Source of the DNA: Frigoribacterium sp. PvP032
GTDB lineage: Bacteria > Actinomycetota > Actinomycetes > Actinomycetales > Microbacteriaceae
Direction of reading: 5' to 3'
Length of the DNA: 64,000 nt
NCBI RefSeq assembly: GCF_017833035.1
Contig: NZ_JAFIBM010000001.1
Location: 124,001 to 188,000, forward strand
Both the position numbers and the translations under genes were made by a program. This document shows positions 1 to 64,000 of the stretch, in pieces; the stretch's first letter is position 1, and each line of letters opens with the position of its first letter. The notes under the pieces were generated by a model. That model searched no databases, had not been told where the DNA came from, and saw nothing but the letters and a program-made list of their open reading frames with translations.

Positions 1-1962
<1,962 letters not shown>

Positions 1963-2181
1963 CTCTTGACTCCCTCGGTGGCGGGGTGGTCGTCGCCACC
2001 AGTACGCGGTCGACACCTGCATTCGGTGCCGGTCTACGGAGAGCGTAACCAGCGCCTCCCCCGCAGGTCATCCCTGTTCGCTGGGGGCGTGACACCCTGT
2101 GAACCAGGGGGACAGCCGAGGAGGCGCGGGTCACGTCGACCGGGTCAGCCGGGCGGCAGGGGCGCGGGCTAGCCTCGCCTC

Positions 2182-3186
2182 ATGGGCAACCTCGTCGTCG
2201 GTCTCGTGCCGCACCCCACCAAGTCGGTCCGCGACTCCGTCGACATCCTCTGCGGGTGGAAAGCGCGCGGCGACGCCGCCGGCGGCCACGTCCGCCTCGT
2301 CGCGCAGGTCGCCGACGAGTCGCGCATGCAGGGCGGAGTCGAGCTGATCGACGAGCAGGAGTTCCGCGACACGGTCGACGTCGTCGTGGCCCTCGGCGGC
2401 GACGGCACGATGCTCGGGGCGATGCGACTCGTCTCCGAGCGACCGGTGCCCGTGCTCGGCGTGAACTACGGCAACGTGGGGTTCCTGGTCGAGGTCGAGC
2501 CGCACGAGCTGCCCGCCGCCCTCGAACGGCTCGCCGCCGAGGACTTCTCGCTCGAGCCGCACCACGCCGTCGAGGTCGTGCACACCGCGTCGGGCACCGA
2601 GAACCGGTTCCTCGCGTTCAACGACGTGTCGATGGCGCGTCGCCCCGGCGAGGGCGTGGTCACGGCCGATCTCGTGCTCGACGGCACGCCCTACGGCTAC
2701 TACAAGGCGGATGCGATCGTCGTCGCGACGAGCGCCGGCTCGACGGCCTACAACTACGCAGCCGGCGGGCCGATCCTGTCGCCCGCGGTCGCCGCGACGC
2801 TCATCACGCCGGTCGCGCCGATGTCGGGCATCGACCGCTCGGTGGTGCTCGGGCCGCTCGAGCAGCTGCGCTTCCAGATCGGCCGCGGCACGCACTCGGC
2901 GGCGCTCGAGGTCGACGGCCGCGTCGTCGCCGACGTGAGCGACGGCTGCGTGGTGTCGATGTCGCTGCGGCCGGAGGCCGGCCAGGTGATCCGCCTCGAC
3001 GCCGGCCGGCACGCCACCAAGGGGCGGCTCAAGCTCAGCCTGCTCGACCTGCCGCTGCGCGAGGACCAGCTGCTCGAGCTCGTGCCGAGCGACGTCCGCG
3101 CCAAGTTCAAGGCGCGCACCGCGCACCGCCGCGGCGCCGCCGGTGCCGAGGCCACCGAGGTGCTCTCGCCCACCCCGCCGGCCTGA
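2182..3186 (+). CDS. nadK: NAD kinase
   Basis: NadK phosphorylates NAD to NADP with ATP or polyphosphate in the cytosol. The 334-residue product has the family GGDGT motif (72-76), the following NYGNVGF stretch (95-101), and the glycine-rich core TSAGSTAYNYAAGGP. These are the substrate-binding and catalytic landmarks. The C-terminal 30 residues (RTAHRRGAAGAEATE onwards) look like a low-complexity tail. The ATG at 2182 is preceded by TAGCCT at 2170-2175 with a 6-nt spacer and has no clear Shine-Dalgarno, so the transcript is probably leaderless. In many actinobacteria nadK lies with recN and a TlyA-type methyltransferase; here it stands alone next to clpC. Confidence 0.95.
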   Translation: MGNLVVGLVPHPTKSVRDSVDILCGWKARGDAAGGHVRLVAQVADESRMQGGVELIDEQEFRDTVDVVVALGGDGTMLGAMRLVSERPVPVLGVNYGNVGFLVEVEPHELPAALERLAAEDFSLEPHHAVEVVHTASGTENRFLAFNDVSMARRPGEGVVTADLVLDGTPYGYYKADAIVVATSAGSTAYNYAAGGPILSPAVAATLITPVAPMSGIDRSVVLGPLEQLRFQIGRGTHSAALEVDGRVVADVSDGCVVSMSLRPEAGQVIRLDAGRHATKGRLKLSLLDLPLREDQLLELVPSDVRAKFKARTAHRRGAAGAEATEVLSPTPPA

Positions 3187-3228
3187 CCCGCGCCTCCTGG
3201 CCGCTCCGCGCCTCCTGGGCTCGGCGCG

Positions 3229-3286
3229 GTGAACCGTCGAGAAGTGTCGGCCGGCGGGGCTGCGACAGCACTTCTCGACGGTTCAC
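3229..3286. repeat. Long perfect hairpin downstream of nadK
   Basis: An 18-bp perfect inverted repeat lies here. Left arm GTGAACCGTCGAGAAGTG is at 3229-3246 and its exact complement is at 3269-3286, with a 22-nt loop. It lies between the nadK stop (3186) and the 3' end of the RIO kinase remnant (3311), which are convergent. It could act as a bidirectional terminator, but it has no T-run and the stem is only moderately GC-rich. The same architecture (15-21 bp stem, 12-23 nt loop) occurs at several other gene ends in the window. Confidence 0.8.
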
Positions 3287-3310
3287 GACGGCGATGGCGG
3301 CGACCGCCGC

Positions 3311-3742
3311 CTAGCCGAAGACCTCCCCGAGGGCCTCGGCGAAGAGGTGGTCGTGCGAGCGGTCGAAGCCCCGGCGGCTGAACCACTCGCAGATGTTCCG
3401 ACAGTCGCGCTCGAGCAGCTCGGCGCCCTGCGGGTTGCTCGCGACGTCCACGAGCTGCGGGACGTCGATGACGACGACGCGCCCCTCGTGCACCAGCAGG
3501 TTGTAGGCGCAGAGGTCGCCGTGGGCGAAGCCGGCACGAGCCAGGACCAGCACGATCTCGGCGACCTGCTCGAACAACGGCCACAGGTCGGCGCCGTCGG
3601 CACGCGTCTGCGCAAGACGGGGCGCGGCGGCCGTGCCGGCGCCGATGAACTCCATCAGCACCTCCGTGCCCGAGATCTGCACCGGGTAGGGCACCGGCAG
3701 GCCGAGTGCGTGCATCCGCCCGAGCGCGTCGAACTCCGCGGC
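3311..3742 (-). pseudogene. C-terminal remnant of a RIO1-family protein kinase
   Basis: RIO kinases are small atypical serine kinases. The readable frame keeps the catalytic loop HGDLCAYNLL (residues 65-74 from the internal Met at 3715) and the metal-binding IDVPQ (83-87) followed by LVDVASNPQG, as in bacterial RIO1 homologues. Homology begins abruptly around AEFDALGRMHALG, coded at about 3706-3742. Upstream the frame enters a GGGGG run and then unrelated sequence up to a stop near 3832. The N-lobe with the ATP-binding loop, roughly half of a normal protein of about 270 residues, is missing. The break lies about 60 bp from the first copy of a hairpin that brackets the neighbouring nuclease-like gene. 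Translation from ATG 3715 would give 134 residues without an ATP site, so I call it a pseudogene. Confidence 0.75.
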
Positions 3743-3800
3743 GGCCCCTCCTCCTCCTCCTCCCGGCGTTCGCGGTTCCCCTGGCCCGTCTCCCGACGAT

Positions 3801-3854
3801 GAGAGGCCATGAATCGATCTTGCGCAGGGCGAACAGGTCGATCAGGGGCCTCTC
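3801..3854. repeat. Hairpin repeat, family C, copy 1
   Basis: Imperfect inverted repeat. GAGAGGCC at 3801-3808 pairs with GGCCTCTC at 3847-3854. Four nt further in, ATCGATC pairs with GGTCGAT, leaving a loop near GCAGGGCGAA. The sequence is clearly related to the hairpin at 4881-4936 (shared GAGAGGCC..GAATCGA..GGCCTCTC). The two copies bracket the nuclease-like gene. Confidence 0.75.
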
Positions 3855-3959
3855 GCCCACCTCAGACGTCGGCCCTCCCCGAGAGCGGGCTGGAGCGTCA
3901 CTCCACCGTGGACTCGGGAGGCACCTCACGGGGCGCTGTGCTCCTGTCAGCATCGGAGC

Positions 3960-4883
3960 GTGCCTCTCGATCCACTCCCTGCCCGGTTCCGCTCCGGCGC
4001 CTTCGTCGTCGCAGACGCGCGGAGAGCCGATGTGAGCGAGGGGCGTCTCCGCGGTCGCGATCTCGACGCCCCGCACCACGGTCTCCGTGTCCCCGTCCAT
4101 CTGCCTGCGACGACGGTCGTCGACCGCGCACGCGCCTTCGGACCGCTGATGAGGCCTGCCTGGTCCTTCTCGCATCTCACGGCCCTCGGCGTCTGGGGGC
4201 TTCCGCTCCCGCTCTGGGCCCAGCGACACTATGCCCCCGTGCACGTCGCGAGCGACCGCGGACACGGCCCGCGGAGGCCAGGTGTGATCGGGCACCGCTG
4301 GGGCGGGCCGTCTCGCCGGTCAGAGGTCCTCAACGTCACTGGTCTGAGGGTGGTCGATCCCGTCACGGCGTGGATGCAGTCGGCTCCTTGGCTGACCGAG
4401 GAAGAGATCGTCTCGGTGGCCGATGCCCTGGCCGGACGGTGGTCGCCGTACGCGGATGCACGGGAACTGCCGGTCAGCGCACTCGTCACGGCAGTTGAGC
4501 ACTCAGAGCCTGCGCGTGGCACATGGGCCCTCCGTCGCGCACTGCCCCTCGTCCGTCCGGACGTCGAGTCGCCGAAGGAGACCGAGCTGCGCCTGCTCCT
4601 GGGCCGGGCGGGACTGCCCGAGCCGGAGGTGAACGTCCGCACCTACGACGAGAACGACCTGTACCTGGGCAAGCCCGATCTCAGGTGGCTGCTGTTCAAC
4701 ACGTGCGCCGAGTACGAGGGCGACGAACACAGGACCGACAAGCACCGTCACCGGAGTGACATCGCTCGCCGAGAACGCTTCGCCGACGCAGGGTGGCGAA
4801 TGGTCCGCGTGACCGAGGACGATCTCCACGGGGTCGCGAGCAAGCGCCTGATCGCACGGTTCTGCCGCCTCCTCGGTGTCTGA
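3960..4883 (+). CDS. Endonuclease-like protein with winged-helix-type N-terminus (DUF559/Vsr-like fold)
   Basis: This 307-residue protein is of a type common in actinobacterial accessory regions and often annotated as hypothetical or AbiEi-like. The N-terminus (about 12-50) looks like the short DNA-binding part of AbiEi-type proteins (ADARRADVSEGRLRGRDLD). The C-terminus resembles the PD-(D/E)xK fold of DUF559/Vsr: GKPDLRW (238-243) supplies an acidic residue, then EYEGDEHR (251-258) and RRERFADAGWRMVRVTEDDL-like spacing. Function and substrate are unknown. GTG at 3960 is the only good start. It is not preceded by a convincing Shine-Dalgarno at normal spacing. The stop codon lies inside the left arm of the second flanking hairpin. 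The flanking repeats and the broken kinase beside it suggest it arrived as a unit. Confidence 0.7.
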   Translation: MPLDPLPARFRSGAFVVADARRADVSEGRLRGRDLDAPHHGLRVPVHLPATTVVDRARAFGPLMRPAWSFSHLTALGVWGLPLPLWAQRHYAPVHVASDRGHGPRRPGVIGHRWGGPSRRSEVLNVTGLRVVDPVTAWMQSAPWLTEEEIVSVADALAGRWSPYADARELPVSALVTAVEHSEPARGTWALRRALPLVRPDVESPKETELRLLLGRAGLPEPEVNVRTYDENDLYLGKPDLRWLLFNTCAEYEGDEHRTDKHRHRSDIARRERFADAGWRMVRVTEDDLHGVASKRLIARFCRLLGV

Positions 4884-4936
4884 GAGGCCTCGAATCGACC
4901 TCAAGACGCCTGCGCGGTTCGATTCGAGGCCTCTCA
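4881..4936. repeat. Hairpin repeat, family C, copy 2
   Basis: Perfect 18-bp stem. TGAGAGGCCTCGAATCGA is at 4881-4898 and its complement at 4919-4936, with a 20-nt loop. The first three bases are the stop codon of the nuclease-like gene. The stem shares GAGAGGCC and AATCGA blocks with the copy at 3801-3854, so the gene sits between two related hairpins. It may also terminate transcription. Confidence 0.8.
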
Positions 4937-4965
4937 ACCGGCCGGGGCAGAGTCGGACACAGAGA

Positions 4966-5003
4966 GAGGGCCGCCTTCCCGGGTGAGCGGGGAGGCGGCC
5001 CTC
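4966..5003 (-). terminator. Terminator hairpin of the sigma factor gene
   Basis: GAGGGCCGCCTTCCC (4966-4980) pairs with GGGGAGGCGGCCCTC (4989-5003) with one G-U pair and an 8-nt loop. It lies 17 nt past the stop codon of the minus-strand sigma gene at 5021. No T-run, as is usual in high-GC actinobacteria. Confidence 0.8.
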
Positions 5004-5020
5004 AGGCAGAGCAGACCGGC

Positions 5021-6046
5021 TTACTGCAGGTAGAGCTGCAGGTCCTGGCTGACGGCCTTCGCGAACATGCGGAGACGGGCGCGGCTCTCGACGCGCGAGA
5101 CGGCCTGACGCGAGCTGTGCACGCGCTTCGAGATCTCGTCGAGGGTCATCGGCTGGTCGTCGTCCAGGCCGAAGCGCATGCGGATGACGCGGGCCTCGTC
5201 CTCGGGCAGCGTCGCGACCAGGGCGTGCATGTCGCGATTCAGCAGAGCGTTCTCGGTCGCGGCCGTGGGAGACGGGGTCTCCTCGTCCTCGATGAAGTCG
5301 CCGAGCTCGCTGTCCTCGGCGTCGCCGACGACGGTGTGGATCGAGACGGGCTCGTGCGAACGCGACTTGAGCTCGACGAGGTCGGCGACCTCCATGGCGA
5401 CCTCCTCGGCCACCTCCTCGACGGTGGGCGCACGGCCCAGGTCGACGGTGAGGTCGCGCTCGGCACGCGAGATGCGGTTGATGCGCTCGACCGTGTGCAC
5501 GGGGATGCGGATGGCGCGCGCCTTGTCGGCGAGGCCGCGGGCGATGGCCTGACGGATCCACCAGGTGGCGTAGGTGGAGAACTTGTAGCCCTGCGTGTAG
5601 TCGAACTTCTCGACCGCGCGCACCAGGCCGAGGTTGCCCTCCTGGATGACGTCCATGAAGGGGAGGCCTCGCTGCGTGTAGCGCTTCGCGATGCTGACGA
5701 CGAGGCGGAGGTTCGCCGTGATCATGCGGTCCTTGGCACGCTCGCCGTCGTGCTGCAGCCAGCGGAGGTCACGCATCATCTCGGCGTGCGCCTTGGTGCG
5801 GTTCTTCTTGACGGCGTCGGCGGCCTGGAGCTCCTTGAGCTTCTCGCCGGCGAACAGGCCGACCTCGATGCGACGCGCGATCTCGGTCTCCTCCGCCGCG
5901 TCCAGCAGCGGCATGCGGCCGATGTGGCGGAGGTAGTCGCCGACCTGGTCGGTGGATGCGCCGCGGACCTGCGACAGGACCTCGACCTCGGGCTCATCGG
6001 TGGTGTCTGTGGTGGTGTTGCGCGTGGTGACGGATGTGATCGTCAT
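5021..6046 (-). CDS. Group 2 sigma-70 factor (SigB/RpoD-like) with atypical region 4.2
   Basis: RNA polymerase sigma factor of 341 residues, close in size to actinobacterial SigB. Region 1.2 starts about residue 33 (DQVGDYLRHIGRMPLL). Region 2 is canonical: ANLRLVVSIAKRY (111-123), DVIQEGNLGLVRAVEKFDY (132-150) and YKFSTYATWWIRQAI (154-168), the -10 recognition and melting region. Region 3 follows. Region 4.1 is normal (EARVIRMRFGLDD, 284-296). Region 4.2, however, reads TLDEISKRVHSSRQAVSRVESRARLRM (301-327), where housekeeping factors have a LSRERVRQIE-type helix. The ATG at 6046 follows a GGGAGAG Shine-Dalgarno 5 nt upstream; a longer in-frame extension to 6355 has no support. A terminator lies just downstream. 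Likely a principal-like or stationary-phase sigma factor. Confidence 0.9.
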   Translation of the reverse strand: MTITSVTTRNTTTDTTDEPEVEVLSQVRGASTDQVGDYLRHIGRMPLLDAAEETEIARRIEVGLFAGEKLKELQAADAVKKNRTKAHAEMMRDLRWLQHDGERAKDRMITANLRLVVSIAKRYTQRGLPFMDVIQEGNLGLVRAVEKFDYTQGYKFSTYATWWIRQAIARGLADKARAIRIPVHTVERINRISRAERDLTVDLGRAPTVEEVAEEVAMEVADLVELKSRSHEPVSIHTVVGDAEDSELGDFIEDEETPSPTAATENALLNRDMHALVATLPEDEARVIRMRFGLDDDQPMTLDEISKRVHSSRQAVSRVESRARLRMFAKAVSQDLQLYLQ

Positions 6047-6426
6047 CGTTCTCTCCCTGCTCGAGATCTGACCTGTGTCATGTCGAATAGTTCGTGAAGC
6101 TCTTCGGCGTTGATAGAAGTCTGGCGCGTGGCAGGGTCCCGATAAAAGTCGCTCCGGTCCTTCGTTAGGCAGTTCTGTGCGCGCGTACAGGGTTTCGAGC
6201 CTTTCGGGGGACGCGAGGGACCAGGCTTTGACGTGCGCGGCGTCCGGGTGTATTACGCAGAACTGGTCAGCGGGGTACAGTGCGTGCCGCTCGTCCCAGC
6301 CCGGGGCGCCGGACGGGGTACAGGTCGCTCCTCCCGGGCCTCGACTGCGATGCACCGGGGTACAGCGAACGCCCGCCGACAGGGTCGACGGGCGTGGGGC
6401 GCAGGGCCCAGGTCAGGAGGTGCGGG
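6047..6426. other. Intergenic region upstream of the sigma gene
   Basis: A 380-bp stretch without a convincing gene. It must hold the sigma factor promoter and 5' leader. AT-richer words occur at about 6085-6105 and 6110-6160 but I could not fix a -10/-35 pair. Near 6369-6395 there is a terminator-like hairpin for the gene at 6427. I see nothing else. Confidence 0.6.
6369..6395 (-). terminator. Hairpin downstream of the small membrane protein gene
   Basis: ACGCCCGCCGAC (6369-6380) pairs with GTCGACGGGCGT (6384-6395) with one mismatch and a 3-nt loop. It lies 31 nt after the stop of the minus-strand gene at 6427, so it can end that transcript. Confidence 0.65.
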
Positions 6427-6627
6427 TCAGGAGGCGCGGGTCGCGCCGGCCTCGCCGCGCTCGAGCGCCTCGGCCCGCTCGCGCTCCTCGGCCTCGATCT
6501 TCGCGTAGGCGGATCGCTCGGTCCGGTCGGCCCGCAGCAGCGAGCGAACGACGAACCAGAAGATCAGGCCCACGACGATCGTCGGCGTCACGGCGAAGAT
6601 CGCGGCTCCCAAGAAGGTCTCTGGCAT
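6427..6627 (-). CDS. Small single-pass membrane protein, unknown function
   Basis: A 66-residue protein with one hydrophobic segment (about 5-31, LGAAIFAVTPTIVVGLIFWFVVRSLL) and a short, highly charged, probably coiled-coil tail (TERSAYAKIEAEERERAEALE). I do not recognise a family. Small proteins of this shape often sit beside lysS in Microbacteriaceae. The start is well supported: TATCCT (+ strand 6634-6639 read in reverse) lies exactly 6 nt before the ATG, the leaderless pattern seen for other genes in the window. The gene follows the lysS terminator and so has its own promoter. Confidence 0.7.
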   Translation of the reverse strand: MPETFLGAAIFAVTPTIVVGLIFWFVVRSLLRADRTERSAYAKIEAEERERAEALERGEAGATRAS

Positions 6628-6706
6628 GCGTCGAGGATAAGCCAGGCCGGCCGCCCGTGCCTGAGGATGCGTCGAGGCCGAACCACCTCGCCCGCGGGGC
6701 CGGCTC

Positions 6707-6731
6707 GCAGGAGGCGCCGGGCGCCTCCTGC
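6707..6731 (-). terminator. lysS terminator
   Basis: GCAGGAGGCGC (6707-6717), loop CGG, then GCGCCTCCTGC (6721-6731): an 11-bp perfect stem 8 nt beyond the lysS stop codon. The stem is built from AGGAGGCGC, most of the decamer that recurs through the window. Confidence 0.8.
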
Positions 6732-6739
6732 AGGATCCC

Positions 6740-8278
6740 CTACTTGACGAGCGGGAAGAGGATCGTCTCGCGGATGCCGAGCCCGGTGATCGCCATCAGG
6801 AGGCGGTCGATGCCCATGCCCATGCCGCCGCTCGGCGGCATGCCGTGCTCGAGCGCGCGGAGGAAGTCCTCGTCGAGGCGCATCGCCTCGGCGTCGCCGC
6901 GGGCCGAGAGCGCCGCCTGCTCGACGAAGCGCTCGCGCTGCACCACCGGGTCGACGAGCTCGGAGTAGGCGGTCGCGAGCTCGAAGCCGCGGACGTAGAG
7001 GTCCCACTTCTCGACGACGCCGGGCTTCGAGCGGTGCTGGCGGACGAGAGGGCTCGTGTCGACGGGGAAGTCGACGACGAACGTCGGGCGGTCGAGCGAC
7101 GGCTTGACGAAGTGCTCCCAGAGTTCTTCGACGAGCTTGCCGTGCGTCTCGTGCGGCACGACCAGGTCGGCGGTCTCGGCCAGGCGCTGCAGCTCGGACA
7201 CGGTCGTCAGCGGCGTCACCTCGACGCCGGCGGCCTCGCTGAGCGACTCGTACATGGGCACACGGGCCCACTCGCCGCCGAGGTCGTACTCGGTGCCGTC
7301 GGCGAGCGTGACGAGGTGGGTCCCCGCGACCGCGAGCGCCGCCTCCTGCACGAGCTGCTGGGTGAGCCGGGCCATCTGCTCGTAGTCGCCGTAGGCCTGG
7401 TACGCCTCGACCATCGCGAACTCGGGCGAGTGCGTGGAGTCGGCGCCCTCGTTGCGGAAGTTGCGGTTGATCTCGAAGACGCGGTCGATGCCGCCGACGA
7501 CGGCGCGCTTGAGGAACAGCTCGGGCGCGATGCGGAGGAACAGCTCGGTGTCGAACGCGTTGCTGTGCGTCTGGAACGGACGCGCCGCGGCGCCGCCGTG
7601 CATCGTCTGGAGCATCGGGGTCTCGACCTCGAGGTACTCGTGCTGGTCGAAGGTGCGACGCAGCGACGAGACCGCGGCCGCACGGGCACGCACGGTGGCA
7701 CGGGCCTGGTCGCGCACGATCAGGTCGAGGTAGCGCTGCCGCACCCGGGTCTCTTCGCTGAGCTCGCCGTGCAGGTTCGGCAGCGGCAGGATCGCCTTCG
7801 AGGCGATCGCCCACTCGCTCACCATGATCGACAGCTCGCCGCGGCGCGACGAGATGACCTGGCCCTTGACGAAGACGTGGTCGCCGAGGTCGACGAGGTC
7901 CTTCCAGTCGGCGAGCGACTCGTCGCCCACCTCGGCGAGCGACACCATCGCCTGGATCCGCGAGCCGTCGCCGGCCTGCAGCGCCGCGAAGCAGAGCTTG
8001 CCCGTGTTGCGCGCGTGCACGACGCGGCCGGCCAGGCCGACCACCTCGCCCGTCTCGGCACCCGCCTCGAGCTCGGCGTGCCGCGCCCGCACGGCAGGGA
8101 TCGTGTCGGTGATCGGGACGCCGACCGGGTACGCGTCCCGCCCCGTCTCGAGCAGCCGGGCACGCTTCTCGAGCCGCACCTGCTTCTGCTCTGAGGCCTC
8201 GCGAGCCGCCTCGGCCGCGGCCGCCGCCACGGCTGCCGCGTCGTCGGAGGGGGTGGTGGTCTCGGGCGCGTCGGTCAT
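6740..8278 (-). CDS. lysS: Lysyl-tRNA synthetase, class II
   Basis: LysS charges tRNA-Lys with lysine. The 512-residue product has the expected class II layout: an OB-fold anticodon-binding domain (about 70-180, with [23 protein letters not shown]), then the catalytic core with motif 2 around [20 protein letters not shown] and motif 3 [15 protein letters not shown] near the C-terminus. The first 45 residues are an Ala/Glu-rich tail common in actinobacterial homologues. It is read from ATG 8278. The next gene upstream (DUF2520) ends 82 nt before it; panC is usually found in that gap and is absent. Confidence 0.97.
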
Positions 8279-8360
8279 GTGCAGGGGGCTCCAGCGGGGG
8301 TGGTGGTGGTGGTGGTCAGGGCTGACAGAGGAGGAGGGGCGACGAGGAGGCGCGTGGCCG

Positions 8361-9125
8361 TCAGGCGCCGAGGCCCCCGCCGAACGGGGACGGCGGGTCG
8401 TCGAACGCGGCCATGTCGATGGTACCGGGGCCGCTCGAGCCGCCGGCGACCCCCAGGGCCCGGTCCATGGCCGAGCGGACCAGGGGCGCGATGAGACGGC
8501 CCGGCTCGGGGACGCCGAGCTCGGCGAGCATCGACACGGACTGCGTGACGATCGCGGCGGAGAACTCGGTGGCGGTCGCGACGGCCTCGGCGTAGCGCGG
8601 CCGGTCGGCCTCGCTCACGAGCACGGGCTCGGCGCCCATCTCGACGACCAGTGCCTGACCGATCGGCTGCACCGGACCGGGAGCGGTCACGGCACACCAG
8701 GCCTCACGGAGCCTGACGAGGTCGATCGTCGTGCCCGTGAACGTCAGCGCAGGGTGGATCGCGAGCGGGATCGCCCCCGCGGCCAGCGCCGGCCGCAGCA
8801 CCTCGAGGCCGTGGGCAGCCGATGTGTGCACGACGAGCTGACCCGGCTGCCAGACACCCGTCGCGGCGAGGCCCTGCACGAGGTCGGCGAGCTGGTCGTC
8901 GGGCACCGCGATCAGCACGAGCTCGCTGCGCTCGACGATCTCGGGGACCGTCAGCACGGGCACGCCCGGCAGGATCGCCTCCGCCCGGTCCAGGCTCCGC
9001 TCGGACACGGCCGAGATGCCGACGATCGCGTGCCCCGCCGAGGCCAGGGCGGCGCCGAGCACCGGCCCGACGTGGCCGGCTCCGATGATGCCGACGCCGA
9101 GGCGGCCGCTCTGCTGCGGGCTCAC
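8361..9125 (-). CDS. Rossmann-fold protein with DUF2520 C-terminal domain
   Basis: A 254-residue protein with an N-terminal NAD(P)-binding motif [16 protein letters not shown] (12-27) and a C-terminal helical DUF2520 domain (HPALTF near residue 122). It resembles the 6-phosphogluconate/ketopantoate-reductase-like fold and is a conserved neighbour of panC and the folate genes in actinobacteria (Rv3603c type). The substrate is not known. The start ATG overlaps the stop of the PH-domain gene in an ATGA, so the two are translationally coupled. Conserved context suggests a role near pantothenate or folate synthesis, but this is inference. Confidence 0.85.
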
Positions 9126-11143
9126 GGGCGGGGCTCGTCTCGGGGGGCGTCCGCAATCCGAGACAGATCCTGCTCGCCAGCGTTCGGCGGCGGGGTCGCA
9201 GCGCTGCCCGAGGACGGATCACTCTCAAATTTGAGAACAGGGGCGACGGGAGCGGAGGAGGCGGGGGCCGGATCTGCCGGGTCGACAGCAGGGGCAGGGG
9301 CAGGGGCAGGGGTCGAGGAGGCGGCCCAGCGATGGGTGCGGTCGGCCCGGGCCGAGGTCACCGCGTCCCGCGCGGCACCCTCGAAGAAGGCCATCGCGTC
9401 GTCCTGGTCGAGCGCGCCGATCGTCGCGATGATGGGCCCCTGGACGGTGTGCAGGTGCACGGCGGCGAGGCGGAGGCGACGCAGCAGAGGACCCTGCGAG
9501 AGGCCGACGCTCTGCATCCGCGGCAGGGGCACGACGACGAGTTCGCGCCAGATCGCGCCCTTGCGGAGCAGCAGGGCGCCGGGAGCCGTGCGGAACCCGT
9601 TGCGGCGCCACGAGAACCAGCGCAGCACGGCGGCCCGACGCGGCGACGTGGTGAAGCCGCCCTCGCTGCCCCGCGAGGTCAGGCCGTCCTCGACGAGCGA
9701 GAGGGTGTGCGAGGCGTGCTCGTCCACGACGGCACGGGCGGGCTCGGCAGGCGAGCCGGGCCCGGCGGGCTCGGCGGACTCGGCCGCCTCGGCCGCCTCG
9801 GCGAACGTGGCCTGCGAGGACGACGGGACCGACGCCTCCTCAGCTCGCTCCTCAGCTCGCTCCTCGGCCTGCACCTCGGCGGCGGCCACGCCGACCAGCT
9901 CGGGCAGCACGAGCTCGAGCACGCGACGGACGTCGGCTTCGTCGCCGACCGGCAGCAGCGTCGAGTTGCCCTGGTGCCCCGAGCCGTCGGTCGACGACCG
10001 CGATGCCCGGTTGATGCTGATCTGCCACCAGCCGAACGGTCGCCAGAGCAGCGGCTGGCTCACCTTGACCGAGTGGATGCGGCCGGGCGGCAGCGTCTCG
10101 TTCGTCGTCGAGAACAGCCCGTAGCCGATGCGGATGCCGTCCCGGGACGACGAGATGCTGTAGCGCAGCGACTTCGTGACCCGGTTGACGTAGTACCCGC
10201 TCGAGCCGAGCACGGCGGGCAGCAGGGCGAAGAGGAGGAAGAACTCCCCCGTCACCCGCACGCTGACGACCACGGCGATCGCCGCCGCGACGAGGAACAG
10301 CGTGTACCCGCTGAGCAGGACGGAGCCGATCAGGCGACCGGCGTCCACCTTCACGACCGACTCGGGGGGCGCCTCCTGCGGGTCGAGGCCGTCGGAGAGG
10401 AAGTCCTGGGCGCGCTGCTCGACGAGGCCGACGAAGCGCTGCGCGGGCGCCGCCTGCTCCGACGCCGCCTGCGCGGGCGCGGCCTGCGACGGCACCGCCC
10501 GGACCCCGTCGACGGCCGACCGCTGCACGCCCGACGCGCGCCGCAGGATCTCGCGCCGGAGGTCGTCCGCGGCCGCCGAGCGCAGGTACGCGAGCGACAC
10601 GTTGGCGTCGTCGCCCGCCTGGCTCACCTCGAGCTTGGCGGCGCCGAAGACACGGGCCAGCACCGGCCGCTGGATGTTGATCCCCTGCACCCGGTCGAGC
10701 CTGGCGCGCCGGTTCGTGCGGAAGACGACGCCGCTGCGGACCTCGACGATCTCCTCGGTGACGCGGAACGTGTTCATCCGCCACGACAGCCAGAAGACGA
10801 GCACGAGGACCGCGATGACGACGAGCACCCCGAGCAGCACGAACCCGAGGAACCCGTGCTCGACGACGTAGCCGAACGGATCGCCCTCGCCGTCGCCGTC
10901 GGGACGTCGACCGCCCGGGACGAAGAAGCCGACGACCCACTCTCGGGCGTTGTTGACGATGATGCCCAGCACGACGATCAGGGCGATGCCACCCTTGAGC
11001 AGCGGAGTCGCGGGGTGCAGGCGGTGCCACTCGCCGTCGGTGAGCTCGGCGACCGCGGCAGGCGCCGAGGGGCCTGGCAGGCCGGCGGAGCCGGGTCCGT
11101 CCGCAGGAGGCGGTGCCCCCTCCCCCGGCAGCGGCCCGCTCAC
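9122..11143 (-). CDS. Large membrane protein with bacterial PH domains (YdbT-like)
   Basis: About 673 residues from GTG 11143, which overlaps the previous stop as GTGA; a longer in-frame extension is not supported. It has a proline-rich N-terminus, hydrophobic segments around 48-65 and 105-125 (LGVLVVIAVLVLVFWLSW), then a PH-like domain (TEEIVEVRSGVVFRTNRRARLDRVQGINIQRP). A second pair of membrane segments and PH repeats follow (SLRYSISSSRDGIRIGYGLFSTTNETLPPGRIHSVKVSQP and RKGAIWRELVVVPLPRMQSVGLSQGPLLRR). The linker and C-terminus are low-complexity Ala/Pro/Glu. The layout matches YdbT/DUF304 proteins, which pair with a smaller YdbS-like protein as here. Function is probably at the envelope; the biochemical role is not established. 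Confidence 0.85.
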   Translation of the reverse strand: MSGPLPGEGAPPPADGPGSAGLPGPSAPAAVAELTDGEWHRLHPATPLLKGGIALIVVLGIIVNNAREWVVGFFVPGGRRPDGDGEGDPFGYVVEHGFLGFVLLGVLVVIAVLVLVFWLSWRMNTFRVTEEIVEVRSGVVFRTNRRARLDRVQGINIQRPVLARVFGAAKLEVSQAGDDANVSLAYLRSAAADDLRREILRRASGVQRSAVDGVRAVPSQAAPAQAASEQAAPAQRFVGLVEQRAQDFLSDGLDPQEAPPESVVKVDAGRLIGSVLLSGYTLFLVAAAIAVVVSVRVTGEFFLLFALLPAVLGSSGYYVNRVTKSLRYSISSSRDGIRIGYGLFSTTNETLPPGRIHSVKVSQPLLWRPFGWWQISINRASRSSTDGSGHQGNSTLLPVGDEADVRRVLELVLPELVGVAAAEVQAEERAEERAEEASVPSSSQATFAEAAEAAESAEPAGPGSPAEPARAVVDEHASHTLSLVEDGLTSRGSEGGFTTSPRRAAVLRWFSWRRNGFRTAPGALLLRKGAIWRELVVVPLPRMQSVGLSQGPLLRRLRLAAVHLHTVQGPIIATIGALDQDDAMAFFEGAARDAVTSARADRTHRWAASSTPAPAPAPAVDPADPAPASSAPVAPVLKFESDPSSGSAATPPPNAGEQDLSRIADAPRDEPRP

Positions 11144-11619
11144 AGCCCCGCCCGGCGCGACTCGGCGAGCTCGACGAGGCGGTCGCGCAGGGAGTCCGCC
11201 TCCGCCTCCGGCAGGCCGGGGATCGTCACGCCCGACGACGCCGCGGCCGTGACGAACTTGAGGTCGCTGAGCCCGAGGGCGCGGACGACCGGGCCGCGGT
11301 TGATGTCGATCAGCTGCATGCGGCCGTAGGGCACCGCGACGAAGCGCAGGTACAGGATGCCGCGGCGGACGAGCAGGTCGTCCTCGCGCAGCTGGTACCG
11401 GATCGAGCGGACGCGTCGAGGCACGAAGGCCATGACGACGATCATGACGACCACCACGGCGGCGGTGATCGCGTAGCACCACCAGGCGCCGATGAACCAG
11501 AGCGGCGTCGTGGCCGCGGCGGCGATCAGCCCGGTGACCAGCCAGCCCACGAGCTCGGGCCAGACGTACTTGGGCGAGATGCCGGTCCAGGCGGGCTCCG
11601 CCACGTCGAGTCGGTCCAT
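11140..11619 (-). CDS. PH domain-containing membrane protein (YdbS-like)
   Basis: A 159-residue partner of the preceding large PH protein. Two hydrophobic segments (about 22-43 and 46-66, with GAWWCYAITAAVVVVMIVVMAF) are followed by one PH-like domain: YQLREDDLLVRRGILYLRFVAVPYGRMQLIDINRGPVVRALGL. This is the standard YdbS arrangement. The stop overlaps the start of the large PH gene by GTGA, which suggests one complex made from a coupled pair. It lies 88 nt from the DUF3180 gene and so belongs to the folate transcription run. Confidence 0.88.
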   Translation of the reverse strand: MDRLDVAEPAWTGISPKYVWPELVGWLVTGLIAAAATTPLWFIGAWWCYAITAAVVVVMIVVMAFVPRRVRSIRYQLREDDLLVRRGILYLRFVAVPYGRMQLIDINRGPVVRALGLSDLKFVTAAASSGVTIPGLPEAEADSLRDRLVELAESRRAGL

Positions 11620-11707
11620 GGCGCGTACCTCCGGGTCGGCTGCGGGTCGCCCTGCAGCAGTGCTGTCGGCGGGGCCGTCGGCCTGCGGCGGGACTGCCGG
11701 CCTGCGG

Positions 11708-12178
11708 TCAGGCCGCCTGGGCTCCTGGTCCGCCCTCGTCGTCCCCAGGCGGCACCGTGCACATGTGCTCGGCGACGATCCCGGCCGCGAGGAGGCCGAG
11801 GCCCCCCACGACGGCGACGATCGTGGGCACCACGGAGCCTATCGCCACGTCCACGCCGCGTGTCGTCATGAACGCGAGCACCCCTCCGCTGGCCCCGGCG
11901 AAGAGCGCGCCGGCCAGGCTGCTGGCCTTGGCGAGCAGCAGCACCCGGGTCGCGTAGTACGCGTCGATGCGCTCCTTCTGCGTGCCCTTCGCGACCCGTC
12001 GCACCGGCAGCGCCATCGTGACGACGATCCCCCCGATCACGAGCAGCACGAGGCCGAGCACGATCGACGGCGTGATCGAGGGCTGCCCGGACGAGACGAG
12101 CGCGGCGTCGATCACGAAGCCGCCGACGAGCGCCACGAGCGCGAGGCCGATCAGCGTCGCGGGGCGGGTGTGCCTCAC
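11708..12178 (-). CDS. DUF3180 membrane protein
   Basis: A 156-residue protein with four predicted membrane segments: ATLIGLALVALVGGFVIDAAL, IVLGLVLLVIGGIVVTMAL, LAGALFAGASGGVLAFMT and VVPTIVAVVGGLGLLAAGIV. Between segments 2 and 3 is the conserved AKGTQKERIDAYYATRVLLLAKASS of DUF3180. Function unknown; the family is found next to folK across actinobacteria. The GTG start at 12178 overlaps the folK stop (GTGA). Confidence 0.88.
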   Translation of the reverse strand: MRHTRPATLIGLALVALVGGFVIDAALVSSGQPSITPSIVLGLVLLVIGGIVVTMALPVRRVAKGTQKERIDAYYATRVLLLAKASSLAGALFAGASGGVLAFMTTRGVDVAIGSVVPTIVAVVGGLGLLAAGIVAEHMCTVPPGDDEGGPGAQAA

Positions 12179-12804
12179 GAGGCGCCTCCCGCCGGGTCCG
12201 CGGCGGTGCCGGTGCCGGTCCTGGCAGCGGTGCCGGTGGCCGAGGAGGCGCGTGACGGGTCGAGCAGGCTGGTCGCCCCGGGCACGGGCCGGGTGCGGTC
12301 GGGCAGCGCGGCCAGCAGGTCCGCGACGCGTCCTCGGCTGCCGAGCCGCGCCTCCTCGTCGACCTGGAGCCACGGCTCGAGCACGAACGCGCGCTCGTGG
12401 GCACGGGGGTGCGGCAGCGTCAGGCGCTCGGTGTCGCACTCGAGGTCGCCGAGCACGACGACGTCGAGGTCGAGGGTCCGGTCGCCCCAGCGCTCGTCGC
12501 GCACGCGGCCGTGGTCGTGCTCGATCGCCTGCAGCGCGTCGAGCAGCGCCAGGGGCTCGAGAGTCGTCTCGACGAGGGCGACGGCGTTGAGGTAGGTCGG
12601 CTTGCTCTCGTCCGGGCCGGCGAGCGTCACGGCGACCGACGACACCGGCGAGGAGGCGGCGGTCACGGTCACTCCCGGGGTCGCCGCCAGCGCGGCGACG
12701 GCGTCGCGCAGCAGCTCGTCGCGTTCGCCCAGGTTCGAGCCCAGCGCGACCACGCCTCGACGCGTGACGGGCGTGCCCCCGGCCGCGCCGCTCACGCCGG
12801 TCAC
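12175..12804 (-). CDS. folK: 2-amino-4-hydroxy-6-hydroxymethyldihydropteridine diphosphokinase
   Basis: FolK transfers pyrophosphate from ATP to 6-hydroxymethyl-7,8-dihydropterin, the step before dihydropteroate synthase. The product is about 209 residues. Motifs: VALGSNLGERDELLRDAV (substrate-binding N-terminus), ERWGDRTLDLDVVVLGD (DRTLDLD is the metal/ATP signature) and LPHPRAHERAFVLEPW. The last 35 residues, rich in Thr/Ala/Gly, extend beyond the usual domain. GTG 12804 is chosen because it overlaps the folB stop as GTGA; another GTG lies 9 nt downstream. Coupled to folB upstream and DUF3180 downstream. Confidence 0.95.
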   Translation of the reverse strand: MTGVSGAAGGTPVTRRGVVALGSNLGERDELLRDAVAALAATPGVTVTAASSPVSSVAVTLAGPDESKPTYLNAVALVETTLEPLALLDALQAIEHDHGRVRDERWGDRTLDLDVVVLGDLECDTERLTLPHPRAHERAFVLEPWLQVDEEARLGSRGRVADLLAALPDRTRPVPGATSLLDPSRASSATGTAARTGTGTAADPAGGAS

Positions 12805-13226
12805 GCGCGCTCCCGCACGACGGTGATCGACACGTCGCCGAAGGGCACCGTGATCGGGGCGCTCGGCTTGTGCACGGTCAGCTCGACGCGGGCCGCGGCC
12901 GGCCAGCCCAGCACGACGGCGGCGAGGCGCTCGGCCAGGGTCTCGATCAGGTCGACGGGGTCGCGCTCGACCGCCGCGACCAGCTGCTCGGCGAGCACGC
13001 CGTAGTGCACCGTCTGCTCGAGGTCGTCGCTGTCGGCCGCCGAGGTCGTGTCGAGGTGCACGACGGCGTCGATCACGAACTCCTGCCCGTCGCGCCGCTC
13101 GTGGTCGAAGACGCCGTGGTGGCCGGTGGCGCGCACGCCGGTCAGCCGCAGCACGTCGAGCCCGACGGGTGCCGTGCGGACCGACGCCGCCTCGTCGGGC
13201 CCGCGCCCGTCGTCCGCCGCGTTCAC
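12801..13226 (-). CDS. folB: Dihydroneopterin aldolase
   Basis: FolB cleaves 7,8-dihydroneopterin to 6-hydroxymethyl-dihydropterin and glycolaldehyde. The 141-residue product shows GVRATGHHGVFDHERRDGQEFVIDAVV (the GxHGVxxxE region with the catalytic Glu), TVHYGVLAEQ, DLIETLAERLA and VHKPSAPI. GTG 13226 overlaps the folP stop; an upstream ATG at 13268 lies inside folP and is less likely. It sits between folP and folK, all by 4-nt overlaps. Confidence 0.95.
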   Translation of the reverse strand: MNAADDGRGPDEAASVRTAPVGLDVLRLTGVRATGHHGVFDHERRDGQEFVIDAVVHLDTTSAADSDDLEQTVHYGVLAEQLVAAVERDPVDLIETLAERLAAVVLGWPAAARVELTVHKPSAPITVPFGDVSITVVRERA

Positions 13227-14929
13227 GCGTGCCTCGCCGAGCGCGCCGGGCCCGACCCGCGCTGCCACGCCTGCCAGACGTCGAGGGCGGCACGCGTCGA
13301 CGCGGCGTCGTGCACCCGCACGGCCCAGACGCCCGCCTGGGCCGCCAGCACGCTGATGACCGCCGTGGCCGCGTCGCGGTCGCGAGGCTCGGCGCCGTCC
13401 GGCAGCAGGTCGCCGAGGAAGCGCTTGCGCGACGCCCCGACCACCATCGGGTGGCCCAGCCGGCCGAGCTCGTGGAGGCTGGCGAGCACCTCCCAGTTCT
13501 GGTCGGCGTCCTTCGAGAAGCCGAGACCGGGGTCGAGCACGACCTGCTCACGCGCGACGCCGGCCTCGACGAGGTCGTCGACCCGGCGGCGGAGCTCGTC
13601 CCGCACCTGGCCGGGCACGTCGTCGCCCCGCATGCCCGCGGTCGCGTCGGCGAGGTGGCCGCGCCAGTGCATCGCGACGAACGTCCGGCCGGTGTCGGCG
13701 GCGACCTGGGCCATGTAACGGTCGGCGAGGCCGCCCGACACGTCGTTGATCACGTCGGCGCCCGCGTCGACTGCCGCGAAGGCAGTGGCGGCGTTCATCG
13801 TGTCGATGCTCAGCCGGACGCCCTCGGAGGCGAGCTCACGGATCACCGGCAGCACCCGGCGCTGCTCCTCGACCGGGTCGACGCGACGCGCCCCCGGCCG
13901 GGTGGACTCCCCGCCGACGTCGACGATGTCCGCCCCGGCGGACACCAGCTCGCGGGCGTGGCGCAGGGCGTCGTCGAGGCCGACGTAGCGTCCGCCGTCG
14001 CTGAACGAGTCGGGCGTGACGTTGAGGATGCCCATGACGAGCGTGCGCGAGACGGTGATCGCGCCGCCGCCGCCATCGCCCTCGTCGCGTCGCGCCCGGG
14101 CAGGGCGCACGGAGGCGGCGGGCCGCTGGACGGGGATCGCCCGCGTCGCGACGTCGCGCGGGTCGGCCTCGTCCGCGCGTCCACGCGCGCGGCGACGCGA
14201 CCGCGGGCCGGAGGCGGTCGTCGCCGAGCGTGCGCCCGCACCCTCGGCGGCCGCCGCGGCGGCGTCGTCGGCCTCCAGCCTCAGCAGCTCCGCCCGGTCC
14301 TCGGGAGGCGCGGCGTGCGAGGCCACGCGGGTGCGCTCCCGAGGCGGCCGGCCGGGCTCGTCGTGCTCGCGGGCCGGTGCGTCGACGAGGCCGGGCGCGG
14401 CGTGCGAACCCGCACGGGTGCGGTTCGTGTCGTCGACGGGCAGCGGGCCGTCGTAGCGACCGCCGACGACGAGCCGACGACCGGAGACGTGCCCGGCGGC
14501 AGCCGCAGGGGCCGGGGTCGGTGCTGGGGCCGTGGACGCTCGGGGGGCGACGGCCGCCGGGACCCCGGGCCGCGCGCCCGTGGGCGGTGTCGGGACGGGA
14601 GGGTGCTCGTGCGAGGCGACCTGCGCGGTCGGCGTCTGCGCGAGCGGCGTCGGCGTCTGCGTGATCGGCGTCTGGGTCGCCGGGGTGTGCGTCGCCGGGG
14701 TGTGGGTCACGGGCGGCAGCTGTGCGGGCGGGCGGACCGCAGCCCGCTCGTCGAGCGACAGCGCCAGACGGCGCTCGGCGCCGGCGGCCGGGGCGCTGGC
14801 GGGAGGAGGTGCGTCGACGACGACCGGGTCCGGGTACCGCTCGCGACCCCGCGGCCGCTTCCAGGCGCGTGGCTCGGACGCGGCGGACGAAGGCGAGCGG
14901 TGGGCACCGTCGGACGGCGAGTCGGTCAC
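13223..14929 (-). CDS. folP: Dihydropteroate synthase with a long disordered N-terminal extension
   Basis: FolP joins p-aminobenzoate to hydroxymethyl-dihydropterin diphosphate and is the sulfonamide target. The catalytic TIM barrel begins about residue 294 and is complete: MGILNVTPDSFSDGG (299-313), GGESTRPGA, SIDTMN, INDVSGG, LDPGLGFSKDADQNW, GASRKRFLG and VRVHDA. It is preceded by about 290 residues with no recognisable fold, rich in Pro/Thr/Ala, with a THTPATHTPATQTPITQTP-type repeat at about 75-101 and a basic stretch at about 243-252. Normal FolP proteins are about 270-300 residues. ATG 14929 gives 568 residues. The frame stays open throughout and I see no start with a Shine-Dalgarno close to the domain, but a shorter protein is possible. 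folE, usually between ftsH and folP, is absent. Confidence 0.93.
   Translation of the reverse strand: MTDSPSDGAHRSPSSAASEPRAWKRPRGRERYPDPVVVDAPPPASAPAAGAERRLALSLDERAAVRPPAQLPPVTHTPATHTPATQTPITQTPTPLAQTPTAQVASHEHPPVPTPPTGARPGVPAAVAPRASTAPAPTPAPAAAAGHVSGRRLVVGGRYDGPLPVDDTNRTRAGSHAAPGLVDAPAREHDEPGRPPRERTRVASHAAPPEDRAELLRLEADDAAAAAAEGAGARSATTASGPRSRRRARGRADEADPRDVATRAIPVQRPAASVRPARARRDEGDGGGGAITVSRTLVMGILNVTPDSFSDGGRYVGLDDALRHARELVSAGADIVDVGGESTRPGARRVDPVEEQRRVLPVIRELASEGVRLSIDTMNAATAFAAVDAGADVINDVSGGLADRYMAQVAADTGRTFVAMHWRGHLADATAGMRGDDVPGQVRDELRRRVDDLVEAGVAREQVVLDPGLGFSKDADQNWEVLASLHELGRLGHPMVVGASRKRFLGDLLPDGAEPRDRDAATAVISVLAAQAGVWAVRVHDAASTRAALDVWQAWQRGSGPARSARHA
14624..14713. repeat. Tandem repeat coding for the Thr-Pro stretch of FolP
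   Basis: Degenerate tandem units of about 15-21 bp, such as GGCGTCTGCG, GGCGTCTGGG and GGTGTGCGTCGCCGG, coding on the minus strand for repeated T(H/Q)TPAT(H/Q)TP. Such repeats expand and contract easily, which fits a disordered linker. Confidence 0.65.
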
Positions 14930-15019
14930 GGGGCGGTTCCTCCGATCAGGGCCACGGGTCGAGAGGCAAGGCTACCGATCCGGGCGGGCGACGTGCGCCG
15001 CCCGGATCGGCCTGCGTGC

Positions 15020-17011
<1,992 letters not shown>

Positions 17012-17145
17012 GTCAGTACGGGCGACGCCCGACACCTTTCTGCAGGAAGAACGTGAGCGAAAGGCTACAACGGGCCGCCTAGGGGCCCGATGGGTGTTCG
17101 CTCATAGCGGGCTGCCCGCACCCGTACTGGGGTGGTGGACGGGCG

Positions 17146-17697
17146 TCAGCTGTAGACGTGGGGCGCGAGAACGCCGACGCCGCGCAGGTTGCGGTATCGC
17201 TCGGCAAAGTCGAGGCCGTAGCCGACGACGAACTCGTTGGGGATCTCGAAGCCGACGTACTTGACGTCGACGTGCACCTTGGCGGCCTCGGGCTTGCGCA
17301 GCAGCGCGAAGATCTCGACGGAGGCGGCGCCGCGGCTCTTGAGGTTCTCGAGCAGCCACGAGAGCGTGAGGCCCGAGTCGATGATGTCCTCGACGATGAT
17401 GACGTCGCGGCCGTGCAGGTCGGTGTCCAGGTCCTTCAGGATGCGGACCACGCCCGACGACTTGGTGCCCGAGCCGTACGACGAGACGGCCATCCAGTCC
17501 ATCTGCGCGTTCAGCTTGAGCTCGCGCGCGAAGTCGGCCATGACCATGACGGCGCCCTTGAGCACGCCCACGAGCAGCGGCTCGCGCCCGGCGTAGTCGA
17601 CCTCGACCGCACGGGCGACCTCGGCGATCACGGCCTGGATCTGCTCCTCGGTGTACAGGACGCTGGTCAGGTCGCTCTCGATGTCGCTGAGTTCCAT
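17146..17697 (-). CDS. hpt: Hypoxanthine-guanine phosphoribosyltransferase
   Basis: Purine salvage enzyme that forms IMP and GMP from hypoxanthine or guanine and PRPP. The 183-residue product carries LLVGVLKGAVMVMADFAREL, SSYGSGT, the PRPP-binding motif VIIVEDIIDSGLTLSWL and the C-terminal VGYGLDFAERYRNL. ATG 17697 has a GGAG Shine-Dalgarno about 9 nt upstream; a 40-residue in-frame extension overlaps tilS and is not supported. The tilS-hpt-ftsH order is conserved in many Gram-positive bacteria. Confidence 0.95.
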   Translation of the reverse strand: MELSDIESDLTSVLYTEEQIQAVIAEVARAVEVDYAGREPLLVGVLKGAVMVMADFARELKLNAQMDWMAVSSYGSGTKSSGVVRILKDLDTDLHGRDVIIVEDIIDSGLTLSWLLENLKSRGAASVEIFALLRKPEAAKVHVDVKYVGFEIPNEFVVGYGLDFAERYRNLRGVGVLAPHVYS

Positions 17698-17767
17698 GGT
17701 CGGGCGTTCTCCAGTCGTGAGGGGGAGGGAGTGAGCAGGTGCGTCGAGCAGGGCCGAGGGGCCGACC

Positions 17768-18760
17768 TCAGGAGGCGGCGGTCGCGGCGAAGTGCAGCGC
17801 GCCTCCGGTGCGGACAACTGTAACGCCCGGCAGGGAAACTGCTCCCTGGCCGTGCCAGTCGGTGACGAGCCGGGCGACCTCGAGGGTCTGTGCGCGGCTC
17901 AGGGTCAGCGCGAACTCGCTCTCGACGGCGAGGCGGATCAGCCGCTGCCGGAGCGCCGCGGGGTTCGCCGCCAGCGACCGGACGTCGAGCGAGATGCCGG
18001 CCTCGGCGTGGTCGGCCACCTCCTCCGCCTGCTCCTCGGCGAAGTGGTCGAGCGCCTCCGAGTCCTCGCGCAGCTGCGCCGCGGTGCGCACGAGCGCCTC
18101 GGCGACCCCCGGCCCCAGCTCGCGCTCGAGCACGGGCAGCACGGTCGTGCGGACCCGCACCCTGGCGAACGCGGGGTCGTCGTTGTGCGGGTCGTCCCAC
18201 GGCTGCAGGCCGAGATCCGCGCAGGAGGCGCGGGTCGCCTCCCGCCGGATCGCCAGCAGCGGCCGCCGCCACCGCCCCGACACGGCGTCCATGCCCTGCA
18301 GGCTCGTGGGTCCGCTGCCGCGGGCCAGGCCGAGCAGCACCGTCTCCGCCTGGTCGTCGAGGGTGTGGCCGAGCAGCACGGCGACCGCGCCCGTCTCGGC
18401 GGCGACCGTGGCGAGCGCGGCGTACCGGGCGTCGCGGGCCGCGGCCTCGGGCCCGCCCCCGGCGCCGACGTCGACCCGCCGGACCACCACGGGCGCGAGC
18501 CCCAGCGCCGTGGCCCTGGCGGCCGCCTCCTCGGCGACCTCGGCAGAACGCGGCTGCAGGCCGTGGTCGACGACGACAGCACCGGCCGTGAGCCCGGCGC
18601 GAGGGGCCTCGAAGGCGGTCGCCGCGGCGAGCGCGAGCGAGTCGGCGCCCCCGCTCAGCGCGACGAGCACGAGGTCGCCCGGCGCGAGGTCGTCGAGGGA
18701 GGCGCGGACGGCACGTCGGACGTCGGCCACGGCAGGGGTCAGGCGCGGTCTCTCGGGCAT
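17768..18760 (-). CDS. tilS: tRNA(Ile)-lysidine synthase
   Basis: TilS converts C34 of the CAU-anticodon tRNA-Ile to lysidine so that AUA is read as isoleucine. The 330-residue product has the N-type PP-loop [15 protein letters not shown] (32-46), the following [10 protein letters not shown], and [20 protein letters not shown], all TilS signatures. The C-terminal part is short, as in other actinobacterial TilS proteins. It is divergent from ppa, with about 70 bp between the two starts that must hold both promoters. Confidence 0.95.
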
Positions 18761-18829
18761 CTTGTAACGTTACCGGCAGCCGCCGACCGGCCTGGTCGGC
18801 GTGCCCCCGAGACTGAACCAGGAGCACCC

Positions 18830-19321
18830 ATGGCCGCGTACGACGCCGTGATCGAGATCCCCAAGGGAAGCCGCAACAAGTACGAGGTCGACCACGAGAC
18901 GGGTCGCGTCTACCTCGACCGCGTGCTCTTCACCGGCTTCGTCTACCCGACCGACTACGGGTTCTTCGAGAACACGCTCGGCCTCGACGGCGACCCCGTC
19001 GACGTGCTCGTGCTGCTCGACTACCCGCTGTTCCCGGGGGTGGGCGTCAAGGTCCGTCCCGTCGGCGTCTTCAACATGACCGACGACGGCGGCAGCGACG
19101 CCAAGGTCATCGCGGTCCCCGCGAAGGACCCGCGCTGGGAGCACATCCAGGACGTCACCGACGTGCCCGAGTTCCTCCGCAAGGAGATCGAGCACTTCTT
19201 CGAGCACTACAAGGACCTCGAGCCCGGCAAGTGGGTCAAGACCGAGGGCTGGGGCGACGCCGCCGAGGCCGAGGCCATCGTCGAGGCCGGCATCGTGAAG
19301 CTGGCGGCCGAGGGCCACTGA
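18830..19321 (+). CDS. ppa: Inorganic pyrophosphatase, family I
   Basis: Soluble pyrophosphatase that hydrolyses PPi and drives polymer synthesis. The 163-residue product has all family I landmarks: [18 protein letters not shown] (8-25), [27 protein letters not shown] (the metal-binding DxDPxD region), [12 protein letters not shown] and [10 protein letters not shown]. The ATG at 18830 follows GGAG about 5 nt upstream. An upstream open frame on this strand is only the antisense of tilS. A strong bidirectional terminator follows. Confidence 0.97.
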
Positions 19322-19340
19322 CCTTCGCCTCCTGCACCCG

Positions 19341-19376
19341 ACGAAGGGCCCGACGCACGAGCGTCGGGCCCTTCGT
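19341..19376. terminator. Bidirectional terminator between ppa and the M23 peptidase gene
   Basis: A 16-bp perfect stem, ACGAAGGGCCCGACGC (19341-19356), with an ACGA loop and exact complement (19361-19376), centred between two convergent genes. Confidence 0.92.
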
Positions 19377-19390
19377 CGTCCCCCGTCGGG

Positions 19391-20683
19391 CTAGAGGCGG
19401 ATGCCGCGGGCCGACATGAACGGCACGGGGTCGGCCGCGACGCCGCCCTGACGCGTCTCGAAGTGCAGGTGGCAGCCGGTCGAGTTGCCGGTCGAGCCGA
19501 CGGTGCCGATCCTCTGGCCGACCTCGACGCGCTGGCCGACCGAGACCTTGATGCCGCCGTTGACCTGGTGGCCGTAGCCGGTGGTGATGCCCCCGCCGTG
19601 GTCCACCTGGACGAAGTTGCCGTAGCCGCCCATCCAGCCGGCGTAGGTGACCGTGCCCGCCGTCGCGGCGAAGATCGGCGTGCCGCAGGCCGCGGCGAGG
19701 TCGGTGCCGGCGTGCAGCACGTAGGCGTGGGTCACCGGGTTGACGCGCATGCCGAAGCCGCTGACGACGTTGCCGCCGGAGGGGCGGGTCCAGCCCGAGC
19801 TGGAGATCACGCCCGCCGGGGTGCCGTTGGTCGGGCTGCCGTACTTGGCCGCCTCGGCTGCCGCGGCGGCCTCGGCTGCCTTGCGCGCCTCCTCGCCGGC
19901 CTGGAACTCGGCCTCGGTGGTCTGCAGGTCCTGCTGCAGGATCGCGAGCTGCGCCTCCAGCCGGGTCTTGTTGTCCTCCTGCTCGGCGAGCGCGTCGGCG
20001 GCGGCCTGTGCTGCCTCGTTCGCCGCGGCGAGGGCGACACGGGCCTCGTCGGCCAGCTCCTCGAGGGCGGCGGCGGCGACCGCGGCCTGGTCGCTGAGCG
20101 ACTGGGCGGTGTTGCGGTCCTGCGTGGCCTGGGAGTAGATGCCGTCGGCCTGCTCGGTGAGCTTGCTCATCGCGCCCAGCTTGTAGAGCAGCTGGCCCGC
20201 GTCGCCCGGGTCGGCGATGAGGCTGCTGCTGATGCCGTCGTTGCCGCCGGACCGTCCGAGCTGGGCGGCGAGCTGGCCGGCCCGCTCCTCGCTGGCGGCG
20301 GCGACCTTCGCGGCGTCGTCGGCCTGGGCCTGCAGCTGCGCGGTGCGGAACTGCGCGTCGTCGTAGGCGGTCTGCGCCGCCTGGAGTGCGTCGCCCTTCT
20401 GGCGGGCGTCCTCGTTCTTCGCGTCGAGATCGGCGTCGAGCTGGGTGAGCAGGGCCTGGAGCGTGTCGATCTCGCCCTGCTTCGCGGCCGTGTCGCCGCG
20501 GGCGGCCTGCACGTCGGCCCACGACGGGTAGTCCGCCGCGTGGGCGGCCTGCGGCGACGCGACGCCTGCACCGGCGAGCAGGGCGACGGCCGCGAGGGCG
20601 GCGGCGACGCGCGCGCCGTGCGTGCCGCGGTGGACGGCGAGGGCCGAGGAGGCGCGGTGGCGGAGGGTGCGGCTGGAGGTCAT
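19391..20683 (-). CDS. Secreted M23 peptidase with coiled-coil N-terminal region
   Basis: A likely exported peptidoglycan endopeptidase or amidase activator of 430 residues. The N-terminus is a signal peptide: basic start, then VAAALAAVALLAGAGV, with cleavage predicted at AHA-AD near residue 50. Residues about 60-310 are a long coiled coil rich in Ala/Glu/Gln (LQALLTQLDADLDAK, TRLEAQLAILQQDLQ). The C-terminal M23 domain has GMRVNPVTHAYVLHAGTDLAAACGTPI (the HxxxD zinc ligands), GGGITTGYGH and HLHFETRQGG (HxH). The fold resembles EnvC/NlpD-type and mycobacterial FtsX-partner proteins. The start at ATG 20683 is chosen to fit the signal peptide. Confidence 0.92.
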   Translation of the reverse strand: MTSSRTLRHRASSALAVHRGTHGARVAAALAAVALLAGAGVASPQAAHAADYPSWADVQAARGDTAAKQGEIDTLQALLTQLDADLDAKNEDARQKGDALQAAQTAYDDAQFRTAQLQAQADDAAKVAAASEERAGQLAAQLGRSGGNDGISSSLIADPGDAGQLLYKLGAMSKLTEQADGIYSQATQDRNTAQSLSDQAAVAAAALEELADEARVALAAANEAAQAAADALAEQEDNKTRLEAQLAILQQDLQTTEAEFQAGEEARKAAEAAAAAEAAKYGSPTNGTPAGVISSSGWTRPSGGNVVSGFGMRVNPVTHAYVLHAGTDLAAACGTPIFAATAGTVTYAGWMGGYGNFVQVDHGGGITTGYGHQVNGGIKVSVGQRVEVGQRIGTVGSTGNSTGCHLHFETRQGGVAADPVPFMSARGIRL

Positions 20684-20881
20684 CGAGGTTCCGATTTCGT
20701 CGTGCACGAGGTCGAGCTCGCCCGGGAGGCCCGAGCCGTCCGATCGGCCCGTCGATCTCACGACCGACGAACTGTGGAGTACAGGTCGAAGGTAGACGGC
20801 CCCGTGCCGACCCGCCAGCAGGTCGTGCCCGGCGGCGAGTCGTGTCGTGCGGCGGTCGTCGCCGGGCCGGCGGAGACCGTT

Positions 20882-20910
20882 TTGCGCGATGCACCTCGGA
20901 TCTGTATGCT
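20882..20910 (+). promoter_or_regulatory. Promoter of the tRNA cluster
   Basis: TTGCGC (20882-20887) and TATGCT (20905-20910) are separated by exactly 17 nt and lie 37 nt before tRNA-Glu. This matches a housekeeping sigma-70 promoter. Confidence 0.75.
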
Positions 20911-20947
20911 TGCTCCTCGGTTGCCTGTGGTTCCTCGCGGATCACTC

Positions 20948-21020
20948 GGCCCCATCGTTTAGTGGCCTAGGACACCGCCCTTTCACGGCGGCAGCACGGG
21001 TTCGAATCCCGTTGGGGTCA
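20948..21020 (+). tRNA. tRNA-Glu (anticodon TTC)
   Basis: A 73-nt cloverleaf. The acceptor stem is GGCCCCA/TGGGGTC with discriminator A. The anticodon arm is CCGCC-CTTTCAC-GGCGG, giving TTC. The T-loop is TTCGAAT. CCA is not encoded. Confidence 0.97.
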
Positions 21021-21127
21021 CGGTACGACCGAGAAGCGCTGGTTTCTCCTTCGGACCAGGTCCGGGTAGCATCACCGGGTAGCATCAACACCAGGCAGTT
21101 CCACGGCATCACCAGCATCACTAGTTT

Positions 21128-21201
21128 GGCCCTGTAGCGCAGTTGGTTAGCGCGCCGCCCTGTCACGGCGGAGGTCGCCGGTTCAAGTCCGGTCAGGGTC
21201 G
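21128..21201 (+). tRNA. tRNA-Asp (anticodon GTC)
   Basis: A 74-nt cloverleaf with acceptor GGCCCTG/CAGGGTC and discriminator G. The anticodon arm is CCGCC-CTGTCAC-GGCGG, giving GTC. The T-loop is TTCAAGT. It lies 107 nt after tRNA-Glu and is probably cotranscribed. Confidence 0.97.
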
Positions 21202-21267
21202 CCAAGGCGAGTCACTCGTCTGGAGGGCACGTCCCTCAGAGAGACCAGCTCACGAGCTGGAATCCAC

Positions 21268-21340
21268 GGCTGGGTAGCTCAGTTGGTAGAGCGTTCGACT
21301 GAAAATCGAAAGGTCCGCGGATCGACGCCGCGTCCAGCCA
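21268..21340 (+). tRNA. tRNA-Phe (anticodon GAA)
   Basis: A 73-nt cloverleaf with acceptor GGCTGGG/TCCAGCC and discriminator A. The D-arm is GCTCAGTTGGTAGAGC. The anticodon arm is TTCGA-CTGAAAA-TCGAA, giving GAA. The T-arm is CGCGG-ATCGACG-CCGCG. The T-loop starts with A rather than the usual T54, otherwise structure is normal. A degenerate copy of the 3' 46 nt lies at 21489-21534. Confidence 0.95.
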
Positions 21341-21346
21341 CATCAT

Positions 21347-21373
21347 GAAGCCCTCGGCGAAGCCGGGGGCTTC
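21347..21373 (+). terminator. Terminator of the tRNA operon
   Basis: GAAGCCCTCGGC (21347-21358), loop GAA, then GCCGGGGGCTTC (21362-21373): a 12-bp stem with one G-U, followed by TTG. It lies 6 nt after tRNA-Phe. Confidence 0.88.
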
Positions 21374-21488
21374 TTGCGTGATGCCGAGCGCGACCCGTCG
21401 ACGTCGACACCGTCGCAGCCAGCCGTCGTGACCCCCGGGGCGATACGCTCGAGACCGATGCTCGACAGCACGCACTCCTCCGCCGCAC

Positions 21489-21534
21489 CGACTGACACTC
21501 GAGAGGTCCACGGATCGATGCCGCGTCCGGCCAC
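21489..21534 (+). repeat. Degenerate copy of the tRNA-Phe 3' portion
   Basis: 46 nt that match tRNA-Phe positions 21296-21341 at 40 of 46 sites by my count, from the anticodon arm through the T-arm to the end of the acceptor stem. The anticodon loop is changed (CTGACAC) and the 5' half is missing, so it is not a tRNA. It starts 193 bp from the parent sequence and is followed by another hairpin. It may be the scar of an integration event at tRNA-Phe or a decayed tandem duplicate. Confidence 0.8.
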
Positions 21535-21552
21535 GCAGTTCTCCACGACGGA

Positions 21553-21574
21553 GGGCCCCGCACAGGAGGGGCCC
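21553..21574 (+). terminator. Hairpin following the tRNA-Phe partial copy
   Basis: GGGCCCC (21553-21559) pairs with GGGGCCC (21568-21574), loop 8 nt. Its position after the partial tRNA copy mirrors the terminator that follows the real tRNA-Phe. Confidence 0.55.
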
Positions 21575-21627
21575 GTGTCGTTCGAGGGCACGGCCTCGCT
21601 CGACGGCACGGCGTCGGCAGGGGCCGC

Positions 21628-23151
21628 GTGAGCATCGGCCACGACCCGGCCGTCGTCCCCTCGCGCAGCCGCTGGCTCGACCCGCTGCTCGCCGGCGTCG
21701 CAGCGCTGGTGGTCGGCTTCGCCGCCGCCTGGGTCCCGTCCTACTGGAGCGACGAGGCCACGACGCTCCAGGCCGCACGCCTCCCCCTGCCTGCCCTGCT
21801 CGCGTTCCTCGACCAGCGCGACCTCGTGCACGGCGCCTACTACGTCTTCATGCACTTCTGGACGGGCCTGCTCGGCGAGAGCACGCTCGTCACCCGACTG
21901 CCGAGCGCGGTCGCGGTCGGCGTCGTCGCGGCCGGCGTCCTCGTCCTCACGCGCATGCTCACCGACCGCCGCACGGCACTGCTCGCGGCGGGCATCTCGG
22001 CGGTGCTGCCCCGCCTCACGCTCGAGGCGACCGAGGCCCGCCCCTACGCGCTGACCGCCGCCGTGGCCGTCTGGCTGACCGTGCTGGTGCTCGTCGCCTC
22101 TCGTCGGCACCAGAGGAGGTGGTGGGTCGGCTACGGGGCCGCCCTCGCCGGCGCGATCGTCACCTTCGTCCCGATCGGGCTGATCGTCGTCGTGCACGGG
22201 GTGTTCCTCGTGCTGGCGCCGGCCCAGCGCCGGCGTCGGGGAGCCCGCCACCGCCTCCTCGGCTGGTCGATCTCGACCGGCTCGGCCCTGCTCGCCTCGG
22301 CGCCGGTGATCGGCACGGTGCTGTCGGAGCGCACCAGGCTGCTGACGACCGACGACCCGTCGACGGGCTCCGACATCACCTGGTACAGCGTGCTCGTCGA
22401 GCCGTGGTTCGCGACGTCCGTGGCGTGGGCCGCGATCGCGGTCGTGCTGCTGATCCTGCTCGGCACCCGCCTCCGCGACCGCTCGCGCACCCCCGGCAGC
22501 GTCGTGCTCCTCGGCGCGCTCTGGGCGGCGCTGCCGGCGGGCCTCCTGCTCGTCCTCGGGGTGGTGCTCTCGCCCGTGTACCAGGCCCGGATCGTGACGT
22601 GGTCGTCGCCCGGCATGGCCCTGCTGCTCGCGGTCGCGATCACGGGGTTCCGGCGTCGGCGCATCAGCATCGCGCTGATCGCCCTGCTCGTCGTCGCCTC
22701 CGCCCCGACCTGGGTGGCACAGCGGCTGCCTGCGGCCAAGGGCGGCGGTGCCGACCTCGCACAGCTCTCGTCGTACATCGAGAGCCAGGCGCGGCCCGGC
22801 GACGCGTTCCTGCTCGACGCCACCGGGACGGTCTCGACGAGGCCGCGCCAGGCCCTGTACGCCTACCCCGAGCGGTTCGACGAGCTCGACGACCTCGCCT
22901 TCGTCCGCAGCGGCATCCCCGACGGGCTCTTCACCGACGACACGCTCGACCTCGAGGACGCGGACGACGCCGTCGACCTCCGCCAGCGCCTCGACGGCGT
23001 CGACCGCCTCTGGATCGCCCGGCTGCAGACCGACGCGCTCGACGACGCCGACCGGCGCACGCTCGGCGGGCTCGGCTTCACGAACGCCCAGGAGCACCGC
23101 ACGGCACGCAGCGTCGTCTACCTCTTCGTCACGCCGACCGGCCGCGGCTGA
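21628..23151 (+). CDS. Multi-pass membrane glycosyltransferase (GT39/PMT-like)
   Basis: A 507-residue integral membrane protein with about 10-11 hydrophobic segments and a C-terminal soluble domain (about 385-505). After the first segment it has PSYWSDEATTLQAARLPLPALLAFLDQRDLVHGAYYVFMHFW, the luminal-loop acidic motif and downstream aromatic/His pattern of polyprenyl-phosphate-sugar-dependent glycosyltransferases (GT39/ArnT-like). LEATEARPYAL also fits the family. It probably transfers a sugar from a lipid carrier to a cell-envelope glycan or protein at the outer face of the membrane; donor and acceptor are unknown. GTG 21628 has no clear Shine-Dalgarno. It is a single gene, convergent with rocD. 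Confidence 0.82.
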   Translation: MSIGHDPAVVPSRSRWLDPLLAGVAALVVGFAAAWVPSYWSDEATTLQAARLPLPALLAFLDQRDLVHGAYYVFMHFWTGLLGESTLVTRLPSAVAVGVVAAGVLVLTRMLTDRRTALLAAGISAVLPRLTLEATEARPYALTAAVAVWLTVLVLVASRRHQRRWWVGYGAALAGAIVTFVPIGLIVVVHGVFLVLAPAQRRRRGARHRLLGWSISTGSALLASAPVIGTVLSERTRLLTTDDPSTGSDITWYSVLVEPWFATSVAWAAIAVVLLILLGTRLRDRSRTPGSVVLLGALWAALPAGLLLVLGVVLSPVYQARIVTWSSPGMALLLAVAITGFRRRRISIALIALLVVASAPTWVAQRLPAAKGGGADLAQLSSYIESQARPGDAFLLDATGTVSTRPRQALYAYPERFDELDDLAFVRSGIPDGLFTDDTLDLEDADDAVDLRQRLDGVDRLWIARLQTDALDDADRRTLGGLGFTNAQEHRTARSVVYLFVTPTGRG

Positions 23152-23213
23152 GGCTCGGCCGCGGCTGAGGCACCGTCGCCGGCGACCGCGGTCAGCCGTG
23201 GCCCAGTCCCGGC

Positions 23214-24497
23214 TCAGCCGTGGCGCAGGTCGCGCAGCACCGCGCCGAGCGTCGAGACGAGCTCGTCGACCTCGTCCTCGGTGATCACGATGGGCGGCGC
23301 GAGACGGATGGTCGAGCCGTGGGTGTCCTTGGCGAGCACGCCGCGGCGCATCAGCTCCTCGCAGACCTCGCGGCCCGTGCCGACCGCCGGGTCGATGTCG
23401 ATCCCCATCCACAGGCCTGCCCCGCGGACGGTCACGACGCCCGAGCCGACGAGCGCCTCGAGGCCGTCGCGGAGGCGTGCTCCGAGTCGGCTCGCCCGCT
23501 CCTGCCACTCTCCGGTCGCGAGCATCCGCACCACGGCGAGGCCGACCGCGGCGGCCAGCGGGTTGCCGCCGAAGGTCGAGCCGTGCTCGCCCGGCCGCAG
23601 CACCCCGAGCACGTCCCGGTCGCCGACCACCGCGCTGACGGGGACGATGCCGCCGCCGAGGGCCTTGCCCAGCAGGTACAGGTCGGGCACCACGTCGACG
23701 AGGTCGCAGCTGACGGTGGCGCCGGTGCGGCCGAGGCCCGACTGGATCTCGTCCGCGATGAACAGGACGTTCCGCTCGCGGGTGATCCGGCGCACCTCCG
23801 GCAGGTAGGAGGCGGGCGGCACGACCACGCCCGCCTCGCCCTGGATCGGCTCGATCAGCACGGCGACGGTGTCGTCGTCGATCGCGGCCTCGAGGGCGGC
23901 GGAGTCGCCGTAGGGCACCGTGACGAATCCGGGGGTGTACGGACCGAAGTCGGCCCGCGCCTCCTCGTCGTCAGAGAAGCTGATGATCGTGGTCGTGCGT
24001 CCGTGGAAGTTGCCGGCCGCGACGACGATCTTCGCAGCGCCGGGCCGGACGCCCTTGACGCGGTAGCCCCAGGCGCGGGCGACCTTGATGCCCGACTCGA
24101 CGGCCTCGGCACCCGTGTTCATCGGGAGGACCATCTGCTTGCCCAGCAGAGCCGCGAGCTCGGCGGCGAACGGGCCGAGCTGGTCGTTGTGGAACGCCCG
24201 GCTCGTGAGGGTGACGCGGTCGAGCTGCTCCCTGGCTGCCGCGACGAGCGCCGGGTGGCCGTGGCCGAAGTTCACCGCGGAGTAGGCCGCGAGGCAGTCG
24301 AGGTACCGGCGACCGTCGACGTCGGTGACCCAGGCGCCCTCGGCCGTCGACACGACGACGGGCAGCGGGTGGTAGTTGTGCGCCAGCGAGGCATCCTCGA
24401 CGGCGATCGCCGCGGTGGTCGCGCTCGAGGTCGCGGCGGTGGTCGCGCTCGTGGTCGCGTTCATGATCGAGGAGGTGCGGGTCGTCTCGGTCGTCAT
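23214..24497 (-). CDS. rocD: Ornithine aminotransferase
   Basis: A PLP enzyme (class III) that converts ornithine and 2-oxoglutarate to glutamate semialdehyde and glutamate. The 427-residue product shows YLDCLAAYSAVNFGHGHP, MNTGAEAVESGIKVARAWGY, NFHGRTTTIISFSDD, EPIQGEAGVVVPP, ADEIQSGLGRTG, the PLP lysine in LLGKALGGG and GEHGSTFGGNPLA. Residues 1-30 are a Thr/Ala-rich leader (TTSATTAATSSATT). The ATG overlaps the ddaH stop (ATGA), so the pair forms an operon. With ddaH it suggests catabolism of arginine-derived compounds through ornithine or citrulline, under the divergent AsnC-type regulator. Confidence 0.94.
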   Translation of the reverse strand: MTTETTRTSSIMNATTSATTAATSSATTAAIAVEDASLAHNYHPLPVVVSTAEGAWVTDVDGRRYLDCLAAYSAVNFGHGHPALVAAAREQLDRVTLTSRAFHNDQLGPFAAELAALLGKQMVLPMNTGAEAVESGIKVARAWGYRVKGVRPGAAKIVVAAGNFHGRTTTIISFSDDEEARADFGPYTPGFVTVPYGDSAALEAAIDDDTVAVLIEPIQGEAGVVVPPASYLPEVRRITRERNVLFIADEIQSGLGRTGATVSCDLVDVVPDLYLLGKALGGGIVPVSAVVGDRDVLGVLRPGEHGSTFGGNPLAAAVGLAVVRMLATGEWQERASRLGARLRDGLEALVGSGVVTVRGAGLWMGIDIDPAVGTGREVCEELMRRGVLAKDTHGSTIRLAPPIVITEDEVDELVSTLGAVLRDLRHG

Positions 24498-25399
24498 CGT
24501 CGCAGCTCCAGGGTGCAGCACTTCACGCCGCCCCCGCCGAGCAGCAGCTCGGACAGGTCGACGCCGATCGGGTTGTAGCCGAGCTCGCGCAGCTGGCGCT
24601 CGAAGCCGGTGGCGGCCGCGGCGATCACGACGTTGTAGCCGTCGCTGTAGGAGTTGAGCCCGAGGATCGAGGCGTCGTCCTGGCCCACGAGCACGGCGTC
24701 CGGGAACCGCTCGCGCAGCACGGCGAGCGACGGCTCGTCGAAGGCGCTCTCGAGGTAGGCGATGTTGTGCACGCCGTCGACGGGCTCGGGGTCGAGCACG
24801 GCGATCGCCGTGTCGAGGTGGTAGAAGCTCGGGTCGACCAGGGTGAGGCCGACGACCTCACGGCCGAAGACCCTGGCGACCTCGGCGTGCGAGTCGGACG
24901 CGCTGCGGAAGCCGGTGCCTGCCAGGACGACGTCGCCGACGAGGAGGAAGTCGCCCTCGCCCTCGTTGACCTCCTCGGGCACGACCACCTCGAAGCCTGC
25001 GGCGGCGAACCAGTCCATGTAGGCGGGACCCTCCGGCTGGCGCTCGGGGTAGGTGAAGCTCGCGCCGTAGGCCTTGCCGTCGAGCACGAAGCCGCCGTTG
25101 GCCGAGTAGACCATGTCGGGCAGGCCGGGCAGGGGGTCGATCAGCTGGACGTCGAAGCCGAGCCCGAGGTAGGTCTCGTAGAGTGTCTGCCACTGTGCGA
25201 CGGCGCGCGAGGTGTCGGTCGGCACCTGCGGGTCCATCCACGGGTTGATGCGGTAGCTGACCGTGAAGTGCTCGGGTCGGCACATCAGCACGGTGCGGTG
25301 CGACGCATGTCTGGTCGGCGGCTGCGGGGCCTCGGGAGAGGGCTGGACGGTCTCGGCGGCGATGCTCACGCTGACCAGTGTCACACCCACGATGCGCAC
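24494..25399 (-). CDS. ddaH: Dimethylarginine dimethylaminohydrolase-like amidinotransferase-fold enzyme
   Basis: A 301-residue guanidino-modifying enzyme. DDAH releases citrulline and (di)methylamine from methylated arginines. Motifs: CRPEHFTVSYRINPWMD (substrate loop), MVYSANGGFVLDGKAYGASF, GEGDFLLVGDVVLAGTGFRS (Asp/Glu of the active site), FYHLDTAIAVLD (catalytic His) and the C-terminal nucleophile region GGGGVKCCTLELRR. The first 30 residues are poorly conserved, and the start could be GTG 25399 or a later GTG. It is coupled to rocD by ATGA. Some close homologues act as agmatine or ornithine cyclodeaminase-like enzymes, so the substrate is not fixed by sequence. Confidence 0.85.
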   Translation of the reverse strand: MRIVGVTLVSVSIAAETVQPSPEAPQPPTRHASHRTVLMCRPEHFTVSYRINPWMDPQVPTDTSRAVAQWQTLYETYLGLGFDVQLIDPLPGLPDMVYSANGGFVLDGKAYGASFTYPERQPEGPAYMDWFAAAGFEVVVPEEVNEGEGDFLLVGDVVLAGTGFRSASDSHAEVARVFGREVVGLTLVDPSFYHLDTAIAVLDPEPVDGVHNIAYLESAFDEPSLAVLRERFPDAVLVGQDDASILGLNSYSDGYNVVIAAAATGFERQLRELGYNPIGVDLSELLLGGGGVKCCTLELRR

Positions 25400-25411
25400 A
25401 TTGGATGCCCG

Positions 25412-25463
25412 CTACGCAACTATCATGCGTTTTATCTCTGTCTCACGCAATAAAATAGCGTAG
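25412..25463. promoter_or_regulatory. Probable AsnC/Lrp-type operator between ddaH and asnC genes
   Basis: An unusually AT-rich 52-bp tract in an otherwise GC-rich window. CTACGC (25412-25417) and GCGTAG (25458-25463) form the ends of an imperfect palindrome. ATGCGTTTTAT on the left arm echoes ATAAAATAGCG on the right. TAAAAT (25451-25456) lies 8 nt before the regulator ATG at 25465 and is a likely -10 for a leaderless transcript, placing the operator over both divergent promoters. Confidence 0.7.
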
Positions 25464-25464
25464 A

Positions 25465-25911
25465 ATGCCCGATGTGGACAACCTCGACTACGGCATCATC
25501 GATCTGCTCCGGCAGAACGCCCGCGCGGGCTACGGCGACATCGGGTCGTCGGTGGGCCTCAGCGCATCGGCCGTCAAGCGCCGTGTCGACCGCCTGGTGG
25601 CGGACGGCGTCATCAGGGGCTTCACCGTCCAGGTCGACCCTGCCGTCGAGGGGCTCGGCACCGAGGCGTTCGTCGAGCTGTTCTGCCGGGGCACCGTCTC
25701 GCCCGCCGAGCTGCAGCGCATCCTCAGCACCGTGCCCGAGGTCGTCGACGCCGGCACCGTCACGGGCAGCGCCGACGCGATCGTGCACATGCGCAGCCGT
25801 GACATCCCGTCGCTCGAGGAGGCGCTCGAGCGAGTGCGCAACGCCCCGAACGTCGACCACACCCGCAGCGCCATCGTGCTGTCCAAGCTGATCAGCCGCC
25901 GCACCGCCTGA
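25465..25911 (+). CDS. AsnC/Lrp-family transcriptional regulator
   Basis: A 148-residue regulator. The N-terminal helix-turn-helix is DYGIIDLLRQNARAGYGDIGSSVGLSASAVKRRVDRLVADGVI (7-49). The C-terminal RAM/ligand-binding part includes EVVDAGTVTGSADAIVHMRSRDIPSLEEAL (about 93-122). It is divergent from ddaH-rocD and most likely controls that operon in response to an amino acid such as arginine or ornithine. ATG 25465 has no Shine-Dalgarno but sits 8 nt after TAAAAT, suggesting a leaderless mRNA. Confidence 0.9.
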   Translation: MPDVDNLDYGIIDLLRQNARAGYGDIGSSVGLSASAVKRRVDRLVADGVIRGFTVQVDPAVEGLGTEAFVELFCRGTVSPAELQRILSTVPEVVDAGTVTGSADAIVHMRSRDIPSLEEALERVRNAPNVDHTRSAIVLSKLISRRTA

Positions 25912-26303
25912 GGCTGTGCGATGCCCGCCGCCAGCCGCCCGCCGCTGCGCCCGCCGCCTCCGCCCGCCGCCTCCGCCTCCGCCTCCGCCTCCGCAAATGC
26001 CGACCGCACCGCCCCCAACAGCGTGAGATCCGGGTACTGAGGGCGCTGAGCGGGCTCGCCGGTCGGCATTTGCCGAGCCAGGCGGGCGCTGGCGGCAAAG
26101 CGAGAGAGATCCGTGGCCGCGAGGCCGATCTGCAGGGCAGGCCGCGCTCGACGGGGCGGATCACTCTCAAATTACGGGGGTGGTGGTCGCGGGCAGGGGG
26201 ACGGGTCGCCAAGGCACCGTCCAGGACCGCAGGCTGCTCAGATCGGCAGCCGGGCAGGCCGGAGCCCCGGACCCCCGGCCCGGCCCGGCCGGGCCCGGGA
26301 CGC
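25912..26303. other. Intergenic region with simple repeat and spaced inverted repeat
   Basis: A 392-bp region between two convergent genes with no gene. It has a (CTCCGC)n-like simple repeat at about 25951-25994, then a 13-bp perfect inverted repeat, GCAAATGCCGACC (25993-26005) against 26061-26073, with a 55-nt spacer. A 17-nt word, CGGATCACTCTCAAATT, at 26157-26173 is also found at 9215-9231. A GC-rich CCCGGCCCGGCC tract follows near 26270-26300. It may hold terminators for both genes. Confidence 0.65.
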
Positions 26304-29300
26304 TCAGATCTTGAGGTCGCGCAGCTCGGGGTCGACGAGGCCTGACCGGTGGGCCGTGACGGACACGCTCTGCTCTCGCACGAACGTCAGCAGCTCGACC
26401 CGCCCCTCGTCGGTGACGTCCCCGCCGTGCACCACGACGTCGACGCTGCCGCCGACCGCACGCGCGAGGGCCCTGGGGTCGCCGCCGATCAGCCTGACGT
26501 GCAGATCGCGGTACGCGGCGACCGCCGCCTCGTCGGGCTCGGGCACGTCGCCCTCGCCGTCGCCCTCCGGCTCTGCTGCGGGGTCGCTCGACCCCGTCGC
26601 GCGCGCGAGCAGGCTGAGGTCGTCCAGCTCGTGGCCGGCCTCGCGGACCTGGAGCAGACCGGCGGAGGCGCGGGCCAGGAAGGCCTGGTCGCTCTCGACG
26701 ATAACGGCGCCGACGCGCATCGGCGACGCCGGCGAGTGCAGCAGCCGGACGAGCGACGCCGGGACGGGCACCGCCGAGCTGACGGTGATCGGGGCACGGA
26801 CGCGGGCGGCGGCCACGAGGAGGCGCACGAGCTCGGAGAGGTCGGCGTCGGACGAGAGACGGAGCAGGACGGGCCGCGGCCGGTAGCGCAGCACGTTCCG
26901 CTCGACCCCGAGTTCGGAGGCGTCGTGCGCCACGCCGACGTGGGCCTGCCAGGCGCGCTCGTCGCTGACCGCCCCTGACCGGACACGGTCGAACTGCTCG
27001 AACGACAGCGACGACCGGGCCGCCTCGATCACGGGGACGACCTCGTCGGGGACGCCGGTGAGGCGCAACGACGGATGGGGCTCGCGCGACGGTCGCCACC
27101 ACGAGCCCTGCGCGAGCAGCTCGTCGGGACCGCCCGGCGCGACGGCGGGGCCGACGACGGAGCTGCCCCACGAGGCCGACGGCCGGCGACGCACGACCAT
27201 CGGCGAGGTGGGCCGGCCGACCACGAGCGTGCCTGCCCGGACCCGACGCAGCCACGTGTCGACCTCGTCGACGTCGAGGCTGTGCAGGGCGGCAGAGCCG
27301 CCGGCGCTGAGCCGCTCCTGCTGGTCGATCGCGGTGTCGAGGTCGTCCACCTCGACCAGGGAGAGCACGGGCGCCGCGGCGGCGGCCGTGCGGGCGGCGG
27401 ACTCGGGCGTGACGCCCGTCTTGACGCCGGGAGACCAGAGCCCGCCGTCGTCGTCGAGCTGCCGGGGCTCGACGAGCCAGCTCTCGCCGGGCGCCAGGAT
27501 CGTGAGGGCCTCGAGCACTGCGCCCTCGGCCGGGTCGATGAGCGGGCCGACCTGCGTCGTCGCGTCGTCGGGCCAGCCGGCCCGCAGGCTCGTCACCGCG
27601 TCGACGAGCTGGCGGCGGAAGCGCTCGGCATGCGCCGCCGAGCCGACGAGCACGGCCGTCCGCGAGGCGGACGGGGCCTGGCCGGCGAAGCGGAAGGCAC
27701 CGGCGACGAGGTCGGCGGCCGCGAGGTCGGCGTCCGCACTCGGGGTCACGACCGCGACGGCGGCCACGGGCACCTCGGCGACGAGGTCGAGGTCCGGTCG
27801 CCACGAGCGGAGCTGCCGCGCCTGCTCGAGCGAGCCGGTCAGGCGCACCCGATCGACGGCCGGGTGCCCCATGAGCCGGCGGCCGGCCTCGGAGTCGAGC
27901 TCGAGGTCGGCGAGGACGAGCAGCGCGCGCGGCACCCCCGCGCCCCAGAGGACCTCAGCCAGGACGGCCGCGGTGCGGCGCGACTCCCGCGCCGGGCAGA
28001 GGAGGACAGCGCTTCCCGCGGCGAGCGCGGCGAGGACGGGCTCCGCCGCCGAGACGAGGGGCGTGCGCCACGAGGACACGACGACCGTCAGCCGAGGAGG
28101 CGCGTGCCGGGCCCCGACGACGCTCGCCTCGCCGCGGGCGAGACCGGCGTGGTGCCGCGCCGAGTCGACCGCGGCGCTGACCTCGGGGTCGGCCCCGTCG
28201 AGCACCGAGCCGGTCTCGCTGACGAGCACCTCGACCAGCGCGGCGCGCTGACGCGCGATGCCGTCGGCCGCGAGCTCGAGCAGCTCGGCCCGCGTCGCGG
28301 GCGCTTCCCGGCCCCAGGCGGCGCCGGCCTGGGCCGCATCGGTGACGAGCTCGTCCACCAGGGCCGCGCCGTCGGCGCCGTCGACCTGGGCAGCCTCGAT
28401 CGTGTCGAGCCCGGCGTCCGAGCGGCGCGAGGCGGCGAGCACGCGCCGGGCCCACGCCCGGTTGCCCTCGAGCCCGGGGTCCGTGTCGGGCTCGTTGCGG
28501 AACGACGACGAACCGTCGAGGTCGAGGTCGGCGACGGCGAGGTGGGGGCGCGAGCGGTCCTGGCGACGGGCGGGCGGCGGCACGTCGTCGTCGTCGGCCT
28601 CCTCCGCCGCGGCGACCGCCTCGCGGTACCGGACGGCCTCTCGGTCGAACACGGGACCCTGCGGCGCGAGGTCGGCGGTCGCGGCGAGGGAGGACCCCGG
28701 AGCCGCGACCTCGGCGAGACGCCGGACGACGTGGTCGGCGGCGGCCTCGAGGTCGCCGTGCTGCACGACCGGAGCGCGGACGACCAGGTCGCCGACCTCG
28801 GCCCTGACCGCCCGGAGGAGCCCGCGCGACGTGCCGAGGGGCATCTCGATCGTGAGGTGCTGGGTCACCTCGCGCCGCTTGGCCAGCGTCCAGGCGTGGG
28901 CCACGACGAAGGGGTCGTCGGTCACGAGTCCGAGGTGGGCGAACTCGGCCGACACGGGGCGCAGGGCGTGGTCGAGCACCCGGAGGAGCGCGGCGTCGGC
29001 CTCGGCCCTCGAGGTGTGGGTCGCGACGGGCCAGTCGTGCAGCGCGGCGTCGACGGCCTCGAGCGCGACGCCGCCCACGGTCAGCCGGACGCGGATGGGC
29101 GCACCGCCGCGGGCGACGCGCCCGCGCGCCCAGTCGGTCAGCAGCTGCAGGGACGCCAGGGCGTCGGGCACGTGGGCCTGGATCTCGATGCCGGCCTCGA
29201 GGTCGGCGAGCTGTGGCTGGTCGAGCAGCCGGGTGAAGACGTCGATGGCGAGGTCGAGGTGCCGGTGCTCGTCGACCTCGAGGTCGACGGTCTTGGGCGG

Positions 29301-29933
29301 GTCGGAGGCGAGCGCCAGCTCGTAGAGGGGCGTGAGCGCCTCGACCGCCGCGGACGCGCGCTCGTCGGCGCCCCAGGCCGCGCCCGTCCCGACCACGGAG
29401 GCGACGGGTACGGAGACGTGCTGCACGTCGTCCCGCTCGAGCAGGGTCCGTGTCGCGTCGACCCTGCGGCGGGCGGCCGCCTCGCCGAGCACCGGCTCGC
29501 CGAGCAGGACGAGGTCGAGGCGGGCGCCGTCGGCCGCGGCCGCGAGGACCGGCCCGAGCTTGTCGGGGGCCGCCTCGACGACGAGGTGCTGCACGAGGCG
29601 ACGGAGCGCCTTCCGAGCGACGGGCACGACGGTGCGCGGCGCCAGCGGGCCGAAGCCGCCGCCCGCGGCGACCGCGGCCTTGAGCTGCCAGGGCAGCGAG
29701 GCGGGCATGTCGCGGCTCAGGCGATCGAGCTGTCGCGCGGCCACCGCGGGGTCGTCGGGACGGACCACGCGATCGGCGAAGGCCACTGCGAAGGCGAGCC
29801 CGTCGGGGTCGCGGAGCAGCGCCGAGAAGCGCTCGGCCGCCGCGTCGGCGGGGACCGAGGACGCGACGATGAGCCACCGTCGCACCGTGTCGACGACCTG
29901 GGAGGTGAGATCGGCGGCGCGCACATCGGACAT
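26304..29933 (-). CDS. PutA-like protein lacking proline dehydrogenase and P5C dehydrogenase catalytic motifs
   Basis: A 1209-residue homologue of bifunctional PutA (proline to glutamate), uninterrupted across both domains and the C-terminal region (NVLRYRPRPVLLRL). The key motifs are all replaced. In the PRODH half, the usual RLVKGA-type strand reads RLTVGG (283-288) and the EFEMLEGMA-type strand reads TIEMPLGTS (361-369). In the aldehyde dehydrogenase half, PWN is SWR (620-622), ETGGKN is EVPVAA (720-725), the nucleophile motif GQKCSA is GQAPSA (751-756, no cysteine) and PFGG is PSAS. Scaffold features such as LRSWRPDL, ESWLVEPR and LHSLD are well kept. It may be a pseudoenzyme with a structural or regulatory role. 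Leaderless start: TATCCT lies 6 nt before ATG 29933. Divergent from a MarR gene. Confidence 0.85.
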   Translation of the reverse strand: MSDVRAADLTSQVVDTVRRWLIVASSVPADAAAERFSALLRDPDGLAFAVAFADRVVRPDDPAVAARQLDRLSRDMPASLPWQLKAAVAAGGGFGPLAPRTVVPVARKALRRLVQHLVVEAAPDKLGPVLAAAADGARLDLVLLGEPVLGEAAARRRVDATRTLLERDDVQHVSVPVASVVGTGAAWGADERASAAVEALTPLYELALASDPPKTVDLEVDEHRHLDLAIDVFTRLLDQPQLADLEAGIEIQAHVPDALASLQLLTDWARGRVARGGAPIRVRLTVGGVALEAVDAALHDWPVATHTSRAEADAALLRVLDHALRPVSAEFAHLGLVTDDPFVVAHAWTLAKRREVTQHLTIEMPLGTSRGLLRAVRAEVGDLVVRAPVVQHGDLEAAADHVVRRLAEVAAPGSSLAATADLAPQGPVFDREAVRYREAVAAAEEADDDDVPPPARRQDRSRPHLAVADLDLDGSSSFRNEPDTDPGLEGNRAWARRVLAASRRSDAGLDTIEAAQVDGADGAALVDELVTDAAQAGAAWGREAPATRAELLELAADGIARQRAALVEVLVSETGSVLDGADPEVSAAVDSARHHAGLARGEASVVGARHAPPRLTVVVSSWRTPLVSAAEPVLAALAAGSAVLLCPARESRRTAAVLAEVLWGAGVPRALLVLADLELDSEAGRRLMGHPAVDRVRLTGSLEQARQLRSWRPDLDLVAEVPVAAVAVVTPSADADLAAADLVAGAFRFAGQAPSASRTAVLVGSAAHAERFRRQLVDAVTSLRAGWPDDATTQVGPLIDPAEGAVLEALTILAPGESWLVEPRQLDDDGGLWSPGVKTGVTPESAARTAAAAAPVLSLVEVDDLDTAIDQQERLSAGGSAALHSLDVDEVDTWLRRVRAGTLVVGRPTSPMVVRRRPSASWGSSVVGPAVAPGGPDELLAQGSWWRPSREPHPSLRLTGVPDEVVPVIEAARSSLSFEQFDRVRSGAVSDERAWQAHVGVAHDASELGVERNVLRYRPRPVLLRLSSDADLSELVRLLVAAARVRAPITVSSAVPVPASLVRLLHSPASPMRVGAVIVESDQAFLARASAGLLQVREAGHELDDLSLLARATGSSDPAAEPEGDGEGDVPEPDEAAVAAYRDLHVRLIGGDPRALARAVGGSVDVVVHGGDVTDEGRVELLTFVREQSVSVTAHRSGLVDPELRDLKI

Positions 29934-29974
29934 GGGTCGAGGATAGGCCGGACCCCCGTCCCTACACTGGGCGA

Positions 29975-30499
29975 ATGGCCGAGCGACTCTCCGACGACGA
30001 GTGGGCCGTCTGGGACGCCTTCTACTCGATGCGCCGGCGGCTCGACCGTGCCCTCGAGCTGAGGCTGCACGACGACTCCGGCGTCTCGGCGCCCGAGTAC
30101 GAGATCCTCGTGGGCCTCGGCCGCAGCGACGACCGCCGGCTCCGGGTGCGCGACATCGCCGAGCAGATCGGCTGGGAGAAGAGCAGGGTCAGCCACCAGG
30201 TCACCCGCATGGAGAAGCGCGGCCTCGTGCGCCGCACCGACTGCGCGTCCGACGCCAGGGGCACCTGGGTCGAGCTCACGGCCGACGGCCGCCGGTCGAT
30301 GCTCTCGGCGACCCGGGGTCACACCGCCGCGATCCGGCGCTACTTCGTCGAGGCGCTGCACGACGACGCCGCGACGCTGGAGTCGTTCTCCCGACGCGTG
30401 CTCGAGGCCATCGGCGACGACGCGTCGCCCGATCAGCACGCCTCGCCCGACCACGCCGGGTCGCGGGACGACCCCGGCGTGGTGGCCCGCGCCTCCTAG
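29975..30499 (+). CDS. MarR-family transcriptional regulator
   Basis: A 174-residue winged-helix regulator: LSDDEWAVWDAFYSMRRRLDRALE (dimerisation helix), APEYEILVGLG, VRDIAEQIGWEKSRVSHQVTRMEKRGLVRRT (recognition helix and wing start, about 58-88), then DARGTWVELTADGRR (wing). The last 35 residues are a His/Asp/Pro-rich tail. TACACT (29963-29968) sits 6 nt before ATG 29975, so the mRNA is probably leaderless. It is divergent from the PutA-like gene with 41 bp between starts, so it may regulate that gene as well as itself. Confidence 0.92.
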   Translation: MAERLSDDEWAVWDAFYSMRRRLDRALELRLHDDSGVSAPEYEILVGLGRSDDRRLRVRDIAEQIGWEKSRVSHQVTRMEKRGLVRRTDCASDARGTWVELTADGRRSMLSATRGHTAAIRRYFVEALHDDAATLESFSRRVLEAIGDDASPDQHASPDHAGSRDDPGVVARAS

Positions 30500-30525
30500 G
30501 CCCGACGTCGCGCCCCGGGCGCAGG

Positions 30526-31479
30526 TCAGTGCCGGCGGTGGTCCTGGATGGTCATGCGCGGGCCGAACCTCGGCTTCGCGAACCCGCTGGCCGAGATGAG
30601 CCGCACGACCCGCTCGCGGTGGCCCCGCCACGGCTCGAGCAGCTCGAGCATGCCGTCGTCGTCGACGGGCCTGCCGATCAGCGCCCACCCCACGAGGGCA
30701 GGGAGGTGGTAGTCGCCGACGCTCGGCGAGTCGGCGTCGCCGAGGGCCCGCTGGGTCGTCTCGGCTGACGTCCAGACGCCCACGCCCGGGATCGAGCGCA
30801 GCCGGGCCTCGGCCTCCTGACCGCCCCGGCCCAGGTCGACCACGCGCTCCAACGAGGAGGCGACGGCGCAGACCCGCATGACGGTCGCGGACCGCTGCGG
30901 CCCGACCCCCGCACGGTGCCACTCCCAGCTCGGCACCCGACGCCACGTCTCGGCCGAGGGCGGCACGACCATGCCCTCGGGAGCCGGCCCCGGCGCAGGG
31001 TCGCCGTGCGCCCGCACGAGCTGGCGCCAGGCACGCCACGCCTCGGCGCTCGTCACCTTCTGCTCGAGCACCGCGGGCACGAGGACCTGCACCACCTGGC
31101 GGCCCCTGGTGAGCCGGAGGCCGGGCGACCGCCGTCTGGCCTCGCGGAGGAACGCGTTCCCCGAGACGTCGAGGCCGCTCCAGTCGTCGCCGTGGCCGAG
31201 CAGCTCGGGGACGCCCTCGATCAGCCACTCGGCACCGGGGCCCCACGCCGACGCACGCACCTCGGAGCGGCCGCCGGCGAGGCAGAGGGTGCCGGGGCCG
31301 TGGGGCGTCCGCACCGCGCGCCAGACGCGCTCGCCCTCCACGCGCCAGGCAGGGTCGCCCGCTCCCCTCGCGAGCGTGCGCAGGGTCGCCCGGACGTCGA
31401 CGGGCTCGGCCGGACGGTAGACCGTCTCGACCGGTCGGAACAGGGCGGCGTCGACGGACGCCTCGGGGACCAGGACCAC
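30526..31479 (-). CDS. AlkA-like HhH-GPD DNA glycosylase
   Basis: A 317-residue base-excision repair protein. The HhH-GPD hallmark is LRSIPGVGVWTSAETTQRALGDADSPSVGDYHLP (about 238-271): hairpin PGVG followed by the catalytic aspartate in SVGDYHL. An upstream segment VLVPAVLEQKVTSAEAWRAWRQLV (about 130-153) is typical of 3-methyladenine glycosylase II relatives. The GTG at 31479 has TAGCAT 6 nt upstream, the leaderless pattern. It is divergent from a GntR gene. Confidence 0.85.
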   Translation of the reverse strand: MVLVPEASVDAALFRPVETVYRPAEPVDVRATLRTLARGAGDPAWRVEGERVWRAVRTPHGPGTLCLAGGRSEVRASAWGPGAEWLIEGVPELLGHGDDWSGLDVSGNAFLREARRRSPGLRLTRGRQVVQVLVPAVLEQKVTSAEAWRAWRQLVRAHGDPAPGPAPEGMVVPPSAETWRRVPSWEWHRAGVGPQRSATVMRVCAVASSLERVVDLGRGGQEAEARLRSIPGVGVWTSAETTQRALGDADSPSVGDYHLPALVGWALIGRPVDDDGMLELLEPWRGHRERVVRLISASGFAKPRFGPRMTIQDHRRH

Positions 31480-31530
31480 CGGGTGATGCTAACCCGCACC
31501 TCCGTCGTCCCTGGCGCTCTCGCGCCCACG

Positions 31531-31553
31531 TGTGATATTTTGCGTACTTCACA
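31531..31553. promoter_or_regulatory. Palindromic operator upstream of the first GntR gene
   Basis: TGTGA (31531-31535) and TCACA (31549-31553) flank an AT-rich 13-nt centre containing TATTTT. It ends 10 nt before the ATG of the GntR gene at 31564 and overlaps its likely promoter, which fits autoregulation. Confidence 0.6.
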
Positions 31554-31563
31554 TCGGAGGAAC

Positions 31564-32268
31564 ATGCCTGTGCCGACCTACGCCACCCGCCACCCGCGAC
31601 GCCTGCTGCGGGACCTGACGTTCGAGACGATCCGCGACGCCATCGTCGACGGCACCCTGACCCCTGGCGAGCGGCTCTTCGAGGACGACCTCGCCGCGTG
31701 GCTCGGCGTCTCCAAGACGCCCGTGAAGGAGGCGCTGGCCCGGCTCTCAGCACAGGACCTGGTGCAGATAGAGGCCAACCGGTACACCCGGGTCGCGACC
31801 GCGGACGACCTCGACCTGCTCGACACGCTCGAGCTGATCGGCGTCCTGCACGGCGAGGCGGTCCGGTCGCTGCCGCAGGGCGCCGCAGACGGTGCCGCCC
31901 GGCGTGCGGACCGGGTGCTGGCCGTCCTCGACGCCGGCCCGACCTGCCTCGACCTCGTCGAGGCCAGCGGGGCGTTCCTCGAGCTGGCCCGCAACCCGCT
32001 CGTGCGGCGGGCCGCCGAGCCCCTCGACATCCGGGCCGCGTTCCTCTGCCGCCACCTCGCCGTCGACTGGTCTCGCCCCTCCGTCGCGGGCCACCTCGCC
32101 GACCTGCGCCGGTCGCTCGGCAGCCGCGACTGGCCGGGCACCGCCGACGCCCTCCAGCGCGTCTTCCGTCGATCGTCGCTGCACGACGCGATCATCACGC
32201 TCCCGACGACGACGCTCGTCGACGACTCGGCCCACGCCCGCCCCCGCACCGCGGCGGTGGACCGATGA
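31564..32268 (+). CDS. GntR-family regulator (FadR-like), paralogue 1
   Basis: A 234-residue regulator. The N-terminal winged helix is LLRDLTFETIRDAIVDGTLTPGERLFEDDLAAWLGVSKTPVKEALARLSAQDLVQIEANRYTRVA (about 14-78). The C-terminal helical domain is FCD-like but lacks the usual metal-binding histidines (EASGAFLELARNPLV). Shine-Dalgarno GGAGG lies 4 nt before the ATG. The stop overlaps the start of a sugar transferase gene (ATGA), so both are made from one mRNA. Three further paralogues with the same GERL..WLGVS(R/K)TP(V/I) core occur in this window. Confidence 0.88.
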   Translation: MPVPTYATRHPRRLLRDLTFETIRDAIVDGTLTPGERLFEDDLAAWLGVSKTPVKEALARLSAQDLVQIEANRYTRVATADDLDLLDTLELIGVLHGEAVRSLPQGAADGAARRADRVLAVLDAGPTCLDLVEASGAFLELARNPLVRRAAEPLDIRAAFLCRHLAVDWSRPSVAGHLADLRRSLGSRDWPGTADALQRVFRRSSLHDAIITLPTTTLVDDSAHARPRTAAVDR

Positions 32269-33032
32269 CCGCCACCCTGACCACGACGAGCCGTCCACCG
32301 GCGAGCGCCGGCCCCGGCGACCGTCCTCTCGCGATGCCGCCACACGCGATGCCGCCGCACGCGACGTCGACGTCGACGTCTCGACGGCACAGCGGGGACG
32401 CTCACCCGCCACGCCCGCGCGAGGCCCCGGCGCGGCGCGGCGCGGCCCGGCGCGCCAAGCGCGTCGCCGACGTGGGAGCTGCCCTCGTCTGCCTGGTGCT
32501 CCTCCTCCCCCTGCTCCTCGTCACGGCACTCGCGATCCGCCTCGACAGCGGCGGCCCCGTCCTCTTCCGACAGCAGCGCGCGGGTCTCGACGGGCTCGAG
32601 TTCTCGATGCTGAAGTTCCGCTCGATGCGTGCCGACCGGCACGAGCTCCCCGAGGGGCCACACGACGGGGCCGGCCCCCTGTTCAAGCTGCACGCCGACC
32701 CGCGCGTCACCAGGGTCGGCCGCGTCATCCGCAGGTACTCGATCGACGAGCTGCCCCAGCTCGTCAACGTGCTGCGCGGCGAGATGAGCCTGGTCGGCCC
32801 GCGCCCGGCCCTGCCGTGCGAGGTCGCGGTCTACGACGACCGGGCTCGTGAGCGGCTCCTCGTGCTGCCCGGCCTCACGGGCCCGTGGCAGGTCGGCGGC
32901 CGGTCGGATCTCGACTGGGACTCGAGCCTGGCCCTCGACCTCGGCTACGTGCACCAGTGGACGGCGACGACCGACCCCGTCCTGGTGCTCAAGACCGTCG
33001 GCGCCGTGCTGCGGCCGGTCGGCGCCTACTGA
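32265..33032 (+). CDS. Initiating sugar transferase (polyprenyl-phosphate glycosylphosphotransferase)
   Basis: A 255-residue protein: a 60-residue disordered Thr/Pro/His-rich N-terminus, one hydrophobic segment (VADVGAALVCLVLLLPLLLVTALAIRLD), then the bacterial sugar transferase domain. The domain shows GPVLFRQQRAGLDGLEFSMLKFRSMR, RVGRVIRRYSIDELPQLVNVLRGEMSLVGPRPALP and LPGLTGPWQVGGRS. Such enzymes move a sugar-1-phosphate onto undecaprenyl phosphate to start an exopolysaccharide or glycan repeat. No other polysaccharide genes lie nearby. It is translationally coupled to the GntR gene upstream, and its 3' end overlaps the convergent GntR gene by 7 nt. Confidence 0.9.
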   Translation: MTATLTTTSRPPASAGPGDRPLAMPPHAMPPHATSTSTSRRHSGDAHPPRPREAPARRGAARRAKRVADVGAALVCLVLLLPLLLVTALAIRLDSGGPVLFRQQRAGLDGLEFSMLKFRSMRADRHELPEGPHDGAGPLFKLHADPRVTRVGRVIRRYSIDELPQLVNVLRGEMSLVGPRPALPCEVAVYDDRARERLLVLPGLTGPWQVGGRSDLDWDSSLALDLGYVHQWTATTDPVLVLKTVGAVLRPVGAY

Positions 33033-33766
33033 GTCGGCGCGGCACGGCTCGGCACGACAGGTCGACCCGGGCCGGGACGCCCCGCTCGAGCCGTCGCCAC
33101 CACCCGACTCGTCAACCGCGAGACGGCGTCGCCCCACGCGCAGGCGTCCCGCTCGGCCAGGGCCGCCCCCGCCGACGCCGCGAAGTCGTCCCACACCGTC
33201 AGCTCGACGACACAGCGCCGTGACCGCAGGCCGTGGGCCAGACGCAGCTCGGCCACGTCGAGGGCCGACGCGACGACGTCGCCGGGCGACCTCGCCGCGA
33301 GCCCGCCGACGGCCAGGCCGAGACAGCACAGCAGCGCGACGGTGACGGGCCGGCCGGAGGCGCGCCGCACCACGGGCCGGACCGCACCCAGCGCCGAGAC
33401 GGTGGCCTCGAGGCAACGAGGCCCGAGCCCCGGCAGGACCCCCTCGGCCGCGGCCCTGTGCAGCGACGAGACCGCCGACGCGCTCTCCGCCAACCACGAG
33501 CCGTCGGGGTCTCGGACCCTCGTGAAGCGGTTCGCCGAGAGCTCGACGAGACCCGTGCAGCGCAGCCTGTCGAGGGCACTGCGGATCGGCGTGCGGGAGA
33601 CGCCCAGCCAGGCCACGAGCTCGTCGTCGTGGAGACGCTCGCCGGGCTCGAGGGTGCCGTCGAGCACCGCGTCGCGGAGCACGCGGAACGCGTCCTCGCT
33701 GAGCAGCCGCCGCTCGTCGACGACGGGTGCGAGGACGGGGGCGGGGCCCGGCGCGGGCTCGTTCAT
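33026..33766 (-). CDS. GntR-family regulator, paralogue 2
   Basis: A 246-residue protein with winged helix [64 protein letters not shown] (about 20-83) and a divergent helical effector domain with few polar metal ligands. ATG 33766 overlaps the stop of paralogue 3 (ATGA), giving a two-regulator operon. The C-terminal part is Ala/Arg-rich. No ligand can be inferred. Confidence 0.83.
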
Positions 33767-34479
33767 CGGCGCCACCACGAGGGCCGCGGCACCTCGAGGG
33801 CGGGGCGCGCCCTCGCAGTCCGTCGGGCGAGGCGGTCGAGGGCGGACCTCAGGAGGAGCGGATCGGCGGCGACCACCGCCGCGTCGACCTCGGCGAGGCA
33901 CTCCGTCAGCGGGCCGACGTCGAGGCCCCGCCCGAGGGCCGCAGCCTGGTGGCGCAGCCGTGCGCCGAGGTCGCCGAGGAGCTGCCCCGTGACCTCGGAC
34001 GGCCCGGAGCCCTCGAGCTGCGCCACGCAGGCGAACGCGGCGTCGACCACGGCGCGGGACTCGCGTGCTCCCGGCCTGGGCGATGCTCGGAACGCCTCGA
34101 CCGCGACGGCGCAGCGCTCGAGCGCCAGCCGGCCGTCGCCCGCCGCCGTCGGCGCGAGGAGCCCGTGCCCGGCGCGGGGCAGGTCGCGCCAGAGCCCGCA
34201 GAGCGCCACGACGAGATCGGGGACCACCGACGGGCGCAGCCTGGCCACGCGCGTCCAGCGCTGCGGGGCGGCCTCCACCAGGCCGATCTGCTCGAGGCGG
34301 ACGAGCGCCGTGCGGATGGGCGTGCGCGACACGCCCAGCCAGGTCTCGAGGTCGACGTCACGCAGGCGGGCGCCGGCCGGCAGGTCTCCCGAGACGATCG
34401 CGGCGAGCAGCCGGTCGTGGACCTCGTCCTTGTGCAGGCGACGGGCGATGACCCGTCGTCGTTCATCCGGTACGGGCAC
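33763..34479 (-). CDS. GntR-family regulator, paralogue 3
   Basis: A 238-residue protein with winged helix [64 protein letters not shown] and a helical C-terminal domain. I choose GTG 34479 because AGGAGG lies 4 nt upstream; an earlier in-frame GTG at 34515 has no Shine-Dalgarno. Upstream is a GTGTGACACACGCTACAC tract that could be an operator. It is divergent from the TrhO-like gene and coupled to paralogue 2. Confidence 0.83.
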
Positions 34480-34564
34480 GGCGCCTCCTCGTGTGTGGTG
34501 TGTAGCGTGTGTCACACTAGGGCATAGATGCCCTGGGATCGCCTGGGTCGACTACGATCCAGCG

Positions 34565-35485
34565 GTGCCCGTGTCGAAGATCGTCCTGTTCTACGCGTTC
34601 GTGCCGCTGGCCGACCCCGACGCCGTCCGGCTCTGGCAACGCGACCTGGCCGAGTCGCTCGGGCTCCGCGGCCGGGTGCTGCTCTCGCCGCACGGCGTCA
34701 ACGGCACGCTCGGCGGCGACGTGGACGACCTGCGTCGCTGGGTCCGCAAGACCAAGGACTACGCCGCCTTCCGCGACCTCGACGTCAAGTGGAGCGACGG
34801 CGGCGCCGACGACTTCCCGCGGCTGTCGGTCAAGGTGCGCGACGAGATCGTCACGTTCGGCGCCGTGGACGAGCTCGTCGTCGACGAGACCGGCGTCGTG
34901 GGAGGCGGCACGCGCCTCTCCCCCGACGAGCTGCACGAGCTCGTCGCCCGCGAGGACGTCGTGTTCCTCGACGGCCGCAACGAGTTCGAGTCGCGCATCG
35001 GTCGGTTCCGCGACGCCGTCGTGCCGGACGTCGCGACGACGCGGGAGTTCGTGGCCGAGCTGGACAGCGGGCGCTGGGACCACCTCAAGGACGAGCCGGT
35101 CGTGACCTACTGCACCGGCGGCGTGCGGTGCGAGGTCCTGAGCTCCCTGATGGTGGCTCGGGGGTTCGGCCGCGTCTACCAGCTCGACGGCGGCGTGGCC
35201 CGCTACGGCGAGCGCTTCGGCGACGACGGCCTGTGGGAGGGGTCGCTCTACGTCTTCGACCGACGCGGGTCGGTCGAGTTCAGCGACCACGCCGCCGTCG
35301 TCGGCCGCTGCGCCGTCTGCGGCGAGCCGACCAGCCGGATGCAGAACTGCTCCGACCTGCAGTGCCGCGAGCAGCTGGTGGTGTGCGAGCCGTGCGCGGC
35401 AGGCGACGTCGTCCTCTGCGACCCGCACCGCGCCTCCGGCGACCGGACCCCTCCCCGGGCCCCCGGCGTAGCGTCTCCTGCATGA
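34565..35485 (+). CDS. trhO: Rhodanese-domain protein, TrhO-like tRNA uridine(34) hydroxylase
   Basis: TrhO hydroxylates U34 of some tRNAs using oxygen. This 306-residue homologue has the N-terminal ferredoxin-like part ([21 protein letters not shown]), a rhodanese domain with the catalytic Cys loop YCTGGVRCE (about 180-188), and a C-terminal Cys-rich zinc-like cluster ([21 protein letters not shown] and VCEPCA). GTG 34565 is 6 nt after TACGAT (34553-34558) with no Shine-Dalgarno, so it is probably leaderless. A second GTG at 34571 is possible. The stop overlaps the next gene (ATGA). Confidence 0.87.
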
Positions 35486-35967
35486 CTGAGACCAACGACA
35501 TCTCCCGCGTCGCCGAGGTGCTCGACGCCGGGCGCATCGGCATCCTGACCACCCGCAGCGGCCACGGCCGTCTCGTGAGCCGCCCCCTCGCGATCGTCGA
35601 CCGCGACTTCGACGGCAAGGTGTACTTCTTCACGCGCGACCCCTCTCCCAAGGTCGACGACATCAAGGCCCACTCGCAGGTCAACGTCGCCGTCGAGACC
35701 GGCAAGGGCTGGCTCTCGCTCGCCGGCGACGCCTCGGTGACCAAGGACGCCGCGCTGATCGACGAGTTCTGGACCGCCGGTGCGGAGGCCTGGTTCGACG
35801 AGGGCCGCGACGACCCGACCGTCGCCCTGATCGAGGTCGACGTCGACACGGCCGAGTACTGGGTCAGCAACGAGCCGAAGGCCGTGACGCTCCTCAAGTA
35901 CGCGAAGGCGGCGCTGACCGGCGGCCACCCGAAGAACGTCGCCGACACGGGCACCGTCCAGCTCTAG
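35482..35967 (+). CDS. Pyridoxamine 5'-phosphate oxidase-family flavin-binding protein
   Basis: A 161-residue split-beta-barrel protein of the general stress protein 26 type: [56 protein letters not shown] at 18-73, then [14 protein letters not shown]. Members bind FMN or F420. The active role is not known and this one is unlikely to be a true PNPOx because of its short length. ATG 35482 overlaps the trhO stop; a TAGCGT 7 nt upstream could also give a separate leaderless transcript. Confidence 0.88.
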
Positions 35968-36010
35968 CCGACGGGCCGCGCCGGCACGGGTCGGCACCCA
36001 GCGCACGCCT

Positions 36011-36048
36011 ACGGGCGCACGGTCACCCGCAGGTGACCGTGCGCCCGT
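36011..36048. terminator. Bidirectional terminator overlapping the DUF4190 stop codon
   Basis: ACGGGCGCACGGTCAC (36011-36026), loop CCGCAG, exact complement 36033-36048: a 16-bp perfect stem between convergent genes. The right arm lies inside the last codons of the minus-strand gene (stop at 36023-36025). Confidence 0.85.
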
Positions 36049-36640
36049 CGGCGTCGACGTAGTCGCCCGGCCCGAGCTGGGCGCAGGTCGACGAGAGCCG
36101 GGTGGCGTAGTCGACGGCGGAGATGCCCCAGATCAAGCTCGCCACGATCACCACGCCCGACAGGACCATGCCGACGAGCGCGAGGGTCGGGGCCTGGCCG
36201 GCCCGGCGCGACCTCCGCGCCGAGATCAGCCCGAACACGAGGCCGAGGGGCGCCGCGAAGACGCCGAAGACGACGGACGCGATCGCGAGGCCGCGTCCCG
36301 GGTCGTCGTCGCGCGGCGGGCGGCTGTCCCAGAAGTCGTCGTCGTCGAACGACGTGAAGTACGAGCCCTGGCCGCCGGGGGCCCCGGCCGGGGACGAGGA
36401 GGCGCGGTCGGGCGAGCCCGTCGGCTGCGGCGCCCAGAGGGTCGCCTCGTCCGACGAGGCAGGGGCCGGCGCCGGGGGCCAAGCCGCCTCGGGGGCCGCG
36501 GCGGCCCCGTGACGTGCCCGCGCCTCCTGGTGCAGGGTCGGAGGGGGGCCCACGACGGCCTGCCCGCGCTGCTCGCCCGGCACCGGACGGGCGAACCGCG
36601 CCCACGGCGACGGGGGCCGCGACGCGGGCTGATCGGTCAT
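36023..36640 (-). CDS. DUF4190-type two-helix membrane protein
   Basis: A 205-residue protein. The first 120 residues are disordered and Pro/Ala-rich. Then come GLAIASVVFGVFAAPLGLVFGLISARRSRRAGQAPTLALVGMVLSGVVIVASLIWGIS (about 126-183), the two helices and polar hairpin of DUF4190, and a short external C-terminus with a Cys pair (CAQLGP..TVTCG). Function unknown. ATG 36640 has TACCCT 6 nt upstream, the leaderless pattern. Divergent from pfkA. Confidence 0.82.
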   Translation of the reverse strand: MTDQPASRPPSPWARFARPVPGEQRGQAVVGPPPTLHQEARARHGAAAAPEAAWPPAPAPASSDEATLWAPQPTGSPDRASSSPAGAPGGQGSYFTSFDDDDFWDSRPPRDDDPGRGLAIASVVFGVFAAPLGLVFGLISARRSRRAGQAPTLALVGMVLSGVVIVASLIWGISAVDYATRLSSTCAQLGPGDYVDADGRTVTCG

Positions 36641-36778
36641 GGGTCGAGGGTAGTACGCACGCTCGGGCAGCCGACCGTGCGCCCGGTCCGGCACCCGCCC
36701 GCGCGCACGCAGCCGCGTGCGCCATGATGGGACGCACCTCGGCCCGACCCCGGGCCCGACATGCGACGGAGCGACGAG

Positions 36779-37804
36779 ATGCGGATAGGGATCCTCACCA
36801 GCGGCGGCGACTGCCCGGGACTGAACGCGGTCATCCGAGGGGCGGTGCTCAAGGGGACGCAGATCCACGGCCAGGAGTTCGTCGGGTTCCGGGACGGCTG
36901 GCGGGGCGTGGTCGACGGCGACGTGATGCCGCTCACCCGCAAGGAGATCCAGGGCATCGCCAAGCAGGGCGGCACGATCCTCGGCACCAGCCGCACCAAC
37001 CCCTTCGAGGGCGCGGGCGGGGTCGAGCGCATCACCGAGAACCTCGAGCGCTTCGGCATCGACGCGATCATGGCCATCGGCGGCGAAGGCACGCTGGCGG
37101 CCGCGAAGCGCCTCACCGACGCCGGCCTGAAGATCGTCGGCGTCCCCAAGACCGTCGACAACGACCTGGGCGCCACCGACTACACCTTCGGCTTCGACAC
37201 GGCCGTGCAGATCGCGACCGACGCCATGGACCGCCTCCGCACGACCGGCGACTCCCACAGCCGCTGCATGGTCGCCGAGGTGATGGGCCGGCACGTCGGG
37301 TGGATCGCCCTGCACTCGGGCATGGCCGCCGGCGCGCACGCGATCCTCATCCCCGAGCAGGCGACGAGCATGGACCAGATCGTCGAGTGGGTGCAGTCCG
37401 CCTACGACCGCGGCCGCGCGCCGCTCGTCGTGGTGGCCGAGGGCTTCGTCCCCGACCACGAGAGCGACGCCCACTCGGAGCGCGGCCTCGACGCGTTCGG
37501 CCGGCCGCGCCTCGGCGGCATCGGGGAGGCGCTGGCACCGATCATCGAGGAGCGCACGGGCATCGAGACCCGAGCGACCACCCTCGGCCACATCCAGCGC
37601 GGCGGCACCCCCACCTCCTACGACCGGGTGCTGGCGACGCGGCTCGGCATGGCGGCCAGCGACTCGGTCGTCGAGGGCCGCTGGGGGCGCATGGTCGCCC
37701 TGCGCGGCACGGACATCGTGCACGTCTCGTTCGAGGAGGCGCTGGACAGCCTCAAGACCGTGCCGCAGCACCGCTACGACGAGGCCGCGATCCTCTTCGG
37801 CTAG
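36779..37804 (+). CDS. pfkA: 6-phosphofructokinase
   Basis: PFK phosphorylates fructose 6-phosphate in glycolysis. The 341-residue product has GILTSGGDCPGLNAVIRG (4-21), GGEGTLAAAKRL (about 107-118; Gly rather than Asp after GGE supports ATP instead of PPi as donor), VPKTVDNDLGATDYTFGFDTA, VMGRHVGWIALHSG and LGHIQRGGTPTSYDR. ATG 36779 has GGAG 7 nt upstream; a longer start at 36761 lacks a site. It is the actinobacterial group III type. Confidence 0.95.
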   Translation: MRIGILTSGGDCPGLNAVIRGAVLKGTQIHGQEFVGFRDGWRGVVDGDVMPLTRKEIQGIAKQGGTILGTSRTNPFEGAGGVERITENLERFGIDAIMAIGGEGTLAAAKRLTDAGLKIVGVPKTVDNDLGATDYTFGFDTAVQIATDAMDRLRTTGDSHSRCMVAEVMGRHVGWIALHSGMAAGAHAILIPEQATSMDQIVEWVQSAYDRGRAPLVVVAEGFVPDHESDAHSERGLDAFGRPRLGGIGEALAPIIEERTGIETRATTLGHIQRGGTPTSYDRVLATRLGMAASDSVVEGRWGRMVALRGTDIVHVSFEEALDSLKTVPQHRYDEAAILFG

Positions 37805-37904
37805 GGCGCCGGTCGCTCCTCCCCCGCCTCGTCCACACGCTCCTGCGGACCCGCTCCGTCGCGCAGGCGATGCGCGGCGCCTCGGGAACTGACAGTCTCG
37901 ACGC

Positions 37905-38396
37905 ATGATCACGTTCATCGTCGTGGGGGCGGTCGGGCTCGTCGTCCTCCTCGCCAGCATCGTCGTCGGCGACCTGCTCGACCTGTTCGACGTCGGCGAC
38001 GGCCTCGTCTCGGGCGTCGCGCTGGGCGCGGCCCTCTCGATCTTCGGGCTCGCCGGGCTCGTGACCACCCAGGCCGGTCTCGACACCGTGTGGACGTACG
38101 TCGTCGCCGTGCTCGTCGCGGCAGCCGTGCTCGTGCTCGTGCAGCTGTTCGTCCGCCGGGTGACCCGGCGCGAGAGCGGGGGCCACTGGTCGCCCGTCGG
38201 CTTCACCGGCACCACGACCGAGGCGACCACGCCGAGCGGCGGCGAGGTCCGCCTCGACGACGTCCGCGAGCTCGAGCGGCGCCTCGCCTACAGCGACGCC
38301 CCGATCGCCAGGGGCGTCCGCGTGCGGGTCGTCGCCGAGGCCGGGCCGCGCGTGCAGGTCGAGCCCGTGGAGCCCGTCGAGCCTGTCGAGCCCTGA
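37905..38396 (+). CDS. NfeD-like membrane protein
   Basis: A 163-residue protein with three membrane segments (FIVVGAVGLVVLLASIVVGDLL, GVALGAALSIFGLAGLVTT and VVAVLVAAAVLVLVQLFV) and a small soluble domain with FTGTTTEATTPSGGEVRL and GVRVRVVAEAGPRVQVEP, a beta-barrel-like pattern as in NfeD. It ends in a VEPVEPVEPVEP repeat. NfeD proteins partner with flotillins and the next gene is a flotillin, which supports the call. Confidence 0.85.
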   Translation: MITFIVVGAVGLVVLLASIVVGDLLDLFDVGDGLVSGVALGAALSIFGLAGLVTTQAGLDTVWTYVVAVLVAAAVLVLVQLFVRRVTRRESGGHWSPVGFTGTTTEATTPSGGEVRLDDVRELERRLAYSDAPIARGVRVRVVAEAGPRVQVEPVEPVEPVEP

Positions 38397-38470
38397 GGCG
38401 CCGGCCTCCCCTGACCAGCACCAGCACCAGCACCAGCCCTGCAGCACCCCGCCCCTTGGAAGGAAGCCCT

Positions 38471-39892
38471 GTGGACTTCATCACCGGAAACACCAGCGTC
38501 GTCGCAGTAGTCGTCGCCGTCGTCATCGTGCTCGCCCTGCTGTCGTTCGTCGCCAGCCGCGTGCGCCGCGTCCCGCCGAACGAGGCGCTGATCGTCGTCG
38601 GCCGCGGCGCCGAGCGTTCAGAGGGCGGCGGCATCTCGAGCCCGCAGAAGGTCATCATCGGCGGCCGCACGTTCGTCTGGCCGATCTTCCAGGAGGGCTT
38701 CACGCTCTCGCTCGAGCAGTACCAGACGCCGGTCGAGGTGCAGGCGATCGACGCCAACTACATCCGCACCGCGGTCAAGGCGACCGTCAACTTCAAGGTG
38801 ACCGGCACCGAGGACGGCGTCCGCCGCGCCGCCCAGCGCTACCTGCTGCAGCAACAGCAGCTGCCCGTGATCGTCCAGCAGTCGCTCGAGGGCTCGATCC
38901 GCGGCCTGATCGGCGGCCAGCCGGTCGACGACCTCGTCAAGAACTTCTCCCGCCTCGCTGCGGACGCCGTGAACGAGACGAAGGGCGAGCTCGCCGAGCT
39001 CGGCCTGCAGATCGAGACCATGAACATCCGCGAGATCGAGACGCCCGGCAGCACGTACCTCGCCGACCGCGGGCGTGCGGAGGCGGCCGTCGCCAAGCAG
39101 AACGCCGACGTGGCCGAGGCGGAGGCGGAGCGCATCGCGGCCCTGGCCCGCATCGGCAACACGCAGCAGACGGCCGAGCGCCAGCTGCAGCTCGACGTGC
39201 GCCAGGCGCAGATCAAGGCCGAGACCGACCGGGCCAACGCCGAGGCGTCGGCGGCCGGCGAGCTGGCGCGTGCAACGCAGGACAAGCTCGTCGCCGAGCA
39301 GGAGAGCATCGCCGTCGCCGAGCAGGCGAAGGTCAACCAGGAGCGCCTGAACATCGACGTGCGCCAGCCCGCCGAGGCGGCCGCGTACGCGTCGGTGCAG
39401 AACGCCGAGGCCGAGCGCGACGCCGCCAACGCGGCGGTCGAGGCCGAGGCGTTCCGCCGCACCCAGCTGGCCGACGCCGCCCGTGCGGCCGCCGAGAACG
39501 AGGCCGCCGCCGTCGAGGCCGCCGGTCGGGCCGAGGCCGCCGCGATCCGCGCCAAGGGCCTGGCAGAGGCCGAGGCCGTCGACGCGCTGGCCGAGGCCCA
39601 GGGCAAGTTCGGCCAGGCGGCGCTCGCGTCGCAGGTCATCTCCCGCCTGCCCGAGATCGCTCGTGAGATGGCCGCGCCGATGGGCAACATCGACGCCCTG
39701 ACGGTGGTCTCCACCGACGGCGCCAACCAGCTCACGAAGTCGGTCGCGAACAACATGACCCAGCTGCAGGACGTCGTGAAGGCGACGACCGGGCTCGACC
39801 TCGTCGGCGCCCTCGGCGGGTTCCTCGGGGCCCAGTCCGGCGCGTCCACGGCCGCCGCCCCGCGGACGACGGCACCGGTCGACCAGCCCTAG
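38471..39892 (+). CDS. Flotillin-like SPFH/band 7 protein
   Basis: A 473-residue membrane-scaffold protein. One N-terminal hydrophobic segment (VVAVVVAVVIVLALLSFVASRV) anchors it. The SPFH domain spans about 30-200 (PNEALIVVGRGA, SLEQYQTPVEVQAIDANYIRTAVKATVNFKV, GQPVDDLVKNFSRLAADAVNETKGELAELGLQIETMNI). About 200-400 is a long Ala/Glu coiled coil typical of flotillins (EAEAERIAALARI, RAEAAAIRAKGLAEAEAVDALAEAQ). GTG 38471 has a GGAAGG site about 6 nt upstream. It is likely cotranscribed with the NfeD-like gene and organises membrane microdomains. Confidence 0.93.
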   Translation: MDFITGNTSVVAVVVAVVIVLALLSFVASRVRRVPPNEALIVVGRGAERSEGGGISSPQKVIIGGRTFVWPIFQEGFTLSLEQYQTPVEVQAIDANYIRTAVKATVNFKVTGTEDGVRRAAQRYLLQQQQLPVIVQQSLEGSIRGLIGGQPVDDLVKNFSRLAADAVNETKGELAELGLQIETMNIREIETPGSTYLADRGRAEAAVAKQNADVAEAEAERIAALARIGNTQQTAERQLQLDVRQAQIKAETDRANAEASAAGELARATQDKLVAEQESIAVAEQAKVNQERLNIDVRQPAEAAAYASVQNAEAERDAANAAVEAEAFRRTQLADAARAAAENEAAAVEAAGRAEAAAIRAKGLAEAEAVDALAEAQGKFGQAALASQVISRLPEIAREMAAPMGNIDALTVVSTDGANQLTKSVANNMTQLQDVVKATTGLDLVGALGGFLGAQSGASTAAAPRTTAPVDQP

Positions 39893-39919
39893 GGCAGCGG
39901 GGCCGCGTAGCGTGACGGC

Positions 39920-40891
39920 ATGCGTGCCGTCGTCGTCGAGAAGGGTCGACCTGCTGCCCTGCAGCAGGTCGACCGGGCCTTCCTCGGCCAGGGGGACGTC
40001 GTCGTCGACGTCGCCTGGTCGAGCCTGAACTACAAGGACGGCATGGCCCTCTCGGGCGATCCGGGCGTCGTGCGGACGAGCCCGCTCGTGCCGGGCATCG
40101 ACCTGGTGGGCACGGTCGCCGAGTCGTCCTCCGACACCTGGTCGCCCGGCGACCTGGTGCTGCTGAACGGAGCGGGCGTCGGCGAGAGCCGCCACGGCGG
40201 CTGGGCCGAGCAGGCCGTGGTCGACGGCGCCTCGCTCGTCGCGGTGCCGGAGGGGATCTCGCCCCGACAGGCCGCGGCCGTCGGCACGGCGGGCTTCACC
40301 GCGATGCTCAGCGTCCTGCGCCTCGAGCGCGACGTGCGCCCTGGTGACGGCGAGGTCGTCGTGACCGGCGCCGCCGGCGGCGTCGGGTCGGTGGCGATCG
40401 CGTTGCTGAGCGGACTCGGGTACTCGGTCACCGCCTCCTCGGGGCGTGCTGACGAGCAGCGCGAGTACCTGGCGCGTCTCGGAGCCGCGACCGTCGTCGA
40501 CCGGGGCGAGCTCGACCAGCCCGGCCGGCCGGTGCAGTCGCCGCGCTGGGCCGGCGGCGTCGACTCCGTCGGCAGCCACACGCTCGCCAACGTCCTCGCT
40601 CAGACCTCCTGGGGCGGCACGGTCACCGCGTGCGGACTCGCTCAGGGCAGCGACCTGCCGACCACGGTGCTGCCGTTCATCCTGCGGGGGGTCTCGCTCG
40701 TCGGCATCAACTCCGTCGACGCGCCCGTCGAGCTCCGCCGAGAGGCGTGGCGTCGGCTCGCCGCCGACCTCGACCTGGAGCTGCTCGACGAGCTGACGAC
40801 CGTGATCTCGCTGGCGGACGTGGTCGACCACGGGCCGCGCATCGTCGCGGGCTCGGTGCGCGGCCGGGTCGTCGTCGACGTGCGCGGCTGA
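39920..40891 (+). CDS. Zinc-free medium-chain reductase, AcuI/YhdH-like (acryloyl-CoA reductase family)
   Basis: A 323-residue NADPH-dependent quinone/acryloyl-CoA reductase relative. Motifs: SSLNYKDGMALSGDPGVVRTSPLVPGIDLVGTV (31-63), GGWAEQAVV, AAAVGTAGFTAMLSVLRLE, VVVTGAAGGVGSVAIALLSGLGYSVTASSGR (Rossmann, about 138-168) and GVSLVGINSVDAP. This is the AcuI/YhdH pattern; the true substrate is unknown. ATG 39920 follows TAGCGT (39908-39913) with a 6-nt spacer, so it is probably leaderless and independent of the flotillin gene. Confidence 0.87.
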   Translation: MRAVVVEKGRPAALQQVDRAFLGQGDVVVDVAWSSLNYKDGMALSGDPGVVRTSPLVPGIDLVGTVAESSSDTWSPGDLVLLNGAGVGESRHGGWAEQAVVDGASLVAVPEGISPRQAAAVGTAGFTAMLSVLRLERDVRPGDGEVVVTGAAGGVGSVAIALLSGLGYSVTASSGRADEQREYLARLGAATVVDRGELDQPGRPVQSPRWAGGVDSVGSHTLANVLAQTSWGGTVTACGLAQGSDLPTTVLPFILRGVSLVGINSVDAPVELRREAWRRLAADLDLELLDELTTVISLADVVDHGPRIVAGSVRGRVVVDVRG

Positions 40892-40957
40892 CCTCTGCGG
40901 CTGCCCGTCGACCAGCTGGCGGACCGAGTCGTTCCGGCCCGATCCAGCCCACGACGG

Positions 40958-40987
40958 TAGGCTCACATGATGTATCGGATGTCCGAT
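40958..40987 (+). promoter_or_regulatory. Probable promoter and operator of the fourth GntR gene
   Basis: TAGGCT (40958-40963) is a likely -10 element. Just downstream ATCGGA (40974-40979), TG, TCCGAT (40982-40987) form a perfect palindrome, placed where a bound regulator would block transcription. The coding start is about 80 nt further on. Confidence 0.5.
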
Positions 40988-41069
40988 GCGTCCCTCGCAC
41001 ACCACGGCAGACCGCGACCGGCACAGGGAGCCCCGCAGTCCGCCCCTCTCTCGACATGGAGCAACCCGG

Positions 41070-41759
41070 ATGCCGATCCCCCAGCTGACAGACCAGCCGC
41101 CCGCACCCCGTCGCCTCCTGCGCGACGTCGTCTACGACAAGATGTTCGCCGCGATCATCGACGGCACGCTCGAGTTCGGCGAGCGCCTGAACGACGAGCA
41201 GCTGGTCGCCTGGCTCGGCGTCTCCCGCACGCCCGTCCGCGAGGCCATCGCCAAGCTTGCGGACCAGGCTCTCGTCGACATCGAGGCGAACCGCTACACG
41301 CGCATCGTCGACCCCACCTACGACGAGTTCGTCGACACGATCGACGTCGGCTACGGAGTGTGGGCGATGGTCGTCGAGCGCGCCGTGCCGAAGCTCTCCG
41401 ACGCGCAGCGCGCCGAGGTGGTGCGGCTCCTCGACGCCCGTGCGAAGGCCTTCGCCGCCGGCGAGGCCGACGACGTGACCACGCTGGTGCGGGTGAACGA
41501 GCTGTTCCTCGAAGCCGCCCGCAGCTCGTCGCTCGCACGCCTCTGGTCGAACAACGCGCCCCGCCTGGCGCTCCTCGCCCAGCGACCGATCTTCAGCGGC
41601 GTCGTCCACCACGACGAGGCACGCGCCTTCAACGAGGCGCTCCGCGACGCGGTCCGCGACGGCGACGCGGCTGCGGCCGCCGAGTCGATCCGCCTGCAGC
41701 CGGGCCGCCTCCAGGGCTGGTTCGACGCCGTCCGCGAGGCCGGCATCTACCGAGCGTGA
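41070..41759 (+). CDS. GntR-family regulator, paralogue 4
   Basis: A 229-residue regulator. Its winged helix is [65 protein letters not shown] (about 14-78), nearly the same core as the paralogues at 31.5-34.5 kb. The effector domain is helical, with VRVNELFLEAARSSSLARLW in the position of an FCD metal site but without the histidine. ATG 41070 has GGAG about 8 nt upstream. The GTG start of the ABC ATPase gene overlaps its stop (GTGA), so the two are coupled. Confidence 0.87.
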   Translation: MPIPQLTDQPPAPRRLLRDVVYDKMFAAIIDGTLEFGERLNDEQLVAWLGVSRTPVREAIAKLADQALVDIEANRYTRIVDPTYDEFVDTIDVGYGVWAMVVERAVPKLSDAQRAEVVRLLDARAKAFAAGEADDVTTLVRVNELFLEAARSSSLARLWSNNAPRLALLAQRPIFSGVVHHDEARAFNEALRDAVRDGDAAAAAESIRLQPGRLQGWFDAVREAGIYRA

Positions 41760-42574
41760 CCTCCGCGGCGTCGGCACCGGTGCTCGACGTCCAGGCCGTC
41801 CGGGTCACGCGACAGGGGCGCGACCTGCTCCGTGACGTGTCCCTGCGCGTCGCTGCCGGCGAGCACTGGGCCCTGCTCGGCCCGAACGGCGCGGGCAAGA
41901 CCACGCTGCTCGCCCTCTGCGGCGCCCAGGGCCACCCGTCCGAGGGCACCGTCCACGTGCTGGGGCGACGCCTCGGCCGGGTCGACCTCCGCGAGCTCCG
42001 CACTCACGTCGGCCACGTCGACCCCCGCCACCGGATGCTCGGGGACAACACTGTCCGGGAGGTCGTGCTCACCGGCGCGACGGGCAGCAGCGACCCCGCG
42101 ATGCGGTGGTCCCCCACTTCCCGTCAGCAGGCGCGGGCCGATCTCCTGACCGCCTCCGTCGGCCTGGAGGCGCGGCGCGACAGCCGCTGGAGCGTGCTCT
42201 CGCAGGGCGAGCGCGGCCGGGCGCTCATCGCCCGGGCGCTGCTCGGGGAGCCGGCCCTGCTGCTGCTCGACGAGCCCGCCACCGGCCTGGACGTCGCGGC
42301 ACGCGAGCACCTGCTCGACACGGTCGACGCGCTCCGCTCCGCACACCCCGAGACGGCGTCCGTCACGGTCACGCACCACCTGGAGGACCTGCCGGCCAGC
42401 ACCACCCACGCGCTGCTGCTGCGCGAGGGACGCGTCACCGCGTCGGGCCCGGCCGAGGCCGTGCTGACGTCCGAGCTCGTCTCCGCGGCCTTCGACCACC
42501 CGCTCACGATCGACCGCGTCGACGGACGCTGGCTGGCCCGCACGCGTCGCCGCCCCCGCCCCCGATCCCGCTGA
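41756..42574 (+). CDS. Stand-alone ABC transporter ATP-binding protein
   Basis: A 272-residue ABC ATPase: Walker A GPNGAGKTTLL (about 43-53), a Q-loop-like VGHVDPRHR, signature LSQGERGRALIARALL, Walker B LLLLDEPATGLD and switch His TVTHHLEDLP. LSQGE in place of LSGGQ and the modest size resemble the ModF/iron-type single ATPases of actinobacteria. No permease or binding-protein gene lies nearby, so the transporter partner is unknown or the protein is non-transport. Translationally coupled to GntR paralogue 4. Confidence 0.88.
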   Translation: MTSAASAPVLDVQAVRVTRQGRDLLRDVSLRVAAGEHWALLGPNGAGKTTLLALCGAQGHPSEGTVHVLGRRLGRVDLRELRTHVGHVDPRHRMLGDNTVREVVLTGATGSSDPAMRWSPTSRQQARADLLTASVGLEARRDSRWSVLSQGERGRALIARALLGEPALLLLDEPATGLDVAAREHLLDTVDALRSAHPETASVTVTHHLEDLPASTTHALLLREGRVTASGPAEAVLTSELVSAAFDHPLTIDRVDGRWLARTRRRPRPRSR

Positions 42575-42600
42575 GCGGCCCCTCGAAGACACCGCGCCGC

Positions 42601-42646
42601 GTTTCATGCACTGCACCCGGACTAGACGCGGTGCAGTGCACGAAAC
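42601..42646. repeat. Long hairpin between the ABC gene and hemL
   Basis: GTTTCATGCACTGCACC (42601-42617) pairs with GGTGCAGTGCACGAAAC (42630-42646) with one mismatch and a 12-nt loop, between convergent genes. It probably ends transcription from one or both sides. Same stem-and-long-loop design as the hairpins at 3229, 4881, 50169 and 62361, but a different sequence. Confidence 0.75.
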
Positions 42647-42699
42647 CCGGTGCCGTGTGCCGCGGCGCGGGGCGCGGGGGCCGGCACGGCGCGGCGCGG

Positions 42700-44046
42700 C
42701 TACGCGCCGGGGGCCGTCGCTGCGGCTGCCGCGCGCGCCGCGGCCGGCACGGCGTCGAGGATCCGCGACACCGTCGCGTCGTCGTGCGCGGCCGTGACGA
42801 ACCACGCCTCGTACACCGAGGGGGGCAGGGCCACCCCCGAGTCGAGCATCGAGTGGAAGAACGCGGGGTAGCGCCAGGTCTGCTGGGCCCGGACGTCGTC
42901 GTAGTTCCGGGGCGGCGTCGCCGTGAAGGCGAACGAGAACAGCGAGCCGGCGTGCTGCACGCTGTGCTCGACACCCTCGGCCGACAGGGCCGCGGAGACC
43001 TCGCGCGACAGGGTGTCGGCGACGGCGTCGAGCCGGGCGTACATCTCGGGGGTCGCGAGCCGCAGGGTGGCGATGCCCGCAGCGACGGCGACGGGGTTCC
43101 CGCTCAGCGTGCCGGCCTGGTACACGGGGCCGGTCGGGGCCAGGAAGTCCATCACCTCGGCGCGGCCGCCGAGCGCCGCGAGGGGCATGCCGCCGCCGAT
43201 GACCTTGCCGAAGGTGACGAGGTCGGGCTGCCAGCCGGCGCCGTCCGGCACGACCTCGGACGCCTCGAGACCCCACCAGCCGGCGCGGCCGACACGGAAG
43301 CCCGTGAGCACCTCGTCGACGATCAGCAGGGCGCCGTGGCGGCTGGTGATCTCGGACAGGCTGCGGTTGAAGCCACGGTCGGGCGCGACCACTCCCATGT
43401 TCGCGGCTGCCGCCTCCACGATGACCGCCGCGATGCGCGGGCCGTGCTCGTCGAACACCGCACGGACGGCGTCGAGGTCGTTGTAGGGCAGCACCAGCGT
43501 CTGGGCCGCGGTCTCGGCGGTGATGCCGGCCGAGCCGGGCATCGAGAGCGTCGCGACGCCCGACCCGGCCTCGGCCAGGAGCGAGTCCGAGTGGCCGTGG
43601 TAGTGCCCGGCGAACTTCACGAGCAGGTCGCGGCCCGTGTAGCCGCGGGCCAGGCGGATCGCCGTCATCGTGGCCTCGGTGCCGGTCGAGACCATGCGGA
43701 TCTTGCCGATCGGGCGGGCGTCGCCGACGGCCACGCGCTCGCGCACCAGCTCGGCGAGCTCGGTCTCGGCCGGCGTGGACGCGCCGAACGAGAGGCCGCG
43801 GGCCGCCGCCTCCTGCACCGCGCGCACCACCTCGGGGTGCGCGTGCCCGAGGATCGCGGGGCCCCACGAGGCGACCAGGTCGACGTACTCGCGCCCTTCA
43901 GCGTCGGTGACGTGCGGGCCCTTCGCCCCCACCAGGAACCGCGGCGTCCCGCCGACGCTGCCGTAGGCGCGCACGGGCGAGTTGACCCCGCCGGGGATCG
44001 ACTGCTTGGCGCGGGTGAAGAAGTGCTCGTTGGCGTGGTCGCCCAT
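42700..44046 (-). CDS. hemL: Glutamate-1-semialdehyde 2,1-aminomutase
   Basis: A PLP enzyme that turns glutamate-1-semialdehyde into 5-aminolevulinate. The 448-residue product shows [24 protein letters not shown] (14-37), [64 protein letters not shown] and the PLP lysine in [18 protein letters not shown]. It starts at ATG 44046, whose first base is the last base of the hemB stop (TGATG). Last gene of the minus-strand haem run. Confidence 0.97.
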
Positions 44047-45035
44047 CAGATGTCTCCCTTGCGCAGGCGGGTGGCGAGCTCGGTGGCCCAGTAGGTGAGG
44101 ATCGCGTCGGCCCCGGCGCGCTTGATCGACAGCACGCTCTCGTACGAGGCGGCGTCGAGGTCGATCCAGCCGTTCGCGGCGGCGGCGTGCATCATCGAGT
44201 ACTCGCCGCTGATCTGGTACGCCCAGACGGGCACCGGGCTCATCGCCGCGGTCTCGGCCAGCACGTCGAGGTAGCTCATCGCGGGCTTCACCATGACGAT
44301 GTCGGCCCCCTCGGCGATGTCGAGCTCGACCTCGCGGATGCCCTCACGACCGTTGGCCGCGTCCTGCTGGTAGGTGCGGCGGTCGCCGACGAGGGTCGAC
44401 TGCACTGCCTCGCGGAACGGGCCGTAGAACGCCGACGCGTACTTCGCGGCGTAGGCGAGGAGTGCGGTGCCGCCGAAGCCGGCGTCGTCGAGGGCCTCGC
44501 GGGCCGAGCCGATCTGGCCGTCCATCATGCCGCTCATGCCGATCAGCTGCGAGCCGGCCTCGGCCTGCACGATCGCCATCTCGTCGTAGCGGACCAGCGT
44601 CGCGTCGTTGTCGACCGAGCCGTCGGCGGCGAGCACGCCGCAGTGGCCGTGGTCGGTGAACTCGTCGAGGCAGAGATCGGTCTGCACGACCAGGGCGCCC
44701 TGGGCGGCGTCGACCGCGACGCGCGTGCCCACGTTGAGGATGCCCTGGGGGTCGGTGGCTCCCGACCCGACCGCGTCCTTCTCGAGCGGCACGCCGAACA
44801 GCATGACGCCTCCCACCCCGGCCTCTGCCGCCTCCTCGACCGCACGCGGCAGGCTCGACAGGCTGTGGTGCACGACGCCCGGCATCGAGCTGATCGCGAC
44901 GGGCTCGTCGATGCCCTCGCGCACGAACATCGGCAGCACCAGGTCAGCCGGGTGCAGGCGCGTCTCGGCGGTCAGGCGGCGGAGGGCAGGGGTGGCGCGC
45001 AGCCGGCGGGGGCGCACGCGGGGGAACTGGGACAT
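44046..45035 (-). CDS. hemB: 5-aminolevulinate dehydratase (porphobilinogen synthase)
   Basis: Condenses two 5-aminolevulinates to porphobilinogen. 329 residues: [37 protein letters not shown] at the N-terminus, [16 protein letters not shown] (metal-binding region with a single Cys, which suggests a magnesium-dependent rather than zinc-dependent enzyme), [15 protein letters not shown] with the first Schiff-base Lys region, and [10 protein letters not shown] with the second. ATG 45035 has AGAAGGACC just upstream. It overlaps hemL by one base. Confidence 0.96.
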
Positions 45036-45137
45036 GGTCCTTCTCGGGTCGTCGACGGTGGTCGATGTCGGTGGGTGTCGGGGCCCCGGCACGATCGAGC
45101 CGAGGAGGCGCGGTGCAGGCACCGCGGGAGGGTCGCG

Positions 45138-45935
45138 TCAGCGACCCCCTCCGTACGCGTCGTCGGCCTCGACCGAGCCGCCCGCGACGGCGTGCTCGAC
45201 CACCGCCTCCACCAGGGCCGCGGCGGAGCGGGTCTCGGCGATCAGGTGGACGGGCAGGCCGGCCGCTCGGGCGTCGAACGCGGTGCGCGGGCCGATGCAG
45301 GCGACGACCGTGCTCGCGGGCAGGGGCGCCAGCTGCGCGGCGATCTGCCGTGCGACGCTGCCCGAGGTCACGAGCAGCACGCTGATGTCACCGGAGGCGA
45401 CGTCGCGCACGACGTCGTCGGTGACGGGCACGCCGACGGTGCGGTACGCCGAGACGAACTCGGCGTCGAAGCCCCGGGCGGACAGGCCGGCGACCAGTGT
45501 CGGCTCGGCGATGTCGGACTGGGGCACGAGCACGCGCCCGGCGACGAGCTCGGACGGCCACTCCTTGACGAGGCCGCGGGCGGAGTTGTCGCCCTCGGGG
45601 ACGAAGTCGACGTGGTAGCCGGCGAGCGTCAGCGCTGCAGCGGTCGTCTCGCCGACTGCCGCGATGCGCGTCGCGGGGATGGGCCGGATCCCGTTGCCGA
45701 CGAGCACGTCGACGGTCGTGGCGCTGGTGACGACGAGCCACTCGTAGACGCCCGCCTGCAGTCGCGCCAAGGCGGCGGCGAGCAGCTCGGGCGTCTCGGC
45801 GGGCGCGAAGTTGATCAGCGGGGCGATGACGGGCGCGGCGCCGTAGGACCTGAGGGACGCCGAGACGCCGTCGCCCCACTTGCCGCCGCGCGGCACCAGG
45901 ACACGCACGCCCTTGAGCGGCTTGACCGCGGTCAC
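45138..45935 (-). CDS. hemD: Uroporphyrinogen-III synthase
   Basis: Cyclises hydroxymethylbilane with inversion of ring D. The family is poorly conserved. This 265-residue protein has the two-domain alternating pattern: VLVPRGGKWGDGVSASLRSYGAAPVIAPLINFAP, WLVVTSATTVDVL, RIAAVGETTAAALTLAGYHVDFVPEG, LVTSGSVARQIAAQLAP and VACIGPRTAFDARAAGLPVHLIAE. GTG 45935 overlaps the hemC stop (GTGA), which also supports the assignment. Confidence 0.93.
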   Translation of the reverse strand: MTAVKPLKGVRVLVPRGGKWGDGVSASLRSYGAAPVIAPLINFAPAETPELLAAALARLQAGVYEWLVVTSATTVDVLVGNGIRPIPATRIAAVGETTAAALTLAGYHVDFVPEGDNSARGLVKEWPSELVAGRVLVPQSDIAEPTLVAGLSARGFDAEFVSAYRTVGVPVTDDVVRDVASGDISVLLVTSGSVARQIAAQLAPLPASTVVACIGPRTAFDARAAGLPVHLIAETRSAAALVEAVVEHAVAGGSVEADDAYGGGR

Positions 45936-46915
45936 GAGGCGCTCCCCAGGGGGTCTCCGCCCGAGGGGCCCCCGCCGACAGGGGCGAGCTCGGCCGCGCC
46001 GAGCTCGAGCAGCTCGTCGACGACCCGGCCGGCCACCGCGTGGACGTCGGCGAGCTGGGCCGTGACGGGCCCCTCCTCGAGCGACACCGCGTGCGACGAG
46101 CTGATGCGGCGCGAGCCGTCGGGGCTGTAGACCGTGGCGCTGAGCAACAGCAGGCCGGCGTCGACGACGGCGGTCGCGCCGATGGGCGCAGAGCAGCCGG
46201 CCTCGAGCCCGGCGAGGACCTCGCGCTCGGCGGTGACGACGAGCCGGGTCTCGACGTGCTCGATCGCGCGCAGGCCGCGGGTCAAGTCGTCGCTCGGGTC
46301 GCCCTCGCGCACCTCGACCGCCAGTGCTCCCTGACCGGGGGCGCTGGGCCACGGGCCGAGGCCCAGCAGGTCGGTCACCGAGGAGGAGCGGCCGAGGCGG
46401 CCGAGACCGGCGGCGGCGAGCACGACCGCGTCCAGGTCGTCCTCGAGGCGACGGAGGCGCGTGTCGACGTTGCCGCGGATCGGCACGACCTCGAGGTCGG
46501 GGCGCTTCGCCAGCAGCTGCGCGACGCGACGCGGCGAGCCCGTGCCGACCTTCGCGCCCTGCGGCAGCGTCTCGAGGGTGAGGCCGTCGCGGGCGCAGAG
46601 CGCGTCACGGGCGTCGGCGCGGCCCGGGATCGCCCCGATGTGCAGACCAGGGTGGGAGGCGGTGGGCAGGTCTTTGAGGGAGTGCACGAGCACGTCGCAC
46701 TCGTCGGCCAGCAGCGCCTCGCGCAGCGCGCTCGCGAACACGCCGGTGCCGCCGAGCGAGAGGGACTCGCCCGTCGCCTGGGTGCGGTCGCCCTCGGTGT
46801 GCACGCGGACGAGCTCGACGTCGTGGCCGGTCGCGGCCGCCAGTCGCTCGGCGACCGTGGTCGACTGCGCGACGGCCAGCGCGCTGGCCCTGGTGCCTAC
46901 TCGGAGTGTCGCCAC
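45932..46915 (-). CDS. hemC: Porphobilinogen deaminase (hydroxymethylbilane synthase)
   Basis: Joins four porphobilinogens to hydroxymethylbilane. The 327-residue product begins LRVGTRASALAVAQSTTVAERL, with VHSLKDLPT, RDALCARDG, KVGTGSPRRVAQL, IRGNVDTRL and the cofactor-attachment site LAGLEAGCSAPIGA (Cys at about 248). ATG 46915 is 4 nt downstream of the hemH stop. All functional residues I looked for are present. Confidence 0.97.
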   Translation of the reverse strand: MATLRVGTRASALAVAQSTTVAERLAAATGHDVELVRVHTEGDRTQATGESLSLGGTGVFASALREALLADECDVLVHSLKDLPTASHPGLHIGAIPGRADARDALCARDGLTLETLPQGAKVGTGSPRRVAQLLAKRPDLEVVPIRGNVDTRLRRLEDDLDAVVLAAAGLGRLGRSSSVTDLLGLGPWPSAPGQGALAVEVREGDPSDDLTRGLRAIEHVETRLVVTAEREVLAGLEAGCSAPIGATAVVDAGLLLLSATVYSPDGSRRISSSHAVSLEEGPVTAQLADVHAVAGRVVDELLELGAAELAPVGGGPSGGDPLGSAS

Positions 46916-46919
46916 GCGC

Positions 46920-48143
46920 CTACGGGACCAATCCCGAGACGGCGGGCTTGAACCCGAGGCGGACGTTCTCGCAGCAGCCCGGTCGACACACGTCGTACCA
47001 GGGGCCGATGTCGGTGAGGTGCGGACGGTCGTCGACGGGCGTGCCCTCGACGCGCTCGAGGACGAGGTCGACGAGGCCCGTCACGTAGTTCGGGTCGATG
47101 CCGGGGGTGGGCGTGCGCGTGGCCCAGAAGCCGTTCTTCTCGCTCGTCTCGAGCGCCTCCTCGTCGAGGTCCCACATGACCTCCATGTGGTCGCTGACGA
47201 AGCCGAGCGGCACGATGACGACTGCGCGCGTCGGGCCGCCGGCCAGCTCGTCGATCGCGTCGTTGATGTCGGGCTCGAGCCACGGCATCGAGGGCGGGCC
47301 GCTGCGCGACTGGTAGACGAGCTGCCACGGGACGGTCGTGCCGCCGCCAGCGGGGAGCTCGAGGCCGAGACCGGCCTCGGCCGCGGCCATGACGACCTCC
47401 GCGACGGCCTTGTGCTGGGCCGCGTAGGCGCCCTCGTCGTCGAAGCCGCGGGCCTCGGGGCCGCTGCGTGCGGCGTCGGTCGACGGGATCGAGTGCGTGG
47501 CGAAGAGCACCTGCACCTCGGTCGCCAGGTCGAGGTCGGCGTTCTCGGCACGCGCCTTCTCCAGGCCCTCGCGGACGCCGTCGATGAACGGCTGCACGAA
47601 GCCGGGGTGGTCGAAGAACTGACGCACCTTGTCGATCATGATCTTGCCCTCGAGCCCGGTCGCCTCGAGCGCCATCGCGAAGTCCTCGCGGTACTGGCGG
47701 CACGAGCTGTAGGACGAGTAGGCGCTGGTCGCGACGGCGATCAGCTTGGTGAAGCCGCGCTCGTCGGCCTCGCGCACGGCGTCGGCCATGTACGGGTCCC
47801 AGTTGCGGTTGCCCCAGATCACGGGCAGGTCGACGCCGCGTCGCGCAAGCTCGCCCTCGAGCGCGACCTTGAGCTCGCGGTTGTGCTGGTTGATGGGGCT
47901 GACGCCGCCGAAGTGGCGGTAGTGCGTCGCCACCTCCTCCAGGCGCTCCTCGGGGATGCCGCGGCCGCGCGTCACGTTGCGGAGGAACGGGATGACGTCG
48001 TCTTGGCCCTCCGGCCCGCCGAAGCCGGCGAGGAGGATCGCGTCGTAGTCGGTGGGCACGCTCACGTGCTCGGGCCCCTGCGCCGCCGCGGGGGTCGCGG
48101 CACGGACGAGCTGGCCGTTGGTGATGCCGGTGGTGTCAGTCAC
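46920..48143 (-). CDS. hemH: Coproporphyrin III ferrochelatase with iron-sulphur ligands
   Basis: Inserts Fe2+ into coproporphyrin III in the Gram-positive route. About 407 residues: DAILLAGFGGPEG (37-49), FGGVSPINQHNRELK, VIWGNRNWDPYMADAV, IAVATSAYSSYSSCRQYR (conserved Cys), FATHSIPSTDA with the active-site His region, VIVPLGFVSDHMEVMWDLDEEA and a C-terminal CRPGCCEN cluster. The extra Cys residues match the 2Fe-2S ligands of actinobacterial ferrochelatases. GTG 48143 overlaps the hemQ stop (GTGA). Also named cpfC. Confidence 0.96.
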   Translation of the reverse strand: MTDTTGITNGQLVRAATPAAAQGPEHVSVPTDYDAILLAGFGGPEGQDDVIPFLRNVTRGRGIPEERLEEVATHYRHFGGVSPINQHNRELKVALEGELARRGVDLPVIWGNRNWDPYMADAVREADERGFTKLIAVATSAYSSYSSCRQYREDFAMALEATGLEGKIMIDKVRQFFDHPGFVQPFIDGVREGLEKARAENADLDLATEVQVLFATHSIPSTDAARSGPEARGFDDEGAYAAQHKAVAEVVMAAAEAGLGLELPAGGGTTVPWQLVYQSRSGPPSMPWLEPDINDAIDELAGGPTRAVVIVPLGFVSDHMEVMWDLDEEALETSEKNGFWATRTPTPGIDPNYVTGLVDLVLERVEGTPVDDRPHLTDIGPWYDVCRPGCCENVRLGFKPAVSGLVP

Positions 48144-48877
48144 GACAGGACCTCGATGATCTCGGTGGTGGTGATGCGACGGCCCGTGTAGAACGGGATC
48201 TCCTCGCGGACGTGGCGACGCGCCTCTGTGTACCGGAGGTCGCGCATGAGGTCGACGAGCTGCACGAGCTCCGGCGCCTCGAGGGCCAGGATCCACTCGT
48301 AGTCGCCGAGGGAGAAGCTGGCCACCGTGTTGGTGAGCACGGCGCGGTGCTCGGAGCCCTGCTTGCCGTGGTCGGCGAGCATCTGACGACGCTCGGCCTC
48401 GGGCAGCAGGTACCACTCGTAGCTGCGGACGAAGGGGTAGACCGTCAGCCACGCCTCCGGATCTTTGCCACGCATGAAGGCCGGGCTGTGGTTGCGCGAG
48501 AACTCGGCGTCGCGGTGCATGCCCATGGCGTTCCAGGTCGGCAGCAGGCCGCCGAGCACGTCGGTGCGCAGGAGGCGGCGGTACGCCGACTGGATCGCCT
48601 CGGGGACCTCGCCGTGCAGCCAGATCATCACGTCGGCGTCGGCCCGCAGGGCGCTGACGTCGTAGAAGCCGCGGACGACGACGCCCTCGGCGGCGAGCGT
48701 GTCGACGAGCTCGTCGAGCTGCGCCACGTCCTCCTGCTCGGGGGCGTACGGGTTCTGGGGGTCACGCCGCAGCACTGCCCACAGGGTGTAGCCGAGGCGC
48801 TCGGCGCCGGGGCGCTCGGCAGGAGGGGAATCGGACGTCGGCAGCTCGGGGACTGGCGAGTCGGCGCTGTGACTCAT
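48140..48877 (-). CDS. hemQ: Coproheme decarboxylase
   Basis: Last step of the coproporphyrin route: two oxidative decarboxylations of coproheme to haem b. The 245-residue chlorite-dismutase-fold protein has GYTLWAVLRRDP, VVRGFYDVSALRADADVMIWLHGE, the catalytic-Tyr segment YPFVRSYEWYLLPEAERRQMLADHGKQG and WILALEAPELVQLVDLMRDLRYTEARRHV. ATG 48877 is chosen; the protein then has a 25-residue disordered start. A GAGAAT lies 6 nt before the ATG, so a leaderless start is possible, with GGTGGAG as an alternative ribosome site. Confidence 0.95.
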   Translation of the reverse strand: MSHSADSPVPELPTSDSPPAERPGAERLGYTLWAVLRRDPQNPYAPEQEDVAQLDELVDTLAAEGVVVRGFYDVSALRADADVMIWLHGEVPEAIQSAYRRLLRTDVLGGLLPTWNAMGMHRDAEFSRNHSPAFMRGKDPEAWLTVYPFVRSYEWYLLPEAERRQMLADHGKQGSEHRAVLTNTVASFSLGDYEWILALEAPELVQLVDLMRDLRYTEARRHVREEIPFYTGRRITTTEIIEVLS

Positions 48878-49001
48878 GCGGCCATTCTCCACCTGTGGGG
48901 GCTGGGAGCCCAACCAGGTTGCGACGTCGTCGAGCGATCTCCCGCCCCCGGCGAGGCGCTGCCGGGCGAGCCTGAGGCCGAGCCGCCGGGCGACCTGCCG
49001 A

Positions 49002-49283
49002 TCAGCGCGAGCGGACGGTCGCGGCGACCACGCCCACGAGCGCCAGCGCGGCGACGCCGGCACCTGCGACCCAGGGCAGCGGGTCGCGCGAGAACGACGA
49101 CTTCGCCCGGTGGCCGGCGATGCCCAGCTGCTTCGGGACGTTGAGCTTGTCCTCGAGCTCGTTCAGCGTCGCGGCGAGCTCCGCACGGGTGCGGTCGATG
49201 TGGGCCTGGATCTCGCTGCCGTCGGCCTTGTCGGCCTTGCCGGGCTTGTCGCTGCTGTTGTTCTTGGCGGTGCTGTCGCTCAC
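49002..49283 (-). CDS. DUF3618 protein
   Basis: A 93-residue protein: Lys/Asp/Ser-rich start, then EIQAHIDRTRAELAATLNELEDKLNVPKQL (24-53), the defining DUF3618 motif, a short amphipathic stretch and one C-terminal membrane segment (WVAGAGVAALALVGVVAATV). Function unknown. In many actinobacteria it accompanies the next two genes (a DUF1469 protein and a YtxH-like protein), as here, inside the haem cluster. Confidence 0.88.
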   Translation of the reverse strand: MSDSTAKNNSSDKPGKADKADGSEIQAHIDRTRAELAATLNELEDKLNVPKQLGIAGHRAKSSFSRDPLPWVAGAGVAALALVGVVAATVRSR

Positions 49284-49354
49284 GGGGTCTCCGATCGGTG
49301 CGGGCGGGGAGGAGGGGTCGAGCGGGGCTCGCAGGGAGTCGCGGAGGCGGCGGC

Positions 49355-49804
49355 TCAGAACTCGGTGACGTCGTGCCCCGGGATGGTCCCGACGCCCTTG
49401 ACGGCCTTGAGGTCGCGCTTGAGGCTCGCGATCGTCTTCTCCGGTACGGCCGGGAGGCCCTTCTTGATGCTCCGGTAGCCGAGGAACGCGAGCAGGGCGG
49501 CGACGAGGAGGAGCACGAACGCCACGATCAGCGCCGACAGCCAGCCGGGCAGCCAGATCGCGATCAGCAGGACGATGCCCGTGAGCAGCACCCCGAGCAT
49601 GGCGAAGACGAAGACGAGCGCGCCGACGAGGAACCCCGCGCCGATGCCGAAGGCCTTGAGAGTGCCGATGATCTCGTACTTGAGCAGGGCGAGCTCGCCC
49701 TTGACGAGGTCGGTGACCAGGCTCGGGACGTCCTGGACCAGGGCGAAGAACGAGCGCGACTTCGAGCCGCGACGTACTTTGTCGCTCCGGGTGGAGTCGG
49801 TCAC
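49355..49804 (-). CDS. DUF1469 (Actinobacterial phage holin-family) membrane protein
   Basis: A 149-residue protein with two long hydrophobic segments (FGIGAGFLVGALVFVFAMLGVLLTGIVLLIAI and LSALIVAFVLLLVAALLAFL) and a basic C-terminus. It matches the DUF1469 family, labelled holin-like from topology alone. No lysis gene or phage gene lies nearby, so I do not take it as a phage function. GTG 49804 overlaps the stop of the YtxH-like gene (GTGA). Confidence 0.85.
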   Translation of the reverse strand: MTDSTRSDKVRRGSKSRSFFALVQDVPSLVTDLVKGELALLKYEIIGTLKAFGIGAGFLVGALVFVFAMLGVLLTGIVLLIAIWLPGWLSALIVAFVLLLVAALLAFLGYRSIKKGLPAVPEKTIASLKRDLKAVKGVGTIPGHDVTEF

Positions 49805-50052
49805 TTCTTCTTCTTCCCGCCTCCGACGGCCTTGACGGCCACCGTCTTCACGCCGTTGACGACCGCGTCGACCGCGTCGGCGGCCTTGGCGCCTGCGAAG
49901 TCCTCTGCCTTGACGACCTGCCGCTGCACGGCGCGGCTGTTCCACAGCTTCGACGAGTTCGCGGCGATCTGATCGTAGCGCTCGTGGCCGGCGCGAGCGC
50001 CCAGCACGAATCCGACGGCTGCTCCGGCGACGAAGATCAGTTTGCCTCGCAT
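49801..50052 (-). CDS. YtxH-like small protein
   Basis: An 83-residue protein beginning MRGKLIFVAGAAVGFVLGARAGHERYDQI (one membrane helix with the GARAG turn found in this family), then an amphipathic region and a Lys-rich end (GGGKKKK). Function unknown. It is coupled to the DUF1469 gene and may form an envelope-associated module with the DUF3618 protein. Confidence 0.83.
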   Translation of the reverse strand: MRGKLIFVAGAAVGFVLGARAGHERYDQIAANSSKLWNSRAVQRQVVKAEDFAGAKAADAVDAVVNGVKTVAVKAVGGGKKKK

Positions 50053-50168
50053 GTCGCTCCATTCATGTGTGGGGGCGCACGGACCGGTGCCCGACGCGCT
50101 GTCCCAATGTAGCCCGGTGCCGCCCGGCGCCGCCCGGACGCGCGGAGCTCGCTGGCGCTCCGCGCCGG

Positions 50169-50227
50169 TCGAGTTGCCCCGAACGGTCGCCCAGGGCCCC
50201 CGCACCCGACCGTTCGGGGCAACTCGA
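50169..50227. repeat. Hairpin repeat, family B, copy 1
   Basis: A 21-bp perfect stem (50169-50189 with 50207-50227), core GAGTTGCCCCGAACGGTCG, loop 17 nt. It lies in the 208-bp gap between the hemY stop and the YtxH-like gene. A related copy lies at 62361-62415. Confidence 0.85.
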
Positions 50228-50260
50228 GCTCGAGCACGGGCACGGGCACGGGCACGGGCG

Positions 50261-51640
50261 TCAGCGGGCGACGAGGTGCGCGGCGACCCGACGCGCGTGG
50301 GCGATCACGGCGGCGAGCCCCCGGCCGGCCACGGCGCCGCCGACGCGGACGACGCCCTCGGGCAGAGTCGAGGAGGTGCCCGCCGCCTCCTGCGGGAGGG
50401 GCGCGGACCACTCGACCCGCGCCGCGTCCTCGACGGTGGCGGGGTCGAGCGGCAGCCCGAGCAGCACCGAGGCGTCGGCGAGCGCCGTGGAGCGCAGCTC
50501 GTCGTCGGTCGTGGCCGCCGTCACGACCGGGGAGTCGTAGCTGAGACGGAGCACGTGCCGGCCGCCGGCCCGCTCGGCCAGCCACGGCCACTTGGCCGTC
50601 GCGTGCGTGAGCGCCTTCGCACGGACGCCGTCGGCACCGGGCGCCACGAGCACCCCGGTGCCGCGCGGCGCCGCGTCGAGCCGCTCGTCGCGCAGCACGA
50701 GCGTGGCCAGAGTGATGAGTCCCGCTGCGTGGGCGGGTCGCCCGCCGAGCACCCGACCTGCGCCGTCGCCGACCGCGAGCACGACGACGTCTGCCTCGAG
50801 GCGCTCGGGCGCGGTGCTGTGCTCGACGCCGGTCAGCGTCGGCGAGCCGGTCAGCGTCACCGAGCGGGCGTCGAGCACCGCGACGTGGGCTCCCAGCCGC
50901 ACCTCGACGCCGAGCCGGTCCAGCTCGGCGACCAGCGCCTCCGCCAGGCTGGCCATGCCGCCGCGGAGGCCGGCGACGGCCGAGCCGGCAGGCGCGAGCG
51001 CGCGGACGCTGAGCACGGCCGCGGCCAGCGACCCCTCACGCCGCAGCGCCGCCCGGAGGCCGGGGGCGACCCGGTCGACGGAGAGCAGGTCGGGGTGCAC
51101 GGAGTGGACGCCGCCGATGATCGGGGTGACGAGCCGGTCGAGCACGGCGTCGCCCATGCGGACGCGGACGAGGCCGCCGACCGAGGTCTCGTCGGCACCG
51201 ACCTCGCCGGGGGCCGCGTCGAGCCGTGCCGCCTCGGCCGTGCCTGCCGCACCGACGACCGCGACGACGTCGTCGGCCGCGAGGTCGCCGGGGATGCCGA
51301 GCAGGCCGGTGCGGGGCAGGGGGAAGGCCTGTCCGGCGCCGTGCTGCACCCACGCGCCGCGGGGGTCGGGCAGCACGACGTCGCCGCCGAGCCCGAGCTC
51401 GTCGAGGTACGCCTGCACCGTGCCGCCGCGCGTCGCGAAGCTCTCGGCGCCGGCGTCGAGGGGCAGGCCGCCGACGACGTGGCGGCCGACCTCGCCGCCG
51501 AGCCGGTCCGACGCCTCGACGAGCGTGACGGCGACGCCGGCCGCCGCGAGGTCGCGCGCGACGACGAGGCCGGCGACGCCGCCGCCCACCACGAGGGCGC
51601 TCTGCGCGGCCGCCCCGGAGGAGCGGGTCGCCTCGGTCAC
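50261..51640 (-). CDS. hemY: Coproporphyrinogen III oxidase (HemY/CgoX)
   Basis: FAD enzyme that oxidises coproporphyrinogen III to coproporphyrin III in the coproporphyrin-dependent route. The 459-residue product has the FAD dinucleotide motif ALVVGGGVAGLVVARDLAAAGVAVTLVEASDRLGG (15-49), DAGAESFATRGG, GGVHSVHPDLLSVD, GLRGGMASLAEALVAELDRLGVEVRLG and the C-terminal VVRVGGAVAGRGLAAVIAHARRVA. The gene lies 13 nt downstream of hemE, so the two are likely cotranscribed. Confidence 0.95.
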   Translation of the reverse strand: MTEATRSSGAAAQSALVVGGGVAGLVVARDLAAAGVAVTLVEASDRLGGEVGRHVVGGLPLDAGAESFATRGGTVQAYLDELGLGGDVVLPDPRGAWVQHGAGQAFPLPRTGLLGIPGDLAADDVVAVVGAAGTAEAARLDAAPGEVGADETSVGGLVRVRMGDAVLDRLVTPIIGGVHSVHPDLLSVDRVAPGLRAALRREGSLAAAVLSVRALAPAGSAVAGLRGGMASLAEALVAELDRLGVEVRLGAHVAVLDARSVTLTGSPTLTGVEHSTAPERLEADVVVLAVGDGAGRVLGGRPAHAAGLITLATLVLRDERLDAAPRGTGVLVAPGADGVRAKALTHATAKWPWLAERAGGRHVLRLSYDSPVVTAATTDDELRSTALADASVLLGLPLDPATVEDAARVEWSAPLPQEAAGTSSTLPEGVVRVGGAVAGRGLAAVIAHARRVAAHLVAR

Positions 51641-51653
51641 GGTCGCGCGCCTC

Positions 51654-52718
51654 CTACAGGGTGTGGGCCAGGGCGACGATGCGGGTCAGCACGTCGGGGT
51701 CGGTGTCGGGACCGACGCCGTGCCCGAGGTTGAGGACGTGCGCGGGGGCGGCGCGGCCGCGACGGACGACGTCCCTGACGTGTGCCTCGAGCACCGGCCA
51801 CGGCGCCTGCAGCATCGCCGGGTCGATGTTGCCCTGGACGGGCACGCTGCCTCCGAGCCTCCGCGACGCCTCGTCGAGCGGGATGCGCCAGTCGACGCCG
51901 ACCGCGTCGACCCCGACGCCGTGCATGGCGCTCAGCACCTCGCCGCTGCCGACGCCGAAGTGGATGGTGGGCACGTCGAGGTCGGCGACGTGCGACAGCG
52001 CCCGTGCCGAGAACGGCGCGACGTGCTGCTCGTAGTCGGACAGCGACAGGCTGCCGACCCACGAGTCGAAGAGCTGGGCGGCGCTGGCCCCGGCGAGCAC
52101 CTGGGCACGGAGGAACGCGCCGGTGACGTCGGCGGCCCAGCCGAGCAGCGCCTGCCAGGTCTCGGGGTCGCTGTGCATGAGGGCGCGGGCGCGGATGTGG
52201 TCCTTCGACGGGCCGCCCTCGACGAGGTAGGCCGCCAGCGTGAAGGGGGCACCGGCGAAACCGATCAGGGGGGTGTCGCCCAGCTCGGCGACGGTGCGGG
52301 CGACGCCCTCGGCGATCGGGGCCAGCGCCTCCTGCTCGAGGGGACGCAGCGCGGCGACGTCGTCGGGCGTGCGGATCGGATGGTCGAGCACCGGGCCGCG
52401 CCCGGCGACGATGTCGACGCCGACCCCCGCGAGCTTGATCGGCACGACGATGTCGCTGAAGAAGATGCCGGCGTCGACGCCGTGCCGGCGGACGGGCTGC
52501 AGCGTGATCTCGCTCGACAGCGCCGGGTCGAGGCAGGCGTCGAGCATCGCGGTGCCGACGCGCAGGGCGCGGTACTCGGGCAGCGAGCGACCGGCCTGGC
52601 GCATGAACCAGACGGGCAGCGCCTCTGGCCGGTCGCCGCGCAGGGCACGGACGAGAGACGAGGAGGCGGTGCGGCCGGAGAGGAGCGGGTGCGTGTCGGG
52701 CAGGGTCACGTGCCCCAT
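51654..52718 (-). CDS. hemE: Uroporphyrinogen decarboxylase
   Basis: Removes four carboxyl groups from uroporphyrinogen III. The 354-residue product has PVWFMRQAGRSLPEYRALR (the decarboxylase signature), ITLQPVRRHGVDAGIFFSDIVVP, GFAGAPFTLAAYLVEGGPSKDH, FDSWVGSLSLSDYEQ, GVDWRIPLDEA, VQGNIDP and LNLGHGVGPDTDP. I take ATG 52718. A GTG nine nt downstream has GACAAT 7 nt before it, and that start (leaderless) would give a protein three residues shorter. It follows the oxidoreductase gene in the same direction. Confidence 0.96.
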   Translation of the reverse strand: MGHVTLPDTHPLLSGRTASSSLVRALRGDRPEALPVWFMRQAGRSLPEYRALRVGTAMLDACLDPALSSEITLQPVRRHGVDAGIFFSDIVVPIKLAGVGVDIVAGRGPVLDHPIRTPDDVAALRPLEQEALAPIAEGVARTVAELGDTPLIGFAGAPFTLAAYLVEGGPSKDHIRARALMHSDPETWQALLGWAADVTGAFLRAQVLAGASAAQLFDSWVGSLSLSDYEQHVAPFSARALSHVADLDVPTIHFGVGSGEVLSAMHGVGVDAVGVDWRIPLDEASRRLGGSVPVQGNIDPAMLQAPWPVLEAHVRDVVRRGRAAPAHVLNLGHGVGPDTDPDVLTRIVALAHTL

Positions 52719-52777
52719 TGTCCCACCCGGCCGCTGGGCGCCCCCGGCACCGCCAGGGACGCCCTCGTGGGATCGGG

Positions 52778-53803
52778 TCAGCCGACCTTGACGACCATCT
52801 TGCCGACGTTCTCGCCGCGCATCAGGCCGGTGAACGCGCCGAAGGCCGAGTGGATGCCCTCGACGACGGTCTCGTCGTGCACGACCTCGCCCGCCGCCAG
52901 CCACGGGCCCATCTCGGCCTGGAACGCAGGAGCGACGTGGCGGTAGTTCCCGAGCGTGAAGCCCTTGAGCATCAGCCCGCGGGTCACGATGTTCGTCGTG
53001 CCCGTGATGCCGACGGGTGCGCCCGTCGCGTTGTAGCCGGCGATGGAGCCGCAGAGCGCCGCCCGGCCGCCGTCCCTGAAGCTGGCCAGCGCGGCCGACA
53101 GGTGGTCGCCTCCCACGTTGTCGAAGTAGAGGTCGATGCCGTCGGGCGCGGCCTCGGCGAGCAGCTCGGCGACGTCGCCGTCCTTGTAGTTGAAGGCCGC
53201 GTCGAAGCCGTACTTCGTGGTGAGGAGCTCGACCTTCTCGGCGCTGCCGGCGCTGCCGATCACCCGCGACGCGCCCTTGAGGCGAGCGATCTGGCCGACC
53301 ATCGTGCCGACGGCCCCGGCCGCGCCCGACACGAAGACGATGTCGCCCTCGCGGATCCCCGCGATCTCGGTCAGGCCGACGTAGGCCGTCAGGCCGGTGA
53401 GGCCGAGCACGCCGAGGTAGGCCGAGAGCTCGACGCCGGGCGCCGGCTCGACGGCCCGGAACGACGAGGAGGCGCCCTGCGCGACGTCGCGCCAGCCCAG
53501 GTCGTGCTGCACCACAGTGCCGACGGGCAGGTCGTCGGAGGCGGACTCGACGACCCGGCCGATCGCGCCGCCGGTCATCGTCTCGCCGAGGGCGAAGGGC
53601 GGCACGTACGACTTCACGTCGTTCATCCGGCCGCGCATGTACGGGTCGACCGAGAGGAACTCGTTGGCCACGCGGACCTCGCCGGGCTGCAGCGCGGGAA
53701 GCTGGACCTCGACCTCGCGGACGTCGTCCGTCGTCGGCTCGCCGTGCGGGCGGGCGACGAGCTGCCACTGGGTGCTCGTGGTGCGGGTGGTGCCTTCGGT
53801 CAT
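52778..53803 (-). CDS. NADP-dependent medium-chain oxidoreductase (CurA/PTGR-like)
   Basis: A 341-residue zinc-free MDR protein: VANEFLSVDPYMRGRMNDVKSYVPPFALGETMTGGAIGRVVES (45-87), LTGLTAYVGLTEIAGIREGDIVFVSGAAGAVGTMVGQIARLKGASRVIGSAGS (Rossmann core), NYKDGDV, YFDNVGGDHLSAAL and NIVTRGLMLKGF. This is the curcumin/prostaglandin-type reductase group; the natural substrate is not known. Shine-Dalgarno GAGGAG lies about 8 nt before ATG 53803. It is placed between hemE and hemA but has no obvious haem role. Confidence 0.9.
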   Translation of the reverse strand: MTEGTTRTTSTQWQLVARPHGEPTTDDVREVEVQLPALQPGEVRVANEFLSVDPYMRGRMNDVKSYVPPFALGETMTGGAIGRVVESASDDLPVGTVVQHDLGWRDVAQGASSSFRAVEPAPGVELSAYLGVLGLTGLTAYVGLTEIAGIREGDIVFVSGAAGAVGTMVGQIARLKGASRVIGSAGSAEKVELLTTKYGFDAAFNYKDGDVAELLAEAAPDGIDLYFDNVGGDHLSAALASFRDGGRAALCGSIAGYNATGAPVGITGTTNIVTRGLMLKGFTLGNYRHVAPAFQAEMGPWLAAGEVVHDETVVEGIHSAFGAFTGLMRGENVGKMVVKVG

Positions 53804-53980
53804 GGTGGTGCTCCTCTGGTCGTGCGGGGCCTCGGTGATGCGAGGCCGTCTGCCAGGCTGACAGGCACCTCCTGAACGCGCGCTGCAGAGTGTGCAGCCT
53901 GTGCACGGATCGCCTGTGCACAGCCTCGACATCGAGGCAACCCCCGGGTTCGACCGGCGCATGAGAGTTATCATCGACGG

Positions 53981-55273
53981 GTGCTCATCTGCCTCACGGC
54001 GTCCCACCGGAACGCCAGCTTCGACCTCCTCGAGAAGTTGAGCATCGGCGCACCCTCCGCGGCGAGCACCCTGGTCGACGCGAACGACTTCGTGGGCGGG
54101 GCCGTCGTGCTCGCGACCTGCAACCGGTTCGAGGCCTACGTCGACGTGGAGGAGCCCCTCACGGCCGCTGCCTCCGTCGCGGTCGAGGCCACCATCAGCA
54201 CCATGAGCGAGGCCAGCGGCATCGAGGCCGACGAGATGCGCGACAACGTGCGCGTCATCACCGGCGACGAGGTCGTCGAGCACCTGTTCGCCGTGAGCTC
54301 CGGCCTCGAGTCGGTCGTCATCGGCGAGGACGAGATCTCGGGCCAGGTCCGCCGCGCCCTCGAGGCCGCGCGCACGCGCGGCACGACGTCGCGTGACCTC
54401 GAGCGGCTGTTCCAGAAGGCCTCCCAGACCTCCCGCGGCGTCAAGAACCGCACCAACGTCGGCGGGGCCGGCCGCTCGCTCGTGCGCCTCGCGCTCGAGC
54501 TCGCCTCGTCGCGGGTGACCGACTGGTCGCAGGCGCGGGTGCTCATCGTCGGCACCGGCCAGTACGCCGCGACCACCGTGGCCGCCCTGCGCGACCGGGG
54601 CGCGGGCGACCTGGCCGTGTTCTCGGCCTCGGGCCGCGCCTCCTGGTTCGGGCTCAAGCACGACCTGCGCCCCTTCGACGACCTGGCCGAGGCCATCTCG
54701 TGGAGCGACGTGCTCATCACCTGCACCTCGACCACCGAGCCCGTCGTCGTGCCCGAGGTCGTCGATGCGTCCCGCCGCCTCGTGATCGACCTCGGCCTGC
54801 CCCGCAACGTGGACCCCCTCGTCGCCCGCGTGCCCGGAGTCGAGCTGCTCGACCTCGAGACGATCAGCCTGCACGCCCCCCTCGCCGAGCTGACCGCCGC
54901 CGACGACGCCCGTGCGCTCGTCTCGAGCGCCGCGGCCGAGTTCCACGCCGTCGCCGCCGAGCAGTCGCTCACGCCGGCCGTGGTCGCGCTGCGCCGCCAC
55001 GTCTTCGACCTGCTCGACGCCGAGATCGAGCGCGCCCGGTCGCGCGGCGACTCGTCCGAGCGCACGGAGTCGGCGCTGCGGCACCTCGCCGGCGTGCTGC
55101 TGCACACCCCGTCGGTGCGGGCCCGCGAACTCGCCCGTGAAGGTCGCGGCGAGGAGTTCCGCGACGGCCTCGAGTCGCTGTTCGGCCTGACGGACACCCG
55201 CACGGCCGCGGTCGAGCCTGCTGTGCTGCGGCCGGTCGCCGACGAGCGCCTCCGCGGCCGCGACGCCGGCTGA
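53981..55273 (+). CDS. hemA: Glutamyl-tRNA reductase
   Basis: First committed step of haem synthesis by the C5 route: reduces glutamyl-tRNA to glutamate-1-semialdehyde. The 430-residue product starts [21 protein letters not shown] and contains [15 protein letters not shown] (active-site Cys), [57 protein letters not shown] (NADPH motif), [13 protein letters not shown]-like [16 protein letters not shown] and a C-terminal dimerisation helix. GTG 53981 is 6 nt after TATCAT (53969-53974) with no Shine-Dalgarno: leaderless. Divergent from the oxidoreductase and the rest of the haem run, so it is regulated separately. Confidence 0.96.
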
Positions 55274-55348
55274 CGCGCCCCCGGCTCCGCCGCCCGATCC
55301 CGCTTCCGCCCCTCCCCGCTCTCGGCCCTCCGCGCTTGCCCACCCGTA

Positions 55349-55439
55349 ATCCGCGCGTGATCCTGTGTTGCGGACCTCGGGACAGCAGCAAGTGCGGGTG
55401 CGCCAGCGCGGATCACTCGCGTCTTGAGGTCCGGATCAC
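55349..55439. repeat. Interleaved inverted repeats upstream of the NUDIX gene
   Basis: GTGATCC (55357-55363) and GGACCTC (55372-55378) are mirrored by GAGGTCC and GGATCAC in direct contact at 55426-55439. ATCCGCGC (55349-55356) is mirrored by GCGCGGAT (55406-55413). Three copies of GGATCAC or its complement lie within 85 bp. It could be a terminator of hemA, an operator or a decayed hairpin element. Confidence 0.55.
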
Positions 55440-55472
55440 GAGCGCCGCGCGGTGATGCCGCAGGATGGGGGG

Positions 55473-55880
55473 ATGGACCCGATCGTCGTCAGTGCGCTCG
55501 TGCTGGTGCGTGACCGACGCCTCCTCATGGTCACCGCTCGCGGGCGGGACGTGCTCTACCTCCCGGGCGGCAAGCAGGAGACTGGCGAGACCGGCGAGGA
55601 CGCCCTCGTCCGCGAGACGCGCGAGGAGGTCGGTCTCGAGCTCGACCCCACGTCGCTGCGCGAGCTCGGCAGCGTCCGCACCCAGGCCCACGGCGAGCCC
55701 GAGGGGCGCGAGGTGCACATGCGCCTGTGGACGGCGGCGCCGACGGACCCGCGAGCCGAGCCGACACCGTCGGGCGAGATCGGCGCGCTGCACTGGGCCA
55801 CGTCGGGCGACGCGCACCGGTGCCCTCCCGCCGGCGTGGAGACGCTGCGTCTCGCAGTCGAACTCGACCTCGTCGACTGA
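55473..55880 (+). CDS. NUDIX hydrolase
   Basis: A 135-residue NUDIX protein. The box GKQETGETGEDALVRETREEVGL (about 32-54) fits Gx5Ex7REUXEExGU exactly. It starts VVSALVLVRDRRLLMVTARGRDVLYLPGGKQ, as in small nucleotide-pool-cleaning hydrolases, and ends GEIGALHWATSGDAHRCPPAGVETLRLAVELDL. The substrate is not predicted. ATG 55473 is preferred to one at 55452 because it precedes the conserved strand and lies after a purine-rich GGATGGGGGG tract. Confidence 0.92.
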   Translation: MDPIVVSALVLVRDRRLLMVTARGRDVLYLPGGKQETGETGEDALVRETREEVGLELDPTSLRELGSVRTQAHGEPEGREVHMRLWTAAPTDPRAEPTPSGEIGALHWATSGDAHRCPPAGVETLRLAVELDLVD

Positions 55881-55937
55881 CCCGTCGCCTCTGCTGCCTG
55901 CTGCCTGCTGCCGCCGCAGAACCCGACCTCGAGGGCT

Positions 55938-55963
55938 GCAACGCCGGGAATTCCCCGTGTTGC
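55938..55963. repeat. Hairpin downstream of the NUDIX gene
   Basis: GCAACGCCGGG (55938-55948) against CCCCGTGTTGC (55953-55963), nine of eleven positions paired, loop 4 nt. It lies between convergent genes and may terminate one of them. Confidence 0.45.
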
Positions 55964-56050
55964 GGGGCCCGCGAGGGCAGAACGGTCGGCATCTGCGGGT
56001 CGGCACCTGCCGGACCCGAGCGACTCGAGCAGACCAGGGCGGACCCTCCG

Positions 56051-56977
56051 CTAGCGGACGCGCGCGAGCAGGTCGGCGCCGACCGCGCGAGCAGCGTCGA
56101 GCACACGGAGGCGGTGCTCGAGCGTCAGGTCGTCGAACGCCACGGTCACGGCGTAGGCCACCCCGCCCCGCGGCCCGCGCAGCACCCCGAGCTCGGACCG
56201 CGCCCCGCGGTCGCTGCCCACGGCGTTGACGAGCTGGAGGCCGTGGTCGGTCCGCCGGTGCGACACCGGGTCGAGCCCGAGAGGCGCCGCCACGAACGAC
56301 AGGTCGACGCCGAGCGAGAGCCAGCCGAGCACGCGACTGCTGACCGCCGACCCGACCACCTGCCCCTGGGCGAGCAGGGCCGTCAGCTGGGCCAGCTCAC
56401 GGGTCGAGCCGACGGAGGCGGCAGGCGCGTCGTCGGGACCACGCTCGGACCGGATCTCGTCGAGCAGGGCGGTCTGCCGCAGGCCCAGGTCGTCGGCACG
56501 CGTGCGGACCGCGTCGAGGCCGACCCGTCCGAGCAGCGCGTTGACGGCCGCCGGGTCGCGCACGGCGCCGACGAGGGCGGCGGCATCGGTCACGGCGAGT
56601 CGGCGACGCTGCAGGTACGACCAGACGCCGCCCCCGCCGAGGGCCGAGCGGCTGCCGGGGCCGGCGGTGCGCTCCAGCTCGTCCAGCGCGCCGAGCCGAC
56701 CTGCCTCGATCTGCGCGCTGACCTCGATCAGCAACAACACGGCCCCGAGCTGGCCGACGGGCAGGACGACACGGTCGTCGACGGCGAGCAGTTCACTGCC
56801 GTCGTCGAGGTCCCAGACCGAGGCTGACACCCGCACGCCCTCGGCTGCGAGATCGCCCAGGGCCGTCAGCGCACCGCCGAGGCCCGCCGGCGGCGTGGGC
56901 GGCGCGTGCCGACCGGCCTCGACGCCCTCGTCCGACCGGCTGCTGTGCCGGCCGGGACGGCCCCCCTCGGGCGGCAC
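56051..56977 (-). CDS. Class A beta-lactamase-fold protein without the catalytic motifs
   Basis: A 308-residue protein whose length and succession of segments follow serine beta-lactamase/transpeptidase-like proteins: SASVWDLDDGSELLAVDDRVVLPVGQLGAVLLLIEVSAQIEAG (50-92), DAAALVGAVRDPAAVNALLGRVGLDAV, GSTRELAQLTALLAQGQVV and GVLRGPRGGVAYAVTVAFDD. Where such enzymes have SxxK there is GQLG (75-78). SDN is replaced by RDP and KTG is not present. I infer a binding or structural role rather than hydrolysis. No signal peptide is visible. GTG 56977 starts 3 nt past the M13 peptidase stop, so it is probably coupled to that gene. Confidence 0.7.
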   Translation of the reverse strand: MPPEGGRPGRHSSRSDEGVEAGRHAPPTPPAGLGGALTALGDLAAEGVRVSASVWDLDDGSELLAVDDRVVLPVGQLGAVLLLIEVSAQIEAGRLGALDELERTAGPGSRSALGGGGVWSYLQRRRLAVTDAAALVGAVRDPAAVNALLGRVGLDAVRTRADDLGLRQTALLDEIRSERGPDDAPAASVGSTRELAQLTALLAQGQVVGSAVSSRVLGWLSLGVDLSFVAAPLGLDPVSHRRTDHGLQLVNAVGSDRGARSELGVLRGPRGGVAYAVTVAFDDLTLEHRLRVLDAARAVGADLLARVR

Positions 56978-56979
56978 GG

Positions 56980-58944
56980 CTACCAGATCGTCACGCGCTG
57001 CTCGGCGGGGAGCCAGAGCGCGTCGGACTCCGTCAGCTCGAACGCGTCGTAGAAGTCGTCGATGTTGCGGACGATCTGGTTGCAGCGGAACTCGTTCGGC
57101 GAGTGCGGGTCGATCGAGAGCAGCCGGATCGCCTCCTCGTCGCGGAGCTTGATCTGCCAGGCTTGTGCCCAGCTGAGGAAGAACCGCTGGGCACCGGTCA
57201 TGCCGTCGATCACCGGCGCCTCGGCGCCGTCGAGCGAGATCAGGTACGCGTCGTACGCGATCGACAGCCCGCCCAGGTCGCCGATGTTCTCGCCGATCGT
57301 GAGCGCACCGTTGACGTGGTGCTCGGGCACCTGCGCCGGGGCGAGGGCGTCGTACTGAGAGATGAGCGAGGTCGTCAGGCGCTCGAACGCCTCGCGGTCG
57401 GCAGGCGTCCACCAGTCGGTGAGCTTGCCGTCGCCGTCGTACTTCGAGCCCTGGTCGTCGAAGCCGTGGCCGATCTCGTGGCCGATCACGGCACCGATCG
57501 CGCCGTAGTTCGCGGCGGCGTCGCGACCCGCGTCGAAGAAGGGGAACTGCAGGATGGCCGCCGGGAACACGATCTCGTTGAAGCCGGGGTTGTAGTACGC
57601 GTTGATGGTCTGCGGCGTCATGAACCACTCGTCGCGGTCGATCGGCTGACCGATCTTTCCCAGCTCACGGTCGAAGCCGACGGCGGCCGAGGCGCGCACG
57701 TTGCCGACGAGGTCCGCAGGGTCGACCTCGAGCGCCGAGTAGTCGCGCCACTTCACGGGGAAGCCGATCTTGGGCGTGAACTTCTCGAGCTTGTCGAGCG
57801 CGCGAGCTCGCGTCTCGTCGGTCATCCACGACAGGTCGGCGATGCTGCGACGGTACGCCTCGACCAGGTTCTCGACCAGGACGTCCATCGCCTCCTTCGC
57901 CTCGGGTGCGAAGTGCCGCTCGACGTAGATGCGGCCGACGGCCTCGCCCATGGCGCCCTCGACGAGCGAGATGCCGCGCTTCCAGCGGGCCCGCTGCACG
58001 GGAGTGCCGGTCAGGGTGCGCCCGTAGAAGTCGAAGGACGCCTCGACGAACGCCGACGAGAGGTAGGCGGCGAACGAGCGGACGACCTGCCAGCGCAGCC
58101 AGTCCTGCCAGGCGGGCAGGCGGTCGTCGGTCATCAGCCCGGCCAGGCCGGTCACGAAGGAGGGCTCGCGCACGACGACCTCGTCGAAGACGCCCGCGGG
58201 CGCGCCCACGGCGTCGCGCCACGCGTCGAGGTCGACGCCCTCGGCGAGCGCGGCAGCCTCGTCCCACGACAGCAGGTTGTACGTCGCGTCGCTGTCGCGC
58301 GTGGCGACGTTGTCCCAGTGGTGCGACGCGATCGCGGTCTCGAGCTCCATCACGCGGGCGGCGCGCTCGTCGGCGTCGTCGAGGCCCGCGAGCCCCAGCA
58401 TTCGCGAGACGAAGGCCACGTAGGAGGTGCGGATCGCCGCCGACTTCTCGTCACGGTAGTAGGACTCGTCGGGCAGCCCGAGGCCGCCCTGCTCGACCTG
58501 CACGACGTAGCGGGTGGGGTCGCCGGGGTCGTTGTCGACGAAGAGCTGCACGAAGCTCGTGACGCCCTGCTTCTCGAAGGCGCCGACGAGGCGGAGCAAG
58601 GCGGGCACGTCGTCGACGGTCGCGACCGTCTCGAGGAGCGGGCGGAGCGGCTCGGCGCCCAGCGCCTCCACCCGGTCCTCGTCGGTGAAGCTGGTGAAGA
58701 GGTCGCCGACCTTGCGGGCCTCGGTGCCCGGCTCGGCCGACTGCGACTCGTGCACGATGTCGCGGACCGCCGCCTCCGCCTCCTCGGCGAGGACGTAGAA
58801 GGAGCCGTAGCGCGCCTTGTCGTCAGGGATGGCGGTCCGCTCGATCCACCGCCCGTTGACGTGGCGGAACAGGTCGTCCTGCGGACGCACCGCAGGGTCG
58901 AGCTCGTCGGTGGTGATGCCGGAGGACAGCGCGTCGTTCGTCAT
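56980..58944 (-). CDS. M13-family zinc metallopeptidase (neprilysin-like)
   Basis: A 654-residue peptidase. N-terminal M13 domain begins VRPQDDLFRHVNGRWIERTAIPDDKARYGSF. The C-terminal catalytic domain has NAYYNPGFNEIVFPAAILQFPFFD, HEIGHGFDDQGSKYDGDG (HExxH zinc motif), GENIGDLGGLSIAYDAY (third ligand Glu region) and C-terminal NEFRCNQIVRNIDDFYDAFEL..LW. No signal peptide, so it is probably cytosolic, as in other actinobacterial members. ATG 58944 has TAGGCT 7 nt upstream, the leaderless pattern; a longer start at 58968 is not supported. Confidence 0.95.
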   Translation of the reverse strand: MTNDALSSGITTDELDPAVRPQDDLFRHVNGRWIERTAIPDDKARYGSFYVLAEEAEAAVRDIVHESQSAEPGTEARKVGDLFTSFTDEDRVEALGAEPLRPLLETVATVDDVPALLRLVGAFEKQGVTSFVQLFVDNDPGDPTRYVVQVEQGGLGLPDESYYRDEKSAAIRTSYVAFVSRMLGLAGLDDADERAARVMELETAIASHHWDNVATRDSDATYNLLSWDEAAALAEGVDLDAWRDAVGAPAGVFDEVVVREPSFVTGLAGLMTDDRLPAWQDWLRWQVVRSFAAYLSSAFVEASFDFYGRTLTGTPVQRARWKRGISLVEGAMGEAVGRIYVERHFAPEAKEAMDVLVENLVEAYRRSIADLSWMTDETRARALDKLEKFTPKIGFPVKWRDYSALEVDPADLVGNVRASAAVGFDRELGKIGQPIDRDEWFMTPQTINAYYNPGFNEIVFPAAILQFPFFDAGRDAAANYGAIGAVIGHEIGHGFDDQGSKYDGDGKLTDWWTPADREAFERLTTSLISQYDALAPAQVPEHHVNGALTIGENIGDLGGLSIAYDAYLISLDGAEAPVIDGMTGAQRFFLSWAQAWQIKLRDEEAIRLLSIDPHSPNEFRCNQIVRNIDDFYDAFELTESDALWLPAEQRVTIW

Positions 58945-59006
58945 GCTCGCCAGCCTAGGCGGGGCCACCGACGCCCTGCCCGACGCGCCGGGGCCCGCCC
59001 GACGCG

Positions 59007-59303
59007 TCAGGCGACGATCAGGGAGGTGATCCTGTCGAACTCGTCACGGTGCCTCTCGAGCTCGACGTCGAGGTCGTAGCGCGACTGCAGGTTCAGCCAG
59101 AAGCGCTCCGACGTGCCCAGGGCGCGCGCGAGCCTCAACGCCGTGTCGGGCGTGATCGCCCGTTTGCCGTGGACGATCTCGTTGATGCGCCGCGCGGGCA
59201 CCGCGATCGCCTGGGCCAGTCGGTACTGCGAGATCTCGAGGGGCACGAGGAACTCCTCGAGGAGGATCTCTCCCGGGTGTACCGGGGGGTGTGCGGTGTC
59301 CAC
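59007..59303 (-). CDS. higA: HigA-type antitoxin
   Basis: A 98-residue XRE-family antitoxin: HPPVHPGEILLEEFLVPLEISQYRLAQAIAVPARRINEIVHGKRAITPDTALRLARALGTSERFWLNLQSRYDLD is the VapI/HigA signature (helix-turn-helix and the FWLNLQ motif). It binds HigB and represses the operon. It is second in the toxin-first order typical of higBA and starts 18 nt after the toxin stop. Confidence 0.95.
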   Translation of the reverse strand: MDTAHPPVHPGEILLEEFLVPLEISQYRLAQAIAVPARRINEIVHGKRAITPDTALRLARALGTSERFWLNLQSRYDLDVELERHRDEFDRITSLIVA

Positions 59304-59321
59304 GGGGTTCTCCTGTCGTGA

Positions 59322-59603
59322 TCAGTGGTAGTCGGCGAGATGGACGTCAGCCGGGCCTGCCGGCCCCCAGGCGAAGCAGATCCGCCACTGGTCGTTCACC
59401 CGCACGCTGTGCTGTCCCGATCGGTCGCCCCTGAGCAGTTCGAGGCGGTTGCCCGGCGGCACCCTCAGGTCGTCGAGGACCTCGGCCGCGTCGAGCATGA
59501 GGAGCTTGCGGTGCGCCGCGCGCTGGAGATCGAGACCCAGCCGCTTGCTGTGCACACGCCGCCAGACCTTCTCCGTCTCGGTGTCGGAGAAGGACTGGAT
59601 CAC
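59322..59603 (-). CDS. higB: HigB-type ribosome-dependent RNase toxin
   Basis: A 93-residue RelE/ParE-superfamily toxin: IQSFSDTETEKVWRRVHSKRLGLDLQRAAHRKLLMLDAAEVLDDLRVPPGNRLELLRGDRSGQHSVRVNDQWRICFAW (2-79) is the HigB pattern, with conserved RVPPGNRLE and QHSVRVNDQWRI. It cleaves mRNA in the ribosome. GTG 59603 is 6 nt after TATGCT, with TTGCGA 17 nt further upstream, so it is a leaderless mRNA from a strong promoter. It contains the palindrome noted separately. Confidence 0.95.
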   Translation of the reverse strand: MIQSFSDTETEKVWRRVHSKRLGLDLQRAAHRKLLMLDAAEVLDDLRVPPGNRLELLRGDRSGQHSVRVNDQWRICFAWGPAGPADVHLADYH

Positions 59604-59609
59604 GGGGCG

Positions 59610-59638
59610 AGCATAACGCGGGGCGTTACTAGTCGCAA
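59610..59638 (-). promoter_or_regulatory. higBA promoter with overlapping operator
   Basis: Read on the minus strand, -35 TTGCGA (59633-59638) and -10 TATGCT (59610-59615) have a 17-nt spacer. TAACGC-GGG-GCGTTA (59614-59628) is a perfect 6-bp inverted repeat covering the edge of the -10 and the spacer. It is a good candidate for the HigA binding site. Confidence 0.8.
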
Positions 59639-59699
59639 GCGTGTGGCAGGGCCCGAGCAGGAAACGAGCAGGAAACAGGTCGCCGCTAATGTTCTGCCC

Positions 59700-60965
59700 A
59701 TGGCACTTCCCTGGGCACTGCACGGCGACGGCAAGACGGTCGACTCCACCGAGATCGTCGCCCCGGAGGAGCGGCTCACCTGGCCGCGCACCATCGGCCT
59801 GGGTGGTCAGCACGTCGTCGCCATGTTCGGCGCCACGTTCCTCGTGCCGATCATCACGGGCTTCCCGCCGAGCACGACCCTGCTCTTCTCGGGCATCGGG
59901 ACGCTGCTGTTCCTGATCATCACGAAGAACAAGCTGCCGAGCTACCTCGGCTCGTCGTTCGCGTTCCTCGCGCCGATCGGGGCCGCGACGGCCGTCGGCG
60001 GCATCCCGCTCGCGCTCAGCGGCATCATCGTCGTGGGCGCGCTGCTCGCGATCGTCGGGGTCGTCGTGCACCTGGCCGGCACCCGGTGGATCAACGCGCT
60101 GCTGCCCCCGGTCGTGAGCGGCGCCATCGTCGCCCTGATCGGCTTCAACCTGGCGCCCGCGGCGCGCGACAACTTCGCCCAGGCGCCGCTCACCGCCGTG
60201 ATCACCCTGGCGGCCGTCGTGCTGAGCGCCGTCCTGTTCAAGGGCCTGCTCGGCCGTCTCTCGATCTTCGTCGGCGTCGTCGTCGGCTACGTCGCCGCGG
60301 TGCTGCTCGGCGAGGTCTCGTTCGATGCGGTCGGCGACGCCGCCTGGGTCGGGCTGCCCACCTTCACAGCCCCCGCGTTCGACCTCGCGCAGCTGCCGAT
60401 CTACCTCGGGTTCCTGCCGGTCGTGCTCGCCCTCATCGCCGAGAACGTCGGGCACGTCAAGGGCGTCGGCCAGCTCACGAAGCGCGACCTCGACCCGCTG
60501 ACCGGCCGCGCCCTCTTCGCCGACGGCCTCAGCACCGTGCTCGCGGGTCTCGGCGGCGGCTCGGCCACCACGACCTACGGCGAGAACATCGGCGTGATGA
60601 GCGCCACCCGCGTCTTCTCCACCGCCGCCTACTGGGTCGCGGGGATAGTAGCGATCCTGCTCGGCCTGTCGCCCAAGATCGGCGCCGTCATCTTCACCAT
60701 CCCGCCGGGGGTGCTGGGCGGCGTGACCACGGCCCTCTACGGTCTCATCGGCGTGATCGGCATCCGCATCTGGGTCGAGAACAAGGTCGACTTCAGCCGC
60801 CCGAAGAACCAGCTGACGGCCGGCGTCGCCCTCATCATGGGCATCGCCGACTTCACCTTCGCGCTCGGCGGCGCGAGCTTCGGCGGCATCATCCTCGGCA
60901 CCGTCGCCGCCATCGTCGTCTACCACCTGATGACCGTGGTCGGCCGCCTCCGCGGCACCGACTAG
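59700..60965 (+). CDS. NCS2-family uracil/xanthine permease
   Basis: A 421-residue membrane transporter with about 12-14 segments. NCS2 landmarks: LTWPRTIGLGGQHVVAMFGATFLVP (about 26-50), GSSFAFLAPIGAA, LIAENVGHVKGVG and the substrate-binding loop GLGGGSATTTYGENIGVMSATRV. It is closer to uracil (UraA-like) than to xanthine carriers in this loop, but the substrate is not fixed. ATG 59700 sits 7 nt after TAATGT (59687-59692), so it is probably leaderless. The MATE gene follows after 2 nt. Confidence 0.93.
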   Translation: MALPWALHGDGKTVDSTEIVAPEERLTWPRTIGLGGQHVVAMFGATFLVPIITGFPPSTTLLFSGIGTLLFLIITKNKLPSYLGSSFAFLAPIGAATAVGGIPLALSGIIVVGALLAIVGVVVHLAGTRWINALLPPVVSGAIVALIGFNLAPAARDNFAQAPLTAVITLAAVVLSAVLFKGLLGRLSIFVGVVVGYVAAVLLGEVSFDAVGDAAWVGLPTFTAPAFDLAQLPIYLGFLPVVLALIAENVGHVKGVGQLTKRDLDPLTGRALFADGLSTVLAGLGGGSATTTYGENIGVMSATRVFSTAAYWVAGIVAILLGLSPKIGAVIFTIPPGVLGGVTTALYGLIGVIGIRIWVENKVDFSRPKNQLTAGVALIMGIADFTFALGGASFGGIILGTVAAIVVYHLMTVVGRLRGTD

Positions 60966-60967
60966 AC

Positions 60968-62293
60968 GTGCGCCTCCGGTCGCCGCTCGACCGCGAGATC
61001 CTCCGCCTGGCCCTGCCCGCGCTGGGCGCGCTCGTGGCCGAGCCGCTGTTCCTCCTCACCGACACGGCCCTCGTCGGGCACCTCGGCTCCGTCCCGCTCG
61101 CCGGGCTGGGCATCGCCAGCGTCATCCTGCAGACGGCCCTCGGCCTGCTGATCTTCCTCGCCTACGCGACGACGCCGACCGTCGCGCGGCGTCTCGGAGC
61201 CGGCGATCGTCGCGGGGCGATCCGCGCCGGCGTCGACGGCCTCTGGTTCGCCCTGTTCGTCGGCGTCGTGATCGCCGTCGCGGGGGCGTTCGTGGCCGAG
61301 CCGCTCGTCGGCCTCTTCGGCGTCGGCGGCGAGGTGGCCGCCGCGGCGACGACCTACCTCTCCGTCTCGCTGATCGGCCTGCCGGGGATGCTGATCGTGA
61401 TCGCCGCGACGGGGCTGCTCCGCGGCCTGCAGGACACGCGCACCCCACTCGTCGTCGCCGGCGTCGGGTTCGCGGCGAACGCCGCGCTCAACGCGCTGTT
61501 CTTCTACGGCCTCGGCTGGGGCATCGCCGGCTCGGCCGCGGGCACCGTCGTCGCGCAGTGGGGCATGGCCGCCGTCTACGTCGTCATCGCCGTCCGGGCC
61601 GCCCGCGCGGTCGGGGCCGACCTCCGGCCGGGCCTCGGCGGGGTGGGCCGGACCGCCCGCTCCGGCGCGTGGCTGCTGGTGCGGAACGCGGGCCTGCGGG
61701 CCGCGCTCGTCGCGACCGTCGTGGCCGCCGCCTCCTCGGGGGTCGCCGGCCTGGCAGTGATCCAGATCGCGCTGACGCTCTTCAGCACCCTCGCGTTCGC
61801 CCTCGACGCCCTCGCGATCGCCGGGCAGGCGATGGTCGGGCACGCGCTCGGCCAAGGCGACCGTGAGCGGGTGCGGGCGATCACCCGCCGGCTGATGCTG
61901 TTCGGCGTGGGCGGAGGAGTGCTGCTCGGCGCCCTGCTCGCCGCGCTCGCCCCGGTGCTCGCGCCCGTCTTCAGCAGCGACGAGGGCGTCAGGGCCCTCC
62001 TGCCGTCGGTGGTGGTCGCGATGGCCGTCGGGATCCCGCTCGCCGGCTTCGTCTTCGTGCTCGACGGGGTGCTGCTCGGCGCCGGAGACGCGCGCTACCT
62101 CGCGATCGCGAGCGTCGTCAGCGTGCTGGCCTACCTCGCGCTGCTGCTCCCGGTGGAGGCGCGGGTCGGCCCCGGCACGACCGGTGCGGTCGCGCTCTGG
62201 CTCACGTTCGGCCTCGGCTACATCGGGGCCCGCGCGGTCACGCTCGGCCTGCGCGCGCGCACCGACCGCTGGATGGTCGTCGGCGCCGGCTGA
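60968..62293 (+). CDS. MATE-family efflux transporter (DinF-like)
   Basis: A 441-residue membrane protein with 12 predicted segments. MATE features: LFLLTDTALVGHLGSVPLAGLGIASVILQTALGLLIFLAYATTPTVAR (28-75), a second repeated half starting about 215 with AALVATVVAAASSGVAGLAVIQIALTLFSTLAFALDALAIAGQAMVGHALGQGD, and KTR-like polar ends. It is the DinF subgroup. GTG 60968 lies 2 nt past the permease stop and has no Shine-Dalgarno, so it is likely expressed by coupling. Confidence 0.92.
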   Translation: MRLRSPLDREILRLALPALGALVAEPLFLLTDTALVGHLGSVPLAGLGIASVILQTALGLLIFLAYATTPTVARRLGAGDRRGAIRAGVDGLWFALFVGVVIAVAGAFVAEPLVGLFGVGGEVAAAATTYLSVSLIGLPGMLIVIAATGLLRGLQDTRTPLVVAGVGFAANAALNALFFYGLGWGIAGSAAGTVVAQWGMAAVYVVIAVRAARAVGADLRPGLGGVGRTARSGAWLLVRNAGLRAALVATVVAAASSGVAGLAVIQIALTLFSTLAFALDALAIAGQAMVGHALGQGDRERVRAITRRLMLFGVGGGVLLGALLAALAPVLAPVFSSDEGVRALLPSVVVAMAVGIPLAGFVFVLDGVLLGAGDARYLAIASVVSVLAYLALLLPVEARVGPGTTGAVALWLTFGLGYIGARAVTLGLRARTDRWMVVGAG

Positions 62294-62360
62294 CCACCGG
62301 CCTCATCCGCGCCGCACCGGCCTCGGCGTCGGGCGCGCGCCACTCGGCACACTCGGGGTC

Positions 62361-62415
62361 GACTTGCCCCGAACTGTCGCCCGGCGGCCTCGCGAGCAGC
62401 AGTTCGGGGCAACTC
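62361..62415. repeat. Hairpin repeat, family B, copy 2
   Basis: GACTTGCCCCGAACTG (62361-62376) pairs with 62400-62415 at 15 of 16 positions; loop 23 nt. It matches the core of the 50169-50227 hairpin (TTGCCCCGAAC and a following GTCGCCC). It lies between the MATE gene and the convergent LacI gene, so it may end both transcripts. Confidence 0.85.
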
Positions 62416-62454
62416 GAGATGCCGGTGCTCGGAACGAGCCGGGGACGGGCGCGC

Positions 62455-63522
62455 TCAGGCGCGCGGCGGCGCCGTCGTCGAGCCCGCGCGGAACACGCTC
62501 GTGAAGATCGTGCCCGTGGCGGCCTCGCCGGCGAGCAGGGCGAGCACGGCGCGACCGGCCGCGCGGCCCTTCTCGACGGCGGGCTGCACCACGGTGGTGA
62601 GGTCGGCGGCCCGGGGGTCGTCGAGCCGCACCCCGTCGTAGCCCACGACGCTGAGGTCGCCCGGCACGGAGAGGCCGAGGTCGGCAGCGGCGGCGATGAC
62701 GCCCGAGGCCAGCAGGTCGCTCTGGGCGATGATCGCCGTCGGGCGCTCGGACGCCGGCACGTCGAGCAGCTGCGTGCCGGCCCGGTGCCCCTCGGACGTC
62801 CAGCTGCCGCGGGTGACCAGCCCGCCGACGTCGGGGTAGACGAGGCGCGTGCCGCGAAGTCGCTCGAGGGCCGGCCAGGTCGTGCCCGCGGCGACCCGTG
62901 CGTCGGTGATCGCGCCGGTCTCGCGGCCGGGCCCCAGCTCGAGGGCGACGACGGCGACACGGCGGTGACCGAGGTCGTGGAGGTGCTGGGCGAGCAGCCG
63001 GGACGCGCCCACGTTGTCCTCTCCGATGTCGAGCACGCCCTCCATCGGCGGCGCCTCGATCGAGACCAGCGGGATGCCGCGGCGGCGCACCGTCGACACC
63101 GACGAGTCGAGACGGGTGCTGCACCCGAACAGCACCAGGGCGTCGACCGGTGCGTCGAGCAGGCGGGTGTGCTCGCCCTCGGTCTCGGTGAGCAGCAGCA
63201 GGCTGTTGTCGGCAGGGCCCGTGACGTCGGCGATGCCGTCGAGCATGGCGACGTTGATCGGGTCGCGGAAGGCGTTGCTCAGGGTGTCCTCGAGGACGGC
63301 GCCGACGATGCCCGAGCGGCCGCGGCGCAGCGACCGCGCACGAGGGTCGGGCCCGCCGTAGCCGAGGTCGGCGGCGACGGCCAGCACCCGGCTGCGCGTC
63401 TCGTCCGAGACGGGGCCGGCGCCGCTGAACGCCAAGGAGGCGGTGCTCGCGCTGACCCCGGCCGCTCGCGCGACCGCGGCGAGGGTCGGCCTCGCGGCGA
63501 CGTCGCCCTCTGCCCGGCTCAT
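62455..63522 (-). CDS. LacI-family transcriptional regulator
   Basis: A 355-residue repressor. The N-terminal helix-turn-helix and hinge is PTLAAVARAAGVSASTASLAFSGAGPVSDETRSRVLAVAADLGYGGPDPRARSLRRG (about 11-67). The rest is a periplasmic-binding-protein-like sugar domain: GIVGAVLEDTLSNAFRDPINVAMLDGI, DALVLFGCSTR, RGIPLVSIEAPP, RPTAIIAQSDLLASGVIAAAADLGLSVPGDLSVVGYDGVRLDDP and LTTVVQPAVEKGRAAGRAVLALLAG. ATG 63522 follows TAGGCT by 8 nt. No sugar genes are in view, so the effector is unknown. Confidence 0.93.
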   Translation of the reverse strand: MSRAEGDVAARPTLAAVARAAGVSASTASLAFSGAGPVSDETRSRVLAVAADLGYGGPDPRARSLRRGRSGIVGAVLEDTLSNAFRDPINVAMLDGIADVTGPADNSLLLLTETEGEHTRLLDAPVDALVLFGCSTRLDSSVSTVRRRGIPLVSIEAPPMEGVLDIGEDNVGASRLLAQHLHDLGHRRVAVVALELGPGRETGAITDARVAAGTTWPALERLRGTRLVYPDVGGLVTRGSWTSEGHRAGTQLLDVPASERPTAIIAQSDLLASGVIAAAADLGLSVPGDLSVVGYDGVRLDDPRAADLTTVVQPAVEKGRAAGRAVLALLAGEAATGTIFTSVFRAGSTTAPPRA

Positions 63523-63594
63523 GGTGCCGCAGCCTATCCGACGGCGTCGGGACCGCGGCTGGGCCGGGACCACCGCCTCCTGCGTGGCGGCGGC

Positions 63595-63683
63595 TCAGGA
63601 ACTGACGGGTCCGAGTTCCTGATCCGTGCACGACTCAGGACTCACGCTCCTCTCCTCGCGCAGCTCAGGACCCATGTTCCTGA
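63595..63683. repeat. Clustered TCAGGA inverted repeats upstream of the LacI gene
   Basis: TCAGGAACT (63595-63603) and AGTTCCTGA (63614-63622) form a 9-bp stem with a 10-nt loop. A second pair, TCAGGA..TTCCTGA, lies at 63665-63683, and another TCAGGA sits near 63635. The cluster lies between the LacI gene start and the stop of the edge gene; it could be terminators or operator sites. Confidence 0.55.
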
Positions 63684-63707
63684 ACGAGGAGAGAGCGAGC
63701 AGGGGCG

Positions 63708-64000
63708 TCAGCGCTCGTCGGGGCCGAGCGCCACCGCGTAGTCGGCGACGAGCACGGGCACGTCGTCCCACTCGCCGTAGTGGGCCGCGACCTCGACGAG
63801 GTCGACGATCGCTCCCCGCACGTCGTCGGAGATGGCGGGGACGACGCCGTGCACCCGCATCGCCGTCGTCGTGCCCAGGACGGACAGCGGCGTGACGATC
63901 TCGGTGAGCACCTGTCGACGGCTCGCCTCTGGCAGGACGAGCACGAGGAGCCGCACCAGGTCGAGCAGGTGGGCGAGGTCGGCCGGCAGCAGGAGGCCGC
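63708..64000 (-). CDS. Unidentified protein, 5' end beyond the right edge
   Basis: An open frame of about 97 residues continues past the right edge on the minus strand (visible start GLLLPADLAHLLDLVRLLVLVLPEASRRQVLTEIVTPL) and ends with EWDDVPVLVADYAVALGPDER before the stop at 63708. An internal GTG at 63956 is not needed. It is rich in Leu/Val and could be helical. I do not recognise a family. Confidence 0.5.
   Translation of the reverse strand, partial: GLLLPADLAHLLDLVRLLVLVLPEASRRQVLTEIVTPLSVLGTTTAMRVHGVVPAISDDVRGAIVDLVEVAAHYGEWDDVPVLVADYAVALGPDER

Follow-up and report, generated by a model that had tools for sequence, protein, structure and literature searches.

The second PutA of Frigoribacterium, PutA2, is very probably (about 0.8) a catalytically dead PutA that is maintained in the genus, and it likely works as a pseudoenzyme through some form of non-catalytic contact. 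PutA itself is the textbook case of a bifunctional enzyme with channelling. In the window (the whole 64,000-nucleotide stretch of Frigoribacterium sp. PvP032 that was analysed), putA2 is a frame with an ATG start, 1209 codons and no internal stops (Table 1). A single chain carries both the PRODH and the P5CDH domain, as seen with Pfam (Pro_dh, E 6.4e-21; Aldedh, E 9.4e-55), in the alignment with the best solved relative and in the fold match. That relative, the PutA of Corynebacterium freiburgense (5ux5; E 3e-166), aligns over two long stretches (residues 9–445 and 532–1045) and has the same domain order; together with the Pfam domains, this bears out the original prediction of an end-to-end PutA homologue. 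The two proteins differ in their motifs: 5ux5 keeps SIKATS, NLDMEE, RLVKGA, EMLQGMA, PWNFP, GQKCSA and QPFGG, whereas the window's PutA2 has none of these. PutA2 scores 141 bits with the NCBIfam PutA model, whose cut-off is 747, and the intact PutA1 of the same genome likewise falls below it (367 bits). Because no RHH DNA-binding domain was found at the N-terminus (Pfam up to E 1 returned Aldedh and Pro_dh only), PutA2 does not qualify as a trifunctional PutA. In the best AlphaFold2 model (pLDDT 87.2, pTM 0.87) confidence is good for both domains, and Foldseek ranks 5ux5 first (TM 0.90 by target length, 30% identity). The modelled PutA2 thus keeps the PutA fold, although the alignment behind the model included functional homologues and leans it to that fold.

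Table 1. Features of the putA2 locus, in window coordinates.
Feature	Position	Strand	Basis
Pseudo-PutA (PutA2), 1209 aa, both active sites dismantled	26304..29933	-	ORF, Pfam, alignments
Pro_dh (PRODH barrel), residues 134-412; K176>P, D219>E, K286>V, L365>P	28698..29534	-	Pfam limits; alignment
Aldedh (P5CDH), residues 522-928; N623>R, K724>A, C754>P, F919>S	27150..28370	-	Pfam limits; alignment
C-terminal domain and tail, residues 931-1209	26307..27143	-	Segment conservation comparison
Divergent promoter region, 41 bp, between putA2 and marR start codons	29934..29974	.	Sequence comparison
putA2 -10-like TATCCT	29940-29945	-	Sequence comparison
marR -10-like TACACT	29963-29968	+	Sequence comparison
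MarR-family regulator, divergent neighbour	29975..30499	+	Pfam MarR_2 3.1e-13; synteny
Lrp/AsnC-family regulator, convergent with putA2	25465..25911	+	Domain search; synteny
Dimethylargininase (ddaH)	24494..25399	-	NCBIfam NF045659 421.6 bits, cut-off 300
Ornithine aminotransferase (rocD)	23214..24521	-	TIGR01885 478.8 bits, cut-off 378.4

A normal PutA, whose presence elsewhere in the genome the original prediction had left to a search, does exist (locus L002, PutA1) and has intact motifs. Aligned with it, the P5CDH domain of PutA2 reads GQAPSA for GQKCSA, EVPVAA for ETSGKN, SSWRTP for PPWNFP and RRPSAS for RQPFGG, and the PRODH domain reads RLTVGG for RVVKGA and TIEMPLGTS for EFEMLLGMA, which confirms the replacements first noticed. 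Two further PRODH replacements, at K176 and D219, were not on that earlier list; with those at K286 and L365 and with M368>T, they break up the catalytic set of the domain (the Lys, the Asp, RLVKGA and EMLxGMA). In the P5CDH domain, the catalytic N623 and C754 are replaced and E720 is retained. The wording that every visible catalytic motif is replaced was slightly too strong: all the listed motifs are changed, but E720, the VRRL arginines and R283 remain. Across the 15 in-frame Frigoribacterium copies, K176, L365, M368, N623, K724 and F919 are always lost, C754 is missing in 14 and D219 in 11, and E720 is present in five; in the RLVKGA strand, every one of the 15 has R283 and G287. The catalytic replacements vary by lineage, and pocket residues differ among Frigoribacterium clades. 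Among 331 columns invariant across 27 functional PutAs, 29 are missing from every one of the 15 orthologues and 111 are present in every one, and chance replacement is therefore excluded. The kept columns include the conserved last motif of the C-terminal domain (R1178, E1180, L1182, Q1188, H1195, R1196 and G1198), a feature of bifunctional PutAs that have this domain.

PutA1 and PutA2 are both found in all 16 Frigoribacterium genomes searched, and PutA2 is in frame in 15 of them, with identity to the window's protein down to 51%. The position of the locus is constant in the genus, with ddaH/asnC on one side and the divergent marR on the other. In the tree, the PutA2 proteins of Frigoribacterium, Frondihabitans and a third genus, g32, form a single clade (UFBoot 100), in which Frondihabitans PutA2 is sister to that of Frigoribacterium (support 98). 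Frondihabitans PutA2 (L035, L036, L037 and L096) has the same neighbours and a near-identical 41-bp promoter region; unlike the window's protein, it has its catalytic motifs intact. A working second PutA has therefore lost its active sites. In g32 (three genomes: L038, L040 and L082), erosion of PutA2 is separate and incomplete. Motifs were read in the best 30 loci of a family search over 199 genomes, so that the family may contain further eroded copies.

The main rival is a dying paralogue: redundant with PutA1 and unselected for catalysis, PutA2 would be drifting slowly under weak constraint, its loss incomplete. Loss of catalytic residues lineage by lineage and amino-acid drift driven by GC fit this account, and PutA2 carries marks of relaxed constraint (Lys 0.4% versus 2.1%, Asn 0.4% versus 1.6%, GC1 0.82 versus 0.74). 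As for ordinary decay in relatives, two 1-base deletions break the frame of the single out-of-frame copy (G006), whose 98.9% identity to an open copy means that the frameshifts are either very recent or assembly errors. This broken copy was considered as an internal neutral control and set aside as too near L017 (41 of 3616 aligned bases differ, with 8 private substitutions). The argument that a random pseudogene would have acquired stops proved weak at this GC: in neutral simulations (six runs per setting), mean stops ranged from 0.7 to 13 with mutational GC and time, and some high-GC runs had zero.

Under neutral simulation, change at codon positions 1 and 2 is no slower than at position 3, giving a 1,2/3 difference ratio of about 1.1 or more, whereas PutA2 gives 0.202, 0.258 and 0.438 in clades A, B and C (psi_A, psi_B and psi_C; bootstrap limits 0.17–0.48). 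As judged by these comparisons, the codon pattern of PutA2 is that of purifying selection (ratios 0.20–0.44), and the dN/dS check with relatives proposed originally likewise supports maintenance. In all three clades the ratios exceed those of PutA1 from the same genomes (0.142, 0.143 and 0.248), as a dying paralogue would predict. At matched third-position divergence the values are close: clade B (0.258 at 0.237) resembles PutA1 group C (0.248 at 0.229), and clade C (0.438 at 0.380) resembles the intact Frondihabitans PutA2 (0.407 at 0.372). For the partly eroded g32 PutA2 the ratio is 0.36, and PutA1 at the same third-position divergence has 0.145 (a single pair in each case); this again favours decay. 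With YN00, dN of PutA2 is 1.6–4.7 times that of PutA1 (13 same-genome pairs computable for both). Pairs were calculable in 3/6, 10/15 and 0/3 cases for psi_A, psi_B and psi_C, in 6/6, 14/15 and 2/3 for the corresponding PutA1 groups (can_A, can_B and can_C), in 0/9 for Frondihabitans and in 2/2 for g32; the first 80 codon columns of every group alignment were excluded from both analyses. Against a dying paralogue stand the 15 of 16 copies in frame, the ratios of 0.20–0.26 in two clades, which lie close to functional PutAs when divergence is matched, the -10-like box described below and the C-terminal domain, parts of which are conserved to the level of PutA1 (codon ratios for residues 931–1110 of 0.17, 0.21 and 0.41 in PutA2 versus 0.24, 0.26 and 0.39). 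Decay as the full explanation is thus disfavoured by codon ratios, dN/dS and frame retention, and we consider it unlikely. Neither a broken frame nor neutral codons, the marks of a pseudogene, characterize these genes; PutA2 is instead a pseudoenzyme in the sense of an enzyme fold without catalytic residues that is kept by selection. This reading, put forward originally, gains support from genus-wide retention, the codon and dN/dS tests, the promoter and redistributed conservation.

Where conservation lies also bears on what PutA2 might do. Going by aligned segments, conservation has moved from the active sites toward residues 61–120 and toward parts of the C-terminal domain. Compared within the same nine genomes, PutA2 differs more than PutA1 by a factor of 25 in segment 361–390, of 68 in 391–420 (where the denominator was set to a floor of 0.01) and of 29 in 901–930; in segments 961–990 and 1051–1080 it differs 0.9 times as much. 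The arm is not conserved throughout, since segment 31–60 differs 17 times more in PutA2 than it does in PutA1. Gaps opposite letters were scored as differences, which makes stretches of variable length look less conserved. This effect applies to the C-terminal domain of ten diverse functional PutAs.

PutA2 could alternatively be a ligand sensor, still able to bind FAD, proline, P5C or NAD but not to turn them over, that signals their state to another protein. In trifunctional PutAs, function switches according to proline and flavin state (available text of PMC5293562), both domains of PutA2 are well modelled, and R283 and G287 persist in every in-frame copy. The universal loss of K176, L365, M368, N623, K724 and F919 and the frequent loss of D219 speak against such a sensor, as do the pocket-flanking segments 361–420 and 901–930, which are among the biggest losses of conservation, and the lack of a DNA-binding domain in the Pfam search; a sensor is accordingly quite improbable. 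Slightly less probable still is an enzyme re-purposed for a new activity on the scaffold or with relocated catalytic residues. The old ALDH active-site stretch (residues 719–760) is strongly conserved in the window's clade, with a ratio of 0.05 that equals that of same-genome PutA1 (clades B and C: 0.15 and 0.35 versus 0.10 and 0.06), and 15 positions are invariant in the 15 copies while occurring in under 20% of the 27 functional PutAs. These positions are scattered from Q12 to L1144 and include no Cys, His or Lys, however, and the pocket varies among clades. A relocated Cys, which would have spoken against a pseudoenzyme, did not emerge: a nine-copy alignment contains no invariant Cys, and Cys 646 of the window's clade aligns with K, Q or R of other copies.

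A promoter of its own beside the MarR gene, also part of the original prediction, holds at the level of sequence, with TATCCT at -12 to -7 in all 20 Frigoribacterium and Frondihabitans putA2 loci. Leaderless starts are predicted for both putA2 and marR. A consensus promoter scan of the region returned no sigma-70-type sites, and the region is absent from the three g32 loci. The region is shared with marR, so that some of its conservation may serve that gene. A search of 299 family genomes for the marR half, allowing up to two mismatches, matched 15, which belong to 5 of 85 genera and count 6 of the 7 sampled Frigoribacterium among them. In three loci from other genera and in one of the two G257 loci, the marR half sits away from any putA2 and so resembles a generic promoter; as the matches stand, only the composite of marR half and TATCCT marks the locus. 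Nearby lies rocD, for ornithine aminotransferase, whose reaction product is the substrate of P5CDH.

We infer the following course of events. A second PutA, intact and bifunctional by sequence in Frondihabitans, would have become a pseudoenzyme in Frigoribacterium. Given its residue losses, PutA2 would be inactive both as PRODH and as P5CDH. The marR-linked promoter would drive its expression, and it would act through protein contacts, most likely by way of its arm region around residues 61–120 and its C-terminal domain. PutA2 may also be a regulator of proline metabolism, as suggested originally. It might bind and tune the intact PutA1 of the same cell in the manner of a prozyme, as inactive activating paralogues are termed. 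For instance, an inactive S-adenosylmethionine decarboxylase homologue activates the active enzyme by heterodimerization (available text of PMC10211241). Like PutA2, it is a dead paralogue beside an active one and serves as the model for the proposed mechanism; heterodimerization is described for that system and would be a prediction for PutA2. PutA1 as the partner is, by this analogy, possible but doubtful. Somewhat less likely still is the full proposal of a PutA prozyme, with both sites removed, that regulates PutA1 (or its membrane or flavin state) via its arm and its C-terminal domain; a second genus would independently be following the same course. Human ALDH16A1 is another ALDH pseudoenzyme, retained without catalytic Cys, Glu and Asn (available text of PMC10650815); unlike PutA2, it is no PutA, and in PutA2 the PRODH site is dismantled too. 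Among the literature matches listed, none described a PutA that had become a pseudoenzyme or any inactive paralogue of PutA.

The homologous loci form a graded series at one orthologous position, with PutA2 intact in Frondihabitans, partly eroded in g32 and fully eroded in Frigoribacterium. This series offers a practical test bed for the roles of the PutA arm and C-terminal domain apart from catalysis, and for the way in which a large bifunctional enzyme becomes a pseudoenzyme. It also carries a warning for annotation: homology is likely to name such genes proline dehydrogenase or P5C dehydrogenase, a function that is not to be expected of them.

PutA2, the window's PutA homologue with altered active sites, retains the Pro_dh (PRODH) and Aldedh (P5CDH/ALDH) domains of the family, both over the Pfam cut-offs (see the table). 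Its top match among solved structures is 5ux5, the PutA of Corynebacterium freiburgense (E 3e-166), over two long stretches, 9–445 and 532–1045. With the best NCBIfam PutA model, PutA2 scores 141 bits, short of the cut-off of 747, which says little because PutA1, the intact PutA of the same genome, misses this cut-off too (367 bits). The original prediction held that the PutA scaffold is kept from end to end, and a structural model agrees with it. AlphaFold2, run on residues 10–1209 with a 28-sequence alignment that included functional homologues, yielded a top model of pLDDT 87.2 and pTM 0.87, in which pLDDT falls below 50 only at 456–467 and 1089–1120 (model numbering). In Foldseek, 5ux5 ranked first, with TM scores of 0.90 (target length) and 0.72 (query length) and 30% identity, and other PutAs came next among the 50 matches listed. 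The confidence of the model and this match therefore make it plausible that PutA2 keeps the PutA fold; the model is silent on FAD and NAD binding.

Features of the putA2 region in the window
Feature	Position	Strand	Remark
putA2	26304–29933	minus	1209 codons open from ATG
Pro_dh domain of PutA2	residues 134–412		Pfam, over cut-off
Aldedh domain of PutA2	residues 522–928		Pfam, over cut-off
rocD	23214–24521
Conserved neighbour	30526–31479	minus	no Pfam match at E 0.001
Mutually similar ORFs	about 31560–32268, 33026–33901, 33763–34515, 40986–41759		GntR-like stretches

The positions lost from the window protein are ones whose catalytic roles we take from the PutA and ALDH literature. The replaced residues are K176 and D219 in the PRODH site, K286 in the RLVKGA strand, L365 and M368 in the EMLxGMA strand, and N623, K724, C754 and F919 in the ALDH site. 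Measured against 331 columns invariant across 27 functional PutAs, the 15 in-frame Frigoribacterium PutA2 copies have all lost 29, including K176 and N623, and have all kept 111. E720 is kept in 5/15 copies, D219 in 4/15, and C754 in one only (locus L010), which itself lacks K176, N623 and E720. The GQKCSA position reads GQAPSA, GQAPW(S/A/V), GRGHGA, GRSRVA or GQSCTS depending on the PutA2 clade. As read from the sequences, the active sites of PutA2 are gone genus-wide, and the final replacements are unlike between lineages.

A normal PutA is present elsewhere in the genome (3.33 Mb, one contig): PutA1 (locus L002) lies at 3.00 Mb, is 46% identical to PutA2 and has intact motifs. Both genes occur in 16/16 Frigoribacterium genomes searched. 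Relatives at 86–93% identity belong to Frigoribacterium, and Frondihabitans is the next genus. In an IQ-TREE phylogeny of 1175 columns, PutA2 of Frigoribacterium, Frondihabitans and a third genus, g32, forms one clade (UFBoot 100), within which Frondihabitans PutA2 is sister to that of Frigoribacterium (support 98); PutA1 of Frigoribacterium and Frondihabitans forms a separate clade (support 100). The motifs are intact in four Frondihabitans PutA2 copies (L035, L036, L037 and L096) and, as far as its shorter frame covers them, in a fifth (L101), the first motif lying outside that frame. The tblastn match of L101, from Frondihabitans sucicola, spans residues 1–1198, yet its longest frame has a late start and 1056 aa, which hints at a frameshift close to the N-terminus. 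Among the g32 copies, L040 retains the Cys but lacks the PRODH Lys and a few further motif residues, L038 carries Arg in place of the catalytic Cys, and L082 (genome G176) has lost most motifs; going by these residues, PutA2 of g32 is eroding separately from that of Frigoribacterium. Since intact Frondihabitans PutA2 stands between two eroded groups, erosion had two or more starts, barring any regain of lost residues. Losses within Frigoribacterium were left uncounted because the branching order there is only moderately supported (74–85).

The genes ddaH, asnC, putA2 and marR lie together in 16/16 Frigoribacterium and 3/3 Frondihabitans neighbourhoods, and at an additional fourth Frondihabitans locus; this common synteny confirms the orthology of PutA2 in the two genera. 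The gene rocD, whose product is the P5CDH substrate, adjoins ddaH in 5/16 Frigoribacterium and 3/3 Frondihabitans neighbourhoods; in the other 11/16, rocD was not found and ddaH and asnC are still there. The conserved neighbour in the table recurs at 74–96% identity in the 15 other Frigoribacterium neighbourhoods. The mutually similar ORFs lie close together, and their GntR-like stretches (GERL...WLGVS.TP) were judged from translations and cross-matches.

Selection was measured as the ratio of differences at the first two codon positions to those at the third, with bootstrap limits. This ratio is 0.202 (0.17–0.23), 0.258 (0.22–0.29) and 0.438 (0.40–0.48) for PutA2 of Frigoribacterium clades A (which includes the window), B and C. 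The PutA1 genes of these genomes give 0.142, 0.143 and 0.248, so that over equal time constraint is weaker on PutA2. When the window gene was evolved neutrally in simulation (six runs per setting), change at positions 1 and 2 was at least as fast as at position 3 for every mutational GC tried. Because in every group a greater divergence goes with a higher ratio, comparisons were also made at matched third-position difference: clade B PutA2 (0.258 at 0.237) is then close to PutA1 of group C (0.248 at 0.229), and clade C PutA2 (0.438 at 0.380) to Frondihabitans PutA2 (0.407 at 0.372). YN00 dN/dS with relatives, where calculable, likewise fits the proposed maintenance by selection, at values above those of PutA1: 0.033–0.039 for PutA2 (3/6 pairs) and 0.021–0.024 for PutA1 (6/6) in clade A, and 0.037–0.072 (10/15) and 0.012–0.028 (14/15) in clade B. 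The dN of PutA2 is 1.6–4.7 times that of PutA1 across the 13 genome pairs in which both could be calculated. The earlier argument from the absence of stops proved weak, as neutral runs averaged 0.7 to 13 stops and some high-GC runs had none. The main rival reading, that PutA2 is a dying paralogue, draws on its drift toward GC-rich residues, which counts against selection, and on the copy in genome G006 (L075, G006:C1:467565-471177), in which two single bases are deleted by comparison with L012 and L017. That copy is 98.9% identical to the open L017, and its deletions are perhaps an assembly error or very recent breakage. Over the old ALDH active-site stretch (719–760), the ratios in clades A, B and C are 0.05, 0.15 and 0.35 for PutA2 vs 0.05, 0.10 and 0.06 for PutA1; the clade A value indicates that in the window's clade the sequence, once replaced, was kept fixed.

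Between the paralogues of nine genomes, PutA2 differs far more than PutA1 at the PRODH and ALDH sites (25x in 361–390, 68x in 391–420 with the denominator floored at 0.01, and 29x in 901–930) and 15–17x more in 31–60, 151–180 and 181–210; the factor is 1.4x in 61–90 and 0.9x in the C-terminal segments 961–990 and 1051–1080. Set beside ten diverse functional PutAs with a similar mean identity (0.52 against 0.54), with gaps scored as differences, PutA2 conservation is lower at the sites (361–420, 721–780 and 901–930; -0.22 to -0.38) and higher in 61–120 (+0.21 to +0.24) and in 961–990 and 1021–1080 (+0.25 to +0.40). Over residues 931–1110, the codon ratios in clades A, B and C are 0.17, 0.21 and 0.41 for PutA2 vs 0.24, 0.26 and 0.39 for PutA1. 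Conservation in PutA2 has shifted away from catalysis and now favours the C-terminal domain and part of the arm.

The start codons of putA2 and marR are 41 bp apart. TATCCT occupies positions -12 to -7 relative to the putA2 ATG in 20/20 loci (16 Frigoribacterium, 4 Frondihabitans), and positions -4 to -2 vary among them; on the marR side, each base of CAGTGTAG is kept in 19/20 or 20/20 loci. We infer that the starts may be leaderless. Conservation of this putative promoter region, which is absent from 3/3 g32 loci, belongs in part to marR. At L091 (genome G021), in a genus whose single PutA is intact, a LysR gene directly adjoins putA, and about 1.7 kb away from putA there is a MarR gene with 55% identity to that of the window.

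Pseudoenzymes as such are a known kind, and ALDH16A1 (PMC10650815) offers a precedent for a retained ALDH without catalytic residues. Among the matches listed in literature searches, no PutA was found that is dismantled at both sites and retained across a genus. For type B PutAs, PMC5293562 connects the C-terminal domain with channelling, functional switching and aldehyde dehydrogenase activity. From its sequence, PutA2 can be described as a PutA without active-site residues, with a codon pattern like that of proteins under selection, a conserved putative promoter and PutA1 always alongside in the genus. Such a protein would act non-catalytically, through protein contact, and its partner may most simply be PutA1, much as inactive homologues are described as regulating active enzymes by heterodimerization (PMC10211241).
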